NCBI GenBank assembly: GCA_946186665.1
Contig: CAMHOE010000011.1
Coordinates: 1 to 63,154 of the forward strand
DNA length: 63,154 nt
Source of the DNA: an uncultured Clostridia bacterium
GTDB taxonomy: Bacteria > Bacillota > Clostridia > Oscillospirales > Acutalibacteraceae
Direction of reading: 5' to 3'
The notes under the pieces were generated by a model that ran no database searches, was not told where the DNA came from, and saw only the letters and a program-made list of their open reading frames with translations. Position 1 is the first letter of the stretch. Every line of letters begins with the position of its first letter. Made by a program: the position numbers and the translations under genes. Below are positions 1 to 63,154 of this stretch, piece after piece.

Positions 1-72
1 AACACTCGGTTCGGGATCAACACTCGGTTCGGGATCAACACTCGGTTCGGGATCAACACTCGGTTCGGGATC
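1..72 (-). repeat. 18-bp tandem repeat encoding DPEPSV
   Basis: Four exact 18-bp units run from the window edge and encode the hexapeptide DPEPSV on the minus strand. It is an acidic, Pro-rich linker repeat of the kind that separates domains in surface proteins. The array may continue beyond the window. Confidence 0.95.
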
Positions 73-1887
73 AGGGACACCAAGTGCAGGTATTACTTCT
101 TTCTCTACCTCACCACAAACTTCACAAGTTCTTACTTTTTCGCCGTCCTCTGTTTCTGTTGGTTCCTTTGTTACTGTCCACTCGCTCCACTCATGTTCAA
201 GTGCAGGGATAACTCTTGTGAGTGTCAGACCACATTCTGAACAGGTCACTGTCTCTCTGCCTGATCTGCTGCAAGTTGCTTCTCTTATTACAACCGGCTC
301 TCCAAACTTATGTTCATCGCAGAGGGGAACAAACTTTATTTCGTTTTCATTTGCATATTCCTCTGCCTTAGTGTCCTTGTAGCCGTATATGGTCAGGTCT
401 TCGTTGTGGTTTTTAAAGGTATTTTCACCTATTACTGTAACACTTCCCGGAATAACAACTGCTGTAAGTTCGGAACAATCGCCGAAAGCTTCAGATTCTA
501 TTTTTGTAACGGTATCAGGTATTTCAACACTCGTAAGTGCTGTGTTGTAGAATGCATTTGCTCCGATAGTAGTTACACCTGAACCTATGTATACAGCTGC
601 AAGCTTTTCACAGCCGCTGAACATACTTTCACCTATTACTCCTGCGCCATCTTCAATGTAAACATCCTCTAAGTTATCACAGTCTGCGAATACGCGTCCT
701 CCAATTGATGACACACTTCCGGGGATTGTAACACTTTCAAGGCTGTCACAATCTGTAAAAGCATAGCTTTCTATTGTTTCAACTGAATTGCCTATTTTCA
801 GTTCTTTTAATGATGTGCAGTCACTAAAAGCTGCACCACCGATCTCTGTTACGCCGTTTCCTATGGTGATTTTTTCAAGTCCTGTGCATGATGAAAATGC
901 TCCATAAAAACCCCATCCATAACCACCCTCAATAGCGATGACGCTGTCGGGAATAGTTATCTCTTTTATCGCAATACAATCTTTGAAAGCACTGCTACAG
1001 ATAGTTTCAACTCCGTTTGAAATTGTAACGCTTTGCAAAGCCTTGCAGTCTGCGAATGTGCCACTTTCTATTGTTTTTACCGAACCCGGAATAGTTACTG
1101 ACTTAAGACTTTCACAGCTCTCAAAAGCAGATTCACCGATTTCTTTAATGGACTTAGGAAGTTTAATGCTCTCAAGGCTGTCACAGCCTGCGAATACGCG
1201 TCCTCCAATTGATGACACACTTCCGGGGATTGTAACACTTTCAAGGCTGTCACAATCTGTAAAAGCATAGCTTTCTATTGTTTCAACTGAATTGCCTATT
1301 TTCAGTTCTTTTAATGATGTGCAGTCACTAAAAGCTGCACCACCGATCTCTGTTACGCCGTTTCCTATGGTGATTTTTTCAAGTCCTGTGCATGATGAAA
1401 ATGCTCCATAAAAACCCCATCCATAACCACCCTCAATAGCGATGACGCTGTCGGGAATAGTTATCTCTTTTATCGCAATACAATCTTTGAAAGCACTGCT
1501 ACCGATAGTTTCAACTCCGTTTGAAATTGTGACACTTTGCATACCGGTACATCCTCTGAAAGCATCACTGCCAATAGTTTTGACAGAACCGGGAATATAA
1601 GCTAAAGTTATGCCAGTCTTATCTGCAAACGCACCGTATCCTATTTCACTTACGGTTTTGCCTGCAATCTTGTTTGGTATCTCAAGCTCTCCTTTTGTGA
1701 TGCTTGTTCCGGTAATTTTTACTGTACCGTCATCAAGCTCTTCATAGTCGAACTCTCCCTCTGTTTTCGTTTCAGCAGATACTGAAACTGACAGAGAGTC
1801 ACTTACTGTGAGCGCAGCACCGCCTGCACTTGTCAGCATAGCTGCCGCAAGTATGACGGTGAGGACTTTTTTTGCTCCCTTTTTCAT
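1..1887 (-). CDS. BspA-like leucine-rich-repeat secreted protein, 3' end outside window
   Basis: The frame is open from ATG at 1887 to the window edge (629 codons) with GGAGG upstream. The N-terminus is a signal peptide (MKKGAKKVLTVILAAAML, then AGGAAL). It is followed by many roughly 23-residue LRR_5/BspA-type repeats of the kind SVTIPGSVSSIGGRVFAGCDSLE. Near the window edge there are two Cys-pair segments (CSECG, CEVCG) around an EHEWSEWTVTKEPT motif, then a DPEPSV repeat linker. BspA-type proteins are exported surface or secreted proteins, often linked to adhesion or binding; the ligand here is unknown. A 344-bp stretch of LRR-coding DNA is duplicated inside the gene. The C-terminus (anchor, dockerin or catalytic domain) lies outside the window. 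The divergent neighbour is an XRE regulator with a palindrome between them. Confidence 0.9.
   Translation of the reverse strand, partial: MKKGAKKVLTVILAAAMLTSAGGAALTVSDSLSVSVSAETKTEGEFDYEELDDGTVKITGTSITKGELEIPNKIAGKTVSEIGYGAFADKTGITLAYIPGSVKTIGSDAFRGCTGMQSVTISNGVETIGSSAFKDCIAIKEITIPDSVIAIEGGYGWGFYGAFSSCTGLEKITIGNGVTEIGGAAFSDCTSLKELKIGNSVETIESYAFTDCDSLESVTIPGSVSSIGGRVFAGCDSLESIKLPKSIKEIGESAFESCESLKSVTIPGSVKTIESGTFADCKALQSVTISNGVETICSSAFKDCIAIKEITIPDSVIAIEGGYGWGFYGAFSSCTGLEKITIGNGVTEIGGAAFSDCTSLKELKIGNSVETIESYAFTDCDSLESVTIPGSVSSIGGRVFADCDNLEDVYIEDGAGVIGESMFSGCEKLAAVYIGSGVTTIGANAFYNTALTSVEIPDTVTKIESEAFGDCSELTAVVIPGSVTVIGENTFKNHNEDLTIYGYKDTKAEEYANENEIKFVPLCDEHKFGEPVVIREATCSRSGRETVTCSECGLTLTRVIPALEHEWSEWTVTKEPTETEDGEKVRTCEVCGEVEKEVIPALGVPDPEPSVDPEPSVDPEPSVDPEPSV
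685..1532 (-). repeat. Internal direct duplication within the LRR gene (copies 685-1028 and 1189-1532)
   Basis: Two segments of about 344 bp, offset by 504 bp (168 codons), are identical by eye except for one base near 1014/1518. The offset is a whole number of codons, so the frame is kept. Synonymous positions match as well, so this is a recent duplication or gene conversion, not just conserved LRR consensus. Confidence 0.93.
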
Positions 1888-1951
1888 AACATAAAACCTC
1901 CGTTTAATATTTTTTCTACAACATATACTTATACTGTACAGCTGCTAAAAT

Positions 1952-1967
1952 GGAACACTTGTGTTCC
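1952..1967. promoter_or_regulatory. Perfect palindrome, candidate XRE operator
   Basis: GGAACAC-TT-GTGTTCC has perfect 7-bp arms. It lies between the divergent LRR gene (start 1887) and the XRE gene (start 2064), which suits an operator for the adjacent regulator. The regulator-site pairing is inference from position and symmetry. Confidence 0.55.
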
Positions 1968-2063
1968 TTTATTAAGAATAATACCATACTTCTGTAGCAT
2001 TTTCAAGTGTTTTAGTAAAAAATATGTTAGAAATTTTTAGATAGAGTTTTAGGAGGAATTTTT

Positions 2064-2276
2064 ATGTACTATACAGAAAGATTAAAGGAGCTGCGTGAAT
2101 ATAACGAGCTGACACAGGAACAGGTCGCAGAAGCTATCGGCGTTAAGCGTGAGCAGTACAGAAGATACGAAACCGGCGTTAACGAAATTAAAGCAACTCA
2201 TATAATCAAATTTGCAAAGCTTTATAATGTAACGAGTGACTACATTCTTTGTTTAAGCGATAAGAAACAATTTTAA
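2064..2276 (+). CDS. Small XRE-family helix-turn-helix regulator
   Basis: This 70-residue protein is almost entirely a Cro/C1-type HTH domain: helix-turn-helix around residues 16-40 (LTQEQVAEAIGVKREQYRRY), then a KFAKLYNVTSDYIL helix typical of the family. There is no sensor or dimerisation extension. AGGAGG lies about 8 bases before the ATG. It is divergent from the LRR surface-protein gene, so control of that gene or of itself through the palindrome at 1952-1967 is plausible but inferred. Confidence 0.88.
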   Translation: MYYTERLKELREYNELTQEQVAEAIGVKREQYRRYETGVNEIKATHIIKFAKLYNVTSDYILCLSDKKQF

Positions 2277-2365
2277 AATTACACTATTATAATGTAGGAT
2301 TTTCACTTTATCGTAAAAGCTCGAACAAAAAAGCCGATAAGTGAATAATATTTACCGATATATGT

Positions 2366-2395
2366 TTGACAATTGTATGCGCAGTGTTATATAAT
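2366..2395 (+). promoter_or_regulatory. Promoter of the 2458 gene
   Basis: TTGACA at 2366-2371 and TATAAT at 2390-2395 with an 18-base spacer, about 60 bases ahead of the start codon. Confidence 0.75.
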
Positions 2396-2457
2396 GTAAG
2401 GAAGAAATAAGATCATGTGCCGGAAACGGTACAGCCACTTTTCGGAGGTAAAAAGCT

Positions 2458-2991
2458 ATGATGATAACTTGCACAAAATGCGGTACGAAATATTCGGATG
2501 ACGCTCCTTCCTGCCCATACTGCGGCACACCTCAGGATCTTCGTCAGCAAACACCGACCTATGCCGCACCAAGCGAATACTATCGTGAAGACTCTAACGA
2601 CAAAGTTATGGGAATACTCTCTTATTGCGGTCTGCTGTGCCTTATCCCTATGTTTACTGCAAAGGATTCGGAGTTTGTCCGCTATCATGTAAAGCAGGGT
2701 GCAACTATCTGCTTCTTCTCAATAATATACTCCTTTATAAACTTCTTGCTTACTATTATTGTAAATGTCATATTCCCACCGTTCTATCAGAATGACATAG
2801 TCGGATGGGTCTCAAACCCTGTGGCTTCTGTTATTAACACAACGCTCTCACTTGTTCATATTTTCTTCCTTGTACTTGCATTGATGGGCATTTCGTCCGT
2901 TTTGCAGAAGCAGACAAAGGAAATACCCATAGTCTGCAAGATCACTTTTGTCGGCGACCTGATCGACAAATATGTATATAAATCGGAATAA
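2458..2991 (+). CDS. Zinc-ribbon plus DUF4870-like membrane protein
   Basis: This 177-residue protein begins with a four-Cys zinc ribbon (C5, C8, C19, C22; CTKCG...CPYCG). After a short linker come three hydrophobic helices (about residues 50-66, 80-102, 118-143) in the pattern DKVMGILSYCGLLCLIPMFTAKDSEFVRYHVKQG, which matches DUF4870/Tic20-like membrane proteins. No enzymatic residue is recognised and the role is unknown. GGAGG lies 8 bases before the chosen ATG. A paralogue follows at 3181; the two have separate promoters with a terminator between them, so they are tandem duplicates and not an operon. Confidence 0.88.
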   Translation: MMITCTKCGTKYSDDAPSCPYCGTPQDLRQQTPTYAAPSEYYREDSNDKVMGILSYCGLLCLIPMFTAKDSEFVRYHVKQGATICFFSIIYSFINFLLTIIVNVIFPPFYQNDIVGWVSNPVASVINTTLSLVHIFFLVLALMGISSVLQKQTKEIPIVCKITFVGDLIDKYVYKSE

Positions 2992-3005
2992 TACATATGT
3001 TTACG

Positions 3006-3039
3006 ACAGTCTTTCTGTTTATACAGAAAGGCTGTTTTT
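3006..3039 (+). terminator. Rho-independent terminator after 2458 gene
   Basis: Arms 3006-3017 and 3024-3035 (ACAGTCTTTCTG/CAGAAAGGCTGT, one G-T pair) are followed by a T run. Confidence 0.85.
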
Positions 3040-3094
3040 GCAAAATGTACAAGATATCCGACTTTTGTTCATCATATAGTAAGTATTTTCCCAC

Positions 3095-3123
3095 TTGACA
3101 ATATTTCAGGATTAAGATATACT
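3095..3123 (+). promoter_or_regulatory. Promoter of the 3181 gene
   Basis: TTGACA at 3095-3100, 17-base spacer, TATACT at 3118-3123. Confidence 0.75.
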
Positions 3124-3180
3124 CAAATCGTACAATTCGAAAGTACATAAATGTGTATATTTATACGGAGGAATTAAACT

Positions 3181-3792
3181 ATGGCTATTTGTTCAAATTG
3201 CGGCAGCCAGTATCCTGACGGTTCTGTGGTATGCCCTTACTGCGGCGTTGCTCCTCAGCAGGTCCAGCAGCCCCAGCAGGTTCAACAGCCCTTCCCACAG
3301 CAGCCCCAGCAGGTTCAGCAGCCATTTCCGCAGCAGCCCCAGCAGGTTCAGCAGCCCTTCCCGCAGCAGCCTTATCAGCAGCCCTATCCGCAGCCTTATC
3401 CGGCTCAGTCAAACTCAAATGACACACTGATGGGTGTGCTTGCATATCTCGGAATACTTTCACTTATTCCGCTGTTTGCTGCAAAGGACTCTAAGTTTGC
3501 ACGTTTCCACACAGGACAGGGCATGACACTTTTTGCATTCAGCTTTGCTTACTCTCTTTTAGTTATTATTATCACTACTATTCTCAACTTTGCCGTACCG
3601 CTGTCTTGGGATCCTTTCATTGGCTACCACACCAATCCCGTAGTTACCATAATATCTTCTATACTGTGGATGGGCAGCATATTCTTTACTGTTCTCGCCA
3701 TAATCGGCATTGTCAATGTTGTAAATAAGAAAATGGTAAAATTACCTATTTTCGGCAACCTTGATTTCATCAGCAAGATGATTGACAAATAA
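3181..3792 (+). CDS. Zinc-ribbon, Gln/Pro-repeat, DUF4870-like membrane protein
   Basis: This 203-residue paralogue of the 2458 protein has a four-Cys zinc ribbon (C4, C7, C18, C21). A low-complexity linker follows (about residues 26-75), built from an 11-residue QQPQQVQQPFP unit encoded by a 33-bp tandem repeat. Then come the same three membrane helices starting DTLMGVLAYLGILSLIPLFAAKDSKFARFH. The linker is absent from the paralogue and probably varies in length between strains. Function is unknown; the ribbon presumably faces the cytoplasm. GGAGG lies 8 bases before the ATG. Confidence 0.88.
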   Translation: MAICSNCGSQYPDGSVVCPYCGVAPQQVQQPQQVQQPFPQQPQQVQQPFPQQPQQVQQPFPQQPYQQPYPQPYPAQSNSNDTLMGVLAYLGILSLIPLFAAKDSKFARFHTGQGMTLFAFSFAYSLLVIIITTILNFAVPLSWDPFIGYHTNPVVTIISSILWMGSIFFTVLAIIGIVNVVNKKMVKLPIFGNLDFISKMIDK

Positions 3793-3821
3793 TCCGCTGT
3801 CAAAAGATAATACTAAAACCA

Positions 3822-3861
3822 AAAGCACTTCTCACAGAAAAAGATCTGTAGGAAGTGCTTT
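3822..3861. terminator. Terminator between convergent genes
   Basis: Arms AAAGCACTTC and GAAGTGCTTT at 3822-3831 and 3852-3861 lie between the plus gene ending 3792 and the minus gene ending 3930. There is a T-rich flank on the plus side and an A-rich flank on the other. Confidence 0.7.
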
Positions 3862-3929
3862 GTTATTATATTCAAAGCGTTCAGCGATCAGACGCTCTGA
3901 AAACCGCTGTTATATTATGTACGCGAAAA

Positions 3930-4160
3930 TCATTGTGAATATTTTTTATCAGCAATTCTGCTGCGGTCCGTAAAGAAAACGCTGTCATTCACTTCTCTGA
4001 CAACGCCCTCATTTTCAAGCGGAAAAGAAGAGTAGTTAATTTCGCTGTATTGCGGCAAAGAGGAGTCAAGATATTTCTGCACCATATTTTTCACTCCAAG
4101 CTCCTCACCGATAACTCTTCCTGCATCTGTCATTATTCTATCCTGGTCAAACTCATTCAT
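3930..4160 (-). CDS. Small hypothetical protein
   Basis: This 76-residue soluble protein (MNEFDQDRIMTDAGRVIGEELGVKNMV...) has no recognised family, signal peptide or membrane helix. An in-frame ATG at 4169 directly abuts the GAGGAG sequence. The ATG at 4160, 9 bases downstream of it, is therefore the better start. It lies between a convergent terminator and the start of a repeat-rich intergenic region. Coding status rests on the good ribosome site and normal composition only. Confidence 0.5.
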   Translation of the reverse strand: MNEFDQDRIMTDAGRVIGEELGVKNMVQKYLDSSLPQYSEINYSSFPLENEGVVREVNDSVFFTDRSRIADKKYSQ

Positions 4161-4249
4161 TATCCACATCTCCTCTTTTTATCATCTCAGCTGACCCTCT
4201 ACCATTATACATCATCCCCCCAAAAAATCAACCCCCGGCGCAGGCGGCA

Positions 4250-4412
4250 CACGGAAATCAAGTTTCTTCAAAAGAATATTAAAATTATGTCATTCTGAAC
4301 ACAGATGAATAATTTTCATCACAAAATTGGCATTATTGAAATAATTATTTGTTGTAATGGTCGTTAAAATAACCATTTCGCTGTTGATAATTTTTGAAAA
4401 TTGATTTCCGTG
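4250..4412. mobile_element. 163-bp terminal-inverted-repeat (MITE-like) element, type 1
   Basis: The ends are inverted repeats CACGGAAATCAA and TTGATTTCCGTG. The element is flanked by the 9-bp direct repeat CAGGCGGCA at 4241-4249 and 4413-4421. It has no coding capacity. Its CAC...GTG termini match those of the neighbouring 216-bp element but the interior differs. No second copy was seen in the window. Confidence 0.7.
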
Positions 4413-4421
4413 CAGGCGGCA

Positions 4422-4637
4422 CACGTCAATCTAATTTGGAAATTATTTTGTTACTTTTCAGAATCAACCTTCTTTCTTGAGCTTGCCGAAAGGGCTTAAA
4501 GTGCGTTTTTTCTAATTAATTAAACCTGACAGGCATAGTAAAGTGTGCATAAGTCACTCAAAGATTATTCGCTTAACGCTCAAAATGACATCTTATTAAA
4601 CTTTGTATCATTTTGATGTCTGAATTAGATTGACGTG
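4422..4637. mobile_element. 216-bp terminal-inverted-repeat (MITE-like) element, copy 1
   Basis: The ends are CACGTCAATCTAATT and AATTAGATTGACGTG, a perfect 15-bp inverted repeat. The flanks are CAGGCGGCA direct repeats at 4413-4421 and 4638-4646. The interior has no ORF. An identical body occurs in opposite orientation at 62574-62789. Two identical copies with different 9-10-bp target duplications are the hallmark of recent non-autonomous transposition. No transposase is in the window, so the mobilising family is unknown. Confidence 0.85.
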
Positions 4638-4646
4638 CAGGCGGCA

Positions 4647-5065
4647 AGCTGCCGCTCCCAATTCGCAGTGCAGAGCCTGCACTCCCAATTCGCGCTGGCG
4701 TTCGTACCCCAAGGGCACTTCCTTCGGGCGCTAACGCTCACTCTGATAGTATGACCGAACATCTTCCTGCCCGCGATTGACGGCACGCACCTGCCAGACA
4801 CTTGTCCCCATCCGCCGTCGCAGCCCTTAGGGGCTGCTGTTTCGGCTGGTCTATAAAAACAAAAAGTTTTTTCGCCTATTCAACTTAATGCGCCTGCATA
4901 TTCCAATGTTCAATGTGCAATGTGCAATGTTCAATGTTATGCTACAAAACTATAGACGTGAACCGCAATAGCCAAAGTGCTCTCTAAAGAGCACGACGCG
5001 GACGGGTCAGATAAATGTAGATGCGTTCTAAGTCGTCCAGTGCGGTCACGCACTCACTATTTCTG
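4647..5065 (-). repeat. Mosaic intergenic repeat, copy A
   Basis: Non-coding. On the minus strand it carries the modules shared with copies near 13.3, 25.7, 47.4, 59.3 and 62.8 kb: GCGTGACCGCACTGGACGAC, a GTGCTCTTTAGAGAGCAC-type palindrome, AGCAGCCCCTAAGGGCTGC, CCGTCAATCGCGGGCAGG and AGAGTGAGCGTTAGCGCCC. A short run of TGCAATGTTCAATG decamers lies at 4912-4938. The repeat ends about 30 bases before the aguA -10 box. This explains most of the 960-base gap ahead of aguA. Confidence 0.8.
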
Positions 5066-5091
5066 GTTTTGTGGAAAAATAACTGAGAGTA

Positions 5092-5100
5092 TGATATAAT
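5092..5100 (+). promoter_or_regulatory. Extended -10 promoter of aguAB
   Basis: TGATATAAT, a TGn-extended -10 box, lies about 30 bases before the aguA start. The -35 region is poor, as is common with extended -10 sites. Confidence 0.55.
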
Positions 5101-5130
5101 GTCATCATAGATGGAAAAGGGGATGAATGT

Positions 5131-6228
5131 ATGAGAATACTAAGTACTGTACCGCAGGAGGATGGCTATACCATGCCGGCGGAATTTTCAAAGCATTACG
5201 GCTGTATCATGATATTTCCGCACAGACGGGATTCATGGCAGAACGGCGCCTATGCCGCACGAAAGGCTTTTGCTCAAGTGATAGATATTATCTCACGCAG
5301 CGAAAAGGTAATAGTATGCGCAAGATATGACGACTACGACAGCGCACGTTCTATGCTGGGTGATAACGTCCGTGTTATAGAGATGGAGTCAGATGACTCA
5401 TGGGCAAGAGATGTTGCTCCGACTTTCGTAAGCAGCGGAAAGGATATAAGAGGTATAGACTGGGGCTTCAACGCATGGGGCGGTCTGTATGACGGACTGT
5501 ATTTTCCGTGGGATAAGGACAATAAGATGGCTCGCAAGCTTTGCGATATGCTCGACAAGGACACCTACAACAAACGCAGTTTCATTCTTGAAGGCGGCTC
5601 CATACACACCGACGGCGAAGGTACTATACTTACAACAGAAGCGTGTCTGCTCAGCAAGGGACGCAACCCCCATATGTCAAAGGAAGAAATAGAAAATGAG
5701 CTGAAGCGGTATCTCGGCGGAGAAAAGGTCATATGGTTAAAGTCCGGAATTTACAATGACGAGACAAACGAACACGTTGATAATATCTGTGCATTTACCT
5801 CTCCCGGTGAGGTAGCGCTTGCATGGACGGATGACAAAAGCGACCCGCAATATAAGATGTCACAAAGCTGTCTTGAAATTCTGGAAAACTCCACGGATGC
5901 AAAGGGCAGAAAGCTCAGGGTACACAAGCTGCCGCTTCCGAAGCCTGTTACCATCACAGCGGAGGAATGTGACGGGCTTGACGATATGAACGGAGAGCCG
6001 ACACGCACCCCCGGTGAGCGTCTTGCGGCGTCATATGTAAATTTCTATATATCAAACGCACACGTTATTGTTCCGCAGTTTGGTGACGAGAACGACGGTA
6101 AAGCTCTTGAAATACTGCGTCCGCTGTTTCCCACAAAGGAAGTTGTGGGAGTGTACGCAAGGGATATTCTCATCGGCGGCGGAAACATTCACTGTATCAC
6201 ACAGCAGATACCGTATTTTGAAAACTGA
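5131..6228 (+). CDS. aguA: Agmatine deiminase
   Basis: This enzyme hydrolyses agmatine to N-carbamoylputrescine and ammonia, the first step of the arginine decarboxylase route to putrescine. The 365-residue length is normal for the family. Visible guanidine-modifying motifs are WARDVAP (D93), LEGGSIH (E154), NEHVDN (H215, D217) and the C-terminal GGGNIHCITQQIP with nucleophile Cys355. The start ATG follows AAAAGGGG. The gene is cytoplasmic and co-transcribed with aguB 17 bases downstream. An agmatine source (speA) is not in the window. Confidence 0.96.
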   Translation: MRILSTVPQEDGYTMPAEFSKHYGCIMIFPHRRDSWQNGAYAARKAFAQVIDIISRSEKVIVCARYDDYDSARSMLGDNVRVIEMESDDSWARDVAPTFVSSGKDIRGIDWGFNAWGGLYDGLYFPWDKDNKMARKLCDMLDKDTYNKRSFILEGGSIHTDGEGTILTTEACLLSKGRNPHMSKEEIENELKRYLGGEKVIWLKSGIYNDETNEHVDNICAFTSPGEVALAWTDDKSDPQYKMSQSCLEILENSTDAKGRKLRVHKLPLPKPVTITAEECDGLDDMNGEPTRTPGERLAASYVNFYISNAHVIVPQFGDENDGKALEILRPLFPTKEVVGVYARDILIGGGNIHCITQQIPYFEN

Positions 6229-6245
6229 AACAGGAGGAAAAACAA

Positions 6246-7142
6246 ATGTCAAAAACAAAGATAGCCGCAGTACAGATGTCAATGGGCTGCAAGGCAGAGG
6301 ACAATATTTTTAAAGCAGAATACATGGTAAGAAAGGCAGCCGCTGAAGGAGCGAATATCATACTTCTTCCGGAGCTGTTTGAAACAAAATATTTTTGTCA
6401 GGAAAAGGACTATGACTATTACAAGCTGGCTCAGCCTGTAAATGAGAACCTTGCGGTAAAGCGTTTCTCACAGGTAGCAAAGGAGCTTGGCATTGTAATT
6501 CCGGTAAGCTTTTACGAGCGTGATATCAACAACACCTACAACAGTGTTGCCATGATAGACGCAGACGGCAGTATCTTAGGTGTATACAGAAAGACACACA
6601 TTCCTGATGACCAGTTCTATCAGGAGAAGTTCTATTTCACTCCCGGCGATACAGGCTTTAAGGTCTGGAAAACAAAATTCGGAAACATTGGTGTAGGTAT
6701 ATGCTGGGACCAGTGGTTTCCGGAATCCGCCCGCTGTATGGCGCTCATGGGTGCAGACCTGATACTTTACCCCACCGCCATAGGCTCAGAGCCGATACTT
6801 GACGTGGACAGTATGCCCCACTGGAGACGCTGTATGCAGGGTCACGCCGCTTCAAACATTATACCCGTAGCCGCCGCAAACCGTGTCGGCACCGAAACCG
6901 TGACGCCCAACAAGGACAACAACAATCAATCCTCTTCCCTGTGCTTCTACGGTTCCTCATTCATAACGGACGAGACCGGCGAGATAGTATCCTCCGCCGA
7001 CCGCACCTCCGAATGTATAATATACTCAGAGACTGACTTTGAAAGCAACACTTCCCTCCGACTCAGCTGGGGACTCTTCCGTGACCGCCGCCCCGAGCAC
7101 TACAAAACAATGTGGAATGTGGAAAGTGGAAAGTGGAATTGA
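6246..7142 (+). CDS. aguB: N-carbamoylputrescine amidase
   Basis: A carbon-nitrogen hydrolase of the nitrilase superfamily that converts N-carbamoylputrescine to putrescine, CO2 and ammonia. The catalytic triad is visible: E43 (LLPELFE), K116 (YRKTHIP), C153 (GICWDQWFPE). The body ends at RDRRPEHY, normal for AguB. The last residues (KTMWNVESGKWN) come from a simple GTGGAAAGTGGAA repeat and look like an added tail. AGGAGG lies before the ATG. Together with aguA it forms a two-gene putrescine operon. Confidence 0.96.
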   Translation: MSKTKIAAVQMSMGCKAEDNIFKAEYMVRKAAAEGANIILLPELFETKYFCQEKDYDYYKLAQPVNENLAVKRFSQVAKELGIVIPVSFYERDINNTYNSVAMIDADGSILGVYRKTHIPDDQFYQEKFYFTPGDTGFKVWKTKFGNIGVGICWDQWFPESARCMALMGADLILYPTAIGSEPILDVDSMPHWRRCMQGHAASNIIPVAAANRVGTETVTPNKDNNNQSSSLCFYGSSFITDETGEIVSSADRTSECIIYSETDFESNTSLRLSWGLFRDRRPEHYKTMWNVESGKWN

Positions 7143-7193
7143 ATTTATAATTCCGGATTTAAAAATAATAGTGTGCAGAAAAAACGCTGAAAA

Positions 7194-7236
7194 AACAGCC
7201 GATAGCTTCGGAACACTTTCCCGTCTATCGGCTGTT
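7194..7236. terminator. Bidirectional terminator, aguB/tsaD
   Basis: AACAGCCGATAG (7194-7205) pairs with CTATCGGCTGTT (7225-7236), with T-rich tails on both strands, between convergent genes. Confidence 0.85.
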
Positions 7237-7261
7237 TTATTAATTGTACATTTCAAATTGA

Positions 7262-8269
7262 TCATTGCTCAATGCTCATAGTGGCACGGGCATTAAGGGA
7301 GGTCGTTGCTGTATTGCCTGAGAGGTATTCATAATACGCCTGAGAGCCTACCATAGCGCCATTATCGCCGCAAAGTTCAAGCGGCGGATAATAACATTCC
7401 CAACTGCGTTTAGCGCATTCTTCGGCTATTCTGCGCCGCAAGAGAGAGTTTGCAGACACACCTCCGGCAAGCACCAGCTTTTTATACCCCAGTTCCTCAG
7501 CAGCCCTCAGGAAATTATCCGTAAGACTGTCAACTACCGCCTTGCGGAATGACGCGGACAGGTCGGCGGCAGGCAGCTCGCTGCCCTTCTGGGACGCATT
7601 ATGGATAAGGTTTATTACTGCTGTTTTCAGCCCCGAAAAACTGAAATCATACGGCGCGCCCCCCACTCTCGGTCTTGGGAGTCTGAATGACAAAGGGTTG
7701 CCGCTTTCCGCAAGCTTATCAAGATGTATTCCGCCGGGATAGGGCATACCCATAGTACGCGCGGCTTTATCAAAGGCTTCACCTGCGGCATCGTCACGAG
7801 TCTTTCCGACTATCTTCATTTCGGTATAGTTTTTCACTTCTACAATGTGACTGTGCCCGCCTGACACCACAAGACACAAAAAAGGCGGTTCAAGCTCCGG
7901 ATGCGCTATGTAATTGGACGCTATATGTGAGCGCAGATGATGCACGGGTATCAGCGGAAGCCCCGTTGACATAGACAGCCCCTTTGCAAAGTTTACACCC
8001 ACAAGCAGCGCACCTATCAGTCCCGGCGCATAAGTTACGGCTATTGCATCTATGCCGTCAAAGCCTATGGATGCGTCCTCCAGCGCTTTTTTTACAGTGC
8101 CGTTTATTGCCTCGCAATGGCGTCTGGACGCTATTTCAGGCACTACGCCGCCGTACAGCTTATGTTCCTCCACCTGTGACGCCACAACAGACGAGAGCAC
8201 CCTCCTGCCGTTCTCTACCACAGCTGCGGCTGTTTCATCACAGGAGCTTTCTATTGCCAGTATTTTCAT
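7262..8269 (-). CDS. tsaD: tRNA N6-adenosine threonylcarbamoyltransferase
   Basis: TsaD transfers threonylcarbamoyl to A37 of ANN-decoding tRNAs, working with TsaB and TsaE. It is a 335-residue Kae1/Gcp protein with the N-terminal ESSCDETAAAVVENG phosphate-binding motif, metal-binding HHLRSH (H111, H115), SGGHSH and a DDAAGEAFDK loop. It is the last gene of a minus-strand set (phosphatase, rimI, tsaD), 6 bases after rimI. tsaB and tsaE are not in the window, unlike in many Firmicutes where they adjoin rimI-tsaD. Confidence 0.97.
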   Translation of the reverse strand: MKILAIESSCDETAAAVVENGRRVLSSVVASQVEEHKLYGGVVPEIASRRHCEAINGTVKKALEDASIGFDGIDAIAVTYAPGLIGALLVGVNFAKGLSMSTGLPLIPVHHLRSHIASNYIAHPELEPPFLCLVVSGGHSHIVEVKNYTEMKIVGKTRDDAAGEAFDKAARTMGMPYPGGIHLDKLAESGNPLSFRLPRPRVGGAPYDFSFSGLKTAVINLIHNASQKGSELPAADLSASFRKAVVDSLTDNFLRAAEELGYKKLVLAGGVSANSLLRRRIAEECAKRSWECYYPPLELCGDNGAMVGSQAYYEYLSGNTATTSLNARATMSIEQ

Positions 8270-8275
8270 TATTGT

Positions 8276-8731
8276 TCATGCCTTCCTTGAAAATATCTTT
8301 GTCATGATAAGGGCGTCCTCTGTGGGGTTACGGTAGAAATTCTTTCTCAGCCCCATTTCTTCAAAGCCCATTGATTCATACAGTGCTATAGCAGGGTCGT
8401 TGGACTTGCGCACCTCTAAAGAGATGAACTCTGTTCCCATAGCGTCCGCTGTAAGGGCTGCCATTTTCAGCAGAGCCGTGCCGATACCCTGACGGCGGAA
8501 GTCCGGATGTACTGCAATATTGGATACAAAGCAGCTTTCGCACACAACGAACACACCTATATATCCGGCCACCCTTCCGCCCACAATAGCCACAAAAAAG
8601 TATGCGGTGTCATTGTCAAGCTCTTCCTCGAGGCTCTTGTATGACCATGGCTGCGAAAAGCATATGGCTTCAAGCTCCGCCACAGACTCAAGATGTTCTC
8701 TTGCCATCTCAGCTATTGTAAGGTCAATCAT
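8276..8731 (-). CDS. rimI: Ribosomal-protein-alanine N-acetyltransferase, RimI type
   Basis: A GNAT-fold acetyltransferase of about 151 residues, expected to acetylate protein N-termini such as ribosomal protein S18. Motifs: SQPWSYKSLEEEL near the N-terminus, the acetyl-CoA loop RRQGIGTALL, and SLEVRKSNDPAIALYESMGFEEMGLRKNFY, characteristic of RimI. The ATG at 8731 sits 7 bases after AAGGTG; the upstream in-frame ATG at 8737 is too close to it. It overlaps the phosphatase gene by 8 bases, implying translational coupling. Confidence 0.93.
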   Translation of the reverse strand: MIDLTIAEMAREHLESVAELEAICFSQPWSYKSLEEELDNDTAYFFVAIVGGRVAGYIGVFVVCESCFVSNIAVHPDFRRQGIGTALLKMAALTADAMGTEFISLEVRKSNDPAIALYESMGFEEMGLRKNFYRNPTEDALIMTKIFSRKA

Positions 8732-9188
8732 TGTCATTCACCTTCAGCGTTCCGTCTTCCATTTTTCTCTTTATGAGCCTGCACAGTTCATCCACAGACT
8801 CTTCTATGATTTTACGGCACCTGCGGTAAGTTACAAGGTCGGAGCCGTATGGATCAGGGATCCCTCCGCCCAGTATATATATTTTCTCCCTTGGCACACC
8901 TATGCTCATTAGTGTTTCAGCATGATATTCTGTCATCACAACATAGATGTCAGTGATATCGATATCACGTTCCCTGATAGGTCGTGGGATATGGTCGTTT
9001 ATATCAATACCTATCTCATTACAGACAAGAACTGCATTTTTAGATACACCGCTTTCACTTATAAAACCTATAGCAGCACTGCTGAATGCGCTGCTTATTC
9101 CATACTCAGCGGATTTTTGTGCATATATCGCCTTTGCCATCGGGCTGCGGCAAGTATTTCCAGTACAAACAAACAAAACATGGAGCAT
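8724..9188 (-). CDS. Low-molecular-weight protein phosphatase (Tyr/Arg)
   Basis: A 154-residue LMW-PTP. The P-loop CX5R is at the N-terminus (VCTGNTCRSP, C8 and R14) and the general acid Asp is in GGIPDPYGSD. Substrate may be phosphotyrosine or phosphoarginine: Thr just after the P-loop Gly-Asn (GNTCRSP) resembles YwlE-type arginine phosphatases. That is inference, not proof. It has a GGGAGGG ribosome site and is first in a set with rimI and tsaD. Confidence 0.92.
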   Translation of the reverse strand: MLHVLFVCTGNTCRSPMAKAIYAQKSAEYGISSAFSSAAIGFISESGVSKNAVLVCNEIGIDINDHIPRPIRERDIDITDIYVVMTEYHAETLMSIGVPREKIYILGGGIPDPYGSDLVTYRRCRKIIEESVDELCRLIKRKMEDGTLKVNDND

Positions 9189-9380
9189 AATATCCCTCCC
9201 GCTATAGTTTTCATATTTTGGTTTGAATGATTTCTGAACTTATTCAATATTTATAATATGCAGATCATAGAACAGACTCTTGTTCATTAACAAGAAAACG
9301 CCTGTAAAGTCTTCTACAAAATCATCGGCGTACTTCATCTGAAATAAACAGTCTGCAAGGCTGGCAGAAAAGCTTTTAAC

Positions 9381-11972
9381 TCACTTGGCTTCATTCCATG
9401 TCTTTCCCATTCCGGCATCTGCCACAAGGGGAAGTGAAAGCTTTACAGCGTTCTGCATCTCCTCACTGAGAAGATTTGCTGCTCTGTCGGCTTCTTCCGC
9501 AGGAGCCTCTACGATAAGCTCGTCATGCACCTGAAGTATCAGACGAGACCTCATCTGTTCCTTTTTCAGTCTTTTATACACACGTATCATTGCTATTTTT
9601 ATAATATCGGCAGCCGTACCCTGTATAGGCATATTCCTTGCCACTCGTTCTCCGAACATACGGGTATTTCTGTTAGTTGCTGTCAGCTCAGGGAGATATC
9701 TTCTTCTGCCGAACATCGTTGTTACATATCCGTCCTTTTTAGCCTGCTCCACAACATCCTTCATATACCTGTCTATTCCCGAATACAGCGCAAGATAGCC
9801 CCTGATATAGCTGTCGGCTTCTTTTACGCTGACGCCGATATCCTTCGACAGCGAAAATGCGCTGATACCGTAAACGATACCGAAGTTAACAGCCTTTGCA
9901 CGGCTTCTCAGCTCCGGAGTCACCATATTGTCCGGCAGCCCAAAAACCTTAGCTGCGGTAGACGTATGGATATCCTGACCGCTCTCAAATGCGCTGAGCA
10001 TATTTTTATCGTCAGCTATATGTGCAAGCACACGCAGTTCTATCTGCGAATAATCGGCGTCCACGAGCACACAGCCGTCCTTTGCCATAAAGAACTTTCT
10101 CAGCTCCCTGCCTCTTTCTGTTCTCACGGGAATATTCTGTAGATTAGGCTCTGTAGAGCTTATACGGCCTGTTCTGGTTTCCATCTGGTTAAAGCTGGAA
10201 TGTATCCTGCCGTCATCTGCTATGACTTTAACAAGCCCGTCGCAGTAGGTGGATTTCAGCTTAGCAAGAGTCCTGTATTCCAGTATCTCGTCAATTATGG
10301 GATGATATGGTCTTAGCTCTTCCAGAACATCTGCGTTTGTGGAGTAGCCGCTTTTGGTTTTTTTCTTTGCCGGCAGACCGAGCTTTTCAAAAAGCACAAC
10401 AGCCAGCTGCTTCGGGGAGTTGATATTGAACTCACCGTTTGCATGGTCATAGATACTCGCTTGCAGACGGTCGATATCCTTTTGCAGTGCCTTGCCGTAA
10501 TCCACTATTCCCTGCCTGTCCACAGCAAAGCCTGTATTTTCCATATCCGCAAGCACCTTAGCAAGGGGAAGCTCTATCTCATCAAGAAGTTTTTTCTGTT
10601 CTTTCTGTTCTATTTCATTTTCAAGCATATCCGCAAGCGGAGTAAACATAGAAAGTCTTGTGTCTTTCTCACACCTGAATGGGGTAACTGCATATTTCTG
10701 AACGAGCCTTTCAACGCTGTAATCCGAAGCATTTGGGTCCAGAAGATAAGCTGCAAGTCCTGAGTCAAACACAATATTCTTGCAGTCTATGCCGTTTTTC
10801 AGCAGACAGGCTAAAACAGGCTTGGAATTATCCGTGCGTATACGGATACTCTCATCAGAGAAAAGCTGCTGTATAAACTGAGGAAATCCCTGTGAGAAGG
10901 AGTTCAGTAAATACACATTTTCCCTGTCCGATATCTGCATTTCTGTTATTTCCTCGCCGTCCGTTTCCGCAAGAACATCAACGGTTTTATTTTTCAGACT
11001 CTCGTAAAGCTCTGTAAGGTCTGTAGCTTCGCGATAAACAAAAGAAGGCACCTGTGCAGTCGCATCACTTTCAGGCTTTACATTGCTTAAAGGAGGTTCC
11101 TCTCCGTCAAGTCCGAATTTATTCATAAGCTTAAAAAGCTCAAGCCTTGCCATAAGCCTTGAAGCCGCCCCTCTGTCAAAGGGCTTTATGCGGTAATGTT
11201 CAAGCTCCGTATCTATAGGAGCGTCCGTAACTATAGTTCCGAGCATACGGCTCATATATGCGCTTTCTTTGCCCTCAAGGAGCTTTTTGCGCATAGCAGG
11301 CTTGATATCTATAGTGTCTATATTTTCATATATATTATCAAGGTCATGGAAGCGTGACACCAAATCAGCCGCGCCCTTTTGTCCTATACCTGCAACACCG
11401 GGTATACAGTCGGAGGTATCGCCCTGTATAGCCTTGATATCAATAAGCTGTTTTGGAGTGACGCCATACACTTCCATTATTTTCGCTTCGTCATAGACCG
11501 TAACTTCCGGCTTGCCGAATTTTGTAGCTGTTATTCTCACGCTGACGGCAGGCGAAACAAGCTGTAAGCTGTCACGGTCACCCGTAGCAATAATACACTG
11601 GCAATTTTTCTGTGTACACTCATGCGCAAGGGTCCCAAGTATATCATCCGCTTCATACCCTTCGCAGGTCACTATACTATAGCCCAACGCGCCAAGCAGT
11701 TCTTTAAGGGGTTCCAATTGAGAAGCAAGCTCATTCGGCATACCCTTACGATTGGATTTATAGCCGTCATAGGCCTTATGACGAAAGGTAGGCGCTTTCA
11801 GGTCAAAAGCCACCGCCACAGCATCGGGAGTGCTTTCCTCCAACAGCTTATGCAAAGTCATCATAAAGCCGTGAATAGCGTTAGTAAACTGACCGTCCTT
11901 TGTGGTCAATGGTTTTATCCCGTAGAACGCACGATTGAGAATACTGTTTCCGTCAATAACAAGCAGTTTCAT
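9381..11972 (-). CDS. polA: DNA polymerase I
   Basis: At 863 residues this is a full-length PolA. The 5' nuclease domain (about 1-290) has LLVIDGNSILNRAFYG and CEGYEADDILGTLA. The central 3'-5' exonuclease-fold domain (about 310-470) lacks the DxE catalytic motif (AETDGEE and FDSGLAAYLL instead), so proofreading is probably absent, as in many Firmicutes PolA. The polymerase domain has motif A (DADYSQIELRVLAH), motif B (RSRAKAVNFGIVYG) and motif C (QVHDELIVEAP). Its start overlaps the alr stop as ATGA, so the two are coupled. Confidence 0.98.
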   Translation of the reverse strand: MKLLVIDGNSILNRAFYGIKPLTTKDGQFTNAIHGFMMTLHKLLEESTPDAVAVAFDLKAPTFRHKAYDGYKSNRKGMPNELASQLEPLKELLGALGYSIVTCEGYEADDILGTLAHECTQKNCQCIIATGDRDSLQLVSPAVSVRITATKFGKPEVTVYDEAKIMEVYGVTPKQLIDIKAIQGDTSDCIPGVAGIGQKGAADLVSRFHDLDNIYENIDTIDIKPAMRKKLLEGKESAYMSRMLGTIVTDAPIDTELEHYRIKPFDRGAASRLMARLELFKLMNKFGLDGEEPPLSNVKPESDATAQVPSFVYREATDLTELYESLKNKTVDVLAETDGEEITEMQISDRENVYLLNSFSQGFPQFIQQLFSDESIRIRTDNSKPVLACLLKNGIDCKNIVFDSGLAAYLLDPNASDYSVERLVQKYAVTPFRCEKDTRLSMFTPLADMLENEIEQKEQKKLLDEIELPLAKVLADMENTGFAVDRQGIVDYGKALQKDIDRLQASIYDHANGEFNINSPKQLAVVLFEKLGLPAKKKTKSGYSTNADVLEELRPYHPIIDEILEYRTLAKLKSTYCDGLVKVIADDGRIHSSFNQMETRTGRISSTEPNLQNIPVRTERGRELRKFFMAKDGCVLVDADYSQIELRVLAHIADDKNMLSAFESGQDIHTSTAAKVFGLPDNMVTPELRSRAKAVNFGIVYGISAFSLSKDIGVSVKEADSYIRGYLALYSGIDRYMKDVVEQAKKDGYVTTMFGRRRYLPELTATNRNTRMFGERVARNMPIQGTAADIIKIAMIRVYKRLKKEQMRSRLILQVHDELIVEAPAEEADRAANLLSEEMQNAVKLSLPLVADAGMGKTWNEAK

Positions 11973-13201
11973 AAGCTTCCTCCGTCAGGTGCATTATCCC
12001 TGATTATCCCTGGTGCATTTCTGATACTGTCCATAATTCCGACGTTTTTGCCGTGATGGATATAAACTCTCGGCACACGCTTGCCCACAAGACAGACAAG
12101 CTCATAGTTTATTGTACCCGTCATCTGAGCGATATCATCAAAGGAAAGGCTGTTATCCGTACCGTCACCGATAACAGTGACCTCGTCGCCGGAACGGACG
12201 TCCTCTATATCGCTTATGTCAAGCATAAGCTGGTCCATACATACTCTGCCAATAACGGGAGCTTTTTTTCCTTTTATTGTCATATAAGCCCTGTTGCCAA
12301 GGCTTCTTGTATATCCGTCCGCATAGCCGATAGGAACAGTTGCTATTTTGGTAGGTTTCTTTGTAACGAACGTTCCGCCGTAGCTTACGGGAGTATCCCC
12401 TTCAACGGTTTTCACCTGAGCGACAACGCTTTTTATCTGCATAGCGGGTCTGAGGTCAAGTCTGCCTGCAAGCTTTGACGACGGCGCAAGACCGTAGAGA
12501 ATTATACCTGCCCTTACGCAGTCAAAGTGAGCTTTTTTATAGTCGATTATTGCGCCGCTGTTAGAGCAGTGAATTATCCTGAAATGCACGCCCTCAGTAA
12601 TAAGTCTGTTAACTGCGGAAGAGAAGCACCCGAACTGTTTTTCTGTTGCGTCTCTGCCCTCGTCACCCTCATCGGATACAGCAAAATGAGTAAATATACC
12701 CTCTTTCACAAGACCGGGAAGGGAGCATGAACGTTTTATCTCATCAATAGATTTCTCATCACGTTCCGGATCCTGATACATAAATCCGATACGGCTCATA
12801 CCTGTATCGAGCTTGATATGAATTTTAACTTCAACATTCTGTTTAACAGCCTGAGCGGAGAGTTCCTTTGCATATTCCTCAGAGAACACCGCCTGACTTA
12901 TATTATTGTCAGCAAGTTCCTTAGCCATAGCCGCAGGGGTAAATCCAAGTATCAGCACAGGCAATTTTATACCATTTTCCCTGAGCTGCATAGCCTCTTC
13001 GATATTAGACACAGCGAAATAATCTGCGCCCATTTTTTCATACAATTTACCGAGAAAAACGGCGCCATGACCATAGGCATCAGCTTTTATCACGCACATT
13101 ATTTTAGCCTTTGGATCAGCGGCTTTTCTTATCATATCGTAGTTATGTTTAACAGCGTCGATATCGACCTCTGCCCAAGTTCTTCTCAAATAGGTACTCA
13201 T
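11969..13201 (-). CDS. alr: Alanine racemase
   Basis: A PLP-dependent enzyme that interconverts L- and D-alanine for peptidoglycan. Motifs: MCVIKADAYGHGA with the PLP lysine near residue 38, FTHFAVSDE, RAGIILYG, VPIGYADGYTR and IGRVCMDQLMLDIS near the catalytic Tyr. The 410-residue form starting at ATG 13201 is preferred because GGGAGAAGG lies 7 bases upstream; a TTG 6 codons earlier overlaps that site. The C-terminal 20 residues (NVGIMDSIRNAPGIIRDNAP) extend past the usual end. polA follows with a 4-base overlap. Confidence 0.97.
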   Translation of the reverse strand: MSTYLRRTWAEVDIDAVKHNYDMIRKAADPKAKIMCVIKADAYGHGAVFLGKLYEKMGADYFAVSNIEEAMQLRENGIKLPVLILGFTPAAMAKELADNNISQAVFSEEYAKELSAQAVKQNVEVKIHIKLDTGMSRIGFMYQDPERDEKSIDEIKRSCSLPGLVKEGIFTHFAVSDEGDEGRDATEKQFGCFSSAVNRLITEGVHFRIIHCSNSGAIIDYKKAHFDCVRAGIILYGLAPSSKLAGRLDLRPAMQIKSVVAQVKTVEGDTPVSYGGTFVTKKPTKIATVPIGYADGYTRSLGNRAYMTIKGKKAPVIGRVCMDQLMLDISDIEDVRSGDEVTVIGDGTDNSLSFDDIAQMTGTINYELVCLVGKRVPRVYIHHGKNVGIMDSIRNAPGIIRDNAPDGGSL

Positions 13202-13271
13202 AACGAAGCCTTCTCCCAAATCTCATTTTCTATACCTACTATTGTACTTAAATCCCCCCCATTTGTCAACC

Positions 13272-13735
13272 ACGCAGAGCCTGCGCTCCCGATTCGCGGT
13301 GCAGAGCCTGCTGTTTCGGCTGTTTTTTCCGGATATAAGTCTATTCCCCTACACAACTTTATGCGCCTGTACAGTGTAAAACTGTAGTTTATATCATACT
13401 TACTATAATTCGTTTTGCTTTAGCAAAACGTACCACAACTATTCACTATTCACTATTCACCATTCACTATTCACCATTCACTATTCACTTTTTCCGCGCC
13501 GACGCGGATGGGTTTATTAAAAAGTTGATGCGTTCCAAGTTATCCTGTGCAGTCACGCACCGGCTGTTTAATACGAGCATAAAGTTTCTCTCCCAACTCA
13601 ACTTTATGCGCCTGTACAGTGTAAAACTGTAGTTTATATTACACTTACTATATTTCGTTTTCGCCGTGCGAAAACGTACCACTATTATTCATTATTAAGT
13701 CTTAAGTTTTCAGTATTCATTAATTATTATGGCGC
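13272..13735 (-). repeat. Mosaic intergenic repeat, copy B, with decamer arrays
   Basis: Fills the 570-base gap between alr and the next gene. It contains GCAGAGCCTGCGCTCCCGATTCG, two copies of TGCGCCTGTACAGTGTAAAACTG followed by an ACTTACTATA motif and a GTTTTCGC...GCGAAAAC-like hairpin, a decamer-like array of CTATTCA/CCATTCA units at 13439-13490, and CATTATTAAGTCTTAAG near 13690-13727. The last segment recurs inside the 3' end of the HAD gene near 47170. No convincing ORF. Confidence 0.8.
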
Positions 13736-13787
13736 ACTATCCGGAATGGATAATGCGCCAGTAAGTCGTCAGATATTGTCGAATATG

Positions 13788-14906
13788 TTACGATGCGGAA
13801 GAGTTCTCTTCGGATTTTTTCTTTACGATGTCAATGGTTCTCTGAACGGTGTATTTGGATATGCAGTCATCGTTCTTCGTGATCTTCAGTTCCTTCTGCT
13901 GCTCCTCCAGATACTTGTCATAGTCATCGGACTTCATAGAGGTGAGGATCGTGGATTTGAGGATGTACTCTTTTGTAGTGTCCTCAGGTGCTTCGTCAAC
14001 AAGTACATCAACTTTGTCGTCTATGTTTCCTCTGTATATGAAGTACATAGTGTTGTCTATGGTAGCTATTTTTGCTTTGCCTGCTTCCAGAGAAGAGATC
14101 TCATCAGTAAGCTCGCCCTCTGTCATAGCTGACTTTTCCTCTGTCTTTGAAACTGACGGATCAGTTTCTGTTTCAAAATCCTTAAGGTACTGCTCAGACA
14201 CATCGGCTGTTGTCTTGCCCTGTTCGTTTATTACCTTTACATATTTTTTGAAGTTTGTGCTTACCTTTTCCTTTTCGGAATCATCAAGATCCACGGTATT
14301 GCCCAGATCATCTGTAGTTGTAAGCGGATAGCCTATATAGTAGTAGGTAACGTAATTCTTTGTAAAGTATTCTTCTATTTCATCATCAGGAACTTCAAGC
14401 TCGCCGCCCTTGCCGTACAGCTTCTTGAAAAGCTCATCAGAGACATACATCGACTTTACATATACATCGGTAAAGCTGTCCTCAGACACACCAAGCTCCT
14501 CATAGAAATCCGAGCTGCCGCTGTACATATATGAAATGTACATATTCTTCTGTGCTGCGTAATCTGACTCTTCGACCTTCACTCCGTATTTGTCTGCCAG
14601 AGTAAGGATGGTAAGCTCTTTATAGCAGGTTTCCTTTGCTTTGTCCTCTATCCATTTTACGGCTGTTTTATCCTCAATTTTTTTTGAGCTGAAATCAATA
14701 CTCGAAACTGTAGCGTCCTCATCATTTTCCTGAATCTTTGACACTGCATTAAGAGTGTTGACATAGGTGTTAAGGATCCAGTCGCCGGCCGTAAGCTTCT
14801 GATCTCCTGATTTATAGCTCCACTTTGTATCGCTGCCGCATCCGCCTGAGCAGACGATTGCTGCTGCAAGCGCAGCAACAGCGGCAGATCTGAATATTTT
14901 CTTCAT
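13788..14906 (-). CDS. PrsA/SurA-like foldase lipoprotein
   Basis: A 372-residue exported lipoprotein with signal peptide and lipobox VCSGGC (Cys about 23). It is rich in Lys, Asp and Glu with long helices. DWILNTYVN...KIEDKTAVKWIEDKAKETCYKELTILTLADKYGVKVEESDY, and VPDDEIEEYFTKNYVTYYYIGYPL, resemble the SurA_N/PrsA chaperone organisation. A full parvulin domain is not recognisable, so it may be a chaperone-only relative. It has its own transcription unit; the 5' side has only AT-rich DNA. Confidence 0.65.
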   Translation of the reverse strand: MKKIFRSAAVAALAAAIVCSGGCGSDTKWSYKSGDQKLTAGDWILNTYVNTLNAVSKIQENDEDATVSSIDFSSKKIEDKTAVKWIEDKAKETCYKELTILTLADKYGVKVEESDYAAQKNMYISYMYSGSSDFYEELGVSEDSFTDVYVKSMYVSDELFKKLYGKGGELEVPDDEIEEYFTKNYVTYYYIGYPLTTTDDLGNTVDLDDSEKEKVSTNFKKYVKVINEQGKTTADVSEQYLKDFETETDPSVSKTEEKSAMTEGELTDEISSLEAGKAKIATIDNTMYFIYRGNIDDKVDVLVDEAPEDTTKEYILKSTILTSMKSDDYDKYLEEQQKELKITKNDDCISKYTVQRTIDIVKKKSEENSSAS

Positions 14907-15063
14907 ACAAATTTACATCCCTTCTGATATGTATTTTACACATAAAAACATTATACATCAAAAATTCTCAATTGTCCATACGTTTTTTATGATAAATATG
15001 TCAGCTTTTTTCTTTCGATATTTTAATAAGGGCAATGAATTTTCAATATACGATCAACAACAA

Positions 15064-15089
15064 AAAGGACTGCCTTGTGACAGTCCTTT
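15064..15089 (-). terminator. Terminator after 15107 gene
   Basis: AAAGGACTG (15064-15072) pairs with CAGTCCTTT (15081-15089). The minus-strand product ends in a T-rich tail. Confidence 0.75.
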
Positions 15090-15106
15090 CTTTACAGTTT
15101 TTATCT

Positions 15107-15295
15107 TTATTTGAGTACGCCATCATTGTTATAATAATCATATTCGGAAGGATCAACATACTCTTGCTTTTTAAGATTATCATCACTTCTTTTAAACATA
15201 CCGCTGCCTGCTGTATAATTATGGTTCATATTCCTTCTCGCAATGATTGCCATGCCTATTACTATAGCAGCGCACAACATAAGCTCCCAGATCAT
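15107..15295 (-). CDS. Small single-pass membrane protein
   Basis: A 62-residue protein with one N-terminal hydrophobic helix (WELMLCAAIVIGMAIIA), then a basic stretch and a polar tail ending DPSEYDYYNNDGVLK. AGAGGAGGG lies 7 bases before the ATG and a terminator follows, supporting a real short gene. No family recognised. Confidence 0.65.
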   Translation of the reverse strand: MIWELMLCAAIVIGMAIIARRNMNHNYTAGSGMFKRSDDNLKKQEYVDPSEYDYYNNDGVLK

Positions 15296-15571
15296 AATAG
15301 ACCCTCCTCTTTCTTAACATAAGTCTTTGCTTTAATACTCTGAGGTTCATTTGTGAATTCTTTATCATTCTGATCTGTCCCTCACATCTGAACTGTAATT
15401 ATTATACCTCGACCGGCAAGTAACAGGGTAGGAAAACATCTGACTTTCATTCAGAAAAAACGGGAAAGCTCTACTTTTCAGTCAACAGCGTCATCTGCGG
15501 CATTGCCCGACAGCTATCCGCACTGTTGTATTGAAAATGATACGGGATCATGATGAAGGATATATTTCTTT

Positions 15572-16168
15572 TTATCCGAGTTTTTTACCGCAGCCCGGAC
15601 AGAAACGGCTGTTCGGCGCAAGCTGAAATCCGCAGTCGGGACAGATATTAGTGATCACAGCGCCGCAGTTCAGACAGAACTTCGCATTTGCCGCATTCTG
15701 GGTATGGCAGCTCGGACACAGAACCATTCCCGGCTGTACAACAGAACCCGAACCGTTGATGACTACCTGCTGACCGCCTGTATAAATAGCCTTTTCAATA
15801 ACGGCAAAAATCTCCTGAGGAAGCTTTTTCTGCCTTAATGCGCCAAAGCCCGCAGTGATTGCAAGAGGCCATGCCACAAACCAGCCGATAGCCGCAGCGC
15901 CTATCTTATCCGACCACTGACCCTCACCGATAGTTACATTCAGTACATCATTCACCAGCATAAAATGTACGGTTATTGCAAGTCTTGTTCCGGAAATAGT
16001 TTTCCAGCCGTCCTTTGGCTGACTTGCCTGAAGGACATATCCGTCTGTAGTCTGTGCAGACTGTGTTTCCATCGACTTCTCGACATTACAGAATGATTCG
16101 ACCGCCTTTACAACATTCTCCAATGTCACGCCCTGTATCAATCTGAAAGCTCTTGATTCATTTGCCAT
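15572..16168 (-). CDS. Double zinc-ribbon protein with one hydrophobic segment
   Basis: A 198-residue protein starting MANESRAFRLIQGVTLENVV, preferred over an ATG 8 codons upstream because AGGAGATGTC directly precedes it. The N-terminal part (about 1-95) is a soluble domain of unknown function. Residues around 97-115 (GAAAIGWFVAWPLAITAGF) are hydrophobic. The C-terminus has two zinc ribbons of DZANK type (CPSCHTQN...CLNCG and CPDCGFQ...CPGCG). The ribbons may bind partner proteins; no direct evidence here. Confidence 0.82.
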   Translation of the reverse strand: MANESRAFRLIQGVTLENVVKAVESFCNVEKSMETQSAQTTDGYVLQASQPKDGWKTISGTRLAITVHFMLVNDVLNVTIGEGQWSDKIGAAAIGWFVAWPLAITAGFGALRQKKLPQEIFAVIEKAIYTGGQQVVINGSGSVVQPGMVLCPSCHTQNAANAKFCLNCGAVITNICPDCGFQLAPNSRFCPGCGKKLG

Positions 16169-16416
16169 AATGACATCTCCTATTCTTTTCAATCATTCTT
16201 TTCGACCATTGATTTAAGCTTATATAAAATATAATACAATTTAACTTATTTTAACACAATAGTATACAGATTGCAATATTTTTTTGTAAATTGCCAACAA
16301 ATTTCCAAAACCCAATTATTTACGTTTTATTAAATAATCAAATATTTTAATATTCATTCTGATAAACCAATTGAAAATCAAATAATTGTCGTGTTATGAT
16401 ATATCGGAGAGGAGCG

Positions 16417-17073
16417 ATGATAATAATGTCAAAGAAAAACACAATAATATCTCTGGTAATAAACATAATCATAGCGTTGTCCACATCCGGAATAATAGTG
16501 TCTTATTTCTGCGGAAATGACGGGCAGTATCATATACCGCCGGAGTTCCGTTTCTTCCTGTTCACAACGGACTCAAATATACTATGTATGGCAGCAGCTG
16601 TGATAATGGCGTATTTTGAAATACGATATCTGAAAACCGGAAAGGAAATTCCCCGTGCAGCCATAGTTTTCAAACTGATCGGAAGCAGCGCAGTGGCGCT
16701 TACATTTGCGGTAGTTGTACTGTTTTTAGGTCCGATGACAGATTTCATATCGATAGTATTCGGAGGAACATCGATATATATGCACTTTGCAGGACCGATA
16801 CTTTCCTGTATCTCATTCTGCTTTATAGAAAACATACACAGGATAAGCAAACGGATGCTTATTTCCGCTGTTGTTCCCACACTCATTTACGGTGCGGTAT
16901 ATACGGTAATGGTAGTATTTATCGGAAGTGAAAACGGCGGATGGATAGATTTCTACCAGTTCAATACAGGCGGTTTCTGGTATCTGTCATGTATTGCAGT
17001 TTTCCTTGTAAGCTTCGGACTTGCAGCAATTCTCCGGCTTATACATAACAAAAACGCCGGAAGCAGCCGATAA
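16417..17073 (+). CDS. Pr6Pr-like six-helix membrane protein
   Basis: About 218 residues with six hydrophobic helices. FFLFTTDSNILCMAAAVIMAYFE and FGGTSIYMHFAGPILSCISF are typical of the Pr6Pr/DUF family of small bacterial membrane proteins. Function is not established for the family. GGAGAGGAGCG lies before the ATG at 16417; an ATG three codons later (16426) is an alternative start. A possible promoter (TTGAAA - 18 - TATGAT) precedes it. Confidence 0.75.
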   Translation: MIIMSKKNTIISLVINIIIALSTSGIIVSYFCGNDGQYHIPPEFRFFLFTTDSNILCMAAAVIMAYFEIRYLKTGKEIPRAAIVFKLIGSSAVALTFAVVVLFLGPMTDFISIVFGGTSIYMHFAGPILSCISFCFIENIHRISKRMLISAVVPTLIYGAVYTVMVVFIGSENGGWIDFYQFNTGGFWYLSCIAVFLVSFGLAAILRLIHNKNAGSSR

Positions 17074-17123
17074 TTCCACTTTTCGCATTTCAACTTCCAG
17101 CGCAATATATTTACACACAAAAT

Positions 17124-17154
17124 CACAGAGCCGGACAAATCGTCCGACTCTGTG
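17124..17154. terminator. Bidirectional terminator
   Basis: CACAGAGCCGGAC (17124-17136) pairs with GTCCGACTCTGTG (17142-17154, one mismatch) between convergent genes, followed by TTGTTTTT on the plus strand. Confidence 0.85.
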
Positions 17155-17188
17155 TTGTTTTTAGTATGACATTATATGTGCCTTCTTA

Positions 17189-20100
17189 TCAGATAAGAAC
17201 AAAGCTGGATCCTCTTGTAAGTGTGCCGTCAAATGTCAGGGGCTTTTCAAGGATCTGGTCATACGGAGTGAAGATACCATGATCAAATGTGAATATCTCC
17301 CATACGCCGCCGTTAGTCTCTGCCGGAGGTGCATCAAAGACATACATCAGTCTGTCATTGTTGTAAACTTCAACCTTTGCTCCACTGGTAGCCCATGTTC
17401 CTTCGCCGGCATACCAGTAAATGAAGAACTCATAGCATCCATCGGTCTCTGCTGTAAATGTTGTTGTTTCCGGTCCTACGCCGTCAGTATCATCTACATC
17501 AAGATTTGCAACTTTGTTTCCATCAGCGTCATAAGCGTTCTTGTCTGAATAGTAAACATGGTAGTCCGACGCATTGCTCTGGTTCGTGCCGATAAGATGT
17601 GAGTCTATATCGCGGGGATTTTCGTTCCATGTCAATACAACACGGAAGTTATTGCTGAACTCCATTGTCGGAGAAATACTTGCATTTACATTTGCGGTGG
17701 TCTTGCCGCCGATAACTGTAATGTTGAAGTATCCCTTGGAATAGCCTTCCTTGGACATTTCTACTGTGTAGGAACCAGAAGCAAGTGCAAGTCTGTACTT
17801 ACCGGTTTCTGCATTGGTCGTGTAGGTCTTTACAACTGTACCTCTTCTCTGGTTCCAGCCGTTGTAGATCTTCAGAGTAACTCCGCCTACCGGCTGACCG
17901 GTAGTAGCGCTTGTGATAGTACCTGTAACAACGCCTCTGCCTTCAGCAACAACAGGAACTGTTACCTCAGTTGTCTTATTTCTTGTTACGGAAACATTGG
18001 ACTCAAATGTCTTGTATCCGGGGATTGTTACAACAAGCTTATAAGTGCCTGTGTATACGTCTTTCTGGAGAGTTGTGCCGAGAGTTGTTGTGCCAATGAC
18101 CACAGAAGTATTCGGAACGTCTGACTTAAATCTTGTCAGTTCAGCAGTAACGCTGACATCCTCAGTAAAGGGGTTGCCTTCTGAGTCAACGAAGCTGAGG
18201 GAAACGTTTCCTCTTTCGTCATAGATCTCTTCTGTATCGAATGCCAGTCTGATCATAGCCATTTCGCTGTCGGAAAGGCTAAGAAGCTTGCCCGCCTGAA
18301 CTACCTTGCGTCTTACTGTCAGGAAGTTTGACTTTGAATTCCATGAACCTACTTCCATGGATTTGTACCAAAGCTTTGCAAGAGTATCCTTTGACATTCC
18401 GTAGCTTTCCATAAGGTATGCTGCATGATAAAGCATAGAGGAGTCTCTGTGTGCTACTCTGCTTATCTTTGCGTGATAAAGCTTGTAATCCTCTGAAGAC
18501 CTGTCTTTGTTTGCATATTCCTCATCTGTTATGTAAGTATAAGGATCGAGGAAGGTCTCATCATTGATAGTAACAGGAGCATCATAAGCAGCAGGATCAG
18601 AAGCGTCTCTGAGGATCTCGCGGTCCTCTGCCATTTCCCAGTCGCCCTCTATCAGGCAGCCGAAGATATCTGCATAGCCCTCGTTTATAGCGCCGCGATA
18701 ATCTCTGTTGTAGTGCATATCACCCATAATATTCTCAACAACACTGTGGGTATACTCATGGCCTGCAACATCCAGACAAGCCGCATATGTATTCAGAGAT
18801 GAATAAGCTGAGGAGTTGTCATAGAAAAAGATCTTTTCCTTGCTTCCGTTCCATGCAGCATTGTTTGTATTTGCCTTGCTGTGAACAACCACTTCAAGGT
18901 CATGGCCGTACTTAGCAGCAAAATCCCAGCCGAGATTTGTCTTGTACCAGTCCTTGACCGTAAGCATATTTGTATATGCGGAAACGGCTGTCCTGTCACT
19001 CCATGCGTTGACATCAGAGCTGTACTTCTCTGTTCTTGCGCCTGCGCCGGTCTGAATAAGGCTTACCTTGTTTACCTCATCCTCCATATAGTAGATGCCT
19101 GAAGCAGTATCCAGTGAAACAGGGAATTTCACATAGACTTTCTGCTCATTCTTAGCTTTACCCTTAGTACTGTAACCGTCGATCTCACTTACGATATCTG
19201 CTACAGAACCGTCAGCTGCCTTTACGAATACAGTAAGCTCAGAGTAATCGCCTTCACTGTCGTTGCCGCCTGCTGTTATCATGTATGTAAGAACAGGAGC
19301 GCTTTCATAATCGTTTGAAGCATAGATAACTGTACTCTTTGAGAGCACTTCAAACTCGCTGTCGAAATAGGTCTTTACAGTTTCTACAGCTGCATCCTCT
19401 TCAACGCCGACAGTAAGGTCAACGCCGCTGAGAGTTGAAGCGGAAACTATATCGGAATCGAAGGACTGTGTAACGCCTTCTGCATCAGCTGCTACAACCA
19501 CGATGTGGTCATATACCTGATATCCGCTATATACCTGATTGAACTTGAATATCTTACCGTACTCATCAGAGCTTGAGTAAAGAAGCTCCAGCTCTTCAAA
19601 GGGGTTAGTAAAGCCTGCGATAGTTCTTATTCCGAAAATTGCAGTCAGTGCATCCTCAGAATTCTTTACAGCAGTTTCGCTGAATTTACCGCTGATAGAT
19701 ACTACACGGGTTCTTTCGCTGTTGTACTCTATCTCTGCTTCTTCTTCGCCGTTCATATTCTGTATATCGATAACAGAATAGTCACGTGTGGAAACAGTTG
19801 TTGTTTCTGCGATAACAGTCAGGTAGAATTCCTTTGTTGCTTCTGTATCGCCTACCTTAGCAACAGCTGTCATTACTACCTCTGCGTTTTCGTCCTGAGG
19901 TCTTGTCACCTTACCGTCAGCAGAGATGATCTCAGGTGCGCTGCTGCTCCATGAAAGCTCTACACCTGCTGAGCTTTCGGGGAGTGTGATATCTCTTGTA
20001 ACGTTTTCTGCGCTGTCACCGGATGCGTATCCGATAACGATGCTTTCAACGGCAGCTTCTGCTGCAAGAGCATCCGGATCATCCTTTATCCAAAGCGCAT

Positions 20101-21724
20101 AAAGGGTGATATCCTCTGTTACTACGTCCTCGTCAAAAAGGAATACTGTTTCAAATTCGGGATCCATATACCAGCCTACAAAGATGTAGCCTTCTTTTTC
20201 GGGATTTTCCGGAGCAGAGATCGTTGAGCCTTTTTCAACTACAACATCAGCTATCTCGCTGCCGCCGTCGGTATCAAAGGATACTGTGCAATACTCATCC
20301 TTTTCTCCGTCAGGAACAAAGTCATAGTTTATCTCAGCTGCAAGTCTTACATCCTTGCCGTTTACATCAACGATAAGCTCGGTCGTAAAGGACTTAAGAT
20401 CCGGATCCTCAGCTGCGCTTGTTCTGTTCAGAACGAGAACAGATGAACCGCCGACTATTGATACTGTAAGAACAACAGACAGGAGCTTCTTGCCCTTCTT
20501 GCTCTTTACGCATACAACTGTCAGGAATGCGGAGCCAAGTACTATCATAGTTACAACAACAGGAAGCATTGCGTTGTCGCCTGTTTTGATAACGCCGTCA
20601 CTTGTAACGGTGCTGACGCTGCTGACAGTGCTTACCTTGCCGGGCTGGCTTACAAGGCTTGCCTGACTTGCCTGACTTGTCTCACTGGGAACACTTACAG
20701 TGCTTACTGTGCTTGTCTCGCCGGGTACGCTTACATCAGGCTTGCTTGAATCCTCAGGCACGCTCACACCGGGCTTGCTTGATTCTTCGGGCTTGCTTGA
20801 GTCCTCAGGCTTGCTGTCTGTACTATCATCACTTTCATCGCTCACATCTGAGCTTTCTTCGCTTGTCTCGCTTACAGGTACAAGAACAACAGTATCTGAA
20901 ATTGTTGTGCCTGCATCAAGAGTAAAGGAACCTGACTCAGTACTTATTCCGCCCTTGACCTCATAACCATCCGGAACGAGGTTTTTCACTGAATCAATAT
21001 AGATTGCTTCATCGTTAGTATTGGTTATAGTAAATGTAGCCTCGATTTCCTCGTCCTCAGCGTAGCTTGCCTTATCAGCAGAAATTTCTACTCTGACGCC
21101 GTCCTGTTCGTTAACTGAAGAAACAGTGCCGATCTCAGGTTCAGTACCTGTTTTAGGATACTCGATAGTCTCACCGTTTCTTATGCAGGTATATGTCACA
21201 GGCCATACCTGCCATGCATCATAATCACCCTCGGGGATCTCGTCCTGCTCAACAACTGTTGTTGTGTCAAGCTTTACGTTGATAACGATAGAATCGCCGA
21301 CATCAGCCTCAACAGCACAGTTCGTCTGGCTGTTCCATGTGCGTACATAATCAGGCTCATAATCGCCCCACGCGTTTGTCCAATCGCCGTTTGTACGAAC
21401 CTTGAAGCAAATTGCAGGCCCGGTAATATCGGTTCTCGGAATCTGAGCGCCCAGACCATCGTCCCTTGTAGCCGTTGTCAGCATATCTTCAGTTACGCTG
21501 TCAATTTCAATAGTACCTTCCCAGACACCATCGTGCTCAGTCATGGGGATATCTTCATCGCCGTCACTGCCCCAGTTACAGAAGGAACCGGTAATGCCGA
21601 CTGTTTCGCCAACGATACCATCGCTGCTGACGGTCGCGCTTACGCTGACTGACGAAGCCGCCGCCATTGCTGTGATCATTGCCGCTGCAATAGCCACAGT
21701 TGAAAACTTTTTCAGGATCTTCAC
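17189..21724 (-). CDS. Multidomain surface M4 (thermolysin-type) metallopeptidase
   Basis: A 1511-residue exported protein. The GTG at 21724 is preferred because GAGGAG lies 9 bases upstream; an ATG at 21733 abuts it. Order: signal peptide; X25/starch-binding-like module (GITGSFCNWG...FKVRTNGDWTNAWGDYE); Ser/Pro/Glu linker; an internal anchor-like segment (IKTGDNAMLPVVVTM, helix, KSKKGKK) followed at once by a second hydrophobic helix; InlB B-repeat (GWYMDPEF...ITLYALW); Big-type Ig domain; FTP-like propeptide; M4 catalytic domain with HEYTH near residue 988 and NEGYAD about 25 residues later; two carboxypeptidase-regulatory-like beta repeats; and a C-terminal YfaP/DUF2135-like domain. Zinc ligands are intact, so it is probably active. 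Its N-terminus is closely paralogous to the 22251 protein upstream. Confidence 0.88.
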   Translation of the reverse strand: MKILKKFSTVAIAAAMITAMAAASSVSVSATVSSDGIVGETVGITGSFCNWGSDGDEDIPMTEHDGVWEGTIEIDSVTEDMLTTATRDDGLGAQIPRTDITGPAICFKVRTNGDWTNAWGDYEPDYVRTWNSQTNCAVEADVGDSIVINVKLDTTTVVEQDEIPEGDYDAWQVWPVTYTCIRNGETIEYPKTGTEPEIGTVSSVNEQDGVRVEISADKASYAEDEEIEATFTITNTNDEAIYIDSVKNLVPDGYEVKGGISTESGSFTLDAGTTISDTVVLVPVSETSEESSDVSDESDDSTDSKPEDSSKPEESSKPGVSVPEDSSKPDVSVPGETSTVSTVSVPSETSQASQASLVSQPGKVSTVSSVSTVTSDGVIKTGDNAMLPVVVTMIVLGSAFLTVVCVKSKKGKKLLSVVLTVSIVGGSSVLVLNRTSAAEDPDLKSFTTELIVDVNGKDVRLAAEINYDFVPDGEKDEYCTVSFDTDGGSEIADVVVEKGSTISAPENPEKEGYIFVGWYMDPEFETVFLFDEDVVTEDITLYALWIKDDPDALAAEAAVESIVIGYASGDSAENVTRDITLPESSAGVELSWSSSAPEIISADGKVTRPQDENAEVVMTAVAKVGDTEATKEFYLTVIAETTTVSTRDYSVIDIQNMNGEEEAEIEYNSERTRVVSISGKFSETAVKNSEDALTAIFGIRTIAGFTNPFEELELLYSSSDEYGKIFKFNQVYSGYQVYDHIVVVAADAEGVTQSFDSDIVSASTLSGVDLTVGVEEDAAVETVKTYFDSEFEVLSKSTVIYASNDYESAPVLTYMITAGGNDSEGDYSELTVFVKAADGSVADIVSEIDGYSTKGKAKNEQKVYVKFPVSLDTASGIYYMEDEVNKVSLIQTGAGARTEKYSSDVNAWSDRTAVSAYTNMLTVKDWYKTNLGWDFAAKYGHDLEVVVHSKANTNNAAWNGSKEKIFFYDNSSAYSSLNTYAACLDVAGHEYTHSVVENIMGDMHYNRDYRGAINEGYADIFGCLIEGDWEMAEDREILRDASDPAAYDAPVTINDETFLDPYTYITDEEYANKDRSSEDYKLYHAKISRVAHRDSSMLYHAAYLMESYGMSKDTLAKLWYKSMEVGSWNSKSNFLTVRRKVVQAGKLLSLSDSEMAMIRLAFDTEEIYDERGNVSLSFVDSEGNPFTEDVSVTAELTRFKSDVPNTSVVIGTTTLGTTLQKDVYTGTYKLVVTIPGYKTFESNVSVTRNKTTEVTVPVVAEGRGVVTGTITSATTGQPVGGVTLKIYNGWNQRRGTVVKTYTTNAETGKYRLALASGSYTVEMSKEGYSKGYFNITVIGGKTTANVNASISPTMEFSNNFRVVLTWNENPRDIDSHLIGTNQSNASDYHVYYSDKNAYDADGNKVANLDVDDTDGVGPETTTFTAETDGCYEFFIYWYAGEGTWATSGAKVEVYNNDRLMYVFDAPPAETNGGVWEIFTFDHGIFTPYDQILEKPLTFDGTLTRGSSFVLI

Positions 21725-22198
21725 AAATAACATCTCCTCTTCTAAAAATTCTCCTGCCGCAGATAAAACGCCCCAGCCTTCGGATAACAACCGTATCCAT
21801 TGGATCAGCATTTCGTCATCGGCTGATCTTCGCTGTATTCCATAAATACAGCTGTTTTACTCATATCTTGCCTGATACCACCTGCTTTCAGAATAAACCA
21901 TCTCAAAACTCAGGCACCGCCCGACAGAATACATGGTTAAAAACCGTTTATCCTGACTTATCAGAAGCACCTTATGCTTATACACAAAGGCTCCGGCAAT
22001 ATTTAATAAACGGCTTTTTACACAAAATCTGCTCTGTAAGCCACGAGCGATCACCCAAAAAATTTCTGATTAGTCCATCAAATTTTTATACAAATACAAT
22101 ATACCATAATATTCCATACAATTCAATGTGCATTTTAAATAAAATTGATAGTTTTAACGATTTTTTATAAAAATATTTTTCTTGAAGAACCACAAAAA
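21725..22198. other. Gap between the two surface-protein genes
   Basis: An AT-rich leader and promoter region of the M4 gene. I see the GAGGAG site at its edge but no promoter, RNA gene or ORF that I would defend. Confidence 0.5.
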
Positions 22199-22222
22199 AG
22201 CCGCCTGCAAGTGCAGACGGCT
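22199..22222 (-). terminator. Terminator after 22251 gene
   Basis: AGCCGCCTGC pairs with GCAGACGGCT (one mismatch). The minus-strand transcript then runs into a T-rich tail. Confidence 0.8.
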
Positions 22223-22250
22223 CAAAAAGTTAGTTTTTAATTACAGCGGA

Positions 22251-23114
22251 TTAGTCCTTAGAAGAAGCCTTCTTTGTCATAACTACAGCAGCGCCGAGTG
22301 AAGCGATAACTACAGCTACGAGAGCAGCAGCAGATGTTGCGTCACCTGTAGAAACTGTTGTTGTATCCTCTGTTGTAGAAGCAGGTGTTGCTGTTGATGT
22401 TGCAGCTGTTGATGTAGCAGCTGTTGATGTAGCAGCTGTTGATGTTGCAGCTGAAGACTCAGCAGCAGTTGAGGACTCTGTAGCCTCTGTTGAAGCCTCT
22501 TCAGATGACTCCTCAGTTGAAGCCTCTTCAGATGACTCCTCTTCAGATGACTCCTCAGCAGGAGCTTCTGTCTTCTGTACTTCATAAGTTACAGGCCATA
22601 CCTGCCATGAATCAGCATCGCCAGCAGGGATCTCAGTACCAGAAACAACTGTTGTTGTGTCGAGCTTAACTGTGATGGTGAGAGAATCACCAACGTTAGC
22701 CTCTACAGCGCAGTCTGTCTGGCTGTTCCATGTACGATCATAAGCTGACTCATAATCGCCCCAGCTGTTTGTCCAGTCGCCGTTTGTACGAACCTTAAAT
22801 GTGATAGCCTTGCCGCTGATATCATCTCTCGGAACCTTAGCGCCTGTACCGTCATCTGTCATAGCGTCACCGAGCATACCCTCAGTTACGCTGTCGATAA
22901 CGATAGTGCCTTCCCAAACGCCGCCGTTGTTGGTCATGGGAACATCAGCATCGCCGTCGTTGCCCCAGTTGCAGAAAGAACCTGTGATACCAACAGTTTC
23001 GCCGTCGATACCGTCCTTAGAAACAGTTGCGCTTGCGCTGAGAGCTGCAGTAGCAGCGATAGATGTAACCATAGCAGCTGCAATAGCTATGCCAAGAACT
23101 TTTGACTTTCTCAT
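22251..23114 (-). CDS. Cell-surface protein with X25/starch-binding-like module
   Basis: A 287-residue exported protein: signal peptide (VLGIAIAAAMVTSIAATAALSASA), then one beta module (about 33-185) with GITGSFCNWGNDGDADVPM, GVWEGTIVIDSV and FKVRTNGDWTNSWGDYE. These resemble the X25/SusE-like starch-binding fold. A Glu/Ser then Ala/Thr/Ser linker follows, then VSTGDATSAAALVAVVIASLGAAVVMTKKA, a TGD plus helix plus KK tail resembling a non-canonical sortase signal or plain membrane anchor. Glycan binding is inferred. It is closely paralogous to the N-terminus of the downstream M4 peptidase. AGGAGG lies before the ATG. Confidence 0.82.
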   Translation of the reverse strand: MRKSKVLGIAIAAAMVTSIAATAALSASATVSKDGIDGETVGITGSFCNWGNDGDADVPMTNNGGVWEGTIVIDSVTEGMLGDAMTDDGTGAKVPRDDISGKAITFKVRTNGDWTNSWGDYESAYDRTWNSQTDCAVEANVGDSLTITVKLDTTTVVSGTEIPAGDADSWQVWPVTYEVQKTEAPAEESSEEESSEEASTEESSEEASTEATESSTAAESSAATSTAATSTAATSTAATSTATPASTTEDTTTVSTGDATSAAALVAVVIASLGAAVVMTKKASSKD

Positions 23115-23174
23115 TGTAGTATTTCCTCCTAAAATTTAAATTTAATTGAACCCTTTTAAGGTTTCATTAACTGT

Positions 23175-23203
23175 ATTATACTATGTTTTATTTTAAAAAT
23201 CAA
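23175..23203 (-). promoter_or_regulatory. Promoter of the 22251 gene
   Basis: On the minus strand, TTGATT (23203-23198), 17-base spacer, TATAAT (23180-23175), about 60 bases before the start. Further upstream to 23511 is AT-rich DNA in which I see no feature. Confidence 0.75.
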
Positions 23204-23511
23204 GCCATTTTGACGGATTTTATTCTGCGAAAACAAAGCCACTGAAACATCGGATTATCATTGTGAATAATATTTTTAATTTCTCGATTATGTAAGTTTT
23301 TCGCTCGTAAATTTTTAGTTATAATAAATAAATTACAAAGTTGTAATTATATATTTTCACTAATGGGAAATATTGCGGCACCAACACTTTGTAGATTTTA
23401 ACAACAATTCATCAGATATCCAGAGAATTATTTGTGATATCCTACAATTTTTCATCCTGTACGCTGATACTATAAAGTCCGCTGTTCAGGAAAAGGTTAC
23501 AATTGCAAAAA

Positions 23512-23536
23512 AACAGACAGCCCGAAAGCTGTCTGT
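23512..23536 (-). terminator. Terminator after 23556 gene
   Basis: ACAGACAGC pairs with GCTGTCTGT around a CCGAAA loop, followed on the minus strand by a run of seven T. Confidence 0.85.
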
Positions 23537-23555
23537 AGTTAGTGTACTGGCAGAT

Positions 23556-23828
23556 TTAAAAACCTGAGGCATTATCAAACCCTCCGCATTGTGACAGTTC
23601 AATGATCAAATGAGCGTTGTTTTCAATAATGGTCTGAAACTTTTTGATCTCATTATCATTAAAACCAAATACATCAGCCCATTCATACTTTGGCAAGTAA
23701 CAGCTTGCAAAGTGAAAGCCGTCCTTTTCGTCGGGTTTTTCAATATAAACTCTGACCTTATTATCATCAAGCATTTCAGAATGCACTATCTCAGTGCCAT
23801 CATCAAGTGTAAGATAAGGATACATCAT
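23556..23828 (-). CDS. Small acidic hypothetical protein
   Basis: About 90 residues from ATG 23828 (MMYPYLTLDDGTEIVHSEM...), preferred because AGAGAGGTG lies 6 bases upstream; the longer reading lacks a ribosome site. Soluble, with aromatic residues and a LPKYEWADVFGFNDNEIKKFQTII segment. No family recognised; small size and composition are like many orphan or immunity-type proteins, but nothing adjacent supports a toxin pair. Confidence 0.65.
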   Translation of the reverse strand: MMYPYLTLDDGTEIVHSEMLDDNKVRVYIEKPDEKDGFHFASCYLPKYEWADVFGFNDNEIKKFQTIIENNAHLIIELSQCGGFDNASGF

Positions 23829-23955
23829 ACAGAACACCTCTCTTAAAAATGCGTCGGCTTTTTTCAACTATAAGCTATAAACTCGGTCACAAATCAGATT
23901 CTTAACATTCATAGTATTATTAAACCCTGACCCAGAAACAGATCAAAAGAGAATA

Positions 23956-23987
23956 AGTGTCCATAACTCAATTCCGCTATGGACACT
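23956..23987 (-). terminator. Terminator after tRNA-Leu(UAA)
   Basis: AGTGTCCATA pairs with TATGGACACT just 3' of the tRNA on the minus strand. Confidence 0.75.
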
Positions 23988-23993
23988 CACTGC

Positions 23994-24077
23994 TGCCGGT
24001 AACCGGACTTGAACCGGTACGGATGTTACTCCGAGGGATTTTAAGTCCCTTGCGTCTGCCTATTTCGCCATACCGGC
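23994..24077 (-). tRNA. tRNA-Leu, anticodon UAA
   Basis: An 84-base class II tRNA. GCCGGTA acceptor pairs with TACCGGC, discriminator A; anticodon arm GGGACTTAAAATCCC with UAA; long variable arm; T arm ending GGTTCAAGTCC. CCA is not encoded. Confidence 0.95.
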
Positions 24078-24175
24078 GGATATTCAACAGGTTAATCATA
24101 TCATATTTATCAATAAATAGCAAGCATATAACAAAAATTTTTTCTCTGTACATCAATTATTCTCAAACGCAAAAC

Positions 24176-24220
24176 AACATATGTCTGCCGCAGGTATGTG
24201 ACCCACGACAGACATATGTT
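24176..24220 (-). terminator. Terminator after 24234 gene
   Basis: AACATATGTCTG pairs perfectly with CAGACATATGTT. The minus-strand transcript then enters a TTGTTTTG tract. Confidence 0.75.
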
Positions 24221-24233
24221 TTGGGTAAAGTAA

Positions 24234-25202
24234 TCAATTGTTAGCTTGGGTACTGATACGTCCGAAATGCTGACATGAAATACCATAGATCTCTACAATA
24301 TTTGAAAGGCACGCGGCAATACCTAAAACGCAGAGAATAATTCCCAAAGCTGTCAATTGCATGGATAATCCATAAAAGATCACAACTAAATTTACAACAG
24401 AGTTCAACGCTATAATAAGCGCCCCGTTTCTTACAGCAACATTTATTACAACTCCTACTGCTGCCGAACCCACCATTATCCAGAGCAAGACAGATTCCTG
24501 AAAAAGCGAAGTGCCTGTAAGCATTAAAAGACCTATTACCGCGATCGCACCGTAAATATAAACATTCATTATCCAGAGATTTTTTCCTGTACGTCGGATA
24601 TCGTTATTATCATAGCTCAGATAGTCTGCCTGATATATTCCTACTGTAAGCACTATGTAATTTACCATGGTCAGCGCAGCTAAAACAATCACAAATACAG
24701 TTCCGAAGATATAATGCCAACTGCTGCTTAGTATTACCCATGATCCGGAAACAACAGATATAACACCTATAATCATTTTATAAATACTCTTTATTTCAAG
24801 GATATGCGAAGCTATAATTGGTGCTACAGCAGGAACTACAAGCAACACTATTAGCTGAAAATATTCCACAAGAGTATTGGCAGTAAGCGGAAGCTTGTTC
24901 ATAAATATCGGTATCCAACCTCCCAGCACATACATAATTTTTGCACAGTTTACATATATTCCGGTTTTGCCGTATCCGTTTACCTTTTGTACAGAAGATA
25001 TAACTGAGCAGATCAGACCTATCACACCCAATGGAAGCATAACAATCAGATCATATCCTCTTAAGCTTGTATTCTGACTGTCATCCAAGGTAATACACAT
25101 AAGCATAAACGGCAGTAATACATCCACCAATCCAAGTACCGTGCCGATAACTCCAAGCATTTCGGCTTTCCATTCTTTCTCCCAGCTTTTTTGAGCATTC
25201 AT
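24234..25202 (-). CDS. Polytopic membrane protein of unknown function
   Basis: 322 residues with about nine hydrophobic helices and short loops, starting MNAQKSWEKEWKAEMLGVIGTVLGLVDVLLPFMLM. No transporter or enzyme motif is recognised. AAGGAGGAG lies before the ATG. It is divergent from an XRE regulator at 25389, 186 bases away, which suggests but does not prove control by that regulator. Confidence 0.78.
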   Translation of the reverse strand: MNAQKSWEKEWKAEMLGVIGTVLGLVDVLLPFMLMCITLDDSQNTSLRGYDLIVMLPLGVIGLICSVISSVQKVNGYGKTGIYVNCAKIMYVLGGWIPIFMNKLPLTANTLVEYFQLIVLLVVPAVAPIIASHILEIKSIYKMIIGVISVVSGSWVILSSSWHYIFGTVFVIVLAALTMVNYIVLTVGIYQADYLSYDNNDIRRTGKNLWIMNVYIYGAIAVIGLLMLTGTSLFQESVLLWIMVGSAAVGVVINVAVRNGALIIALNSVVNLVVIFYGLSMQLTALGIILCVLGIAACLSNIVEIYGISCQHFGRISTQANN

Positions 25203-25388
25203 ACAAACTCCTCCTTAAATATTTTTCCGATCTCAAAGTGTATTGTGATATATGTTCAGGTTACACTAAACATAATAACCACATACATCGTTTTCTGTCC
25301 ACTATTACAACACCATAGTATTTTGTATTTGTCAAGCAATTTTGTACATTAGTATTGTAATTTTTGACCAAAAAGGGGTTTTACGACT

Positions 25389-25664
25389 ATGCTCAACGAA
25401 AGAATAAAACAGTTAAGAACTGAAAGAAATCTTACTCAGGTCGGGCTTGCAAAAGGACTTTCCGTTTCCAAACAGGCTGTCTCAAACTGGGAGAACGACA
25501 ATATCCAGCCATCTATTGATATGCTTGTAAAAATAGCGGATTATTTTTCTGTCAGCACGGATTATCTTTTAGGACGGGATAACCGCAGATATCTTGAAGT
25601 CACCGGCTTGACTGAAAGCAAAATATCACATCTACAGCAAATCATAGATGATATGCTTTCCTGA
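25389..25664 (+). CDS. XRE-family HTH regulator
   Basis: 91 residues. HTH at about residues 9-36 (RTERNLTQVGLAKGLSVSKQAVSNWE), followed by PSIDMLVKIADYFSVSTDYLLGRD, the standard Cro/C1 signature, and a short C-terminal helix. A weak promoter (TTGTCA - 18 - TATTGT) precedes it. Likely autoregulated and controlling the divergent membrane protein; no perfect operator palindrome was found. Confidence 0.9.
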   Translation: MLNERIKQLRTERNLTQVGLAKGLSVSKQAVSNWENDNIQPSIDMLVKIADYFSVSTDYLLGRDNRRYLEVTGLTESKISHLQQIIDDMLS

Positions 25665-25671
25665 GAGGTGC

Positions 25672-25977
25672 GTGACCGGCGGGTGACCCCGCTGGACGAC
25701 TTAGAACGCATCTACTTTCGTCTGAGCCGACCGCATCGTGCTCCATAGGGGCACTTTGGCTAATACTGTTCACGTCTGTAGTTATATTGTGGAATTAAAG
25801 TGCATTTTCGCACAGCGAAAATGCAATAATTCTATCCTCCAAAAGCAAACCGCTCATAAGCGCACCGTAAGGGGCGTGTTGAGCGGAGAAACGCGGACAG
25901 GAAAAGTATATGCCATACAGAACAGAGTGAGCGCAGCGAACGCAAACGCGAACACGTGTCCAGCGTCACGCTTGCGC
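25672..25977 (+). repeat. Mosaic intergenic repeat, copy C
   Basis: Non-coding. It holds GCGTGACCGGCGGGTGACC, GACGACTTAGAACGCATC, a GCATTTTCGCACAGCGAAAATGC hairpin, AAGCGCACCGTAAGGGGCGTGTTGAGCGGAGAAACGCGGACAGGAA (shared with copy F near 63.0 kb) and GAGTGAGCGCAGCGAACG. It ends at the -35 box of the ilvB promoter. Confidence 0.8.
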
Positions 25978-26006
25978 TTGACTTATCAGATAAAAAATTG
26001 TATTAT
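25978..26006 (+). promoter_or_regulatory. Promoter of ilvBN
   Basis: TTGACT (25978-25983), 17-base spacer, TATTAT (26001-26006). Transcription should start near 26013, just ahead of the T-box leader. Confidence 0.8.
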
Positions 26007-26012
26007 ATATAT

Positions 26013-26266
26013 GGAAAAGGCGAGGAACGGAAGAAGTAACCCTGTATACTGCTATACAGAGAGCCGCCGGTAGGTGTAAGACGGCAGCAGCACAGAGTGA
26101 AGTAGTCCGGGAGCTGTTCCGCTGAACTGCGTAAAAGTATGAAGTAAGCGGAAACGTGAGCCGAACGTTACATCGGTATATTGCTTTAATACTCAACGAA
26201 GAGTGGTACAGCGGAGTTTAGGCTTTTGAGCTTCGTCTCTTTGATACGGAAGAGATGAGGCTTTTT
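26013..26266 (+). promoter_or_regulatory. T-box leader, probably valine-specific, upstream of ilvB
   Basis: Stem I elements are visible: AAGTAA bulge near 26054, AGAGAGCCGCC, GGTAGGTGTAAG distal region, then GTGAAGTAGTCCGGGAGCTG, where the specifier loop should lie. The T-box core AGAGTGGTACAGCGG is at 26200-26214. A terminator follows at 26229-26262 (AGCTTCGTCTCTT/AAGAGATGAGGCT) with a T run. Uncharged cognate tRNA binding would favour antitermination and ilvBN expression. Candidate specifiers are GUA (26102-26104) or GUC (26105-26107); both are valine codons. The assignment is inferred by alignment to the family pattern from memory. Confidence 0.88.
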
Positions 26267-26302
26267 CATTTTATAAATAAACATATATGGAGGTTTTTTA
26301 TT

Positions 26303-27976
26303 ATGCAGCTCAATGGTTCTGAAATTATTGCTGAATGTCTGCTTGAACAGGGCGTTGATACCGTGTTCGGCTATCCGGGCGGCGCAGTGCTGAATATTTA
26401 TGACGCACTTTACAAATACAGCGACAGGATAACACACATCCTTTCCGCTCATGAACAGGGCGCGGCTCATGCGGCTGACGGCTATGCAAGAACAACAGGC
26501 AAATGCGGCGTTGTTATCGCTACATCCGGTCCCGGCGCAACAAATCTTGTAACAGGTATCGCTACAGCTTACATGGACTCTATACCTATGGTAGCTATCA
26601 CCGGCAACGTGTCTAATGACCTGCTTGCAAGAGACAGCTTTCAGGAGGTGGATATCTGCGGTATCACCATGCCTGTAACAAAACACAACTTTATTGTAAA
26701 GGATGTCAAAGACCTTGCAAATGTTATCCGCAAGGCTTTCAGGATTGCTATGTCAGGCAGAAAGGGTCCGGTACTTATTGATATCCCGAAAGACGTGACC
26801 GGCGCTGTTTGCGAATACATACCTGAAACTCCGAAGGCAATTTGCAGCGAGCTTCTCTCTGCGCAGGAGGACTTTGAAGCTGCCGCAAAAGCCATAAACG
26901 AAGCAAAGCGTCCCATGATATATATGGGCGGCGGCGTTGTCAGCGCAGACGCGGAGTCTCAGCTTCTTGCGCTTGCAGAAAAGATAGACTGTCCCGTTGC
27001 CACATCCATAATGGGACTTGGCGGATTTCCCTCATCCCACAGGCTGTTCATCGGCACGATAGGAATGCACGGCGGTTATGAGACAGGTAAAGCTACTGAC
27101 AATTGTGATGTCATCATAACAGCAGGCGCAAGATTTTCTGACCGTGTTGCAGGCGACAGAGAAAAATTCGGCAAAGAAGCTACAATTATACAGCTTGACA
27201 TAGACAAAGCCGAGATAAACAAAAATGTAAAGATAAACTACAGCCTTTTAGGCGACCTCAAAGACACCCTCTCAAAGCTGACGGAAACAGTTTCACCTGC
27301 AAAGCACGATGAATGGACAACACAGGTAGCAGAGTGGGCAAAGCATTCAGGCGTGACAGAGACACCCTCATCTGAAAACTATGCTCATCCCTATCATATT
27401 ATAGAGGCAGTAAACAAGCTCACAAACGATGACGATATCATTGTAACTGACGTAGGACAGCATCAGATGTGGGTATCGCAGAAGTACCGCTTTGAAAAGC
27501 CGAGAAAATGGTGTACCTCCGGCGGACTGGGAACAATGGGTTACGGCTTAGGCGCAGCAGTAGGCTCAGCCGTTGCAAATCCCGGAAAACGTGTAGTGCT
27601 CTTCACCGGTGACGGCAGCTTCCACATGAATCTCAACGAGCTTGCAACTGTACGCTCATACGACCTGCCAATAGTAGTTGTTGTTCTCAACAACACCGTT
27701 CTTGGAATGGTAAGACAGTGGCAGAAGCTTTTTTACGGCAGACGTTTCTCGCAGACCGACCCCCACAGAAAAACAGACTTTGCTGCTCTGGCAGAAGCGT
27801 TCGGAGTCAAGGGCATGAGAATAAACAACGACAGCGATGCCGAAGAGGTACTGAAAGAAGCCTTTGCTTCCACAGAACCCGTTGTAATAGACTGCCGCAT
27901 ATCACCGGACGAAAACGTACTTCCCATGATTCCTCCGGGAAAGACAGTTGATGACATGATTACGGAAATGGAGTGA
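26303..27976 (+). CDS. ilvB: Acetolactate synthase, large catalytic subunit
   Basis: A TPP-dependent enzyme that condenses pyruvate to acetolactate, or with 2-oxobutyrate to acetohydroxybutyrate, the first common step of Val/Leu/Ile synthesis. 557 residues from ATG 26303, which follows GGAGG by 8 bases; an earlier in-frame ATG lies in the leader. Motifs: VFGYPGGAVLNIYDAL, catalytic Glu in LSAHEQGAAHAADGYAR, and the TPP motif TGDGSFHMNLNELATV...VVLNN. ilvN follows 6 bases later. Confidence 0.97.
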   Translation: MQLNGSEIIAECLLEQGVDTVFGYPGGAVLNIYDALYKYSDRITHILSAHEQGAAHAADGYARTTGKCGVVIATSGPGATNLVTGIATAYMDSIPMVAITGNVSNDLLARDSFQEVDICGITMPVTKHNFIVKDVKDLANVIRKAFRIAMSGRKGPVLIDIPKDVTGAVCEYIPETPKAICSELLSAQEDFEAAAKAINEAKRPMIYMGGGVVSADAESQLLALAEKIDCPVATSIMGLGGFPSSHRLFIGTIGMHGGYETGKATDNCDVIITAGARFSDRVAGDREKFGKEATIIQLDIDKAEINKNVKINYSLLGDLKDTLSKLTETVSPAKHDEWTTQVAEWAKHSGVTETPSSENYAHPYHIIEAVNKLTNDDDIIVTDVGQHQMWVSQKYRFEKPRKWCTSGGLGTMGYGLGAAVGSAVANPGKRVVLFTGDGSFHMNLNELATVRSYDLPIVVVVLNNTVLGMVRQWQKLFYGRRFSQTDPHRKTDFAALAEAFGVKGMRINNDSDAEEVLKEAFASTEPVVIDCRISPDENVLPMIPPGKTVDDMITEME

Positions 27977-27982
27977 TACAAC

Positions 27983-28480
27983 ATGGAAAACAAACAGATA
28001 ATCGGACTTTTAGTACATAATCATCCCGGAGTTCTCCTCAGGGTAACGAGCCTTTTCACACGCAGAGGCTTCAACATAGACAGTCTGACAGTAAGTCCGG
28101 CCGGAATTGACGGATATTCACGAATGACCATCCGCATCCACGGAGACGACAGTCAGGTAGAGCAGTTCATAAACCAGATGCTCAAAATAGTTGACGTAAA
28201 GAAAGCCGAGGTACTCCCCGAGTCCACCTCTGTAGCCATGGAGCTTATCCTCATCAAGGTAAGCTCCGACAGCGACAACAAAAATGACATTATCGCCGTC
28301 ACATCAGCATACCACGCATCTCTCGTCAACATCGGCGAACACTCACTCACCTTCCGCGCATCCGGCACTCCCTCCCAGATAGACACCCTCATATCTCAGC
28401 TTTCATCCTACGGCATCCTCGAAATGGCGCGCACCGGCATCGCCGCTCTCCAGAACGGCGACTCTACTCTTGCTCACTGA
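27983..28480 (+). CDS. ilvN: Acetolactate synthase, small regulatory subunit
   Basis: 165 residues: N-terminal ACT domain (IIGLLVHNHPGVLLRVTSLFTRRGFNIDSLTV, GYSRMTI), then the C-terminal ALS_ss domain (ELILIKV...GILEMARTGIAALQNG). It binds valine and gives feedback control of the IlvB complex in characterised relatives. Co-transcribed with ilvB. Confidence 0.97.
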   Translation: MENKQIIGLLVHNHPGVLLRVTSLFTRRGFNIDSLTVSPAGIDGYSRMTIRIHGDDSQVEQFINQMLKIVDVKKAEVLPESTSVAMELILIKVSSDSDNKNDIIAVTSAYHASLVNIGEHSLTFRASGTPSQIDTLISQLSSYGILEMARTGIAALQNGDSTLAH

Positions 28481-28501
28481 GTTTACTTCTGTCGGGACTA
28501 T

Positions 28502-28601
28502 CAGGGGCTTTGCCCCCGAACCCCCACCAAGGGCTTTGCCCCTGGACCCCACCAGGGCTTCTCGCCCTGGACCTCGCCAGGAGCTAAGCCCCTGGACCCG
28601 T
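28502..28601. repeat. GC-rich imperfect tandem palindromic repeat
   Basis: Four imperfect units of about 25 bp based on GGGCTTTGCCCCTGGACCCCACCA, each containing the small palindrome GGGGCTTTGCCCC. Far more GC-rich than its surroundings. It sits directly after ilvN; similar C-rich wording (GGTTTCCCCCGAACCCCC) is at 52007-52024. Could serve as a 3' end structure. Confidence 0.75.
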
Positions 28602-28718
28602 AACTTTGTGTTCTCAGCGAATAATTCCATTTTTCATATTTTCACATTTTTGCATTTTTCGCACTTTGCTCTTATAAGTATCTGAACAAAGTGTATGATT
28701 TCAGTTGGCAGCTGTAAT

Positions 28719-28747
28719 TTGACAAATTTAAAATGTTGTGGTATTAT
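28719..28747 (+). promoter_or_regulatory. Promoter of the DUF2798 gene
   Basis: TTGACA (28719-28724), 17-base spacer, TATTAT (28742-28747), placing the start about 140 bases ahead of the ORF. Confidence 0.75.
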
Positions 28748-28753
28748 TGTGGA

Positions 28754-28895
28754 ACAACAAAATAAAATAATATAACAAGCATAACGACACATGTAGTACT
28801 AAGGTACATAAATCTGATCACGGGACAATGCTTTCGTGTTCGACGTACCTATAAGTGCTGCCTGTGTTTTTTTGTGCGCATTAAGGAGGAGCTTT
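28754..28895 (+). promoter_or_regulatory. Long 5' leader, candidate structured RNA
   Basis: About 140 bases from the predicted start to the ATG. AGGTAC (28811) can pair with GTACCT (28845-28850), enclosing CACGGGACAATGCTTTCGTG with CACG/CGTG arms. A U-rich tract follows, then AAGGAGG. I recognise no known riboswitch consensus. Confidence 0.4.
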
Positions 28896-29474
28896 ATGCC
28901 GAGAAATCAATTTCAGAGAATGGTGTTCGCTTTTATTACAGTGATCATCACTGTACACGCATTTGTGTTCTACAATATCTACGTTCTGAACGGGAATATT
29001 CTGATGAGCACAACAAACACTTCCAGCGTTCTGGAAGCTATTGACAGTATGGGCGGAATTTATATGTTTGCTAATCTTTGTCCTATCTGGCTCGTGGTGG
29101 CAGTTGAGTTTTTATTTGCCTATACTCTTGAAGTTACTTTGGGAAGTCCCATGTCCTTCAGGATAGCATCAAAAATGTTTGATCCTGCAAAAACACATCC
29201 CATGCTTTTTGAAACCGCAATAATCTGTGTAACTGTGGCAATAATGTGTCCATCAATGAGCTTTATCGCTGCGGTAATTTACTACCCCTTCTATGAAGGC
29301 TTCAATATTCTTACACTTTTTGCCCATTGGTTCAAGCTTGTATGCTATAATCTTCCCTTTGCTTTCTTCTCTCAGCTTCTATTTATTCAGCCCCTTGTCC
29401 GCAAAATTTTCAGACTTATCTTTTCTGCCGATATTAAGAAAAGAGAATTGCAGTCAACAATAGCTGAAACATGA
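28896..29474 (+). CDS. DUF2798-family membrane protein
   Basis: 192 residues with four hydrophobic helices. The start MPRNQFQRMVFAFITVIITVHAFVFYNIYVLNG and the end ...LLFIQPLVRKIFRLIF fit DUF2798 proteins, whose function is unknown. AAGGAGG lies 5 bases before the ATG at 28896, so the longer upstream reading is rejected. A strong terminator follows. The long leader suggests RNA-level control. Confidence 0.8.
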   Translation: MPRNQFQRMVFAFITVIITVHAFVFYNIYVLNGNILMSTTNTSSVLEAIDSMGGIYMFANLCPIWLVVAVEFLFAYTLEVTLGSPMSFRIASKMFDPAKTHPMLFETAIICVTVAIMCPSMSFIAAVIYYPFYEGFNILTLFAHWFKLVCYNLPFAFFSQLLFIQPLVRKIFRLIFSADIKKRELQSTIAET

Positions 29475-29519
29475 TCTGCTATCCTTGTGTAAGCAGATAT
29501 GTTTCTACATAATACATAA

Positions 29520-29565
29520 AGATAAACAGCCATACCTGCACAACGCCGGTATGGCTGTTTATCTT
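29520..29565 (+). terminator. Terminator after DUF2798 gene
   Basis: A perfect 17-bp stem: AGATAAACAGCCATACC (29520-29536) with GGTATGGCTGTTTATCT (29549-29565). Confidence 0.8.
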
Positions 29566-29570
29566 TGATA

Positions 29571-30017
29571 GAAGAAGAATAAAGATCCACAAAGGAGGAA
29601 ATTGTAATCGGTGTTCATATATACAAGGCATAATACGAAACGGCGGATGCAGCTGAAAATCACGCTGCACGGCTGCCGCTGCCTGACCGCCGTCCGCTGC
29701 CTTCTCCTCAACTATTGAACAGGACAGCCCCCTATCCGTCAATACTTCTGTTCAGAATTATCATGTCTGAAAAATCAGCATCGTCAGATACTGCCCTGCC
29801 AACAGAGAAATCGGTCAGTTCATCCTATGAAAATATTATAAAACACAAACATTGAAAAAACATTGAAAAACATTTAAGCTTTTAAATAAAATTATTTATC
29901 CGGCAAATAATTCAATAGCTGCCGCAAAACATAAATCATTCAGCGGTTTTAGGAAAGGGTTTTCCCCATGTATCTGCCCCTGCAAAATTGACCGCCTTGT
30001 CAAAAAAAGAATTCTCG
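29571..30017. other. Gap with no defended gene
   Basis: A GGAGG at 29595 precedes a possible GTG-started 35-codon Cys- and Arg-rich reading frame (about 29611-29718). Its composition is locally GC-rich, but spacing to the ribosome site is long (about 12) and no family is recognised. The rest is AT-rich and featureless. Confidence 0.35.
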
Positions 30018-30046
30018 TTGACAAGGAACAATATATTGTGTTACAC
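30018..30046 (+). promoter_or_regulatory. Promoter of the 30089 lipoprotein
   Basis: TTGACA (30018-30023), 17-base spacer, TTACAC (30041-30046). Confidence 0.65.
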
Positions 30047-30088
30047 TTACAACAAAGAATAATCCAATTATCATGAGGAGGATATGTT

Positions 30089-30448
30089 ATGAATAAAACG
30101 ATCAGTATCATGGCACTTATGCTGACTCTTGTTGTCTGCTGTCTTTGCGCATCCGGCTGTTCGGGTGATTCCGGCAAGGAGCTGATTGGCAAGTGGGTGC
30201 CTGAAGGCGGCTTCTCAACCGTAAAGTATACGGAGTTCAGAGAAGACGGAGTATACGGCGACTGGTATGAAAATAACGGAAGAGAAACTTTTGTTGAAAG
30301 CGGAGAATGGTCTGCAAGCGGCGGAAAAGTGACGCTTACGATAAACCAGACCGGTCAGAAAATACACTGCAAGTACACTCTGGACGGCGAAAAGCTTACA
30401 ATATCACTTGGCGGAGAATCGGAAGTTTATTCTAAATATGGTTCATAA
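30089..30448 (+). CDS. Small lipoprotein, lipocalin-like beta domain
   Basis: 119 residues. Signal peptide with lipobox CASGC, then a short beta-rich domain: LIGKWVPEGG...YTEFREDGVYGDWYE...ESGEWSASGGKVTLTI...YTLDGEKLTISLGG. This pattern is seen in DUF5640/lipocalin-like small lipoproteins. Ligand unknown. GAGGAGG lies before the ATG; a strong terminator follows, so it is monocistronic. Confidence 0.78.
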   Translation: MNKTISIMALMLTLVVCCLCASGCSGDSGKELIGKWVPEGGFSTVKYTEFREDGVYGDWYENNGRETFVESGEWSASGGKVTLTINQTGQKIHCKYTLDGEKLTISLGGESEVYSKYGS

Positions 30449-30478
30449 ACAACATCAGCCATATCATTTTAGTATTTA

Positions 30479-30510
30479 TCAGGCGGCAGTTTTATACCGC
30501 CTGATTTTTT
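30479..30510 (+). terminator. Terminator after 30089 gene
   Basis: TCAGGCGG (30479-30486) pairs with CCGCCTGA (30497-30504), then TTTTTT. Confidence 0.9.
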
Positions 30511-30592
30511 ACCTGAGTACAATAAAAATGTGAGGATAGTTTTTCCGGCTCTCCGCTTACGTGCCTACATCATTATATTCCGCTATTCTATA

Positions 30593-32107
30593 CTATTTGC
30601 TTTTGAGAGTTACCTTAAAACAGGTCATGCCGTTTTCCCTCAGAGCTTCGACCCTGCCACCGTACTTTTCAGCGATGGAGCGCACTATGGCAAGTCCGAG
30701 ACCAAACCTTTTTTCTTTGCGGTTACGGGCTTTATCAACTCTATAGAACCTCTCAAAGATCTTTTCACGCTCTGATTCCGGTATCGGTTCACCTTCGTTG
30801 AGGACTTTTATTACGGCTTCATTTTTTCCGCCCGTCAATTCCACACAAACTGTTCCGCCCTTTTCCGTGTGCTTTACAGCGTTGTCTACCAACGGTGAAA
30901 TTATATGCTCAATATCGTATTCGCTTCCCTTGAAGCGTACATCCGGTTCGATATTCGTCCTGACGGTTATATTCTTTTCAAAGGCACTGCCCTCAAAAAC
31001 AGATGTACAGATATCTACCTTTTCGGAAAGGTCAAATTCCTCATATACACTTTCCGCATCCTCATCCTCAACGCTGGAAAGAAGCAGCAGTCTGCTGATA
31101 AGCTGTTCCATACTTGCTATCTCATTCTGCACATATCTCAGCCACTTGTTTTCTCCGATATTTGACTCCAGTATATCGGTATTCACTTCAATTACCGCAA
31201 GAGGTGTTTTCAGTTCATGGGATGTATCCGATATAAAATTTTTCTGCCGTTTTATATTTTCAGCAACGGGCTTTATTATAAGCTTGGATGTCACTATAGA
31301 TATCCCCACAACGAGCGCACTGCCAACTACAAGTATTGCTATTGCAAAAACTATAGACATCACATAATCAGAGTACAATCCATCACTTTTCAGTAGCTTT
31401 ACAGAATAATTGCCCGAGCCTGTTTTTCTTACTCTGTAAAAATAGCCGCCTCGTATTCCGCTCCCCTCTGTTCCATCACAAAGCGACAATGCTATCTCCG
31501 AAAGCTTTTCGTCATCGACCGACCTATACGTCAATTGGTTTCTGCTGACGGTAAAGTCATAGTATTCGTCTGCATCTTCAGAGACAATTGTGTCATCCGT
31601 CACTGCGCTTTCTGTGCCGCTCTCATCTCCGCCGATACTGCTGTCCTCTGCCGAGACAACTGAATTTGCAGCGGTGTTTACTCCATCCGGTGCAGTACCT
31701 TGTCCGCCGGATGCGCCTGGTGGTGTGTTGCCTTGACCTGCCGGCGGTGCGCCGGGGACTGTTGTTGTGCCTTGTCCGCCGGGTGCAGCCGTTCCCTGTC
31801 CGTTGGGAGTGCCGGAGTCTGCTGTACCCTGTGTGCCGGGATTTTCCGCTCCTTGTCCGCCGGGTGCAGCCGTTCCCTGTCCGTTGGGAATTTCGTCCGG
31901 CGGAGGTTCGTTTTCTTTGTTTCTGAACCGACCTCCATCGTTAGGTCTGTTTTCGGCAAAGCTGTTATATTTGTTTATGTTGGATGTCGCATTACTGACG
32001 ATGCTGCTGTAATTCAGGTAGAAAAAAGCTGCCGATATAAGAAATATCAAAAGCAGCATAGGTATCATAGTTATAAGCCGGACACGCTTTTTCAGTTTTT
32101 TAAGCAT
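30593..32107 (-). CDS. Sensor histidine kinase
   Basis: 504 residues from ATG 32107 (MLKKLKKRVRL), chosen because GGAGGAG lies just upstream inside the preceding gene. TM1 about 10-32; an extracellular domain of about 200 residues whose first half is low-complexity Gly/Pro/Gln repeat (GQGTAAPGGQG); TM2 about 245-270; HAMP-like linker; HisKA with phospho-acceptor His in FISDTSHELKTPL; HATPase_c with DNAVKHTEKGG, FERFYRVDKARN and FGLGLAIVRSIAEKYGG. It overlaps the response regulator by 8 bases. The signal is unknown. Confidence 0.93.
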   Translation of the reverse strand: MLKKLKKRVRLITMIPMLLLIFLISAAFFYLNYSSIVSNATSNINKYNSFAENRPNDGGRFRNKENEPPPDEIPNGQGTAAPGGQGAENPGTQGTADSGTPNGQGTAAPGGQGTTTVPGAPPAGQGNTPPGASGGQGTAPDGVNTAANSVVSAEDSSIGGDESGTESAVTDDTIVSEDADEYYDFTVSRNQLTYRSVDDEKLSEIALSLCDGTEGSGIRGGYFYRVRKTGSGNYSVKLLKSDGLYSDYVMSIVFAIAILVVGSALVVGISIVTSKLIIKPVAENIKRQKNFISDTSHELKTPLAVIEVNTDILESNIGENKWLRYVQNEIASMEQLISRLLLLSSVEDEDAESVYEEFDLSEKVDICTSVFEGSAFEKNITVRTNIEPDVRFKGSEYDIEHIISPLVDNAVKHTEKGGTVCVELTGGKNEAVIKVLNEGEPIPESEREKIFERFYRVDKARNRKEKRFGLGLAIVRSIAEKYGGRVEALRENGMTCFKVTLKSK

Positions 32108-32777
32108 TGCTCTCCTCCAGCCTGTAGCCAACGCCCCTGACGGAAACGATTTTTACTGTAGAACGCAGAAGCTTCAATTTCTTTCTCAGGAAGGAAACAT
32201 ACACCTCCACATTATTATACTCTGCATCACTGCTGTATCCCCAGATTTTTGAAGCAAGCATTTCCCTGCTGACGACATTGCCCTTATTCATAACAAGAAC
32301 TTCAATAAGCTGAAATTCCTTACCCGTCACTCGAAGCCTTGTACCGCCGGACACCATCTCAGAATTCTTTACATCCAGCATTATATCGCCAAATTCCGGG
32401 TGCTGTTTCCCTGCCGGTTTATTATAGCGTTTCAGAACGAGGTTGATTCTTGCAATTATCTCTTTGATATGGAACGGCTTTGTGATATAGTCATCCGCAC
32501 CATTTTCCAGACCATTGAGTTTATCGGTTATCTCACTTTTTGCCGTCACCATAATAACAGGCGTTTCGGTGTTATTTTTTATGGAATGCAGAATTTCAAA
32601 GCCATTTTTACCCGGCAGCATCACATCGAGGATAACGAGGTCATAGATACCGGTAAGAGCCTCGTCCTCACCATCCTGTCCATTTGTCACTATAGCAGAA
32701 GAAAATCCCTCTTTTTTAAACCCTTCTCTCATAGCGTCCGCAATACTATACTCATCCTCAATTATCAATATCTTCAT
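32100..32777 (-). CDS. OmpR-family response regulator
   Basis: 225 residues from ATG 32777 (MKILIIEDEYSIADAM). Receiver with acidic pocket E7/D8, phospho-acceptor D51 (LVILDVMLPGKNG), Thr in MVTAKSE and Lys in YITKPF. The winged-helix DNA-binding domain has TGKEFQLIEVLVMNKGNVVSREML...YVSFLRKKL...VRGVGYRL. A longer reading upstream is only translation of a CATTGCACATTG repeat and is rejected. It pairs with the overlapping histidine kinase. Confidence 0.95.
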   Translation of the reverse strand: MKILIIEDEYSIADAMREGFKKEGFSSAIVTNGQDGEDEALTGIYDLVILDVMLPGKNGFEILHSIKNNTETPVIMVTAKSEITDKLNGLENGADDYITKPFHIKEIIARINLVLKRYNKPAGKQHPEFGDIMLDVKNSEMVSGGTRLRVTGKEFQLIEVLVMNKGNVVSREMLASKIWGYSSDAEYNNVEVYVSFLRKKLKLLRSTVKIVSVRGVGYRLEESNA

Positions 32778-32789
32778 ACCAATCCCCCC

Positions 32790-33030
32790 AGTGCAGAGCC
32801 TGCACTCCCGATTCGCGGCGGAGTGCCTGTGAATGTGCATTTTACATTGCACATTGCACACTGCACATTGCACATTGCACACTGCACATTGCACATTGTA
32901 ACAGCTCTGAACAAAGTGATATTACTTTGCTTCTGATACAATTCGTTTTTACGCCCAATGGCACTTCCACAGGTTATTTATTAAAAATGTGCCACTACTA
33001 TTCACTACTCACTATTCACTAATCACTACT
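32790..33030 (-). repeat. Partial mosaic repeat with two decamer arrays
   Basis: GTGCAGAGCCTGCACTCCCGATTCGCGGCGG at 32790-32821 is the terminal module of the mosaic family. A CATTGCACATTGCACACTG array of about 10-bp period runs 32835-32897. A CACTATTCACTA array at 32993-33030 runs into the stop region of the VanY-like gene. Confidence 0.75.
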
Positions 33031-34440
33031 AACTTCTGCCGTGATAATGTATCCGCTGTAGTTATCGCCGGATATTTCATAGTTCAGGTCTTTGGGAACA
33101 GTAAGCTCGGTATAATCATAACCGGATTCCTCTATATAGTACACACACCATTCCCTTCCGTCATCACCGGAAATATAAAGCGGTTTTTCCGGTGAATAGG
33201 TGTGAACGATATCCAGATATTCTTCTAACGTCATCTCGTTCTCTGAGATATACTGAGCCGCAGCAGGTCCAACATATCTGAAATGCCACGGTTCGTATTC
33301 GATACCGGTTATATCCACCTTTCCCTGCGGATAGCGGATGATAAATCCGTATTTGCAGCAATTTTCATTTATCCAGCTGTAATTTCCGGCACCGTCGTAG
33401 TGTATACCGGCAATACCGGAATCGTCATTAAGGTTAAGGTCAAAGGCAAATCCGGTCTGGTGCTCGCTGAAGCCCGGAGGTGCTACCCACAGGTCAGCCT
33501 GCTCCTCGCCATAAGCTTCAACCTCGTCATTGTAAAGCTGTACCTGAAGCTCATAGCTTCTGTATCCGCAAGCCATCATGATATCTGTGTTGCCGTATAT
33601 ATCGCTGAAATCATCAAGCATACTGTTAACTTTATCTATTATGTTCTCATCAAGCCCCACCGTATCATCGGTGATATCGTAGCTCGAGGAACGAGTGTCT
33701 ATCAGGGACACAATGTTTTCGCCCTCATAAAAACACTGACACTCTTTATTTACAAGCACCTGATATCCATAATGTATGTTATCATTGTCGATCTCGACAG
33801 TATCCATTTCTATATCGTAGCTGACTTCTTTTTTGGAAGCCTCTGACTTTTTCGGCTTTGAAGTCTCTGACATTCCGGAGGTTTTGTTTGTTTTATCAGA
33901 TGCTTCTCTGCTCTGCTGAGAACCTGTATTACTGTTTTCATCAGCAGGAGCTGTGCTCGTCTCTTCGGACAGTACAGCGGATGACTCTTCTTCTGTATCG
34001 CTATGATTTACGATACTGGCAGTAATGTACAGAAAAAAGAACAGTATTATCGATATCGTGAGTATCACTCCCATAATGATAAGCTGGTCTGATACCCTCA
34101 GCGGCTTCTCGAAATCCACTGTAAGAGCCTTTCTGACTTCCAGCAGCCTTGCTATAACGGGATTTTGCCTTTTGTCCGACTCTGTATACTGCACTTCATC
34201 AGCGAAATACTTTTCGTCATCCTCATCCTCGATATTATTTTCCTGTGCAGAAATATCCTGCAAATTTTCAGACGGTGACTGCGGCTCAGTCTCTTTTGAC
34301 TGACCTTCATTTGAGGCATCACTCTGTTCCTCTTCAATTTCAGCGTCCGATGAAGCCTTTGTTTCCTCTGCATCCACCGCTCCATAAATAGGAAGAACGT
34401 TTTTGCCGTCCTCATGTTCTCTATAATTATTATGACTCAT
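33019..34440 (-). CDS. Membrane-anchored VanY/LdcB-type D,D- or L,D-carboxypeptidase
   Basis: About 473 residues from ATG 34440 (MSHNNYREHE); AAGGAA lies 5 bases upstream. An acidic cytoplasmic N-terminus (about 1-105), one TM helix (IIMGVILTISIILFFFLYI), a Ser/Thr/Lys linker, then a peptidase M15B domain. Zinc ligands are visible in SEHQTGFAFDLN (His, Asp) and EPWHFRYVG (His); GYRSYELQVQLY is also typical. Likely trims stem peptides of peptidoglycan outside the cell. The final residues SSD and the stop are encoded by a decamer repeat. A terminator separates it from the pilus operon. Confidence 0.88.
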   Translation of the reverse strand: MSHNNYREHEDGKNVLPIYGAVDAEETKASSDAEIEEEQSDASNEGQSKETEPQSPSENLQDISAQENNIEDEDDEKYFADEVQYTESDKRQNPVIARLLEVRKALTVDFEKPLRVSDQLIIMGVILTISIILFFFLYITASIVNHSDTEEESSAVLSEETSTAPADENSNTGSQQSREASDKTNKTSGMSETSKPKKSEASKKEVSYDIEMDTVEIDNDNIHYGYQVLVNKECQCFYEGENIVSLIDTRSSSYDITDDTVGLDENIIDKVNSMLDDFSDIYGNTDIMMACGYRSYELQVQLYNDEVEAYGEEQADLWVAPPGFSEHQTGFAFDLNLNDDSGIAGIHYDGAGNYSWINENCCKYGFIIRYPQGKVDITGIEYEPWHFRYVGPAAAQYISENEMTLEEYLDIVHTYSPEKPLYISGDDGREWCVYYIEESGYDYTELTVPKDLNYEISGDNYSGYIITAEVSSD

Positions 34441-34551
34441 TATATTTCCTTTCAAATCTGAAGTCTATATGTAAAGTAACTCTATATAATATAATAAACC
34501 ACCGGCAAACATAAATCAAGCACATATAAGAAATTGAAGAAGTATTCTCCA

Positions 34552-34584
34552 AAAAACAGGAGCTGCCGATACTGCGGCAGCCCC
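34552..34584 (-). terminator. Terminator of the pilus operon
   Basis: On the minus strand GGGGCTGCCG pairs with CGGCAGCTCC around CAGTAT, then TGTTTTTT. Confidence 0.88.
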
Positions 34585-34608
34585 TGAGAGGTTCATTGCT
34601 TATAAATA

Positions 34609-35958
34609 TCATTCATCATCGTCATCGTCTTTTTTCTTTCTGCCGAGAACAAAAAGGAGAATTACAGCTACAAGTGAAACTGCAACTACAACGCCAATGA
34701 TTATAAACTTTGCAATATCTTCACCGGTAAGTATAGGTGTAAAGCTGCTTTCCTTTGTAACAGTAGATACCGTTGAGGTTATTGAAGTCTGTCGTGATGT
34801 CTGAGGAGTGGAAACCTGTGAGCTATGTGAAGGCTCTGACGGGGTAGAAATTTCGTCAGGCTTTGTTGTTTCGTCGGGCTTTGATGAATGGCTCGGCTCA
34901 GAGGGTTCACTTGTCTTTGAAGGTTCGCTGGGTTCTGAAGTCTTGCTCGGCTCTGACGGTTCAGAAGGCTCACTCGGTTCTGAGGGTTCAGATGGTTCGC
35001 TCGGCTCTGACGGCTCACTGGGTTCTGACGGCTCGGAAGTTTCATCAGGAAGGTTCACGAATGTCAGAACAGCTACATCACCCTCATCGGCAACATAAAT
35101 ATCTCTTTCAAGCCTTACAGTACCTGAATCATAGATATCAAACTCAACAGAAGGATCATCCGAGATCTTATAGCCTTCGGGAGCTTTTATCTCAGTCATG
35201 ATATATGTTCCTCTGGGAATTTCCGGAATCACTATCTGACCGTGAACATCTGTAGTAAGCTCAGCGACAAACTCCCATACATACTCGCCGTAGATATCTG
35301 TATAGATCTCTTCATCAGGATGCTCTTCGGCATAGCCATCAGGAACATATTCCTTCTGTTCAAATCTGAACACAGCACCTTCAAGTCTGTTATCTTTATC
35401 GTCTACCTTATTGACGATAACAACACCTTTAACATCAAAGTCATAGTCAAATTCACACTTTGCGGTGATATCGGATACATTTGTTACCTCTCCCTCAGGA
35501 GTCTTATAAGGGAGAACTGTAAGCATCGGGCTTATCTTAACGAGGTCATAGCCGTCCATCTGGCAGATAAGATATGCTCTGCTGTCTGTTGACAGGTTTT
35601 TGAACGATGCCTTACCGTCAATATCTATAACCCTGTAAGCATCAGGTGCTTCATATTCAAGCGCATGCTCGGCAAGGTCGTTTGTCAGCATAAGCGCCTG
35701 TGTAGAGCCTATAGGTGATGTATTGCCGTCTGCGGCTTCATAATAACCGTCCTTCAGGTCAAAATAACCTGTTTCGTAGTCATAGGAACCGACATCATAA
35801 ATTCCAAGCTTTACACCGCTTGCAAGAGTCTCTGCGTTTATGTTTATGACACCGTCATCCTCTGCGCTTACCGTTGTACCGGATATTACAATACTCATAC
35901 TCAGCACACACAGCGCAAGCACCATTGCAAAAAAACTTTTTGAAAATTTTCTCTTCAT
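34609..35958 (-). CDS. SpaA-like minor pilin
   Basis: 449 residues. Signal peptide (MKRKFSKSFFAMVLALCVLSMSIVISG); a beta-rich N-terminal region; a Cna-B/SpaA domain (VVIVNKVDDKDNRLEGAVFRFEQ...IPRGTYIMTEIKAPEGYKI) with the Lys and Glu needed for an isopeptide bond; a (SEP)n linker of about 70 residues; and a C-terminal anchor FTPILTGED, helix, GRKKKDDDDDE, a non-canonical sorting signal. Position after the sortases and the long linker suggest the basal, wall-linking pilin. Last gene of the pilus operon. Confidence 0.85.
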   Translation of the reverse strand: MKRKFSKSFFAMVLALCVLSMSIVISGTTVSAEDDGVININAETLASGVKLGIYDVGSYDYETGYFDLKDGYYEAADGNTSPIGSTQALMLTNDLAEHALEYEAPDAYRVIDIDGKASFKNLSTDSRAYLICQMDGYDLVKISPMLTVLPYKTPEGEVTNVSDITAKCEFDYDFDVKGVVIVNKVDDKDNRLEGAVFRFEQKEYVPDGYAEEHPDEEIYTDIYGEYVWEFVAELTTDVHGQIVIPEIPRGTYIMTEIKAPEGYKISDDPSVEFDIYDSGTVRLERDIYVADEGDVAVLTFVNLPDETSEPSEPSEPSEPSEPSEPSEPSEPSEPSEPSKTSEPSEPSKTSEPSEPSHSSKPDETTKPDEISTPSEPSHSSQVSTPQTSRQTSITSTVSTVTKESSFTPILTGEDIAKFIIIGVVVAVSLVAVILLFVLGRKKKDDDDDE

Positions 35959-35982
35959 GTCAAATCCTCCAGACTGAGCCTG

Positions 35983-36891
35983 CTAAGGCTGTGAATTCTC
36001 ATCCGTGCTCTCAGACTCCGGCGCGGACTTCTTCTTCCTGTGCCTTTTAAAGCTCGGGAAAATCAATATTATTATTATCATCAATATCACAAATCCAATA
36101 ACAGCAACTGCCGCATACCACAGTATAGTACGAGCCGGAAGCTTTACGATCTCTTTGTGAATTGACGGCCATGGATTGGTGTTTTCAGGTGTTTCGGTAT
36201 CCTCCGGCACTCTGACACCCCTTACAAGCAAACGGTGATCGTTTATTCCATAGGGTGTGCAGGTGAGAAGAGTAACATAATCCTTGCCCTTTTCGATCTG
36301 TATATCATTTGCTTCTGTAGGAAGCACGACCTTTATCTGATCCACTTTATATTTCATAACCTTGTCAAGAACGTGGATATAGAAATAGTCGCCGGTTTCC
36401 ATCAGGTCAAGATCTGTAAACAGCTTTGAGCTGGGCAAACCCGTGTGACCTGCAAGAACGCTGTGAGTACTTGCACCGCCCACAGGAAGCGAAGTTCCCT
36501 CCATATGTCCTATGCCCTTTTGCAGTACAGCATCATCCAGACCATGATATATGGGCAGGTTGACATCTATCTTTGGGATTTCGACATAGCCGATAGTATC
36601 ACGGACATTAAGAAGCTCCTTATAGCTGTACACTGCTAACCTATCTGTTTTCTGTTCGGAGAGTGCTTCGTTATATTCCTCAGCTTCCTTTTCCATTTTC
36701 TTTACTGAATCTATGCCTATTTCCTGTATAGTCTCATTATATGTTCTTATAACATTATCTGATGTATACTGGGTATACCAGTTACCCAGAATCGGGTACA
36801 TAAAAAAGCAGATACCCAACGTCATCAGCAGAAATATTCCCACGAGAGGAAGTCTGCGCATGAATTTACTTTTAGGTTTTGACATCGTCAT
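35983..36891 (-). CDS. Class C (pilin-polymerising) sortase
   Basis: 302 residues. N-terminal TM (LPLVGIFLLMTLGICFFMYPI), sortase core with His149 (LAGHTG), Cys211 (VTLLTCTPYG) and Arg220 (NDHRLLVRG), and a C-terminal TM with a basic tail (FKRHRKKK). Two membrane helices flanking the core are typical of class C enzymes that cross-link pilin subunits. It overlaps the upstream sortase gene by 20 bases. Confidence 0.93.
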   Translation of the reverse strand: MTMSKPKSKFMRRLPLVGIFLLMTLGICFFMYPILGNWYTQYTSDNVIRTYNETIQEIGIDSVKKMEKEAEEYNEALSEQKTDRLAVYSYKELLNVRDTIGYVEIPKIDVNLPIYHGLDDAVLQKGIGHMEGTSLPVGGASTHSVLAGHTGLPSSKLFTDLDLMETGDYFYIHVLDKVMKYKVDQIKVVLPTEANDIQIEKGKDYVTLLTCTPYGINDHRLLVRGVRVPEDTETPENTNPWPSIHKEIVKLPARTILWYAAVAVIGFVILMIIIILIFPSFKRHRKKKSAPESESTDENSQP

Positions 36892-37792
36892 CCCCCGATT
36901 TATCCTTTTCTCCCTTATCTTCTATAGCTATAGCGGCTCTTTTCTTAGTCACCACATCGAGCCATATGCAGGCACCCACAAAGACAATAACTGCCGCAAC
37001 AGTAATAGCGACTATCACCGCCAATATACCGGAGATCTGTCTTTGCAGACCCTCATCGGCGAGCTTGGTATTTTCCGTAAATTCATCGGAATAATTATCC
37101 TCATCGCTGTCCGTATCGGGAGTATATGCAACTCTCTCGCCCTTTACAAGCAGACGTTTGTCGTTAATACCATATGGCGTGCAGGTCAGAAGCGTTACAC
37201 AGTCCATATCCTCATCAATATGAAGAAGGTCTGTTCGCTCCGGCTCTACTGCGTCTATACTGATTATCTTGTAAGCAAGTGTACGGTCAAGAACACGTAT
37301 ATAGAACATTTCCCCGACCTTAGTCTGGTCAAGCTTTGTAAACATCTCTGCACTGGGCAGACCCGTATGACCTGCAATAACACAGTGGGTATTCTTTCCG
37401 CCCACCGGAAGAGAAGTTTTTTCAAGCCAGCCTGCGCCCTTGTTCAACACATCATCGGACGTACCGTAGTACACCGGCAGATATATCTCTACAGAAGGCA
37501 CCTCAACGTAGCACATAATATTATTGGACATATTAAGAGATTTAGACAGATCTTCATCAAAAGTTCCCTTTGCCAGTTTTTTATTATATGCTCTTGCATC
37601 CTCCAGTCTGTTTTCAACATCGCTGTTATCCATAGTTTCGACGTCACTGTTATAAGTACTGATCACATTCTTTGAAGTGACGAGCGTATAGACATTTCCT
37701 ATCATAGGATACACTATTGCAGCAACTCCGATAAAATATACCAGACCTATTGCCGCAATAATAAGTATATGTTTTCTTTTACCTTTTTTCAA
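36872..37792 (-). CDS. Class C (pilin-polymerising) sortase
   Basis: 306 residues, starting with TTG at 37792 (AGAGGT 7 bases upstream). N-terminal TM (ILIIAAIGLVYFIGVAAIVYPM), His142 (IAGHTG), Cys204 (VTLLTCTPYG), Arg213 (NDKRLLVKG), C-terminal TM. Parallel to the 35983 enzyme; having two class C sortases suggests separate roles in shaft polymerisation and in adding or anchoring minor subunits. Confidence 0.93.
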   Translation of the reverse strand: MKKGKRKHILIIAAIGLVYFIGVAAIVYPMIGNVYTLVTSKNVISTYNSDVETMDNSDVENRLEDARAYNKKLAKGTFDEDLSKSLNMSNNIMCYVEVPSVEIYLPVYYGTSDDVLNKGAGWLEKTSLPVGGKNTHCVIAGHTGLPSAEMFTKLDQTKVGEMFYIRVLDRTLAYKIISIDAVEPERTDLLHIDEDMDCVTLLTCTPYGINDKRLLVKGERVAYTPDTDSDEDNYSDEFTENTKLADEGLQRQISGILAVIVAITVAAVIVFVGACIWLDVVTKKRAAIAIEDKGEKDKSGDDDVKT

Positions 37793-37817
37793 ATCAAATA
37801 CCTCTTGGTTGTTTCTG

Positions 37818-37864
37818 AGATTATCCGAAGGGCTTGAGAAGCGCTCAAGCCCTTTGGATAATCT
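37818..37864 (-). promoter_or_regulatory. Long intercistronic hairpin between pilin and sortase genes
   Basis: A 21-bp stem with one mismatch (AGATTATCC...AAGGGCTTGAG with CTCAAGCCCTT...GGATAATCT). No T run follows on the minus strand, so it looks like an mRNA-stabilising or processing hairpin at the 3' end of the major pilin message, not a simple terminator. Confidence 0.7.
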
Positions 37865-37933
37865 GCTCTCACAAGGAGAGCAGACATCCGAAGAAGTGTG
37901 TTATGTCAAAGACATCAATCTAAAACGCGGATA

Positions 37934-39682
37934 TTATTCCTCGATCTTTCTCTTCTTCATGTAGAGAACGAACATTGCGCCTGCAAGCAGAACGATTGTT
38001 GCGCCGCCAACTGTGAAGAGGATTGTGCCGATGCCGCCTGTTGCGGGGAGGGTCTGACCGGGATAGTTCTCGATTGTAAGTGTCTTAGAGTCAGCTGCCT
38101 TATCAGAGGAAATTGAGAAGCCATTACCAGTATATACAGCAGTGCCAGTTTCAGAAGTTGAAACAGTTATATCAAAATCAGCCATCTGCTTATATCCTCG
38201 AGGTGTAGTTGTCTCTGATACGGTATATACACCGGGCTTCAAACCTTTAAGAACATGTGTCGCACCTGTAGCTGTCATAGTTCCAACTACTTTACTATCA
38301 GCTTTTCTGGTTACAGTAAATTCTGCACCAGTGAGGGAGCTATTTGTATCGCCATCAACTTTGTTGATTGTGAAGATTGTACAGAAGATATCTGCGTCAC
38401 TTCCTTCTGTCTCAGGTGTTCCTTCAGGTTCATCCTGATCACCGGGTTCGGTGGGATCTTCGGGGAGATTATCTTTATCGATTTTTGGTGTAATACCATC
38501 AGCTTCAAAAGCACCGCCGCCTGTGTAGAAATCATTGCTGTATGTAACCTTAGAACTATTGTTGTTTGCATCTGTGTCAACATCCGGATTGTCCAGAGTA
38601 CCAGTGTATTCTATAACAACGCTCTTGCCACCATTTGCTATAACAACTGCATCATCAAACACGATTTTAAAGCCTGCACCATCGTTAATGGCATCATTTT
38701 CATAATTCTTTGTAAGAGTAAAACCAGTAGTGATTGTGGCACCATCAACTTTAACAACAATGTTGTCCATATCAATAGTAATGCTATCTTCAGGAACGTC
38801 TTCTATTACATAGTCAACGATATCAGTAGCACCAATATCCCAGATAACCTCTGGCTTTCTAATTACATCACCATCGGCACGAGTTATTTCATCGCCTACC
38901 TCACGAAGTACGGTACCTGTTGCGGTAGTCTCATAGTAAGCTTCAGCAACAGTTTCAGTTGTTCCTCCCATGGTAGCTGAATCCCATGTGATTGTTTCTG
39001 CATCCTGGAACTTAACAGTTTGGGCTGTCTTTACAATAGAGGTGTTATACGTCGGGAACTCTGTTGCAATCTTGAACTCAATTGTATCGGTAGTATCTGC
39101 AAGAGCTGTTTTACCATCAACAGCCTTATTAGGAGTAGCAGCCTTTGAGATACCAGTAGTTGCATTATTAACCTTTTCTATTGTCTTATTGAAAGGAAGA
39201 GCCACAACTTTAGCAGCTATTACATCGGTTGTCTCATCAGTTACAGAAAGAAGTACAGGAAGTGCGGTGCCTGATGTATCCTTCAAAATATAGTAACCAG
39301 GTGCAAGATTCGCGCCACTACCGACAGCAGTACCAGTTGTAACCTTATCTGCGAGAGCAGTAGCAAGAGCCTGTGCATCTGTGCTATGGTTCATAATGGT
39401 TCCGAGACTAACACCAGCTGATGTTGACAATGTTCCTGCCGCAGCGTTGAGTGTGAGCACATTATTAAAAAGTGCATTAAGATTCGAATACTCCCAACGA
39501 CCATTAATGTAACTTGCATCTGCAATCTTTACATAAACATAGTTTACTGCTGTAGCTTCTGAGGGCTTAGTAATTGTTACATTTGAAGCTGCGCTTACAG
39601 GAGTAGCCATAGCTCCCATTGAAAGAAGCATAGCCATTGACAGTACGGCAACGCCCGCTTTCTTAAAAGTTTTCTTTTTCAT
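37934..39682 (-). CDS. Major pilin (FimA/SpaA-type) with LPATG sorting signal
   Basis: 582 residues from ATG 39682 (MKKKTFKKAG), with GGAGG 8 bases before it. Signal peptide to about 32; N-terminal pilin domain ending in an isopeptide-type repeat (ALPFNKTIEKVNNA); a central domain; a Cna-B domain (FTINKVDGDTNSSLTGAEFTV...LKPGVYTVSETTTPRGYKQ); and a classic sorting signal NYPGQTLPATGGIGTILF, helix, KKRKIEE. Most likely the shaft subunit, given size, position and the canonical signal. Confidence 0.93.
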   Translation of the reverse strand: MKKKTFKKAGVAVLSMAMLLSMGAMATPVSAASNVTITKPSEATAVNYVYVKIADASYINGRWEYSNLNALFNNVLTLNAAAGTLSTSAGVSLGTIMNHSTDAQALATALADKVTTGTAVGSGANLAPGYYILKDTSGTALPVLLSVTDETTDVIAAKVVALPFNKTIEKVNNATTGISKAATPNKAVDGKTALADTTDTIEFKIATEFPTYNTSIVKTAQTVKFQDAETITWDSATMGGTTETVAEAYYETTATGTVLREVGDEITRADGDVIRKPEVIWDIGATDIVDYVIEDVPEDSITIDMDNIVVKVDGATITTGFTLTKNYENDAINDGAGFKIVFDDAVVIANGGKSVVIEYTGTLDNPDVDTDANNNSSKVTYSNDFYTGGGAFEADGITPKIDKDNLPEDPTEPGDQDEPEGTPETEGSDADIFCTIFTINKVDGDTNSSLTGAEFTVTRKADSKVVGTMTATGATHVLKGLKPGVYTVSETTTPRGYKQMADFDITVSTSETGTAVYTGNGFSISSDKAADSKTLTIENYPGQTLPATGGIGTILFTVGGATIVLLAGAMFVLYMKKRKIEE

Positions 39683-39707
39683 TAGAAATACCTCCAAAAA
39701 TTTTATT

Positions 39708-39767
39708 GTCGTGAGGGTCGGTTTTAAATATGGCAGGCGATCCTCACGACTATCGGACTGCCATATT
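39708..39767 (-). promoter_or_regulatory. Hairpin with loop-to-leader pairing ahead of major pilin
   Basis: AATATGGCAG (39727-39736) pairs with CTGCCATATT (39758-39767). Its loop holds CCTCACGAC (39742-39750), which is exactly complementary to GTCGTGAGG (39708-39716), 12 bases before the pilin ribosome site. This is pseudoknot topology, or two alternative stems. No T run follows. Confidence 0.6.
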
Positions 39768-39786
39768 AATTACCTTGGGTCTGCGT

Positions 39787-42700
39787 TTACTTCTTCAAAT
39801 ACCTCCCTTGTATCAATATTGATGCAAATATTGCTTTCCTTTTATAAACAAGCAATGCTATCATAGCCGTTGCCATGATCGATATTCCTATGAGCAGGAA
39901 ATCCGCTCCCTCCGGGATAACACCCGTTGTCGGCATTACAATGTCGACCTGTTTTGTGTTCACAACTGCAAAGTTTGCTCTTGTACTACCAGCCGCAAGC
40001 GCAACTTCGCGCGGAGTGTATGTCACTACGTAATTACCGCCATACATGTCGGAGTCACCTAAAGGCGTACCGTCTGTGTTGCACTCGGTTATTTTGTATG
40101 TGTACAGATTGCCGCTGCCATCATACTTCGGAAGACCAGTGAAACTGCTTGTTGAAGCAACGGTTTCGCCCTCTGAATTCGCATTGACCGGAAGTGTCGG
40201 CACAACCCGGAAAGTCACTGCATTACCATAGAAGTCTGTTGTTACAGTCTCCCATGTAGCGCCGCTGTCAGAACTGCGCTCAACCTTGAATGTTACTGTT
40301 CCGGCTTCTATTGATATCTGTGTTCCTTCATCAAGCCCAGCCCATGATTTAGAAATATAAATATCCACTAAATCAGGTGTGTTTGTAAAGGATGCTGTGG
40401 GTGCCGGTGTAGTATTGTTTACATTACCATTAGTATTGGAGCTTGCCGTATTTTTCCAACCTGTCTTTCGCGGCTCTGTTACACTATATGTAGTGCCGTA
40501 CGGTATACCGGCAAGCGCCACCGGTGTATTGGCTGAAACCTTTACAGTAAACGCTCTTGTGCTTGTAGGCTGAGGACTGAGTGCCGTACCGTTATTAGTA
40601 ACTGTAAACTTGCTTGTATCGGTACCGGCCGGATAATTCAGAGTAACGCTGTAGTCAAACTCTTCGCCGCCATATGCCGCAGCTGCCGCACTGCCACCGA
40701 TAACCTTTTGTAAATTCAGACTGCCGAACTTTCTTTCGTTCGTTATTGTTACAGACTGAGTAGCATCGGAAATTGAAAGACCATCCCCTGCTGTTACCGC
40801 TCCGCTTACATACTGCCATGAATCATCAGGCACATTCGGCTCAGTTACAGTATATGTTGTGCCGTATGGTATGCCTGTAAGAGTAACAGGTGTGCTTTTG
40901 CTTACACTAACATCAAAGGCTGTTCCGCTTGCAGGGGTAATAGTTGTACCGTCCTGCTTGATGGTGTAATTGCTGAAGTCAACTCCTGTAGGCGCATTAA
41001 GCGTTACGCTGAAGGTAAAGCTCTGGTTGTTGTCAGCATCTGAGTAAACGCCGGACAATTCTTTGTTAAGTACCAGATCACCCACACGGCGGGTGTTTTT
41101 GATTTCGCCGGAATGGCTTGTAGTCGACACTGTACCTTCTGTGATCGTACCCGTAAACGGACCGCTCGCGCCGGATTTAGGCTCGTAATTTGTAGTACCG
41201 TTGTTTTGTTCCGTAATGCTGAATGATGTTCCTACCGGAATACCTTCAATAGTTACATCAACACCATTATTAACTGTGAAGGTACCATCACTGCCTACCC
41301 ACGTAGCACCACTAATGGTGATATTATTATAATCACCCGAAACGTTCACGCCTGATACGCCAAACACATTTGTCAGTGCAAGCTTGAATGTGAATGTCTC
41401 TGTTACGTTGTCACCAGGGTCAAGCGTCTTCTTAAACTTCAGTGCGCCGACTCTTGGGGTGTTTGTGAATGTTTCCGTAATCTGAATGGACTCACTGCTT
41501 GCTACGCTGTCAGCATTTTTGTAGTCATATACCGTAGATGTAGTTGCGCCTGACGGTGTAATATCGTTGCCCAGCTTGTCAATAACCTTAACTGTTGTTG
41601 TGTAATAAGTTGAGACGTTTCTGCCATTATTAGAGGCAAATGTTTCACGGACATTTTCCGAGTCTGTCCTGTCTGCCTTGCGCAGTGTATTGTCCTGCAC
41701 TACGGTCATTTCACTTACTTTAGTACCGGAAACTGCTTTTGCAAACTGTCCTATAAACTCAGCAGAGGACTCAACGCTTGAAGTACCGTACATCAGTCTG
41801 AACGAACCCGTGTTGTCTGTTGTACCGGTCATGCCGTCTATTTCGTCATCTTCCTGATCCTTTGCTAATTTACTTGCATAATCGTCATTCCAGTTATAGT
41901 TTACATTCGCAACGGGAGTTCCAGAATTATTGGTTGTGCCCGGTGTAAAATTGTTAGTCGAATACAATTCATTTCTTAACCATCCACCTGCATTGTAATC
42001 ACTCGTGCTGGTAGGTCCAATAACATCGCCGGATACAAAACTAACAGTAGGCAAGGCGTTCGCAACATTCGTACTGCCCGGACTGCCCGGCCAGCCTGAA
42101 CCATCAGCTAAATTCGTCTTACAGCGCATAAATATTACATTGTTAGCATCTGCCGGAATACTACTAAATGTATAAATATTTCCGTTCTGTGAAGTCGGAG
42201 AATATATCTGACCTTCGTAACCCGTGCCATCTTTTGCTCCGCGCCACACCCACGCTTTGAGATATCTTGTACTACTTGTCCAACCTGGAACAGCAGATTT
42301 ATCAAAGTATAGAATATTGCTCAATTCCTGCCCTGTCAAGAGCGCATCCTGTTCAACCTTCGCATCTGTATTTTTACGCTCATAGTAGTCGTATGTAGGA
42401 GTAAGAATACCGCTGTCGCTGACATCGTCATTAACTGTACCCTTGTTAGAAACCGTATAATTGAATACGTCTCCGTCAGCCGCCTGCTTCGTATAAGACT
42501 TAAGACCTGCATTTATGCCCGCGTTATCAAAATCAGTTATTTCTCTGATTTTGAGAGTATTGTCGTTGGAAAGAGTAGGAATATTGAATCTGATCATCAG
42601 GTTGGACTCGATCATACCACGCTCCATGTAGAAGCATCTGATCCTGTGCGGTGTAGTACCATCATACACCAGACCGTTAAGACCAAGCTGAGCAAAAGTA

Positions 42701-44193
42701 TACGTCACGTCCGAGCTGATAGTATTACCTTCACCAGAATTAACTGTATTAGGATTAGCATTAAAATCGATCGACTTATAAAGCGTTACCGTCTGCTGTG
42801 TAAAGTTGATCTCACCAGAAGCGGAAGAATGAGCACCACCAAGGTCAAGCGTCAGCTTGTCATCAATATAGACCCACATATCATCGTCACCGGTAAAGTA
42901 GAAGATGATATCATTTCCTTCGGCATCCTTTGCCAGAGAAGGACTTGTTGCAGCCGGCAATTTAAAATCAATGCTCAGCTTCATACCGAAAGCCATGTTC
43001 AAAGCCGGGTCGTTTCCATTGGTTGTAGAGTTGCTGTTATCGAACGGGAAAAAGCCGTAGGTCTTTGTACTGTCACTTGTTGAGTTATTCCTGACAGCGT
43101 TTCCGGATTCCAACGCGCCGCCGTTCAGATAAACTGCCTGATTGTAACTGTTGCCGTTTATATCTTTATTTTCTGAGTTGTAATAATAGTATGATGTGTA
43201 ATTACCGCTTGCATCTTTTTCTCTGTTAAATGTAAGCTTCAATCCGCTGTAGGAAGTACCAACACCTTTTGAAGTCAGCCAGCCTCCGTCAAAGTAAGGC
43301 ATTGCCTTGTTGCCGGATTTAAAGTTTATCACTTCTCCGCTTCCAAGATCAGTTGCTGCCAGACCTCTTACGGTCGATGTATAGTCATTTCTCTGTGCAA
43401 TATTTGCATTCCAGTAAAAGTTATTATATCCGGGTTTGGAATCATTAACATAGTTGTTTCCTGAGTTGCCCTCCCACAGATCTCCGAAATACAATGGAGT
43501 GGCATAAGCACTTGAACCCTGAGTGCTCAGGTTTACGGTTCTCTTTACCGTTTCCTGTTTTTCACTACCATCTACAGTGCCCCAAAAACAGTAATTAGTA
43601 TAATTGGCTGATATAGGATACACTACGGAACGCCCTAATTCGCCTCCTCCAGCATCCGTTCCAACGAACATTACGTAGAGTATTGCGTCAGTTGAATTTT
43701 TCACTTTATTCCTGAGATCAAAAGATTTAGAATACTTGTATGTAGCATTAGCAGCAGATCCTGTGTTAATTCTGCCCGTTACATAAACGCCGCTTGAATT
43801 ATAACTCATTAGCTCTTCTGCGCTTTTCCATGAAGTCGATTCGCCATCTTTTGCATAAACGTGAGCATATACATTATACCAGTTATTCGGATTGTTAAAA
43901 TATATTGTTGTTACACCGTCATTTACTGTTGAACCGGAAATCGCTGCATTGAATTTGGTATACGGATCCTGAAAACCATTCATACCTGAACTATTGAATC
44001 CGCCGCCATTGATCTCATTGTCCGTGTAGTAGTCATACAGAACAACTCCGGCATCGTATGTACTTGGAAGCGAAGCCGCCTCTACCTTAGCAGTATTCCT
44101 GAACAGGCCATTCGGCATAATGCTGACAACTATCATGAATATCAGTACTAGCGCCACAACAGCTTTCAGTCGTTTATTCCTTATCACAGTCAT
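39787..44193 (-). CDS. Pilus-tip adhesin-like protein (fibro-slime and Cna-B/DUF5979 repeats)
   Basis: 1468 residues. Signal helix (VVALVLIFMIVVSIM...AKVEA); a large N-terminal region with a fibro-slime/PA14-like module (IIFYFTGDDDMWVYIDDKLTLDLGGAHSSASGEINF...PHRIRCFYMERG); then at least three consecutive beta repeats of DUF5979/Cna-B type (each beginning VGALKFKKTL, VGDLVLNKEL or FGSLNLQKVI and ending in xGIPYGTTYTVTE); one Cna-B domain; and a C-terminal signal VMPTTGVIPEG, helix, KRK. First gene of the operon; size and order point to the tip adhesin. Ligand unknown. Confidence 0.88.
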   Translation of the reverse strand: MTVIRNKRLKAVVALVLIFMIVVSIMPNGLFRNTAKVEAASLPSTYDAGVVLYDYYTDNEINGGGFNSSGMNGFQDPYTKFNAAISGSTVNDGVTTIYFNNPNNWYNVYAHVYAKDGESTSWKSAEELMSYNSSGVYVTGRINTGSAANATYKYSKSFDLRNKVKNSTDAILYVMFVGTDAGGGELGRSVVYPISANYTNYCFWGTVDGSEKQETVKRTVNLSTQGSSAYATPLYFGDLWEGNSGNNYVNDSKPGYNNFYWNANIAQRNDYTSTVRGLAATDLGSGEVINFKSGNKAMPYFDGGWLTSKGVGTSYSGLKLTFNREKDASGNYTSYYYYNSENKDINGNSYNQAVYLNGGALESGNAVRNNSTSDSTKTYGFFPFDNSNSTTNGNDPALNMAFGMKLSIDFKLPAATSPSLAKDAEGNDIIFYFTGDDDMWVYIDDKLTLDLGGAHSSASGEINFTQQTVTLYKSIDFNANPNTVNSGEGNTISSDVTYTFAQLGLNGLVYDGTTPHRIRCFYMERGMIESNLMIRFNIPTLSNDNTLKIREITDFDNAGINAGLKSYTKQAADGDVFNYTVSNKGTVNDDVSDSGILTPTYDYYERKNTDAKVEQDALLTGQELSNILYFDKSAVPGWTSSTRYLKAWVWRGAKDGTGYEGQIYSPTSQNGNIYTFSSIPADANNVIFMRCKTNLADGSGWPGSPGSTNVANALPTVSFVSGDVIGPTSTSDYNAGGWLRNELYSTNNFTPGTTNNSGTPVANVNYNWNDDYASKLAKDQEDDEIDGMTGTTDNTGSFRLMYGTSSVESSAEFIGQFAKAVSGTKVSEMTVVQDNTLRKADRTDSENVRETFASNNGRNVSTYYTTTVKVIDKLGNDITPSGATTSTVYDYKNADSVASSESIQITETFTNTPRVGALKFKKTLDPGDNVTETFTFKLALTNVFGVSGVNVSGDYNNITISGATWVGSDGTFTVNNGVDVTIEGIPVGTSFSITEQNNGTTNYEPKSGASGPFTGTITEGTVSTTSHSGEIKNTRRVGDLVLNKELSGVYSDADNNQSFTFSVTLNAPTGVDFSNYTIKQDGTTITPASGTAFDVSVSKSTPVTLTGIPYGTTYTVTEPNVPDDSWQYVSGAVTAGDGLSISDATQSVTITNERKFGSLNLQKVIGGSAAAAAYGGEEFDYSVTLNYPAGTDTSKFTVTNNGTALSPQPTSTRAFTVKVSANTPVALAGIPYGTTYSVTEPRKTGWKNTASSNTNGNVNNTTPAPTASFTNTPDLVDIYISKSWAGLDEGTQISIEAGTVTFKVERSSDSGATWETVTTDFYGNAVTFRVVPTLPVNANSEGETVASTSSFTGLPKYDGSGNLYTYKITECNTDGTPLGDSDMYGGNYVVTYTPREVALAAGSTRANFAVVNTKQVDIVMPTTGVIPEGADFLLIGISIMATAMIALLVYKRKAIFASILIQGRYLKK

Positions 44194-44354
44194 AAATATC
44201 TACCTCCACGTCACCGGATCATATTTAATGCAACAACCATGTACAAATAAAAAAATCAAATTAACACAATACAGTATCATTTATAATTCCGTTCAATAGT
44301 ACGATACATTAAAAAATAAACAAAATAATCGTTCACCATCAAAGTCTTATGTGT
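44194..44354 (-). other. Long leader of the pilus operon
   Basis: About 150 bases of AT-rich 5' leader between the predicted start of transcription and the adhesin ATG. GGAGG is present near 44203-44207. No named RNA element seen. Confidence 0.5.
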
Positions 44355-44383
44355 ATTTTATCATCTTATTTTTAATGTGTCAA
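44355..44383 (-). promoter_or_regulatory. Promoter of the pilus operon
   Basis: On the minus strand TTGACA (44383-44378), 17-base spacer, TAAAAT (44360-44355). Confidence 0.65.
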
Positions 44384-44567
44384 TGGCAAACAAACATTTT
44401 TGGCAATTTGCGCTCTGATAACATCTAAATTTGTCAGTATTGCACAATGAGCAACTTACATATTTTAACATATTCAACATTTTTATCAACAACCAAGTCT
44501 CCTCGGCACAACTTCTGATAAGTCCGTTTTTCTGACAAAAAATGACACTCTCAGCCCAAACAAACCC

Positions 44568-44596
44568 TTTACATTATAAAAGAAAAATAGTAAAAT
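44568..44596 (+). promoter_or_regulatory. Promoter of the 44627 gene
   Basis: TTTACA (44568-44573), 17-base spacer, TAAAAT (44591-44596). Confidence 0.6.
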
Positions 44597-44626
44597 ATAT
44601 TGTATAGCAAAATGTAAACGGAAGTG

Positions 44627-46519
44627 ATGACTTTGTCAAAAATAATACGTGCAGCAGCCTTGATAATAACGGTACTCTCGCTTTTTATCCTTGCTTCCTG
44701 CAATACAGCAGAACCCGAAAAAGCCGATATCAGTACAACACTTGAGGTCGACAGCTCCTTCTCCGGTTCAAGAACTGTTGTCGTTACCTTTCCGAAAAGC
44801 ATCATAGACCCCGGCACTGACTCCGAATCCAACCTTGACAAGGTCGTGCAGAAGTATTGCCCCGACTCTATGAACTATGCCAAAAATATTTCCGACGGCA
44901 AAATAGTCTACAGCTTCATCCTGAAGTTCGAGTCCGCACATGAATACACTGAAAAAACCACGGAGATCACCGGTTCTCAGACTGTAGTAAGCTTCTCAAA
45001 CCCCGATACCGTCATGACAAGCGGCTGGAAACTGGATGAAAGCTTTCACAGCTCACAGCTCCTTGAATGGATATCTCAGGGCGCAGAAGAGGAAGGCTTC
45101 GAGGGCTTTGATTTTGACATGGAAGAGACTTCCACAAAAGCAGCCTATCTGGATGACGTACAGGATACTTCTCCCGATATCTCCGTAAATGCTCTTACAG
45201 GCTACCCCGTCCAGAAAATAACTATGACTACCGTAAACCAGAAAACAGTTCTGGACAGGACAATAGTTTTCACGATATCGCAGTCCACCTTCGATAAGCT
45301 CGGCGATAAAATATCGGACTACTTTGCAGGTGTGACCGACAAAGCCGCTTCAAGCGCTGAGTGGCTCCTTGAAAACAACGCCTACAACTACACTGTAAAA
45401 TTCAACGATGTCACAATGCAGGAGCTTGAAGGCTATACAAATAAACTCCTCAGCACCGTATACGGCGAGGTATCCTATGCCGACAAGTCCACTGGCAGCA
45501 CCGCCCTTGCCGAACAGAACTCCTACAATGAGACACTCGATTTCTCAAATTACATAGGCAACAGCAACGAAAACGTTCCCATAGAATATACATATTCCGT
45601 TGACGGTTCCACAGAGCTGAGCGAATGTCAGCTGTACAAGGACGGCGAATGGGTGGCTGCAACAGACCTTCTGGATTCCAACAAATACGGCAAGGTTTCT
45701 GCGATAAAAAGCAGCGACTCCCTTATAAAGCTCCGTATCAATGACGGCAAGCAGTACACGGCTTCGTCTATCGAAGTCACCGCTACACCCCTTGATGATA
45801 ACAAGCTGCAAAAGTCCATTACATTCAAATACGATATCGCTACAGGCGGAAACGAAGCCTCTGACTATACCACATCATATTTCAGCAAGCTGAACAAGGG
45901 CGCAGTACAGTCTGTAGACGGCGGCAAGAACACCTGCACCGTCACATTCAGCGGTACCTCAGAAGAGATAAACTCCCAGATAGCCGCTATATTCGGCGAA
46001 AAAAATCTTGTGAAGTCCTCTAACGAGACTCAGTTCATGACCCTGCGTACACTCAGACATTTCAGTGACCATATAGATTTCAGCTCTCTTATCGTTGGAA
46101 AGAATGTGGACACACCAATATATTACTATGTGACCACTCAAAGCGGCGATATTATAAAAAGCTTCAAGTATGAATATCACGACCCGGAAACAGGCGACCT
46201 CAACGAAACCTCTTCAGATACTGTACCGGACGAAAACAGCACTGTACAGCTCCAGCTTGCAAACGCCGACATAGACGTGATGTTTGACGTAACATCCCCG
46301 AACATATCAGACATAATTTTCTGCACATTCATATCCTCACTTATAGTACTTGTATCAATAGCCATGATATTTGTATTCCGAAGCAGAAAGCTGCCGGCTG
46401 AAGCTCTTGGATCGGGAGATAAAAAAGCAGCACTGCCCGAAGCCAAAAACAAGCTTGCTGTACGTGAAAAAAAGAAAACATCCGTATCCAAAAGCGGTGA
46501 AAGGAAAAATCCAAAATGA
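44627..46519 (+). CDS. Large lipoprotein with C-terminal membrane helix
   Basis: About 630 residues. Signal peptide with lipobox LASC, a long beta-rich extracellular part with repeated ~90-residue segments (TTLEVDSSFSGSRTVVVTFPKS..., KITMTTVNQKTVLDRTIVFTIS..., YSKL...GGKNTCTVTFSGTSEEI), then a C-terminal TM (IIFCTFISSLIVLVSIAMIFVF) and a basic cytoplasmic tail. It is thus tethered at both ends. The start is uncertain: ATG 44627 is very near GGAAG and a TTG at 44633 is better spaced. Not a recognised family. Its stop overlaps the HAD gene start. Confidence 0.75.
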   Translation: MTLSKIIRAAALIITVLSLFILASCNTAEPEKADISTTLEVDSSFSGSRTVVVTFPKSIIDPGTDSESNLDKVVQKYCPDSMNYAKNISDGKIVYSFILKFESAHEYTEKTTEITGSQTVVSFSNPDTVMTSGWKLDESFHSSQLLEWISQGAEEEGFEGFDFDMEETSTKAAYLDDVQDTSPDISVNALTGYPVQKITMTTVNQKTVLDRTIVFTISQSTFDKLGDKISDYFAGVTDKAASSAEWLLENNAYNYTVKFNDVTMQELEGYTNKLLSTVYGEVSYADKSTGSTALAEQNSYNETLDFSNYIGNSNENVPIEYTYSVDGSTELSECQLYKDGEWVAATDLLDSNKYGKVSAIKSSDSLIKLRINDGKQYTASSIEVTATPLDDNKLQKSITFKYDIATGGNEASDYTTSYFSKLNKGAVQSVDGGKNTCTVTFSGTSEEINSQIAAIFGEKNLVKSSNETQFMTLRTLRHFSDHIDFSSLIVGKNVDTPIYYYVTTQSGDIIKSFKYEYHDPETGDLNETSSDTVPDENSTVQLQLANADIDVMFDVTSPNISDIIFCTFISSLIVLVSIAMIFVFRSRKLPAEALGSGDKKAALPEAKNKLAVREKKKTSVSKSGERKNPK

Positions 46520-47199
46520 TAAAGCTATGTATATTCGACCTTGACGGCACGCTGATAAACTCCCTCAATGACCTTTCAGACTCCATGAACCATGCGCTGA
46601 AAGCTCACGGCTTTCCCACGCACGAGCCTGAGAAATACCGCCAGATGGTAGGCAGCGGAGTTTCGGTGCTTGCAGACAGAGCCGCAGGCGCTCCGAATGA
46701 GCGTTTCACACCGGAAGTAAAGAACTCAATACTCTCTGATTTCAGCGAATACTATTCCGCCCACTGTATTGACAAAACACGTCCCTACCCCGGAATACCG
46801 GAGCTTCTGACAGAGCTTGACGCACAAGGAATACTCTGCGCCGTGAACTCCAACAAGCCTGACAATTTCACAAAACAAATAATAAGCGCACTGTTTCCGG
46901 ACAAGAAATTTGCAGAAATATGGGGCAAGCGCGAAGGCTATGAACGCAAGCCCTCGCCGGACGGCGCCAATGCCATTATGCGTTCACTGAACATTCCGCC
47001 CGAAGAATGTATTTACATCGGAGACAGCAACGTTGACGTTCAGACCGCCCGCAACGCCGGTATATCCTTCTGTGGAATAACATGGGGCTTCCGCTCGGAA
47101 CAAGAGCTTCTCTCCGAAGGTGCCGCATCCATAGCCCACACAACGGAAGAACTTAAGGAATTAATTAATACTGAAAACTTAAAACTTAAGAATGAATAA
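46516..47199 (+). CDS. HAD phosphatase, phosphoglycolate phosphatase-like
   Basis: 227 residues. HAD motif I FDLDGTLINS (D8, D10), motif II VNSNKPDN, motif III Lys in ERKPSPDG, motif IV YIGDSNVDVQTA, with an alpha-helical C1 cap after motif I. Most like Gph/PGP family phosphatases; the exact substrate cannot be read from sequence. ATGA overlap with the preceding lipoprotein gene. The last ten residues (NTENLKLKNE) are encoded by a dispersed repeat also found near 13.7 kb. Confidence 0.9.
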   Translation: MIKLCIFDLDGTLINSLNDLSDSMNHALKAHGFPTHEPEKYRQMVGSGVSVLADRAAGAPNERFTPEVKNSILSDFSEYYSAHCIDKTRPYPGIPELLTELDAQGILCAVNSNKPDNFTKQIISALFPDKKFAEIWGKREGYERKPSPDGANAIMRSLNIPPEECIYIGDSNVDVQTARNAGISFCGITWGFRSEQELLSEGAASIAHTTEELKELINTENLKLKNE

Positions 47200-47250
47200 T
47201 AGCGGTATGTTTTCGCCTCAGCGAAAACAATTATAGTAAGTTTTTCATTA
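47166..47250 (+). repeat. Partial mosaic repeat overlapping the HAD gene end
   Basis: AATACTGAAAACTTAAAACTTAAGAATGAATAATAGCGGTATGTTTTCGCCTCAGCGAAAACAATTATAGTAAGT-type sequence (several modules in a row) matches, reverse-complemented, the 13.66-13.73 kb end of copy B. Confidence 0.75.
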
Positions 47251-47302
47251 ACTCAAAATCACCCAAATTAAGCCGCTTTGTTATTTATCTGCAAATAAAT
47301 CA

Positions 47303-47327
47303 AGCTCCCTTTTCAGGGAGCTTTTTT
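47303..47327 (+). terminator. Terminator after the HAD gene
   Basis: AGCTCCCT pairs with AGGGAGCT around TTTC, then six T. Confidence 0.9.
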
Positions 47328-47397
47328 GTATCTGGAATATATTATCCGCTATATAATGTAGGCTTTTCCATTATTATTCTTTATTAGAATAATATCC

Positions 47398-47866
47398 TGC
47401 GCGTGACCGGCGGGTGACCCCGCAGGACAAACTTAGAACGCATTTGCATTTGTCCGAACCGTCCGCATCACTCTCCCAAGGGAACAGAAATAGTGAATAA
47501 TGAATAGTGAATAACGAATAGTGAATAGTTGCGGTTTGTTTTCACTAAAGTGAAAACAATCATAGTAAGTATAATAAAAAACTACAACTTCAAACGGTAC
47601 AGGCGCATATAGTTGAGTTGTTGAAAGAACTTTTTGTTCGTAGAGAATAGCCGAAACAGCAGCCCTAAGGCTGCGCCGGCGGATGGAGATGGGTGTCTGC
47701 CGGTTCTGCGCCGTCAATCGCGGACAGGAAAAGTTTCGGTCATATTATCAGAGTGAGCGTTAGCGCCCGAAGGAAGTGCCCTTGGGGTACGAACGTCAGC
47801 ACGAATTGAGACCGGCAGCTTGCCGGGCGAATCGGGCGCGCAAGCCTTGCACCGGCGGCTGTGAGT
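47398..47866 (+). repeat. Mosaic intergenic repeat, copy D, running into queH
   Basis: Near-complete copy: GCGCGTGACCGGCGGGTGACC, a GAATAGTGAATAGTG decamer array, GTTTTCACTAAAGTGAAAAC hairpin, ATAGTAAGTATAATAAAAAACT, CGGTACAGGCGCATA, AGCCGAAACAGCAGCCCTAAGGCTGC, CGTCAATCGCGGACAGGAA and AGAGTGAGCGTTAGCGCCCG with GGAAGTGCCCTTGGGGTACG. The last 150 bases overlap the 3' coding end of queH. Confidence 0.85.
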
Positions 47867-48460
47867 ACAACCACAAAACGTTTGGCGGTAGAGGGAGAAT
47901 TTGGCGGAAAGCTCGATGGAACGCTTGTAGCCGCCGCGCTTCTTGAAGTCGGAAAATAAATAGGCAATACCGTATTTGTCACTCAATTCCCTGCCAATAG
48001 CGTTCAGTACCGCACTGTCCTTCTGCGGACTTATGGAAAGCGTTGTCGTGAAATAATCGTATCCGCCGCGCTTCGCTTCAAGGGCGGCTTCCTCTAACCT
48101 TAACCTGTAACACTTATGACAACGTATACCTCTCTCAGGCTCGTTCTCTAAGCCCTTAGCTATCTCTGCAAACCGCTCCGGCTCGTATTTTCCCTCAATA
48201 AAATTCACTTCCGGACACATCTGACTTATCAGCCGCTTCTGCTCCTCTACCCTGTATCTGTATTCCTCCTCCGGAGAAATATTAGGGTTGTAATAAAATA
48301 CCGTTATATCAAAATACTTTGTCAGATATTCCAGAACATAGCTGCTGCATGGGGCGCAGCAGCTGTGCAGTAATAATTCCGGACGCTTGTTTTCTTCTGC
48401 AAGCTCTTGTATCGTCTTGTCAAGTATAAGCTGGTAATTCACCTTCGGAGTCTGTTTCAT
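47714..48460 (-). CDS. queH: Epoxyqueuosine reductase QueH
   Basis: Reduces epoxyqueuosine to queuosine in tRNA; iron-sulfur dependent in characterised QueH. Motifs: LLLHSCCAPCSSYVLEYL (C34, C35, C38), FYYNPNISP, GIRCHKCYRLRL and YRQTFCGC. The normal family end is soon after FCGC. Here about 45 further residues (KACAPDSPGKLPVSIRADV..., ending TFPVRD) are encoded by intergenic repeat copy D, stop codon included. The ATG follows GGAAGGATGACAT and lies 3 bases after fabV, so the two are coupled. Confidence 0.93.
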   Translation of the reverse strand: MKQTPKVNYQLILDKTIQELAEENKRPELLLHSCCAPCSSYVLEYLTKYFDITVFYYNPNISPEEEYRYRVEEQKRLISQMCPEVNFIEGKYEPERFAEIAKGLENEPERGIRCHKCYRLRLEEAALEAKRGGYDYFTTTLSISPQKDSAVLNAIGRELSDKYGIAYLFSDFKKRGGYKRSIELSAKFSLYRQTFCGCTHSRRCKACAPDSPGKLPVSIRADVRTPRALPSGANAHSDNMTETFPVRD

Positions 48461-48463
48461 ATG

Positions 48464-49639
48464 TCATCCTTCCAAAGAGGGGATCTTTACATCTGCATTT
48501 GTATCGGCTTCATAGTCAACACCCTTTGCCATAAATCCGAACAGCTTGTAGAAATCCTCATAATATCCGTCAAGGTCTGCATGAGTCGGAAGATTTTCCG
48601 TTGCTATCTCATTCCAGAGCGCTTTTACTTCCTTCTGTATATTTTCCTGCATTTCAAGATCGTCAAGTCTTATACGGCCTTCTTCATCAGTTACAGCCTC
48701 ACCCTTGTAAAGCTTTTCATTAAGAAGTCTGTACATCTGCTCAATACAGCCCTCATGTACATTATTTTCCTTCATCACCTTGAACAGTATGGAAATGTAG
48801 AGGGGAACTATCGGTATTGCCGCACTTGACTGAGTTACAAGCGCCTTGTTTACAGAAATATACGCTTTGATGCCCTCAGCACTTATCTGCTTTGACGTCG
48901 CAAAAAGATGATCCTTTGCTTTTCCTATGGTGCCGTCTGCATACATCGGGTGAGTGATATCCGGACCGATATATGAATAAGCCACCGTTACGGCATTATC
49001 CTCAATAGCATCAGCAGCCTTAAGCGCATCTATCCATGCTTTCCAGTCCTCACCGCCCATTACCTTTACTGTAGCGTTGATCTCGTCCTCACTTGCCGGC
49101 TCTACGGTGATATCGCTTACAACACGGTTCTTGATATCTATAGTTTTGTTTGTATAGGGTGCGCCAACTGTTTTCAGAACAGAGGTATATGTGGTACCGT
49201 CAGCAGTTGTTCTGCGGGGAGCCGCAAGACTGTAGATAACAAGATCCACCTTGCCCATATCCTTTTTAATGATCTCAATAGCCTTTTGCTTAGTCTCGGC
49301 AGCATTAGCATCTGCATTGATAGTCTTTGCATACAGACCGTCATCATGTGCCAGTTCCTCAAAGGCTGCGGTATTATACCAGCCTGATGAAGCTGTTCTT
49401 GCGCCGTTTGCGGGCTTGTCAAAGATTATACCCAAAGTAGCCGCTCCGAATGAATATGCTGCCGTTATCCTTGAAGCAAGGCCATATCCCATTGAAGCGC
49501 CCACAACAAGCACTCTTTTAGGACCGTCTGCATGGGGCTGTGACTTAACATAGTCTATCTGTTCTCTTACGATTGCCTTACAGCCCTCAGGATGAGCCGT
49601 TGTACAAATAAATCCTCTTACTTTAGGTTTGATTATCAT
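48464..49639 (-). CDS. fabV: Trans-2-enoyl-CoA/ACP reductase, FabV/TER type
   Basis: NADH-dependent reduction of crotonyl-CoA or enoyl-ACP. 391 residues from ATG 49639 (MIIKPKVRGFICTTAHPEGC), AGAGGAG 9 bases upstream. Motifs: the nucleotide-binding VVGASMGYGLASR, and the Y-x8-K signature in MYADGTIGKAKDHL. The family covers both fatty-acid synthesis FabV and clostridial TER of butyrate routes; neighbours do not decide. queH follows. Confidence 0.95.
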   Translation of the reverse strand: MIIKPKVRGFICTTAHPEGCKAIVREQIDYVKSQPHADGPKRVLVVGASMGYGLASRITAAYSFGAATLGIIFDKPANGARTASSGWYNTAAFEELAHDDGLYAKTINADANAAETKQKAIEIIKKDMGKVDLVIYSLAAPRRTTADGTTYTSVLKTVGAPYTNKTIDIKNRVVSDITVEPASEDEINATVKVMGGEDWKAWIDALKAADAIEDNAVTVAYSYIGPDITHPMYADGTIGKAKDHLFATSKQISAEGIKAYISVNKALVTQSSAAIPIVPLYISILFKVMKENNVHEGCIEQMYRLLNEKLYKGEAVTDEEGRIRLDDLEMQENIQKEVKALWNEIATENLPTHADLDGYYEDFYKLFGFMAKGVDYEADTNADVKIPSLEG

Positions 49640-49745
49640 AAAAAATTCTCCTCTCATTTAATAGCATTTACAATTTTTCATACCGTACATCAATATAAAT
49701 AATAACACAACAGGCGCAGCTTGTACATAGAATTATTTTTTAAAT

Positions 49746-50543
49746 TCAGGATATAGTGGTATATTTGTCAGTGCCGAGAACAGGAAGATACACTTCCCCT
49801 GAACCATAGGCATTGACATAAATTGCAGTGTGAAGCTCTATGCTGTTGGTGTATTCTGTTTTCGGGGTGAGCTTGTAGCAGGCAACACCGTTTATTTCCG
49901 TAAGCGTATCATCTGCTTCAAAAACATAAGATGATACTTCATATTCAAGACCAAGCTTCTCCCCTTTTTCGGCTGCGTCAGTTATCGCTTCATTAGGAGT
50001 GATCTTTGCATCAGGATACTTGTCCTCTATAGACTTGTCATTCTTTGCGGTATTTTTCTTTACGGGGTCATAGCCGCCTACCCAGTCTTTTTTCAGTATC
50101 TCACTGCCATCACAGGCAACAAGACAATTTGTTCCTACTGGAATTTTTTGTCCCTTTACTTCAAGATAATTATAAATGGAATAATAGTCTTTACCCTGAT
50201 ATTTAACAGTGGAACAATACAGCTTCTTGTAATCCTTTGCGCTCTGGGGAAGGTAAAGCTCCTCCATATTACAGCTGTCAATAATATCGCAGGCGTCCTT
50301 GAAGCTTATGCTGTCATCAGGAGCGGAAATATCATCCTGATCATCGCTTATCACTATTCTGTCTCCTGTCGATGTATCATGTGATACGTCTCTTATCGTG
50401 TAGGTAATGCCGCTCTCGTCTGCACTTACCTCTGCCCCCTGTGATGCTGAGCTTTCAGTTTTTTCGCTGTTATCGCCCTCAGCGGAGCAGCCGCAAAAGC
50501 TCAGGGACAATATCAATGCCGATACCAAAATTATTTTTTTCAT
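49746..50543 (-). CDS. Lipoprotein of unknown function
   Basis: 265 residues. Signal peptide with lipobox FCGC (Cys 19), Ser/Glu-rich spacer, then a beta-rich domain (KLYCSTVKYQGKDYYSIYNYLEVKGQKIPVGTNCLVACDGSEIL). No family recognised. It is 23 bases after rlmA and probably ends that transcript. Confidence 0.75.
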   Translation of the reverse strand: MKKIILVSALILSLSFCGCSAEGDNSEKTESSASQGAEVSADESGITYTIRDVSHDTSTGDRIVISDDQDDISAPDDSISFKDACDIIDSCNMEELYLPQSAKDYKKLYCSTVKYQGKDYYSIYNYLEVKGQKIPVGTNCLVACDGSEILKKDWVGGYDPVKKNTAKNDKSIEDKYPDAKITPNEAITDAAEKGEKLGLEYEVSSYVFEADDTLTEINGVACYKLTPKTEYTNSIELHTAIYVNAYGSGEVYLPVLGTDKYTTIS

Positions 50544-50566
50544 ATCCTAACCTCATTTCTGAAATT

Positions 50567-51388
50567 TTATTTTTTACACAGTACTCTTACCCAGTAGTGG
50601 ACAGTAAGCTCCAGATTCCGGGTGTTTTCAAGCATTTCACGTCTTTCCCTGCGTATGCGCCAGAAATGCGGCGTCATAAGAAGCAGTGCCTTCAGCCGGG
50701 AATTATCAAGGCTTATCTTGTAGCTGTGCTCAGTACATTCCACCTCTTTAAGCGAGCCGCTTACAGGGGCAGGGTGCTTATCCTGCTCAAAAACTTCATC
50801 ATAAATAATTTCTTTCAGCTCGTATAAATGCCTGCTTCCTACAGTGACCTCTGTAACACATCCGCCCTTTTTCAGCACTCTTGAATATTCCTCAGGCATC
50901 AGCAGCGAAAACATTGCCGTAACAACATCTACGCTCTCATCCTCAAAGGGCAGCCTTGACGCTGTAGACACAAGCCACAATATATCCCGGCTCCGGGAAC
51001 AGGCAGCACGTACACCATCCTTTGAAATATCTATCCCTGCACAAAAGGCATTACACAGCTCTGCAAGGCGCACCGTATAATAGCCCTCTCCGCAGCCGAT
51101 ATCCGCAAGCACAGGAGTCTTTGTTATCTTATATCTGTTTACAGCATCGGCAACATCACGGCATATAGCGCTGTACTTTCCGCTATCTAAAAACTCACGC
51201 CTTGCAAGAAGCATTGCCTTTGTATCGCCGGGGTTCAGAGAATGCTTGTTCTGCACCGGCAGAAGATTGATATATCCCTGACGCGCAATATCAAAGCTAT
51301 GATTTTTTTTGCACACAAGACTTTTTTCCAGTGCATTCAGCTTGTTTCCGCACACGGGACATATCAGCTTTATATTTTCGTTCATCAA
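50567..51388 (-). CDS. rlmA: 23S rRNA guanine N1-methyltransferase, RlmA family
   Basis: 273 residues. N-terminal zinc-binding site C10, C13, C26, H30 (CPVCG...CKKNH), then a class I SAM methyltransferase with VLADIGCGEGYYTVRL motif I, CAGIDISKDGV and VVTAMFSLLMPEEYSRVLKKGG. These match RlmA enzymes that methylate G745 or G748 in 23S rRNA helix 35. Which of the two it targets is not settled. It follows the SprT-like gene by 12 bases. Confidence 0.92.
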   Translation of the reverse strand: MMNENIKLICPVCGNKLNALEKSLVCKKNHSFDIARQGYINLLPVQNKHSLNPGDTKAMLLARREFLDSGKYSAICRDVADAVNRYKITKTPVLADIGCGEGYYTVRLAELCNAFCAGIDISKDGVRAACSRSRDILWLVSTASRLPFEDESVDVVTAMFSLLMPEEYSRVLKKGGCVTEVTVGSRHLYELKEIIYDEVFEQDKHPAPVSGSLKEVECTEHSYKISLDNSRLKALLLMTPHFWRIRRERREMLENTRNLELTVHYWVRVLCKK

Positions 51389-51400
51389 TAAGCACCGCTT

Positions 51401-51919
51401 TCACTTTATCCTTTTAAGCCTGCCGCCGCACCTGCATAAATATCGTGACGGGTCGGCGACCACATTAGAATATCTTACTCTCTTTATCTGCGCTCCGCAT
51501 TTCTGACATTCAACGATGTAATTAACTTTCTTTTCAGTCTGCTCCATAGTCAGACCCATTTCCTCAGGAGTGTGAGTCCTCTTGATATCATATCCATAAC
51601 GCTTGTTCATAACAGCTGCATAGTACAAAAACAGCTTTCCATGATTATTGCAGCCCTTACAGGTATGTATCAATTCATGCGCTATAGTCTGTCTGCACTT
51701 TTGTTCAGGCGCATAAAGCAGTATCTCAGACAATTCTATAGTATATGCTCCGTTCTGATATATACATCTGCCAAAGCGTTTTTTAGCTCTGGTATTGACA
51801 ACAACGTGTTTTTTTATCCTTGAGGATATAGGCACACCCGCATCCCTCGCCTGCTGAGCTACCACATAAAGCAGTCTGTCAAAGTCCTCAGGGGTTCTTT
51901 TTTTATCATCAACAGTCAT
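51401..51919 (-). CDS. SprT-like zinc metalloprotease
   Basis: 172 residues from ATG 51919 (MTVDDKKRTPEDFDRLL); GGAAGGCGGAA lies just upstream, so a longer reading is rejected. HELIH at 81-85 with a downstream GCNNHGKLF third ligand, and a C-terminal zinc ribbon (ECQKCGAQ...YLCRCGG). Members of the SprT family act on protein or DNA-protein crosslinks in eukaryotes; bacterial roles are poorly known. First gene of a set with rlmA. Confidence 0.88.
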   Translation of the reverse strand: MTVDDKKRTPEDFDRLLYVVAQQARDAGVPISSRIKKHVVVNTRAKKRFGRCIYQNGAYTIELSEILLYAPEQKCRQTIAHELIHTCKGCNNHGKLFLYYAAVMNKRYGYDIKRTHTPEEMGLTMEQTEKKVNYIVECQKCGAQIKRVRYSNVVADPSRYLCRCGGRLKRIK

Positions 51920-51979
51920 GATTTCCGCCTTCCACATTTATAGCATCCGATTATACAAGCGCATCAGGTGAGTTCCTCA

Positions 51980-52015
51980 GGGGAAACCATTTTCCGGCGA
52001 AAAAATGGTTTCCCC
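51980..52015 (-). repeat. GC-edged hairpin upstream of the sprT-like gene
   Basis: GGGGAAACCATTTT (51980-51993) pairs with AAAAATGGTTTCCCC (52001-52015), one base unpaired, followed by C-rich text like the repeat after ilvN. It lies between the minus genes at 51919 and 52146, so it may act as a terminator of the latter. Confidence 0.55.
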
Positions 52016-52145
52016 CGAACCCCCTTCCCAAATTCGCTGACTTTGACACGCAATTTTTGCAATTATTATTCAGGAATATAGTCAGGTTTCAAAGATAAAA
52101 GAAAGGACCGAACACCGCAAAAGAAAGGCACCCGGTCAGGAACTA

Positions 52146-52979
52146 TTATACCGCAGCAAGTACGGGCATTGAAGTATTGGCGAGTCTGCACAGAAGATAC
52201 GCAATACCGTTGTCATCATTTGAGAGAGTCACGTAATCGGCAGCATTTTTTACAACATCAGAGGCATTGGACATAGCAACCCCCAACCCTGCATATTCTA
52301 TCATAGATATATCGTTGAAGCCGTCACCGCAGGCAATACACTCATCAGTCTTTATACCGATGGCTGACAGCAGACGGTCAATAGACTTTGCCTTATCAAC
52401 GCCGAGAGGAACTATCTCTAAAAAGAACGGTTCGGATTTGAATATGCCAAGACGACCCTCATATTTTTCCGAGAGTATTTTTTCAAGTTTGAGGATAACA
52501 TCGGGTTCTCCCTGCAAGAGACACTTAGTTATATCGAAGTTTACATATTCGGGAAAGTTCTCCACGAATTTCAGCTCCATACCGTTGATGCGTCCTTCAA
52601 GCTCGGTATAGCTGTTTATCCGGTTACCCACAATTATCTTATCGCCCTCATATGTATTGATGCCCACAGGATAGTCCTTTATGATATCATATATCTCCGG
52701 AACATATGAAAGAGGGAGCTTATTGCGGAACATAACGCTGTTTGTACTGCAATCAATAACACAGCCGCCGTTATAGGAAAGGATATATCCGCCGTATTCA
52801 TCAAGTCTGAGTTTTTTTGCATGAGGGACAATCCCCTGAGTGGGACGTCCCGAAGCAAGTATGATCTTGCCTCCGTTCTGCTGATATCTCATAAGGGTAA
52901 GATAAGTTTCAGGAGAAATCTCTTTCCGGGAATTAGTAAGAGTACCGTCAATATCAAGAGCGATTATTTTAAAAAACAT
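52146..52979 (-). CDS. HAD-superfamily Cof-type phosphatase
   Basis: About 277 residues. Motif I ALDIDGTLTNSRKEIS, motif II ASGRPTQG, motif III Lys in GVDKAKSIDRLL, motif IV ACGDGFNDISMIEYAG, with a large C2b cap between: a Cof/YidA/HAD-IIB member. These act on sugar phosphates or flavin and PLP precursors; substrate here is undefined. Two ATGs (52988 and 52979) share one GAAGGA site; both spacings are tolerable. Confidence 0.92.
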   Translation of the reverse strand: MFFKIIALDIDGTLTNSRKEISPETYLTLMRYQQNGGKIILASGRPTQGIVPHAKKLRLDEYGGYILSYNGGCVIDCSTNSVMFRNKLPLSYVPEIYDIIKDYPVGINTYEGDKIIVGNRINSYTELEGRINGMELKFVENFPEYVNFDITKCLLQGEPDVILKLEKILSEKYEGRLGIFKSEPFFLEIVPLGVDKAKSIDRLLSAIGIKTDECIACGDGFNDISMIEYAGLGVAMSNASDVVKNAADYVTLSNDDNGIAYLLCRLANTSMPVLAAV

Positions 52980-53169
52980 AAAGATCATGCTTCCTTCTAT
53001 ATAACAGAAATATTTACCTTATCTTATTTTATAAAAACGCCCACCGCTCGTCAATAGTATTTCTGACGTATAATCCCCATAGCCGCCAATTTTTTTTGTA
53101 GCTTTCAGAAAAGAAACAGTATATACATCGTCAATTTGTACAATTTTAGAAAATAATTAAAAAAATATA

Positions 53170-53197
53170 TTGAATTTTTTTTTATAAAGTGTATAAT
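53170..53197 (+). promoter_or_regulatory. Promoter of the 53252 gene
   Basis: TTGAAT (53170-53175), 16-base spacer, TATAAT (53192-53197). The remainder of the 52989-53169 gap is featureless AT-rich DNA. Confidence 0.65.
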
Positions 53198-53251
53198 TAT
53201 ATATAGTATATGAAGATCGCATATAGATCATGATACAACGGAGGTAATAAG

Positions 53252-53932
53252 ATGAAACGTAGACAGATATCCGCAATTTTTCTTGCATTGGCACTCGCAG
53301 TAACCTCAACAGCTGTACTTTCTGGCTGTGCAGGAAAAACATATTATTATAATAACGGTACCCTTGTTGGTGAAGCATCTGAAGAAGATACTACTGCATC
53401 ATCCTCGGCTGAAGACGAGAGCGACAGCGAAGAAGGCGATGAAGGCGACGGCGACTCAGAAGAGTCTGAAGAGGCGTCTGAGGAAGAATCTGAGGAAGAG
53501 TCAGAAGAGGAATCCGAAGAGGAGTCTGAGGAAGAGTCAGAAGAAGAATCCGAAGAGGAGTCTGAGGAAGAGTCCGAAGCAGAAGAGTCTGAAGAAGAGT
53601 CCGAAGATGAAGCATCAGAGCTTGGTCCTGATGACCTTGCAACAGTATACTTCAAAGCACCTGAAGATTGGGAAGATGTATACGCATATGTATTCGACTC
53701 AGCAAGCAATAAAAACTCCGAGAAGGGTGTAGAGATGGAGCTTTCTGATGAAGGTGAGAACATCTATGTATATACTGTGTCTAAATATGCAGAGGACGGT
53801 ACAACAGAGTTTGTTGAACCTAAAATTGTGTTCAAGACCACAACAGAGTCTATCAGACCAACAAAACGTAACTATCCCATGAGCGACGGTCTTGATATAA
53901 CAGACGGCGAAACTTATGAAGTAGATTCATAA
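53252..53932 (+). CDS. Lipoprotein with Glu/Ser repeat and CBM26-like module
   Basis: 226 residues. Signal peptide with lipobox LSGC, a strongly acidic repeat linker built from EESEEESE units (about residues 55-115), and a C-terminal beta module (about 128-226): TVYFKAPEDWEDVYAYVFDSASNKN...MELSDEGENIYVYTVSKYAEDGTTEFVEPKIVFKT. The W-x(3)-YAYVFD pattern is that of family 26 starch-binding modules. A surface lipoprotein holding a starch- or glycogen-binding domain is the likely role. GGAGG 8 bases before the ATG. Confidence 0.82.
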   Translation: MKRRQISAIFLALALAVTSTAVLSGCAGKTYYYNNGTLVGEASEEDTTASSSAEDESDSEEGDEGDGDSEESEEASEEESEEESEEESEEESEEESEEESEEESEEESEAEESEEESEDEASELGPDDLATVYFKAPEDWEDVYAYVFDSASNKNSEKGVEMELSDEGENIYVYTVSKYAEDGTTEFVEPKIVFKTTTESIRPTKRNYPMSDGLDITDGETYEVDS

Positions 53933-53954
53933 TTTTTACATAACAGATTTTCAC

Positions 53955-53985
53955 AGACACGGGTATTATTCCCGTGTCTTTTTTT
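53955..53985 (+). terminator. Terminator after 53252 gene
   Basis: AGACACGGG pairs with CCCGTGTCT around TATTATT, then seven T. Confidence 0.92.
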
Positions 53986-54053
53986 GACTGCCGATAACTG
54001 CTCCGCGTATATTGCCGTAAAATAACGGCAATAATAAAAGCGGAGGTAGAGTT

Positions 54054-54827
54054 ATGATAAATACAAGAAAAACAGCAAGCTACAGAAAACAAAAACCGCC
54101 CAAAAACAATGCAGGCTTCTATATAGCTCTTGCAATATGTATCGTTACCGTAGCGGCAGCTGCATGGACTACTTACGGAAGTATGACCGAAAACAGTGAT
54201 ATTACTGATGAAAGCCTGTCCACGTCAGAAATGCCGGTCGACAATAACGTCAGCGGAGAAGAATACTCGGATGACCCCAGCAGTACTGAAAGTGAAAACA
54301 CCGCATCACAGGAAAGCGCGGACGCCGCATCCGATAACACAGAAGAAAACACTGAAAGCTCCGGCAATACAGACAATGAGCTTATGAACATCAACACAGA
54401 AGTTCAAAGCTCCGAAGAAGAAATGCACTTTCCGGTAGACAACGGCGAGATAGTCAAGAAATTCAGCCTTACCGAACTGATGTATTCAAAAACCACTTCG
54501 GACTGGAGAATTCATCGTGGTATAGACATCAGCGCTTCTGAGGGTATGCCCGTACACGCTATATCCTCCGGCACAGTAAAATCCGTTTACAAGGACGCAT
54601 TGCTTGGAAATGTGATATGTATAGCACATGACGGATTTGAAGCCTATTACTGCGGCGTTACAGACGCATCAGTTGTAAGTGACGGCTATGTTGTAGACGG
54701 CGGCGATACCATCGGATATGTCGGCACTGTCCCCTGCGAGATGTCGGACGAAAGCCACATCCACCTTGAAATCAAAACCAACAACAAATACTCCGACCCT
54801 GCAAAGGTCATAAATAATGAATACTGA
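54054..54827 (+). CDS. M23 (LytM) metallopeptidase, membrane anchored
   Basis: 257 residues. Basic N-terminus, one TM (FYIALAICIVTVAAAAWTTYG), a Ser/Asn/Glu linker of about 90 residues, then a LytM domain with zinc-site motifs HRGIDIS and HIHLEI. A His-Asp pair plus His-x-His is present, so catalysis is plausible, unlike in degenerate SpoIIQ. The layout nevertheless resembles SpoIIQ-type anchored M23 proteins. GCGGAGG lies before the ATG. Peptidoglycan cleavage or scaffold role outside the cell. Confidence 0.87.
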   Translation: MINTRKTASYRKQKPPKNNAGFYIALAICIVTVAAAAWTTYGSMTENSDITDESLSTSEMPVDNNVSGEEYSDDPSSTESENTASQESADAASDNTEENTESSGNTDNELMNINTEVQSSEEEMHFPVDNGEIVKKFSLTELMYSKTTSDWRIHRGIDISASEGMPVHAISSGTVKSVYKDALLGNVICIAHDGFEAYYCGVTDASVVSDGYVVDGGDTIGYVGTVPCEMSDESHIHLEIKTNNKYSDPAKVINNEY

Positions 54828-54845
54828 AAGCATTAGAATGAACAA

Positions 54846-54892
54846 AAGCACTTCCGATAGAAGTATATCGGAAGTGCTTGTTTCATTTTTTA
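54846..54892. terminator. Bidirectional terminator
   Basis: AAGCACTTCCGATA (54846-54859) pairs with TATCGGAAGTGCTT (54866-54879) between convergent genes, with T-rich flanks. Confidence 0.9.
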
Positions 54893-54897
54893 GAAGC

Positions 54898-56547
54898 TCA
54901 ATGCTGGTCGACTTGTACTTCCTTTAAATTATCAACATTAAACTTCTCATAATAATTAAATGAAGCAGCTACTTGTTCTTGGGTCAATGATGCATCCGCA
55001 TTATAATTCGGTTTTTTATTCATAAAAGCCGTTATCTCCGGATTATTAAATTTAAGATTATGTCTTGCATATATTTCATTTACAGCCATCTGTCTGATGT
55101 ATTTATAAGAAACACCATCACTATAGCTGCCTGAATTCCAAACAGATTGGTCATCATAGAGATAATAATATGAAGTAAAATCCGTTAACGTTTTAGCAAA
55201 GCTTTGAGTATATGCCCAATTTCCATATGAATCCTCCGTGCATGCTTCATAGTTTTCAGTTTCAGGTGCAACGTTATAACAATAGTCATTGAAGGATTCT
55301 CTCCATGTATTTGAAATACAATTATATTCATCTGTAAACACATTTTTTACAGCGTTGCCATCGGCATCAAAAACATCATAGCTACCATAACCTTTATCCT
55401 GCACCGTACACACAAGCTTGTTGGACATTGACGTTCCTGGCCCGTTGTACTGAAATACCTTGACTTTTGTCTTACTGTCCCCGAGTTCTTCCAACGTACG
55501 GTAGAAACACTGGGTTTTATCCCCGCCATGTACATAGATCATTTCCGCCTTGTCTATGCCTATCAGTTCATTGGCAAGCTCTATCTTGTCTCCTGAAACT
55601 TCATATATCCTTATGGTTTTCATATCTGAGCTTCTTGTTACCAATTCATAAGCACCGTCAGCGTCAATATCTGTTATGACATGACCGCCTGCGCTGTATT
55701 CTTCAAGAGCATAAATATTGTTGAGCATATCTTTTTCGGTAAGCTCTCCGGACTTGTAGCTCGTGATATACCCCTTTACAGCCTTTTCTGTTTCCGTCAT
55801 ATATGGCTCTACGGTAATATTGTACTGTTCAATAAAGCCGATACCCTCTATCTCTGAGGTAATAGTACAATCGCCCTCTCCCTTTGCGGTCACATAACCT
55901 TCGCTGTCCACCTCTGCGACATTGCTGTCGCTGCTTTTCCATTCCACCTTCAGGTCAATACCATCAGGTATTATTATCTTTGCCTGAAGCTGCGCATTGG
56001 TTATTTCCTGTGTGTCGAGGGTAAGATCACGGTCATTGGAATAATCCGGTGCATCCACAAGATCACTTCTATGATACCCGAAACTCTGCATTCCCTCTGT
56101 CACATCAATGCTTATAAGGTCTTTGTTATTCTCATACTCCAGAAGCTTTTCCTCAAATTCGTTCTCAGATATCTCATTATTGCTTTCGTCATAAAAGTCT
56201 GTATCATGAACCATAGATGCATATGTATACCATATTTCACTTTTATTTTTTTCAGACATATCACCGTGACTGTAACCATATTTGTAATAATTTATTACGC
56301 CCGCAGCTCCTTCTATGTATGACCCCTGATCCATCACATAAACATCTTTGGTCTTACTGTCATAGTACATCCTGGTAGCCTGTACAGCATACTCATAAGC
56401 ACTTTTTTCAAAAGTACTTTCAAAGCTTCTGATCGCGCCCGATATGGGAGAACTGTTCTCATAATCCCATGCGCTTACCTGAGAAGCTGTTCCACCAGCC
56501 AGAACCAAGCAGAGAACAAACGCAGTAATTTCCTTTTGTTTTTTCAT
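54898..56547 (-). CDS. Secreted protein with Big_2 and YARHG domains
   Basis: 549 residues from ATG 56547 (MKKQKEITAFVLCLVLAGG), AGGAGG 3-4 bases past the previous stop. Signal peptide; an N-terminal alpha-beta domain; a Big_2 Ig-like domain (VEWKSSDSNVAEVDSEGYVTAKGEGDCTIT); an FG-GAP-like calcium motif (ITDIDADGAYELV); and a C-terminal YARHG domain (VNEIYARHNLKFNNPEITAFMNKKPNY). YARHG domains occur in bacterial extracellular proteins, function unclear. It is co-transcribed with the lipoprotein before it. Confidence 0.85.
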   Translation of the reverse strand: MKKQKEITAFVLCLVLAGGTASQVSAWDYENSSPISGAIRSFESTFEKSAYEYAVQATRMYYDSKTKDVYVMDQGSYIEGAAGVINYYKYGYSHGDMSEKNKSEIWYTYASMVHDTDFYDESNNEISENEFEEKLLEYENNKDLISIDVTEGMQSFGYHRSDLVDAPDYSNDRDLTLDTQEITNAQLQAKIIIPDGIDLKVEWKSSDSNVAEVDSEGYVTAKGEGDCTITSEIEGIGFIEQYNITVEPYMTETEKAVKGYITSYKSGELTEKDMLNNIYALEEYSAGGHVITDIDADGAYELVTRSSDMKTIRIYEVSGDKIELANELIGIDKAEMIYVHGGDKTQCFYRTLEELGDSKTKVKVFQYNGPGTSMSNKLVCTVQDKGYGSYDVFDADGNAVKNVFTDEYNCISNTWRESFNDYCYNVAPETENYEACTEDSYGNWAYTQSFAKTLTDFTSYYYLYDDQSVWNSGSYSDGVSYKYIRQMAVNEIYARHNLKFNNPEITAFMNKKPNYNADASLTQEQVAASFNYYEKFNVDNLKEVQVDQH

Positions 56548-56558
56548 ATTTCCTCCTG

Positions 56559-57185
56559 TTATCTCACTCTTCGAACAAACCAACTTTCGTCCTTAAACCG
56601 GTCCGTAGCAACCGCTTCACCGTTAACGACAGAAACCAAATCATACAAATAGCACGATCTGTAACCAAAATTATCATCAAATGTGCAGTCATATTTGACT
56701 ATAAGCTCCATCCTGCCATCGTTGTTGACATCACGGATAACTGAATCCACATAATAAACCTCTCCCCTGACATCTCTATCTGTTGAAGAAGTTTTGTAAG
56801 TAATATCCTGCTCAGACACCTGCGGTATTTTTTTCTTATACTCCATCAGCACTGCGATATCCTTTTTTGCCTGTTCGGTTTTCTGCTGTTCTTCGCTGAC
56901 GCTGCTTTCCTGCGGTGCAGAGCTTTCCGCTTTGCTTACATCAGCTGCGGAACTGTTTCCTGTACTGCTTTCGGAGCTGTTGTCTGTCTTATTGCCGTCA
57001 GAGCCTTCCATACTGTTGGCAGCATTATTTTCGTCAGTACTTCCTGCTGTGCTTTCCACGGCACTCTGAGCACTGTTCTGACCGTCATTATCAGCAGAGC
57101 CGCCATTACCTGAACAGCCGCTGAAGCACGCGGTCATGAGCATTGACGCACATATCAGCAAAACTCCTGTCATACGTCTTTTCAT
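56559..57185 (-). CDS. Lipoprotein, partner of the YARHG protein
   Basis: About 208 residues. ATG 57185 (MKRRMTGVLLICASMLM) is preferred because AGGAGG abuts the in-frame ATG at 57197. Signal peptide with lipobox FSGC, a Ser/Asn/Glu linker, then a small domain with an EF-hand-like calcium motif RDVNNDGRMELIVKYD, a pattern also present in the next gene. The ribosome site of the YARHG gene overlaps its stop, so the two are coupled. Confidence 0.78.
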   Translation of the reverse strand: MKRRMTGVLLICASMLMTACFSGCSGNGGSADNDGQNSAQSAVESTAGSTDENNAANSMEGSDGNKTDNSSESSTGNSSAADVSKAESSAPQESSVSEEQQKTEQAKKDIAVLMEYKKKIPQVSEQDITYKTSSTDRDVRGEVYYVDSVIRDVNNDGRMELIVKYDCTFDDNFGYRSCYLYDLVSVVNGEAVATDRFKDESWFVRRVR

Positions 57186-57501
57186 GTCAGTTTTCATCCT
57201 CCTGTATTTTTCATTTATATATTTTTAAAACACCGGATATGTTTATCTGCTCAATAATATAACTTTAGCAATACATCATATCAAAACGATATTTCATGAA
57301 AGATATTATATCACAACAAATAATCAAAATCAACAATCTTACGCCGATAATGTTTATAGCTTTAGTGCAATGCGGATAAAAGCATGATCATAATAAGTTT
57401 TTGCAAAAGTATAATGTCACTGCTATCCACAAGAGGATAATTATTTGTATCATTGTGCAGCAGATATATTATCGTATAAAAAAGTTCATTGTTATAGTAT
57501 G

Positions 57502-57529
57502 TTTACAAATAATTCCTGTATGGTATAAT
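57502..57529 (+). promoter_or_regulatory. Promoter of the 57641 gene
   Basis: TTTACA (57502-57507), 16-base spacer, TATAAT (57524-57529). DNA between 57198 and 57500 is AT-rich and shows nothing else. Confidence 0.65.
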
Positions 57530-57640
57530 AAACGCAGGCAAATGCGTGTTTTCTCGACTCAGGTTCATTTTTTTGCAAAAAAATTTAAAAAAATATAATC
57601 GAAAAAATCTTATAAAAATAACATCGGGAGGTGTGTAGTT

Positions 57641-58879
57641 TTGCTTATCAATAAATCAAAGGATATGACGCCTTTTGATATGACGCAAAGACCCAAAAAG
57701 CAATCGCCCTTTTTACTGCCGCTTATATGGGGCGCCAGTTTTATGATGACAAGAAAGTTTCACCTGAAGATAAAAAAGACAGGTATGAAAAAAATAAAGC
57801 CGCCTTATCTTGTGCTGGCAACACATCAGGGTTTTGCCGATTATTACATAGCGCCTTTGGCATTGTTTCCGCACAGGGCGATCTATGTTTCGGATGTAGA
57901 GGGCTTTGCCGCCTTTGGCAAAGGTCTGTACAGAAGCATAGGATGTATAGCAAAACGAAGATATGTGTCTGACATCAACGTGATGCGCAATATCAGATGG
58001 GCAGTTTCAAAAAGGCAGTCGGTCGTTATCTATCCTGAGTCAAGGCACTCCAACATCGGAACAGCTTCCATGATACCGGATAATATGGGTAAATTAGCCA
58101 AACATTTAAACATTCCGTTAGTAATATTATCTGTACACGGCGCTTATCTGGTAAACCCCTTCTGGAACGAAGAAAAGACACGAAAAGTTCCCATTGAGGC
58201 ACGATTGGAATGTATCTATAATGTCGATGGATTAAACTCTGCAACGGCTGATGAAATACAAAAGACAATCACCGAAAAACTGACTTATGACGAATATGAT
58301 TATCAGCATAAAGCAGGCTTCATTATTTCTGACAAAGACCGCGCAGAGGGTATAGAAAAAGCACTGTATCATTGTATCAGCTGCTTTGAGAAATATCATA
58401 TGAACAGCATCGGAAGCACTTTGAGCTGCGGCTGCTGCGGCAAAAAGTGGGAACTGACAGAGGACGGCTGGCTCCGGACAGATGACAATAGCAGAGTCCA
58501 TATTCCCGATTGGTACAAGTGGCAGAGAAAACAGGTTTCTGAAGAGCTGAAGAAGAAACCTGTCAGCAAAGAATTCCATGTAAGCATTGAAGCCCTTCCA
58601 AACGAAAAAGGGTTTGTCAGCTTAGGAAACGGGCGATTAACATTAAATCAGAATTCCTTTGTGCTTTCATATGCTGACGCATCAGGACAAGAACAGACAT
58701 TATCATTTCCACACAAATTCAGAGAATCTGTACAAACAGAGTATAATTACCGAAAAAAGGGTCCTTGTATCGTGCTTTCATCAAAGGACTGCTGTTACTA
58801 TCTCTATTCTGATGATACGTATTTCAACCCTACAGAATTACAGTTTATCGGGGAATATTTGTATCAGGAAGGAAAATAG
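57641..58879 (+). CDS. PlsC-like acyltransferase with Cys-rich insert
   Basis: 412 residues, TTG start with GGGAGGTG 9 bases upstream. The N-terminal half resembles glycerophospholipid acyltransferases: HX4D block THQGFADYY (H62, D67), then IYPESRHS at about residue 125, a variant of the usual FPEGTRS. The second half has a compact CGCCG zinc-ribbon-like site (about 267-271) and a C-terminal region I do not recognise. Substrate unknown; membrane association is likely but no clear TM is present. Confidence 0.75.
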   Translation: MLINKSKDMTPFDMTQRPKKQSPFLLPLIWGASFMMTRKFHLKIKKTGMKKIKPPYLVLATHQGFADYYIAPLALFPHRAIYVSDVEGFAAFGKGLYRSIGCIAKRRYVSDINVMRNIRWAVSKRQSVVIYPESRHSNIGTASMIPDNMGKLAKHLNIPLVILSVHGAYLVNPFWNEEKTRKVPIEARLECIYNVDGLNSATADEIQKTITEKLTYDEYDYQHKAGFIISDKDRAEGIEKALYHCISCFEKYHMNSIGSTLSCGCCGKKWELTEDGWLRTDDNSRVHIPDWYKWQRKQVSEELKKKPVSKEFHVSIEALPNEKGFVSLGNGRLTLNQNSFVLSYADASGQEQTLSFPHKFRESVQTEYNYRKKGPCIVLSSKDCCYYLYSDDTYFNPTELQFIGEYLYQEGK

Positions 58880-59105
58880 TATCCATAGCTTATAGTCGGT
58901 AAGCATCATGTTGGTTTAAAGTTCAAATCCCAAAGCTCAAAGAATTTGCGGCGGAAGATATCAGCTTTGGACCTTGTACTCTGGACTTACAATAGCGAAA
59001 TACTATATGTGTTTAAACCTGTTATGAGCAGCCAATGCGCGGCAAAAAAAATCCGCACCCGACAAAAGCCGAGCGCGAATCGTCCCGTGTGGTCACACAC
59101 CGTAA

Positions 59106-59187
59106 TGCGGGTGACAGGACTTGAACCTGCACACCATAGGGCACAAGAACCTAAATCTTGCGTGTCTGCCAATTTCACCACACCCGC
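59106..59187 (-). tRNA. tRNA-Leu, anticodon UAG
   Basis: An 82-base class II tRNA: GCGGGTG acceptor with CACCCGC, discriminator A; anticodon arm CAAGATTTAGGTTCTTG with UAG; T arm GGTTCAAGTCC. CCA is not encoded. The flanks to either side are mosaic-repeat-like. Confidence 0.95.
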
Positions 59188-59263
59188 AAATATTAACAAC
59201 AAACCTATTATACATAAATCCAAGCCCAATGTCAATCAGATTTTTTTACCCATAGAAACCAAC

Positions 59264-59652
59264 ACGGGTGACCCCGCTGGACAACTTAACAACGTATCAG
59301 CTTTTGATATAACCGTCCGCGTCGTGCGGAAAAAGTGAATAGTGAATAGTTGTGGTACGTTTTCGCTTATGCGAAAACAAATTATAGTAAGTATAATAAA
59401 AACTACAGCTTTACACTGTATAGGCGCATAAAGTCGAGCAGGAGAAGAAACTATATGTCCATAAGAAACAGCCGAAACAGCAGCCCCTCAGGGCTGCGCC
59501 GGCGGATGGGAAATATTGTCTGCCAAGTCTGCGCCGTCAATCGCGGACAATGAATGTTCGATCAGGATGTCAGAGTGAGCGTTAGCGCCCGAAGGAAGTG
59601 CCCTTGGGGTACGAACGCCGCCGCGAATCGGGTGCGCAGGCTCTGCGCCCGA
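59264..59652 (+). repeat. Mosaic intergenic repeat, copy E
   Basis: CGGGTGACCCCGCTGGACAAC, GAATAGTGAATAGTTGTGG, GTTTTCGCTTATGCGAAAAC hairpin, TATAGTAAGTATAATAAAAACT, GTATAGGCGCATAAAG, AGCCGAAACAGCAGCCCCTCAGGGCTGC, CGTCAATCGCGGACAA and GAGTGAGCGTTAGCGCCC. It ends 4 bases before the -35 box of the HPr gene. Confidence 0.85.
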
Positions 59653-59655
59653 GGG

Positions 59656-59683
59656 TTGATTTTATTTGGAAAGGGTGTATAAT
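59656..59683 (+). promoter_or_regulatory. Promoter of the HPr gene
   Basis: TTGATT (59656-59661), 16-base spacer, TATAAT (59678-59683). Confidence 0.7.
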
Positions 59684-59716
59684 ATAATCAGGAAATAAAT
59701 GATAGGAGATGAGACA

Positions 59717-59983
59717 ATGGTATCTCAGAAAATGCTTGTGGTAAATGAAGTAGGCCTGCATATGCGCCCGGCAGGTGTCTTCGCAAATGAAATGTCAAAA
59801 TTTGAGTGTGATGTAAATATTCTGTATAAGGACGCTAAGATCAATGCCAAAAGTCTTCTTAATATTATGTCGGCTTGTATAAAATGCGGAGCGCAAATAA
59901 TAGTTGAATGTGACGGAATAGATGAAAATGAAGCTCTCAGTAAGGCAGATGAGCTTATCAGCAGCGGATTCGCCGGACTCTGA
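59717..59983 (+). CDS. ptsH: HPr-family phosphocarrier
   Basis: 88 residues. His15 (VGLHMRPAGVF) is the site phosphorylated by Enzyme I; Ser46 (NAKSLLNIM) is in the place used for HPr kinase control in Firmicutes. Start ATG 59717 has AGGAG 8 bases upstream; a longer reading of six codons is rejected. It is alone here, without ptsI, so a regulatory or PTS role at a distance is possible. A strong terminator follows. Confidence 0.93.
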   Translation: MVSQKMLVVNEVGLHMRPAGVFANEMSKFECDVNILYKDAKINAKSLLNIMSACIKCGAQIIVECDGIDENEALSKADELISSGFAGL

Positions 59984-60106
59984 GCTGATGCTTACCGTAA
60001 TTTACATACATCTTTCTTGATATTTCTGCATCTACCGTGAACAAATACGGCAGATGAAATAAATTCGGGATACTCTGTCCTTAATGTTTCGTTTATCTGA
60101 TCGGAA

Positions 60107-60152
60107 AAGCCTGCACGAGCTTGTGTTTATGCACTCGTGCAGGCTTGTTTTT
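60107..60152 (+). terminator. Terminator after the HPr gene
   Basis: AAGCCTGCACGAG (60107-60119) pairs with CTCGTGCAGGCTT (60134-60146), then GTTTTTTAT. Confidence 0.92.
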
Positions 60153-60175
60153 TATATCCTTTACAGCAAATAACC

Positions 60176-60994
60176 TCAGAACAACAAATCAAATCTCTTT
60201 TGGTCAAGCACAGAATATGCGATCGATGTTATCCTTGCAAGTGTTTCTTCGCCCCATGAATAATCGCTTAAATATTTTCCGTTGAGCAGATGGCTGTATT
60301 GATACGGCGTCTTTAAAAATAAATAATAATCACATTCAAATATAGAAGTATTCGCCATGCAGCCGCCCCTGACACATCTGACCATTTCACCGATACCGTG
60401 TGCATCACTCAGATCTTTGATATGCTGCAAGGCTTTTCTGTACAGCTTCTTTGTGTTGTTGTCAAGACCTCGTCCGGGCCACAGCTTGTCAACAGCCTCT
60501 TCCATACTCACAGTGCCGCCAATATGATCAACACAAAGAGCAAATAATTCCTTGGACTTTGCATTGTGAAAATACAGCGGCTGTCCATTCACAAATACAT
60601 CAAAATTGCCGAAAGTCCTGATAAAAACCTTTTTTATCCTCTTTGACAACAGCTCAAACAAATCCATACAATGATATATCTCCTGAGAAGTATAGGGCTT
60701 CATTATGAACATATCGCAGCTGTATCTGTACACTTTTATTGAGTCATCTTCACTTTCTCCAACCAGACATATAACTGTTTTGTACTCTGCCGACTTTATA
60801 CTTTCGATCAGACGCTTATAGCCGATAGCTTGTGAGCATGTGTTTATAAATATCATATCCGGCTGACTGCAAATATCATTCATACATTTTTCTTCGCTTG
60901 CGATCACAACGGCATCAAAGCTAAAGTTATTTACTATCTCACTGCGCAAGAACATAGCAGACTTTGTATCATCATCACATATTATGATATTCAT
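60176..60994 (-). CDS. SARP-like transcription regulator with pseudo-receiver
   Basis: 272 residues. The N-terminal receiver-like fold (IIICDDDTKSAMFLRSEI) has the acidic start, but the phospho-acceptor place is Asn51 (DMIFINTCSQ), and the switch Lys is in FIMKPYTSQE. It is therefore probably not phosphorylated. The C-terminal half is a winged-helix DNA-binding domain of the SARP/BTAD kind (IRTFGNFDVFVNGQPL...SKELFALCVDHIGGTVSMEEAVDKLWPGR). Its signal may be a small molecule or a partner. Plausibly local, but the target is unknown. Confidence 0.85.
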   Translation of the reverse strand: MNIIICDDDTKSAMFLRSEIVNNFSFDAVVIASEEKCMNDICSQPDMIFINTCSQAIGYKRLIESIKSAEYKTVICLVGESEDDSIKVYRYSCDMFIMKPYTSQEIYHCMDLFELLSKRIKKVFIRTFGNFDVFVNGQPLYFHNAKSKELFALCVDHIGGTVSMEEAVDKLWPGRGLDNNTKKLYRKALQHIKDLSDAHGIGEMVRCVRGGCMANTSIFECDYYLFLKTPYQYSHLLNGKYLSDYSWGEETLARITSIAYSVLDQKRFDLLF

Positions 60995-61121
60995 ATTTCA
61001 ACCTCCTGCGCACCAGGCTCATATTTATTGTAAATTATACCACAATCACAAATTTTGTCAATATATAATTTACAGATCCAACCATTTTTCGATATAAATC
61101 CTTACATATCAATCACAATTA

Positions 61122-61409
61122 TTAAGACAGCATATCCTCCGCTATATCCTTTAAATGCACAGGATATACTCCCATCTCTTCAACAAGACACTTTAGCTCC
61201 CACACCTTATCAAAGCACTCCGATATTGCATCCACCCTGCAATATTCCCCTTCGAGCGCCGCAAGCTGCGGCTTTGAATTATACATATAAAGTCCATACA
61301 GCTTTACCATACCAACACTTTCAATTATCATATACGACTGAGTTATTTCACAAACATAACTATCCACCGAAGGACCTTCTGCAAGATCATAAGCGACATT
61401 GTTCGCCAT
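61122..61409 (-). CDS. Small hypothetical protein
   Basis: 95 residues with no signal or TM (MANNVAYDLAEGPSVDSYVCEITQSYMIIESVGMVKLYGLYM...). An AAGGGG-type ribosome site precedes the ATG. Beta-rich N-terminal half and helical C-terminal half. Possibly the DUF6514 family, but this is from memory and weak. It lies between two regulators. Confidence 0.65.
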   Translation of the reverse strand: MANNVAYDLAEGPSVDSYVCEITQSYMIIESVGMVKLYGLYMYNSKPQLAALEGEYCRVDAISECFDKVWELKCLVEEMGVYPVHLKDIAEDMLS

Positions 61410-61554
61410 AATTCTTAACCCCTTGTATAATTATTTTAATTATTACAATTTGTATATGACAATACAATTATAGATTAAAAATCAAAGCAATTCAATACCA
61501 CTTTAGTTGGGATAGTATTGATTTTTTCACACCCTCAGCAAACACATCAATACT

Positions 61555-62418
61555 TCATCTATTCTGACCAAACAGCTTTACAATATCAAATCTGGAACAT
61601 ACATTAAGCTTGCGATATGAATTATGCAGACTTTTCTTGACAGTACCTTCACTTATGCCAAGACTGCCTGCAATGTATTTATTTGTCAAGCCCCTTGAGA
61701 CAAGCTCTACAATTTCAGATTCACGGGGAGTCAGCCTTTTAAAGAGATCCGCCCTGACCTCCTGCGTCCTTTCATGTTTGTGCAGAATAACATACATATA
61801 TTCTATTTTGCCCTCTCTTAATATCGGAACACACTCCATAAGATATCCATGACAGACTCCGTCTTTATCCTCAATAACATTTTCACCGCAGCAGACGCTC
61901 ATATATCTTTCCGCATCTTTGTAAACATACGTTTTTTGCACGTCGCATAATGATAATTCTCCGCTTTGAATCATAACATTAAGTCTGTAGTTTTCCCAGA
62001 TAAAGCTATTCATAGCTCCCCTGTATTCCGCTATCCCGATACCAAGAATATCGTCTGTAATAAATCTGCCCTCCATAAAAAAATCCTTCAGCTCACAGAC
62101 CAACTCCCCATTCAATCTCAGTCTGTGCATATCAGAATATCCGTTCACTCTCCATAGCATTTCACGTCCGTTATATGGTTGTATCTCATAGTAATCAAAT
62201 TTCCCTTTGCTGCTTAAATACAGCTTCAAATGCTTTAATGACTCTTTGTTACCAACACTCACACGTCCGCATATATCACTTCCCTTTAACTTGTAATAGA
62301 CCTCATCTGCACTTTCAAGCAAGACACTTCCATCATCTCCAAGAGCAAATCCGGCGCAATAACTGAGTGTTCTGCTTTTTGGTTTTCCGAACACACTATA
62401 CTCTGCTTCACATTTCAT
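61555..62418 (-). CDS. LuxR-family HTH regulator
   Basis: 287 residues. N-terminal ~225 residues form an uncharacterised sensor region with no PAS or receiver motif that I recognise. The C-terminal HTH is LTPRESEIVELVSRGLTNKYIAGSLGISEGTVKKSLHNSYRKLNV, a standard LuxR/GerE domain. The ribosome site is weak (CTTGAAAG). It lies next to a pseudo-receiver SARP-like regulator, separated by a small gene. Confidence 0.88.
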   Translation of the reverse strand: MKCEAEYSVFGKPKSRTLSYCAGFALGDDGSVLLESADEVYYKLKGSDICGRVSVGNKESLKHLKLYLSSKGKFDYYEIQPYNGREMLWRVNGYSDMHRLRLNGELVCELKDFFMEGRFITDDILGIGIAEYRGAMNSFIWENYRLNVMIQSGELSLCDVQKTYVYKDAERYMSVCCGENVIEDKDGVCHGYLMECVPILREGKIEYMYVILHKHERTQEVRADLFKRLTPRESEIVELVSRGLTNKYIAGSLGISEGTVKKSLHNSYRKLNVCSRFDIVKLFGQNR

Positions 62419-62573
62419 CTTTCAAGCTTCACCATTCCCTTATTATATCTGTATAAACACATCCGCAAGCTGTCAGGACAAAAAACAATAAACAAATCGT
62501 CCACGACAAAAAACGACAATCGTCACCAATAATATTATACAAAACAATCTGCCACCGTTTCGCCACCGGTGCG

Positions 62574-62789
62574 CACGTCAATCTAATTCAGACATCAAAA
62601 TGATACAAAGTTTAATAAGATGTCATTTTGAGCGTTAAGCGAATAATCTTTGAGTGACTTATGCACACTTTACTATGCCTGTCAGGTTTAATTAATTAGA
62701 AAAAACGCACTTTAAGCCCTTTCGGCAAGCTCAAGAAAGAAGGTTGATTCTGAAAAGTAACAAAATAATTTCCAAATTAGATTGACGTA
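62574..62789. mobile_element. 216-bp terminal-inverted-repeat (MITE-like) element, copy 2
   Basis: The body is an exact reverse complement of 4422-4637 (212-bp core identical by eye). The flanks are the 10-bp direct repeat CACCGGTGCG at 62564-62573 and 62790-62799, unrelated to the flank of copy 1. Independent target duplication supports transposition and not segmental duplication. Confidence 0.88.
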
Positions 62790-62799
62790 CACCGGTGCG

Positions 62800-63154
62800 T
62801 GACCGCACTGGACAACTTAACAACGGTGCGTGACCGCACTGGACAACTTAACAGCTTCTGATTGAACCATCTGCGTCGGTGCGCGACCGCACTGGACGAC
62901 TTAACAACGCATCAGCTTCTGATTGAACCATCTGCGTCGTGCTCTTCAGAGAGCACTTAGGCTATTATTGTACGCGTCTACAACTGTCCTCCAAAACTAA
63001 CCCCGCCCATAAGCGCACCGTAAGGGGCGTGTTGGGCGGAGAAACGCGGACAGGAAGAGTTTCGGTCTGAATATCAGAGTGAGCTTCAGCGAACGGCAAC
63101 GCGAATCGGGAGCGCAGGCTCTGCGCCGCGAATCGGGAGCGCAGGCTCTGCGCC
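62800..63154 (+). repeat. Mosaic intergenic repeat, copy F, reaching the window end
   Basis: Three head-to-tail units of GTGCG(T/C)GACCGCACTGGAC(A/G)ACTTAACA with CTTCTGATTGAACCATCTGC between, a GTGCTCTTCAGAGAGCAC palindrome, GCGCACCGTAAGGGGCGTG and AACGCGGACAGGAA shared with copy C, and at the very end two tandem GCGAATCGGGAGCGCAGGCTCTGCGCC units. It may continue outside the window. Confidence 0.85.

Follow-up and report, generated by a model that had tools for sequence, protein, structure and literature searches.

Insertions of a short clostridial transposable element and its ISAs1-family relatives mostly lie at a fixed distance upstream of promoter-like sequences

The window, by which we mean the whole 63,154-nucleotide stretch that was analysed, carries a 216-bp element (element A) near each end, in opposite orientations, and a second, 163-bp element (element B) directly beside the first copy. 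The features of these two sites are as follows.

3930..4169, minus strand: 79-aa open reading frame (ORF) downstream of the promoter on the B side; small, and may or may not be a gene
4204..4209, minus strand: -10 hexamer TATAAT, spacer 16 bp
4226..4231, minus strand: -35 hexamer TTGATT (4/6), 9 bp past the duplication
4241..4249: left duplication of element B, the promoter-proximal copy of CAGGCGGCA
4250..4412, plus strand: element B, a 163-bp MITE with ends CACGGAAATCAAGTTT (left) and CACGGAAATCAATTTT (right, read inward)
4413..4421: 9-bp target duplication to the left of A copy 1, CAGGCGGCA, common to it and the right side of element B
4422..4637, plus strand: element A copy 1, a 216-bp MITE with ends CACGTCAATCTAATT
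4638..4646: 9-bp target duplication to the right of A copy 1, CAGGCGGCA
62564..62573: left 10-bp target duplication of A copy 2, CACCGGTGCG
62574..62789, minus strand: element A copy 2 in inverted orientation, with A in place of G as the terminal base on the right
62790..62799: right 10-bp target duplication of A copy 2, CACCGGTGCG
62809..62814, plus strand: TGGACA (5/6 to TTGACA) in the right flank of A copy 2 (L021), 9 bp past the duplication, with no -10 box

A sequence-only reading of the window had described the A copies as exact reverse complements. The 216-bp inverted copies are where it placed them, and a repeat search in the window returned arms at 4423-4638 and 62573-62788 (216 nt, 100% complementary); at the true boundaries (4422-4637 and 62574-62789, a one-base shift), however, one terminal base differs (GATTGACGTG vs GATTGACGTA). 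Both copies have the 15-bp inverted ends that it reported (CACGTCAATCTAATT), and each has a flanking duplication of its own, 9 bp for the first (CAGGCGGCA) and 10 bp for the second (CACCGGTGCG). CAGGCGGCA is present three times rather than twice, one duplication being common to A copy 1 and to element B (4250-4412) on its left. The same reading had proposed that the pair could flip the whole 58-kb segment between them by recombination. Such an inversion finds no support in this pair: each copy's own duplication still matches on both sides, so the flanks have not been exchanged.

Other repeats and RNA features occur in the window. GC-rich intergenic mosaic repeats (GCGAATCGGGAGCGCAGGCTCTGCGCC and relatives) lie at 4643-4825, 13273-13311, 47669-47811, 59554-59649 and 63090-63154, and such repeats also adjoin many insertions. 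Three CGGTGCGTGACCGCACTGGACAACTTAACAACG units (94-100% alike) fill 62793-62909, directly to the right of A copy 2, with related units at 25677, 47408 and 59262. Positions 1-72 form a perfect 18-bp tandem repeat, a 300-bp direct repeat (98%) spans 667-966 and 1171-1470, a T-box leader lies at 26014-26243 (Rfam RF00230, 108 bits), and tRNA-Leu genes are at 23994-24077 and 59105-59188.

The sequence-only reading had proposed searching the genome and its relatives for the 216-bp body. The window's draft genome (2.55 Mb, 101 contigs) gave 27 match rows: 24 full copies, two copies cut at contig ends, and one 26-bp match that is mostly flanking repeat and not element. The copy number is at least 24, as 40 of the 60 first-look candidates were scored. 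Nineteen full copies have no mismatch to the window copy and five have one, a near-identity that short-read assembly may have inflated somewhat. Target duplications of 9 or 10 bp flank 23 of the 24, and no ORF of 100 aa or more lies inside the 216 bp. Among 99 genomes (our own and 98 relatives), five matched at E 0.001: our own, two with real A copies (G006 at 91-94% identity; G047 at 98-99%, one of its two copies being partial), and two others with 29-bp matches only. Element A is thus a young, abundant MITE, as the earlier proposal of a young non-autonomous transposable element had it. An assembly artefact, which that proposal had allowed for, is unlikely for copies other than L008, because misjoined flanks would give unmatched duplications and these match. 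L008 itself (1501-1716; G000:C8:5708-5923) is the sole copy of the 24 without a target duplication and has a promoter on both sides; to judge from this arrangement, it may reflect recombination between two A insertions, unless the contig was misjoined.

The ISAs1 family of insertion sequences (IS) has terminal inverted repeats and makes target duplications of 8-10 bp. No known IS family had seemed clear from the ends of element A, but these ends are in fact those of an ISAs1-family IS, and looking for an IS with such ends, as had been advised, led to L077 in a related MAG, a 1229-bp element that has CACGTCAATCTAATT at both ends and encodes a 370-aa transposase without interruption. The contig stops at the last base of the right end, and the duplication falls outside view. 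Because an ISAs1-family IS with the same ends exists, whole in this related MAG, we class A as a MITE. Within our own genome, single ends with 0-1 mismatch to the A end, mostly at or near contig edges, run into other sequence. One 109-bp end piece on contig C36, found in 9 of 64 genus genomes, is 96% identical over 102 bp to a G048 contig. In G048, as in G033, the piece forms the 3' end of a gene for an ISAs1-family transposase, and the reading frame is interrupted in both. A search of the 101 contigs for an ISAs1 transposase gave no match, only ends at or near contig edges. This would be the normal outcome if short-read assembly had merged long copies of identical sequence, and the genome's own ISAs1 IS was probably lost in that way.

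The transposases scored well above the 70-bit cut-off of the ISAs1 model NF033564 (L077 260.7, L140 284.9, L122 410.8, L180 385.8, L296 348.3 and L057 239.1 bits), and the Pfam domains found in five of five transposases were PF01609 and PF13808 only, which does not place them among Mutator-type enzymes. Target duplications of 9-10 bp flank the ISAs1 elements L140, L180, L181, L296 and those of G349. The IS end counts exclude L061-L064 and L075 (no matching end or short partial matches), and the end analysis covers the elements other than G406, G424, G314, further partial ISAs1 matches and L079. A viral scan with the R. albus transposase found no relative.

Element B adjoins A copy 1 through the common target duplication. 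Its ends resemble those of an ISAs1 IS on a plasmid of R. albus 7 (L140, with a 9-bp target duplication), the right end being identical over 16 bp and the left over 12 bp. Our genome contains two full copies of B and nine short end matches, and the exact 16-bp B end occurs in 36 of 64 genus genomes; the reversed pattern, used as a control, gave no match in any of the 64.

The main feature of these insertions, absent from the sequence-only reading, is their fixed position relative to a promoter. When the flanks of the 24 A copies were read outward, TTGACA-like hexamers were seen to begin 19 bp outside one of the ends, with a -10 box after them. As this pattern had been found by looking, other insertions were examined under a strict rule (a minimum of 4/6 for each box and of 9 for their sum, with a spacer of 16-18). 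Both ends were found for 59 insertions; 47 of these carry a duplication of 8 bp or more, and the other 12 were dropped (11 B-type and L008). A promoter-like TTGACA-N16-18-TATAAT stands exactly 9 bp past the duplication in 33 of the 47, and at any other offset from -5 to +31 in at most 2. By group, the 33 comprise 15/23 A copies in our genome, 0/3 A copies in relatives, 12/12 B elements in relatives (from the same stretches as the 72-end test below), the one B in the window (1/1), G349 (3/5), R. albus (1/1) and viral elements (1/2). TTG occupies the position 9 bp past the duplication in 37 of 47 and any other offset in at most 5; the spacer is 17 in 28 of the 33 strict promoters. The duplication is 9 bp long in 21 insertions and 10 bp long in 26, which puts the element end at 18 or 19, respectively. 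Because the end shifts with duplication length, the promoter-near cut is the fixed one.

Under a looser rule, chosen after the data were known, a promoter side can be assigned to 19 of the 24 A copies, 13 of them presenting one end to it and 6 the other, and an ORF of at least 60 aa starts within 300 bp downstream for 18 of these 19. Such closeness to ORF starts, the least harmful place, is what random insertion would leave if purifying selection then cleared genes and core promoters. This account without targeting is very improbable, as intergenic DNA far from promoters is just as harmless, and a precision of one base, with 33 of 47 at one offset and at most 2 at any other, goes beyond selection.

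Fourteen of the 47 insertions do not fit the strict rule. In three (L001, L003, L036) a B-type end lies directly beside the element, with a promoter beyond that end for L001 alone. Four (L002, L011, L039, L126) have TTG in place and a -10 of 5/6 or 6/6 with a -35 that is too weak; in two (L009, L181) the promoter is one base nearer; and five (L004, L014, L021, L033, L122) are weak or have no -10. Copy 2 of the window, L021, is therefore itself an exception to the promoter rule. Three A copies of relatives that were dropped when their ends mismatched the search (L029, L030, L038) have promoters at 19, 19 and 16.

Longer IS and B-type ends were also considered. For longer IS in our own and four related genomes, a promoter at offset 17-19 was read by eye beside 13 of 15 three-prime ends (all but L069 and L071) and beside none of three five-prime ends (L047, L048, L077). 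A test set was then picked after the rule had been fixed: 59 stretches with B-type ends from three related genomes, most of those listed, one of which (L188) had been examined before the rule test. Its 72 usable B-type ends gave 18 promoters at offsets 18-20 (16 at 18 and 2 at 19), with 0.87 expected from other offsets. The ceiling is about half of the ends, because each insertion has two ends and one promoter side.

One solo ISAs1 3' end (L049, G000:C39, 4400-5390) is located on the 5' side of a CRISPR leader whose array has 28-nt repeats, presumably of a type I-E-like system; its outer side carries TTGACA-17-TATAAT at offset 19.

The flanks contain more than a -35 hexamer. In 40 aligned flanks, TG precedes the -10 box (T 60%, G 58%), as in extended -10 promoters, and of 28 insertion-side -35 hexamers that score at least 5/6, 25 are followed by a -10 that also reaches 5/6; the background rate after such hexamers is 40/825 for the whole window and 27/185 outside the main ORFs (p 4e-15). 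These numbers bear on what is recognised. The transposase could read the -35 DNA hexamer itself, leaving RNA polymerase uninvolved: TTG is at the rule position in 37 of 47 insertions, L014 (TTGACA) and L021 (TGGACA) have a -35-like hexamer in place with a poor or absent -10, and the element ends contain GATTGACGTG and carry TTGAC. We consider this unlikely, though it carries some weight. A hexamer reader would not account for the excess of good -10 boxes over the rate elsewhere between window ORFs, for the 17-bp spacer in 28 of 33, or for sites used despite a -35 that is poor beyond TTG and is joined to a good -10 (L002, L011, L126); the TTGAC of the element ends lies 3 bp inside the cut and in the opposite direction, which is a different geometry. 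On our reading, the flanking sequences would be active promoters, and the landmark would be the promoter-bound RNA polymerase holoenzyme (sigma region 4 or alpha-CTD) and not promoter DNA alone.

One promoter occurs both with and without element A. The copy L024 lies upstream of a predicted gene for ribosomal protein L21, taken to be rplU from its first residues. Among 29 loci of relatives (L250-L278), 28 have the orthologous rplU promoter, none with an A end within 70 bp upstream; the remaining locus, L261, is a match to another of the five sites. A B-type end lies upstream of the promoter in three of the 28, at 18 bp in G048, 17 bp in G051 and 6 bp in G041 (by eye), and the last, 6 bp from the -35, is off the rule. 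Because relatives free of A and others with B-type ends share this promoter, it predates the insertion and has been used more than once. It could otherwise be argued that A is no transposon but a structural or regulatory repeat that travels with a promoter as a cassette, given that A copies adjoin promoters and are strongly conserved in sequence. That is hardly credible: 23 of 24 copies are flanked by duplications made of target DNA, the promoters beside them differ in sequence, and the rplU promoter of relatives stands without the element.

Repeated use of one site is also seen in the stack of the window, which runs promoter - CAGGCGGCA - B - CAGGCGGCA - A - CAGGCGGCA. A and B-like ends adjoin as well in L003, L004, L005, L016 and a relative's L036; the promoter-nearest element is A in L005 and L016 and B in the window. 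The site is reusable because an insertion leaves the promoter and one duplication copy whole, and the promoter-nearest element of a stack should be the youngest.

The ends, the duplications, the fixed distance, the joint presence of -10 and -35 and the recurrence at one orthologous promoter are features of the sequences themselves. With a high degree of confidence, we propose that A and B, as MITEs, are mobilised in trans by ISAs1 transposases and joined at a fixed site upstream of sigma-A type promoters. Of the two cuts made by the transposase, the promoter-proximal one would fall 9 bp upstream of a -35 hexamer belonging to a housekeeping (sigma-A type) promoter and the other 9 or 10 bp further up, which would put the element end 18 or 19 bp upstream of the -35, at about -55, the upstream edge of RNA polymerase. 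The -35, the -10 and native DNA to about -54 would be retained, so that the gene keeps its core promoter. A promoter left in this state would be open to further insertion, and the resulting stacks would read promoter - duplication - element - duplication - element - duplication. These observations suggest that A and its parent IS are guided to a gene-sparing landing site by the promoter, or by the transcription machinery bound there.

ISAs1 elements outside the genus were compared in the same way. Of those from Bacillota or hosts not known, 6 of 9 fit the rule: R. albus 1/1, G349 (another class of the same phylum) 3/5, viral contigs of unknown host 1/2 and a satellite phage of S. pyogenes 1/1. 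A fourth G349 copy has TTGTAT and a -10 of 5/6 at the right place, the second viral copy has its promoter one base nearer, and the S. pyogenes phage copy (L296) carries TGGTCA-17-TATAAT at the rule position. By contrast, none of 10 proteobacterial or cyanobacterial ISAs1 elements with clear ends and duplications fit (L141, L144, L145, L146, L244, L246, L248, L288, L293, L294; p about 0.003 for 6/9 vs 0/10), a contrast that rests on single plasmid copies. Thirteen single copies had no clean ends (L129, L142, L143, L147, L149, L241, L242, L243, L245, L285, L289, L291, L292), and four more were dropped: L290 for mirror-image flanks, L148 and L247 for poor ends, and L295 as the same site as L244. 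Promoter targeting thus appears to be a property of some ISAs1 lineages or of their hosts; a transposase tree, built to see if the promoter-targeting elements group in a single clade, left 17 of its 23 inner branches open. We regard it as an even question whether Bacillota ISAs1 transposases, independently of the Mutator-like elements, gained an integration measured from the holoenzyme, 9 bp upstream of the -35, which would make promoters reusable and MITE stacks akin to dated records. Elements of two further genomes are outside all counts: for a DDE element of G211 (L130-L134), with a transposase below the ISAs1 cut-off and 8-bp duplications, a promoter lies at 17 (9 bp past the duplication) in 2 of 5 by eye, and the G184 elements showed no clear promoter at the rule position, again by eye.

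Placement of this kind bears on regulation, as the elements replace the DNA upstream of about -55, the activator-binding zone, at many promoters including that of rplU. Many natural insertions are on hand for testing what the transposase recognises, and the elements could help promoter mapping in uncultured bacteria.

IS1548 of streptococci, which we take to belong to the ISAs1 family, offers a point of comparison, and a 2013 study on its insertion targets may already describe part of the specificity. The published IS1548 cases resemble ours in being promoter-near and, in the accessible text of the reports, are single loci: a copy 9 bp upstream of the putative lmb promoter, in a region termed a hot spot (PMC2875397), one in the promoter region of scl1, with an activator site 38 bp downstream of it (PMC5005324), and a copy between folK and murB (PMC8744998). 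A large IS survey, as far as its accessible text goes, singles out ISLre2 and ISKra4, and not ISAs1, with regard to gene distance, and reports an excess of ISAs1 between convergent genes (PMC9208149). Promoter targeting as an ISAs1 property is not described in the accessible parts of PMC3942029, PMC3281130, PMC9208149, PMC5756416, PMC8744998, PMC2875397 and PMC5005324.

Like other bacterial MITEs, A and B are short, have no transposase gene, and show the ends of an autonomous IS, target duplications and many near-identical copies; they differ from them in their exact placement relative to promoters and in the stacking of one MITE family with a second through a common duplication. Yeast retrotransposons are well known for precise integration into safe sites under the guidance of the transcription machinery, and the bacterial cases known to us are a few Mutator-like elements. 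According to the accessible text of Guerillot et al. 2014, insertion 15-17 bp upstream of the -35 is the habit of TnGBS and its relatives, ISLre2 among them, and of some members of the ISKra4 group, all of them Mutator-like; drawing on the yeast Ty3 case, the authors propose that the transposase touches the polymerase initiation complex (PMC3942029). ISAs1 is not mentioned in the main text of that paper. Promoter-upstream insertion is therefore already published for Mutator-type transposases, and what appears to be new here is its occurrence in ISAs1. That an unrelated second family of transposases shares the habit suggests that both have converged on the promoter as a refuge. Like the published TnGBS, ISLre2 and ISKra4 insertions, as far as these are described in that text, those of A and ISAs1 lie at a set distance upstream of the -35 of a sigma-A promoter. 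The transposase is of the ISAs1 type here (PF01609 + PF13808) and of the Mutator type there; the distance is 18-19 bp, with 9-10 bp duplications, as against 15-17 bp in the accessible account; and here it is set from the promoter-proximal cut, with MITEs stacking at one site.
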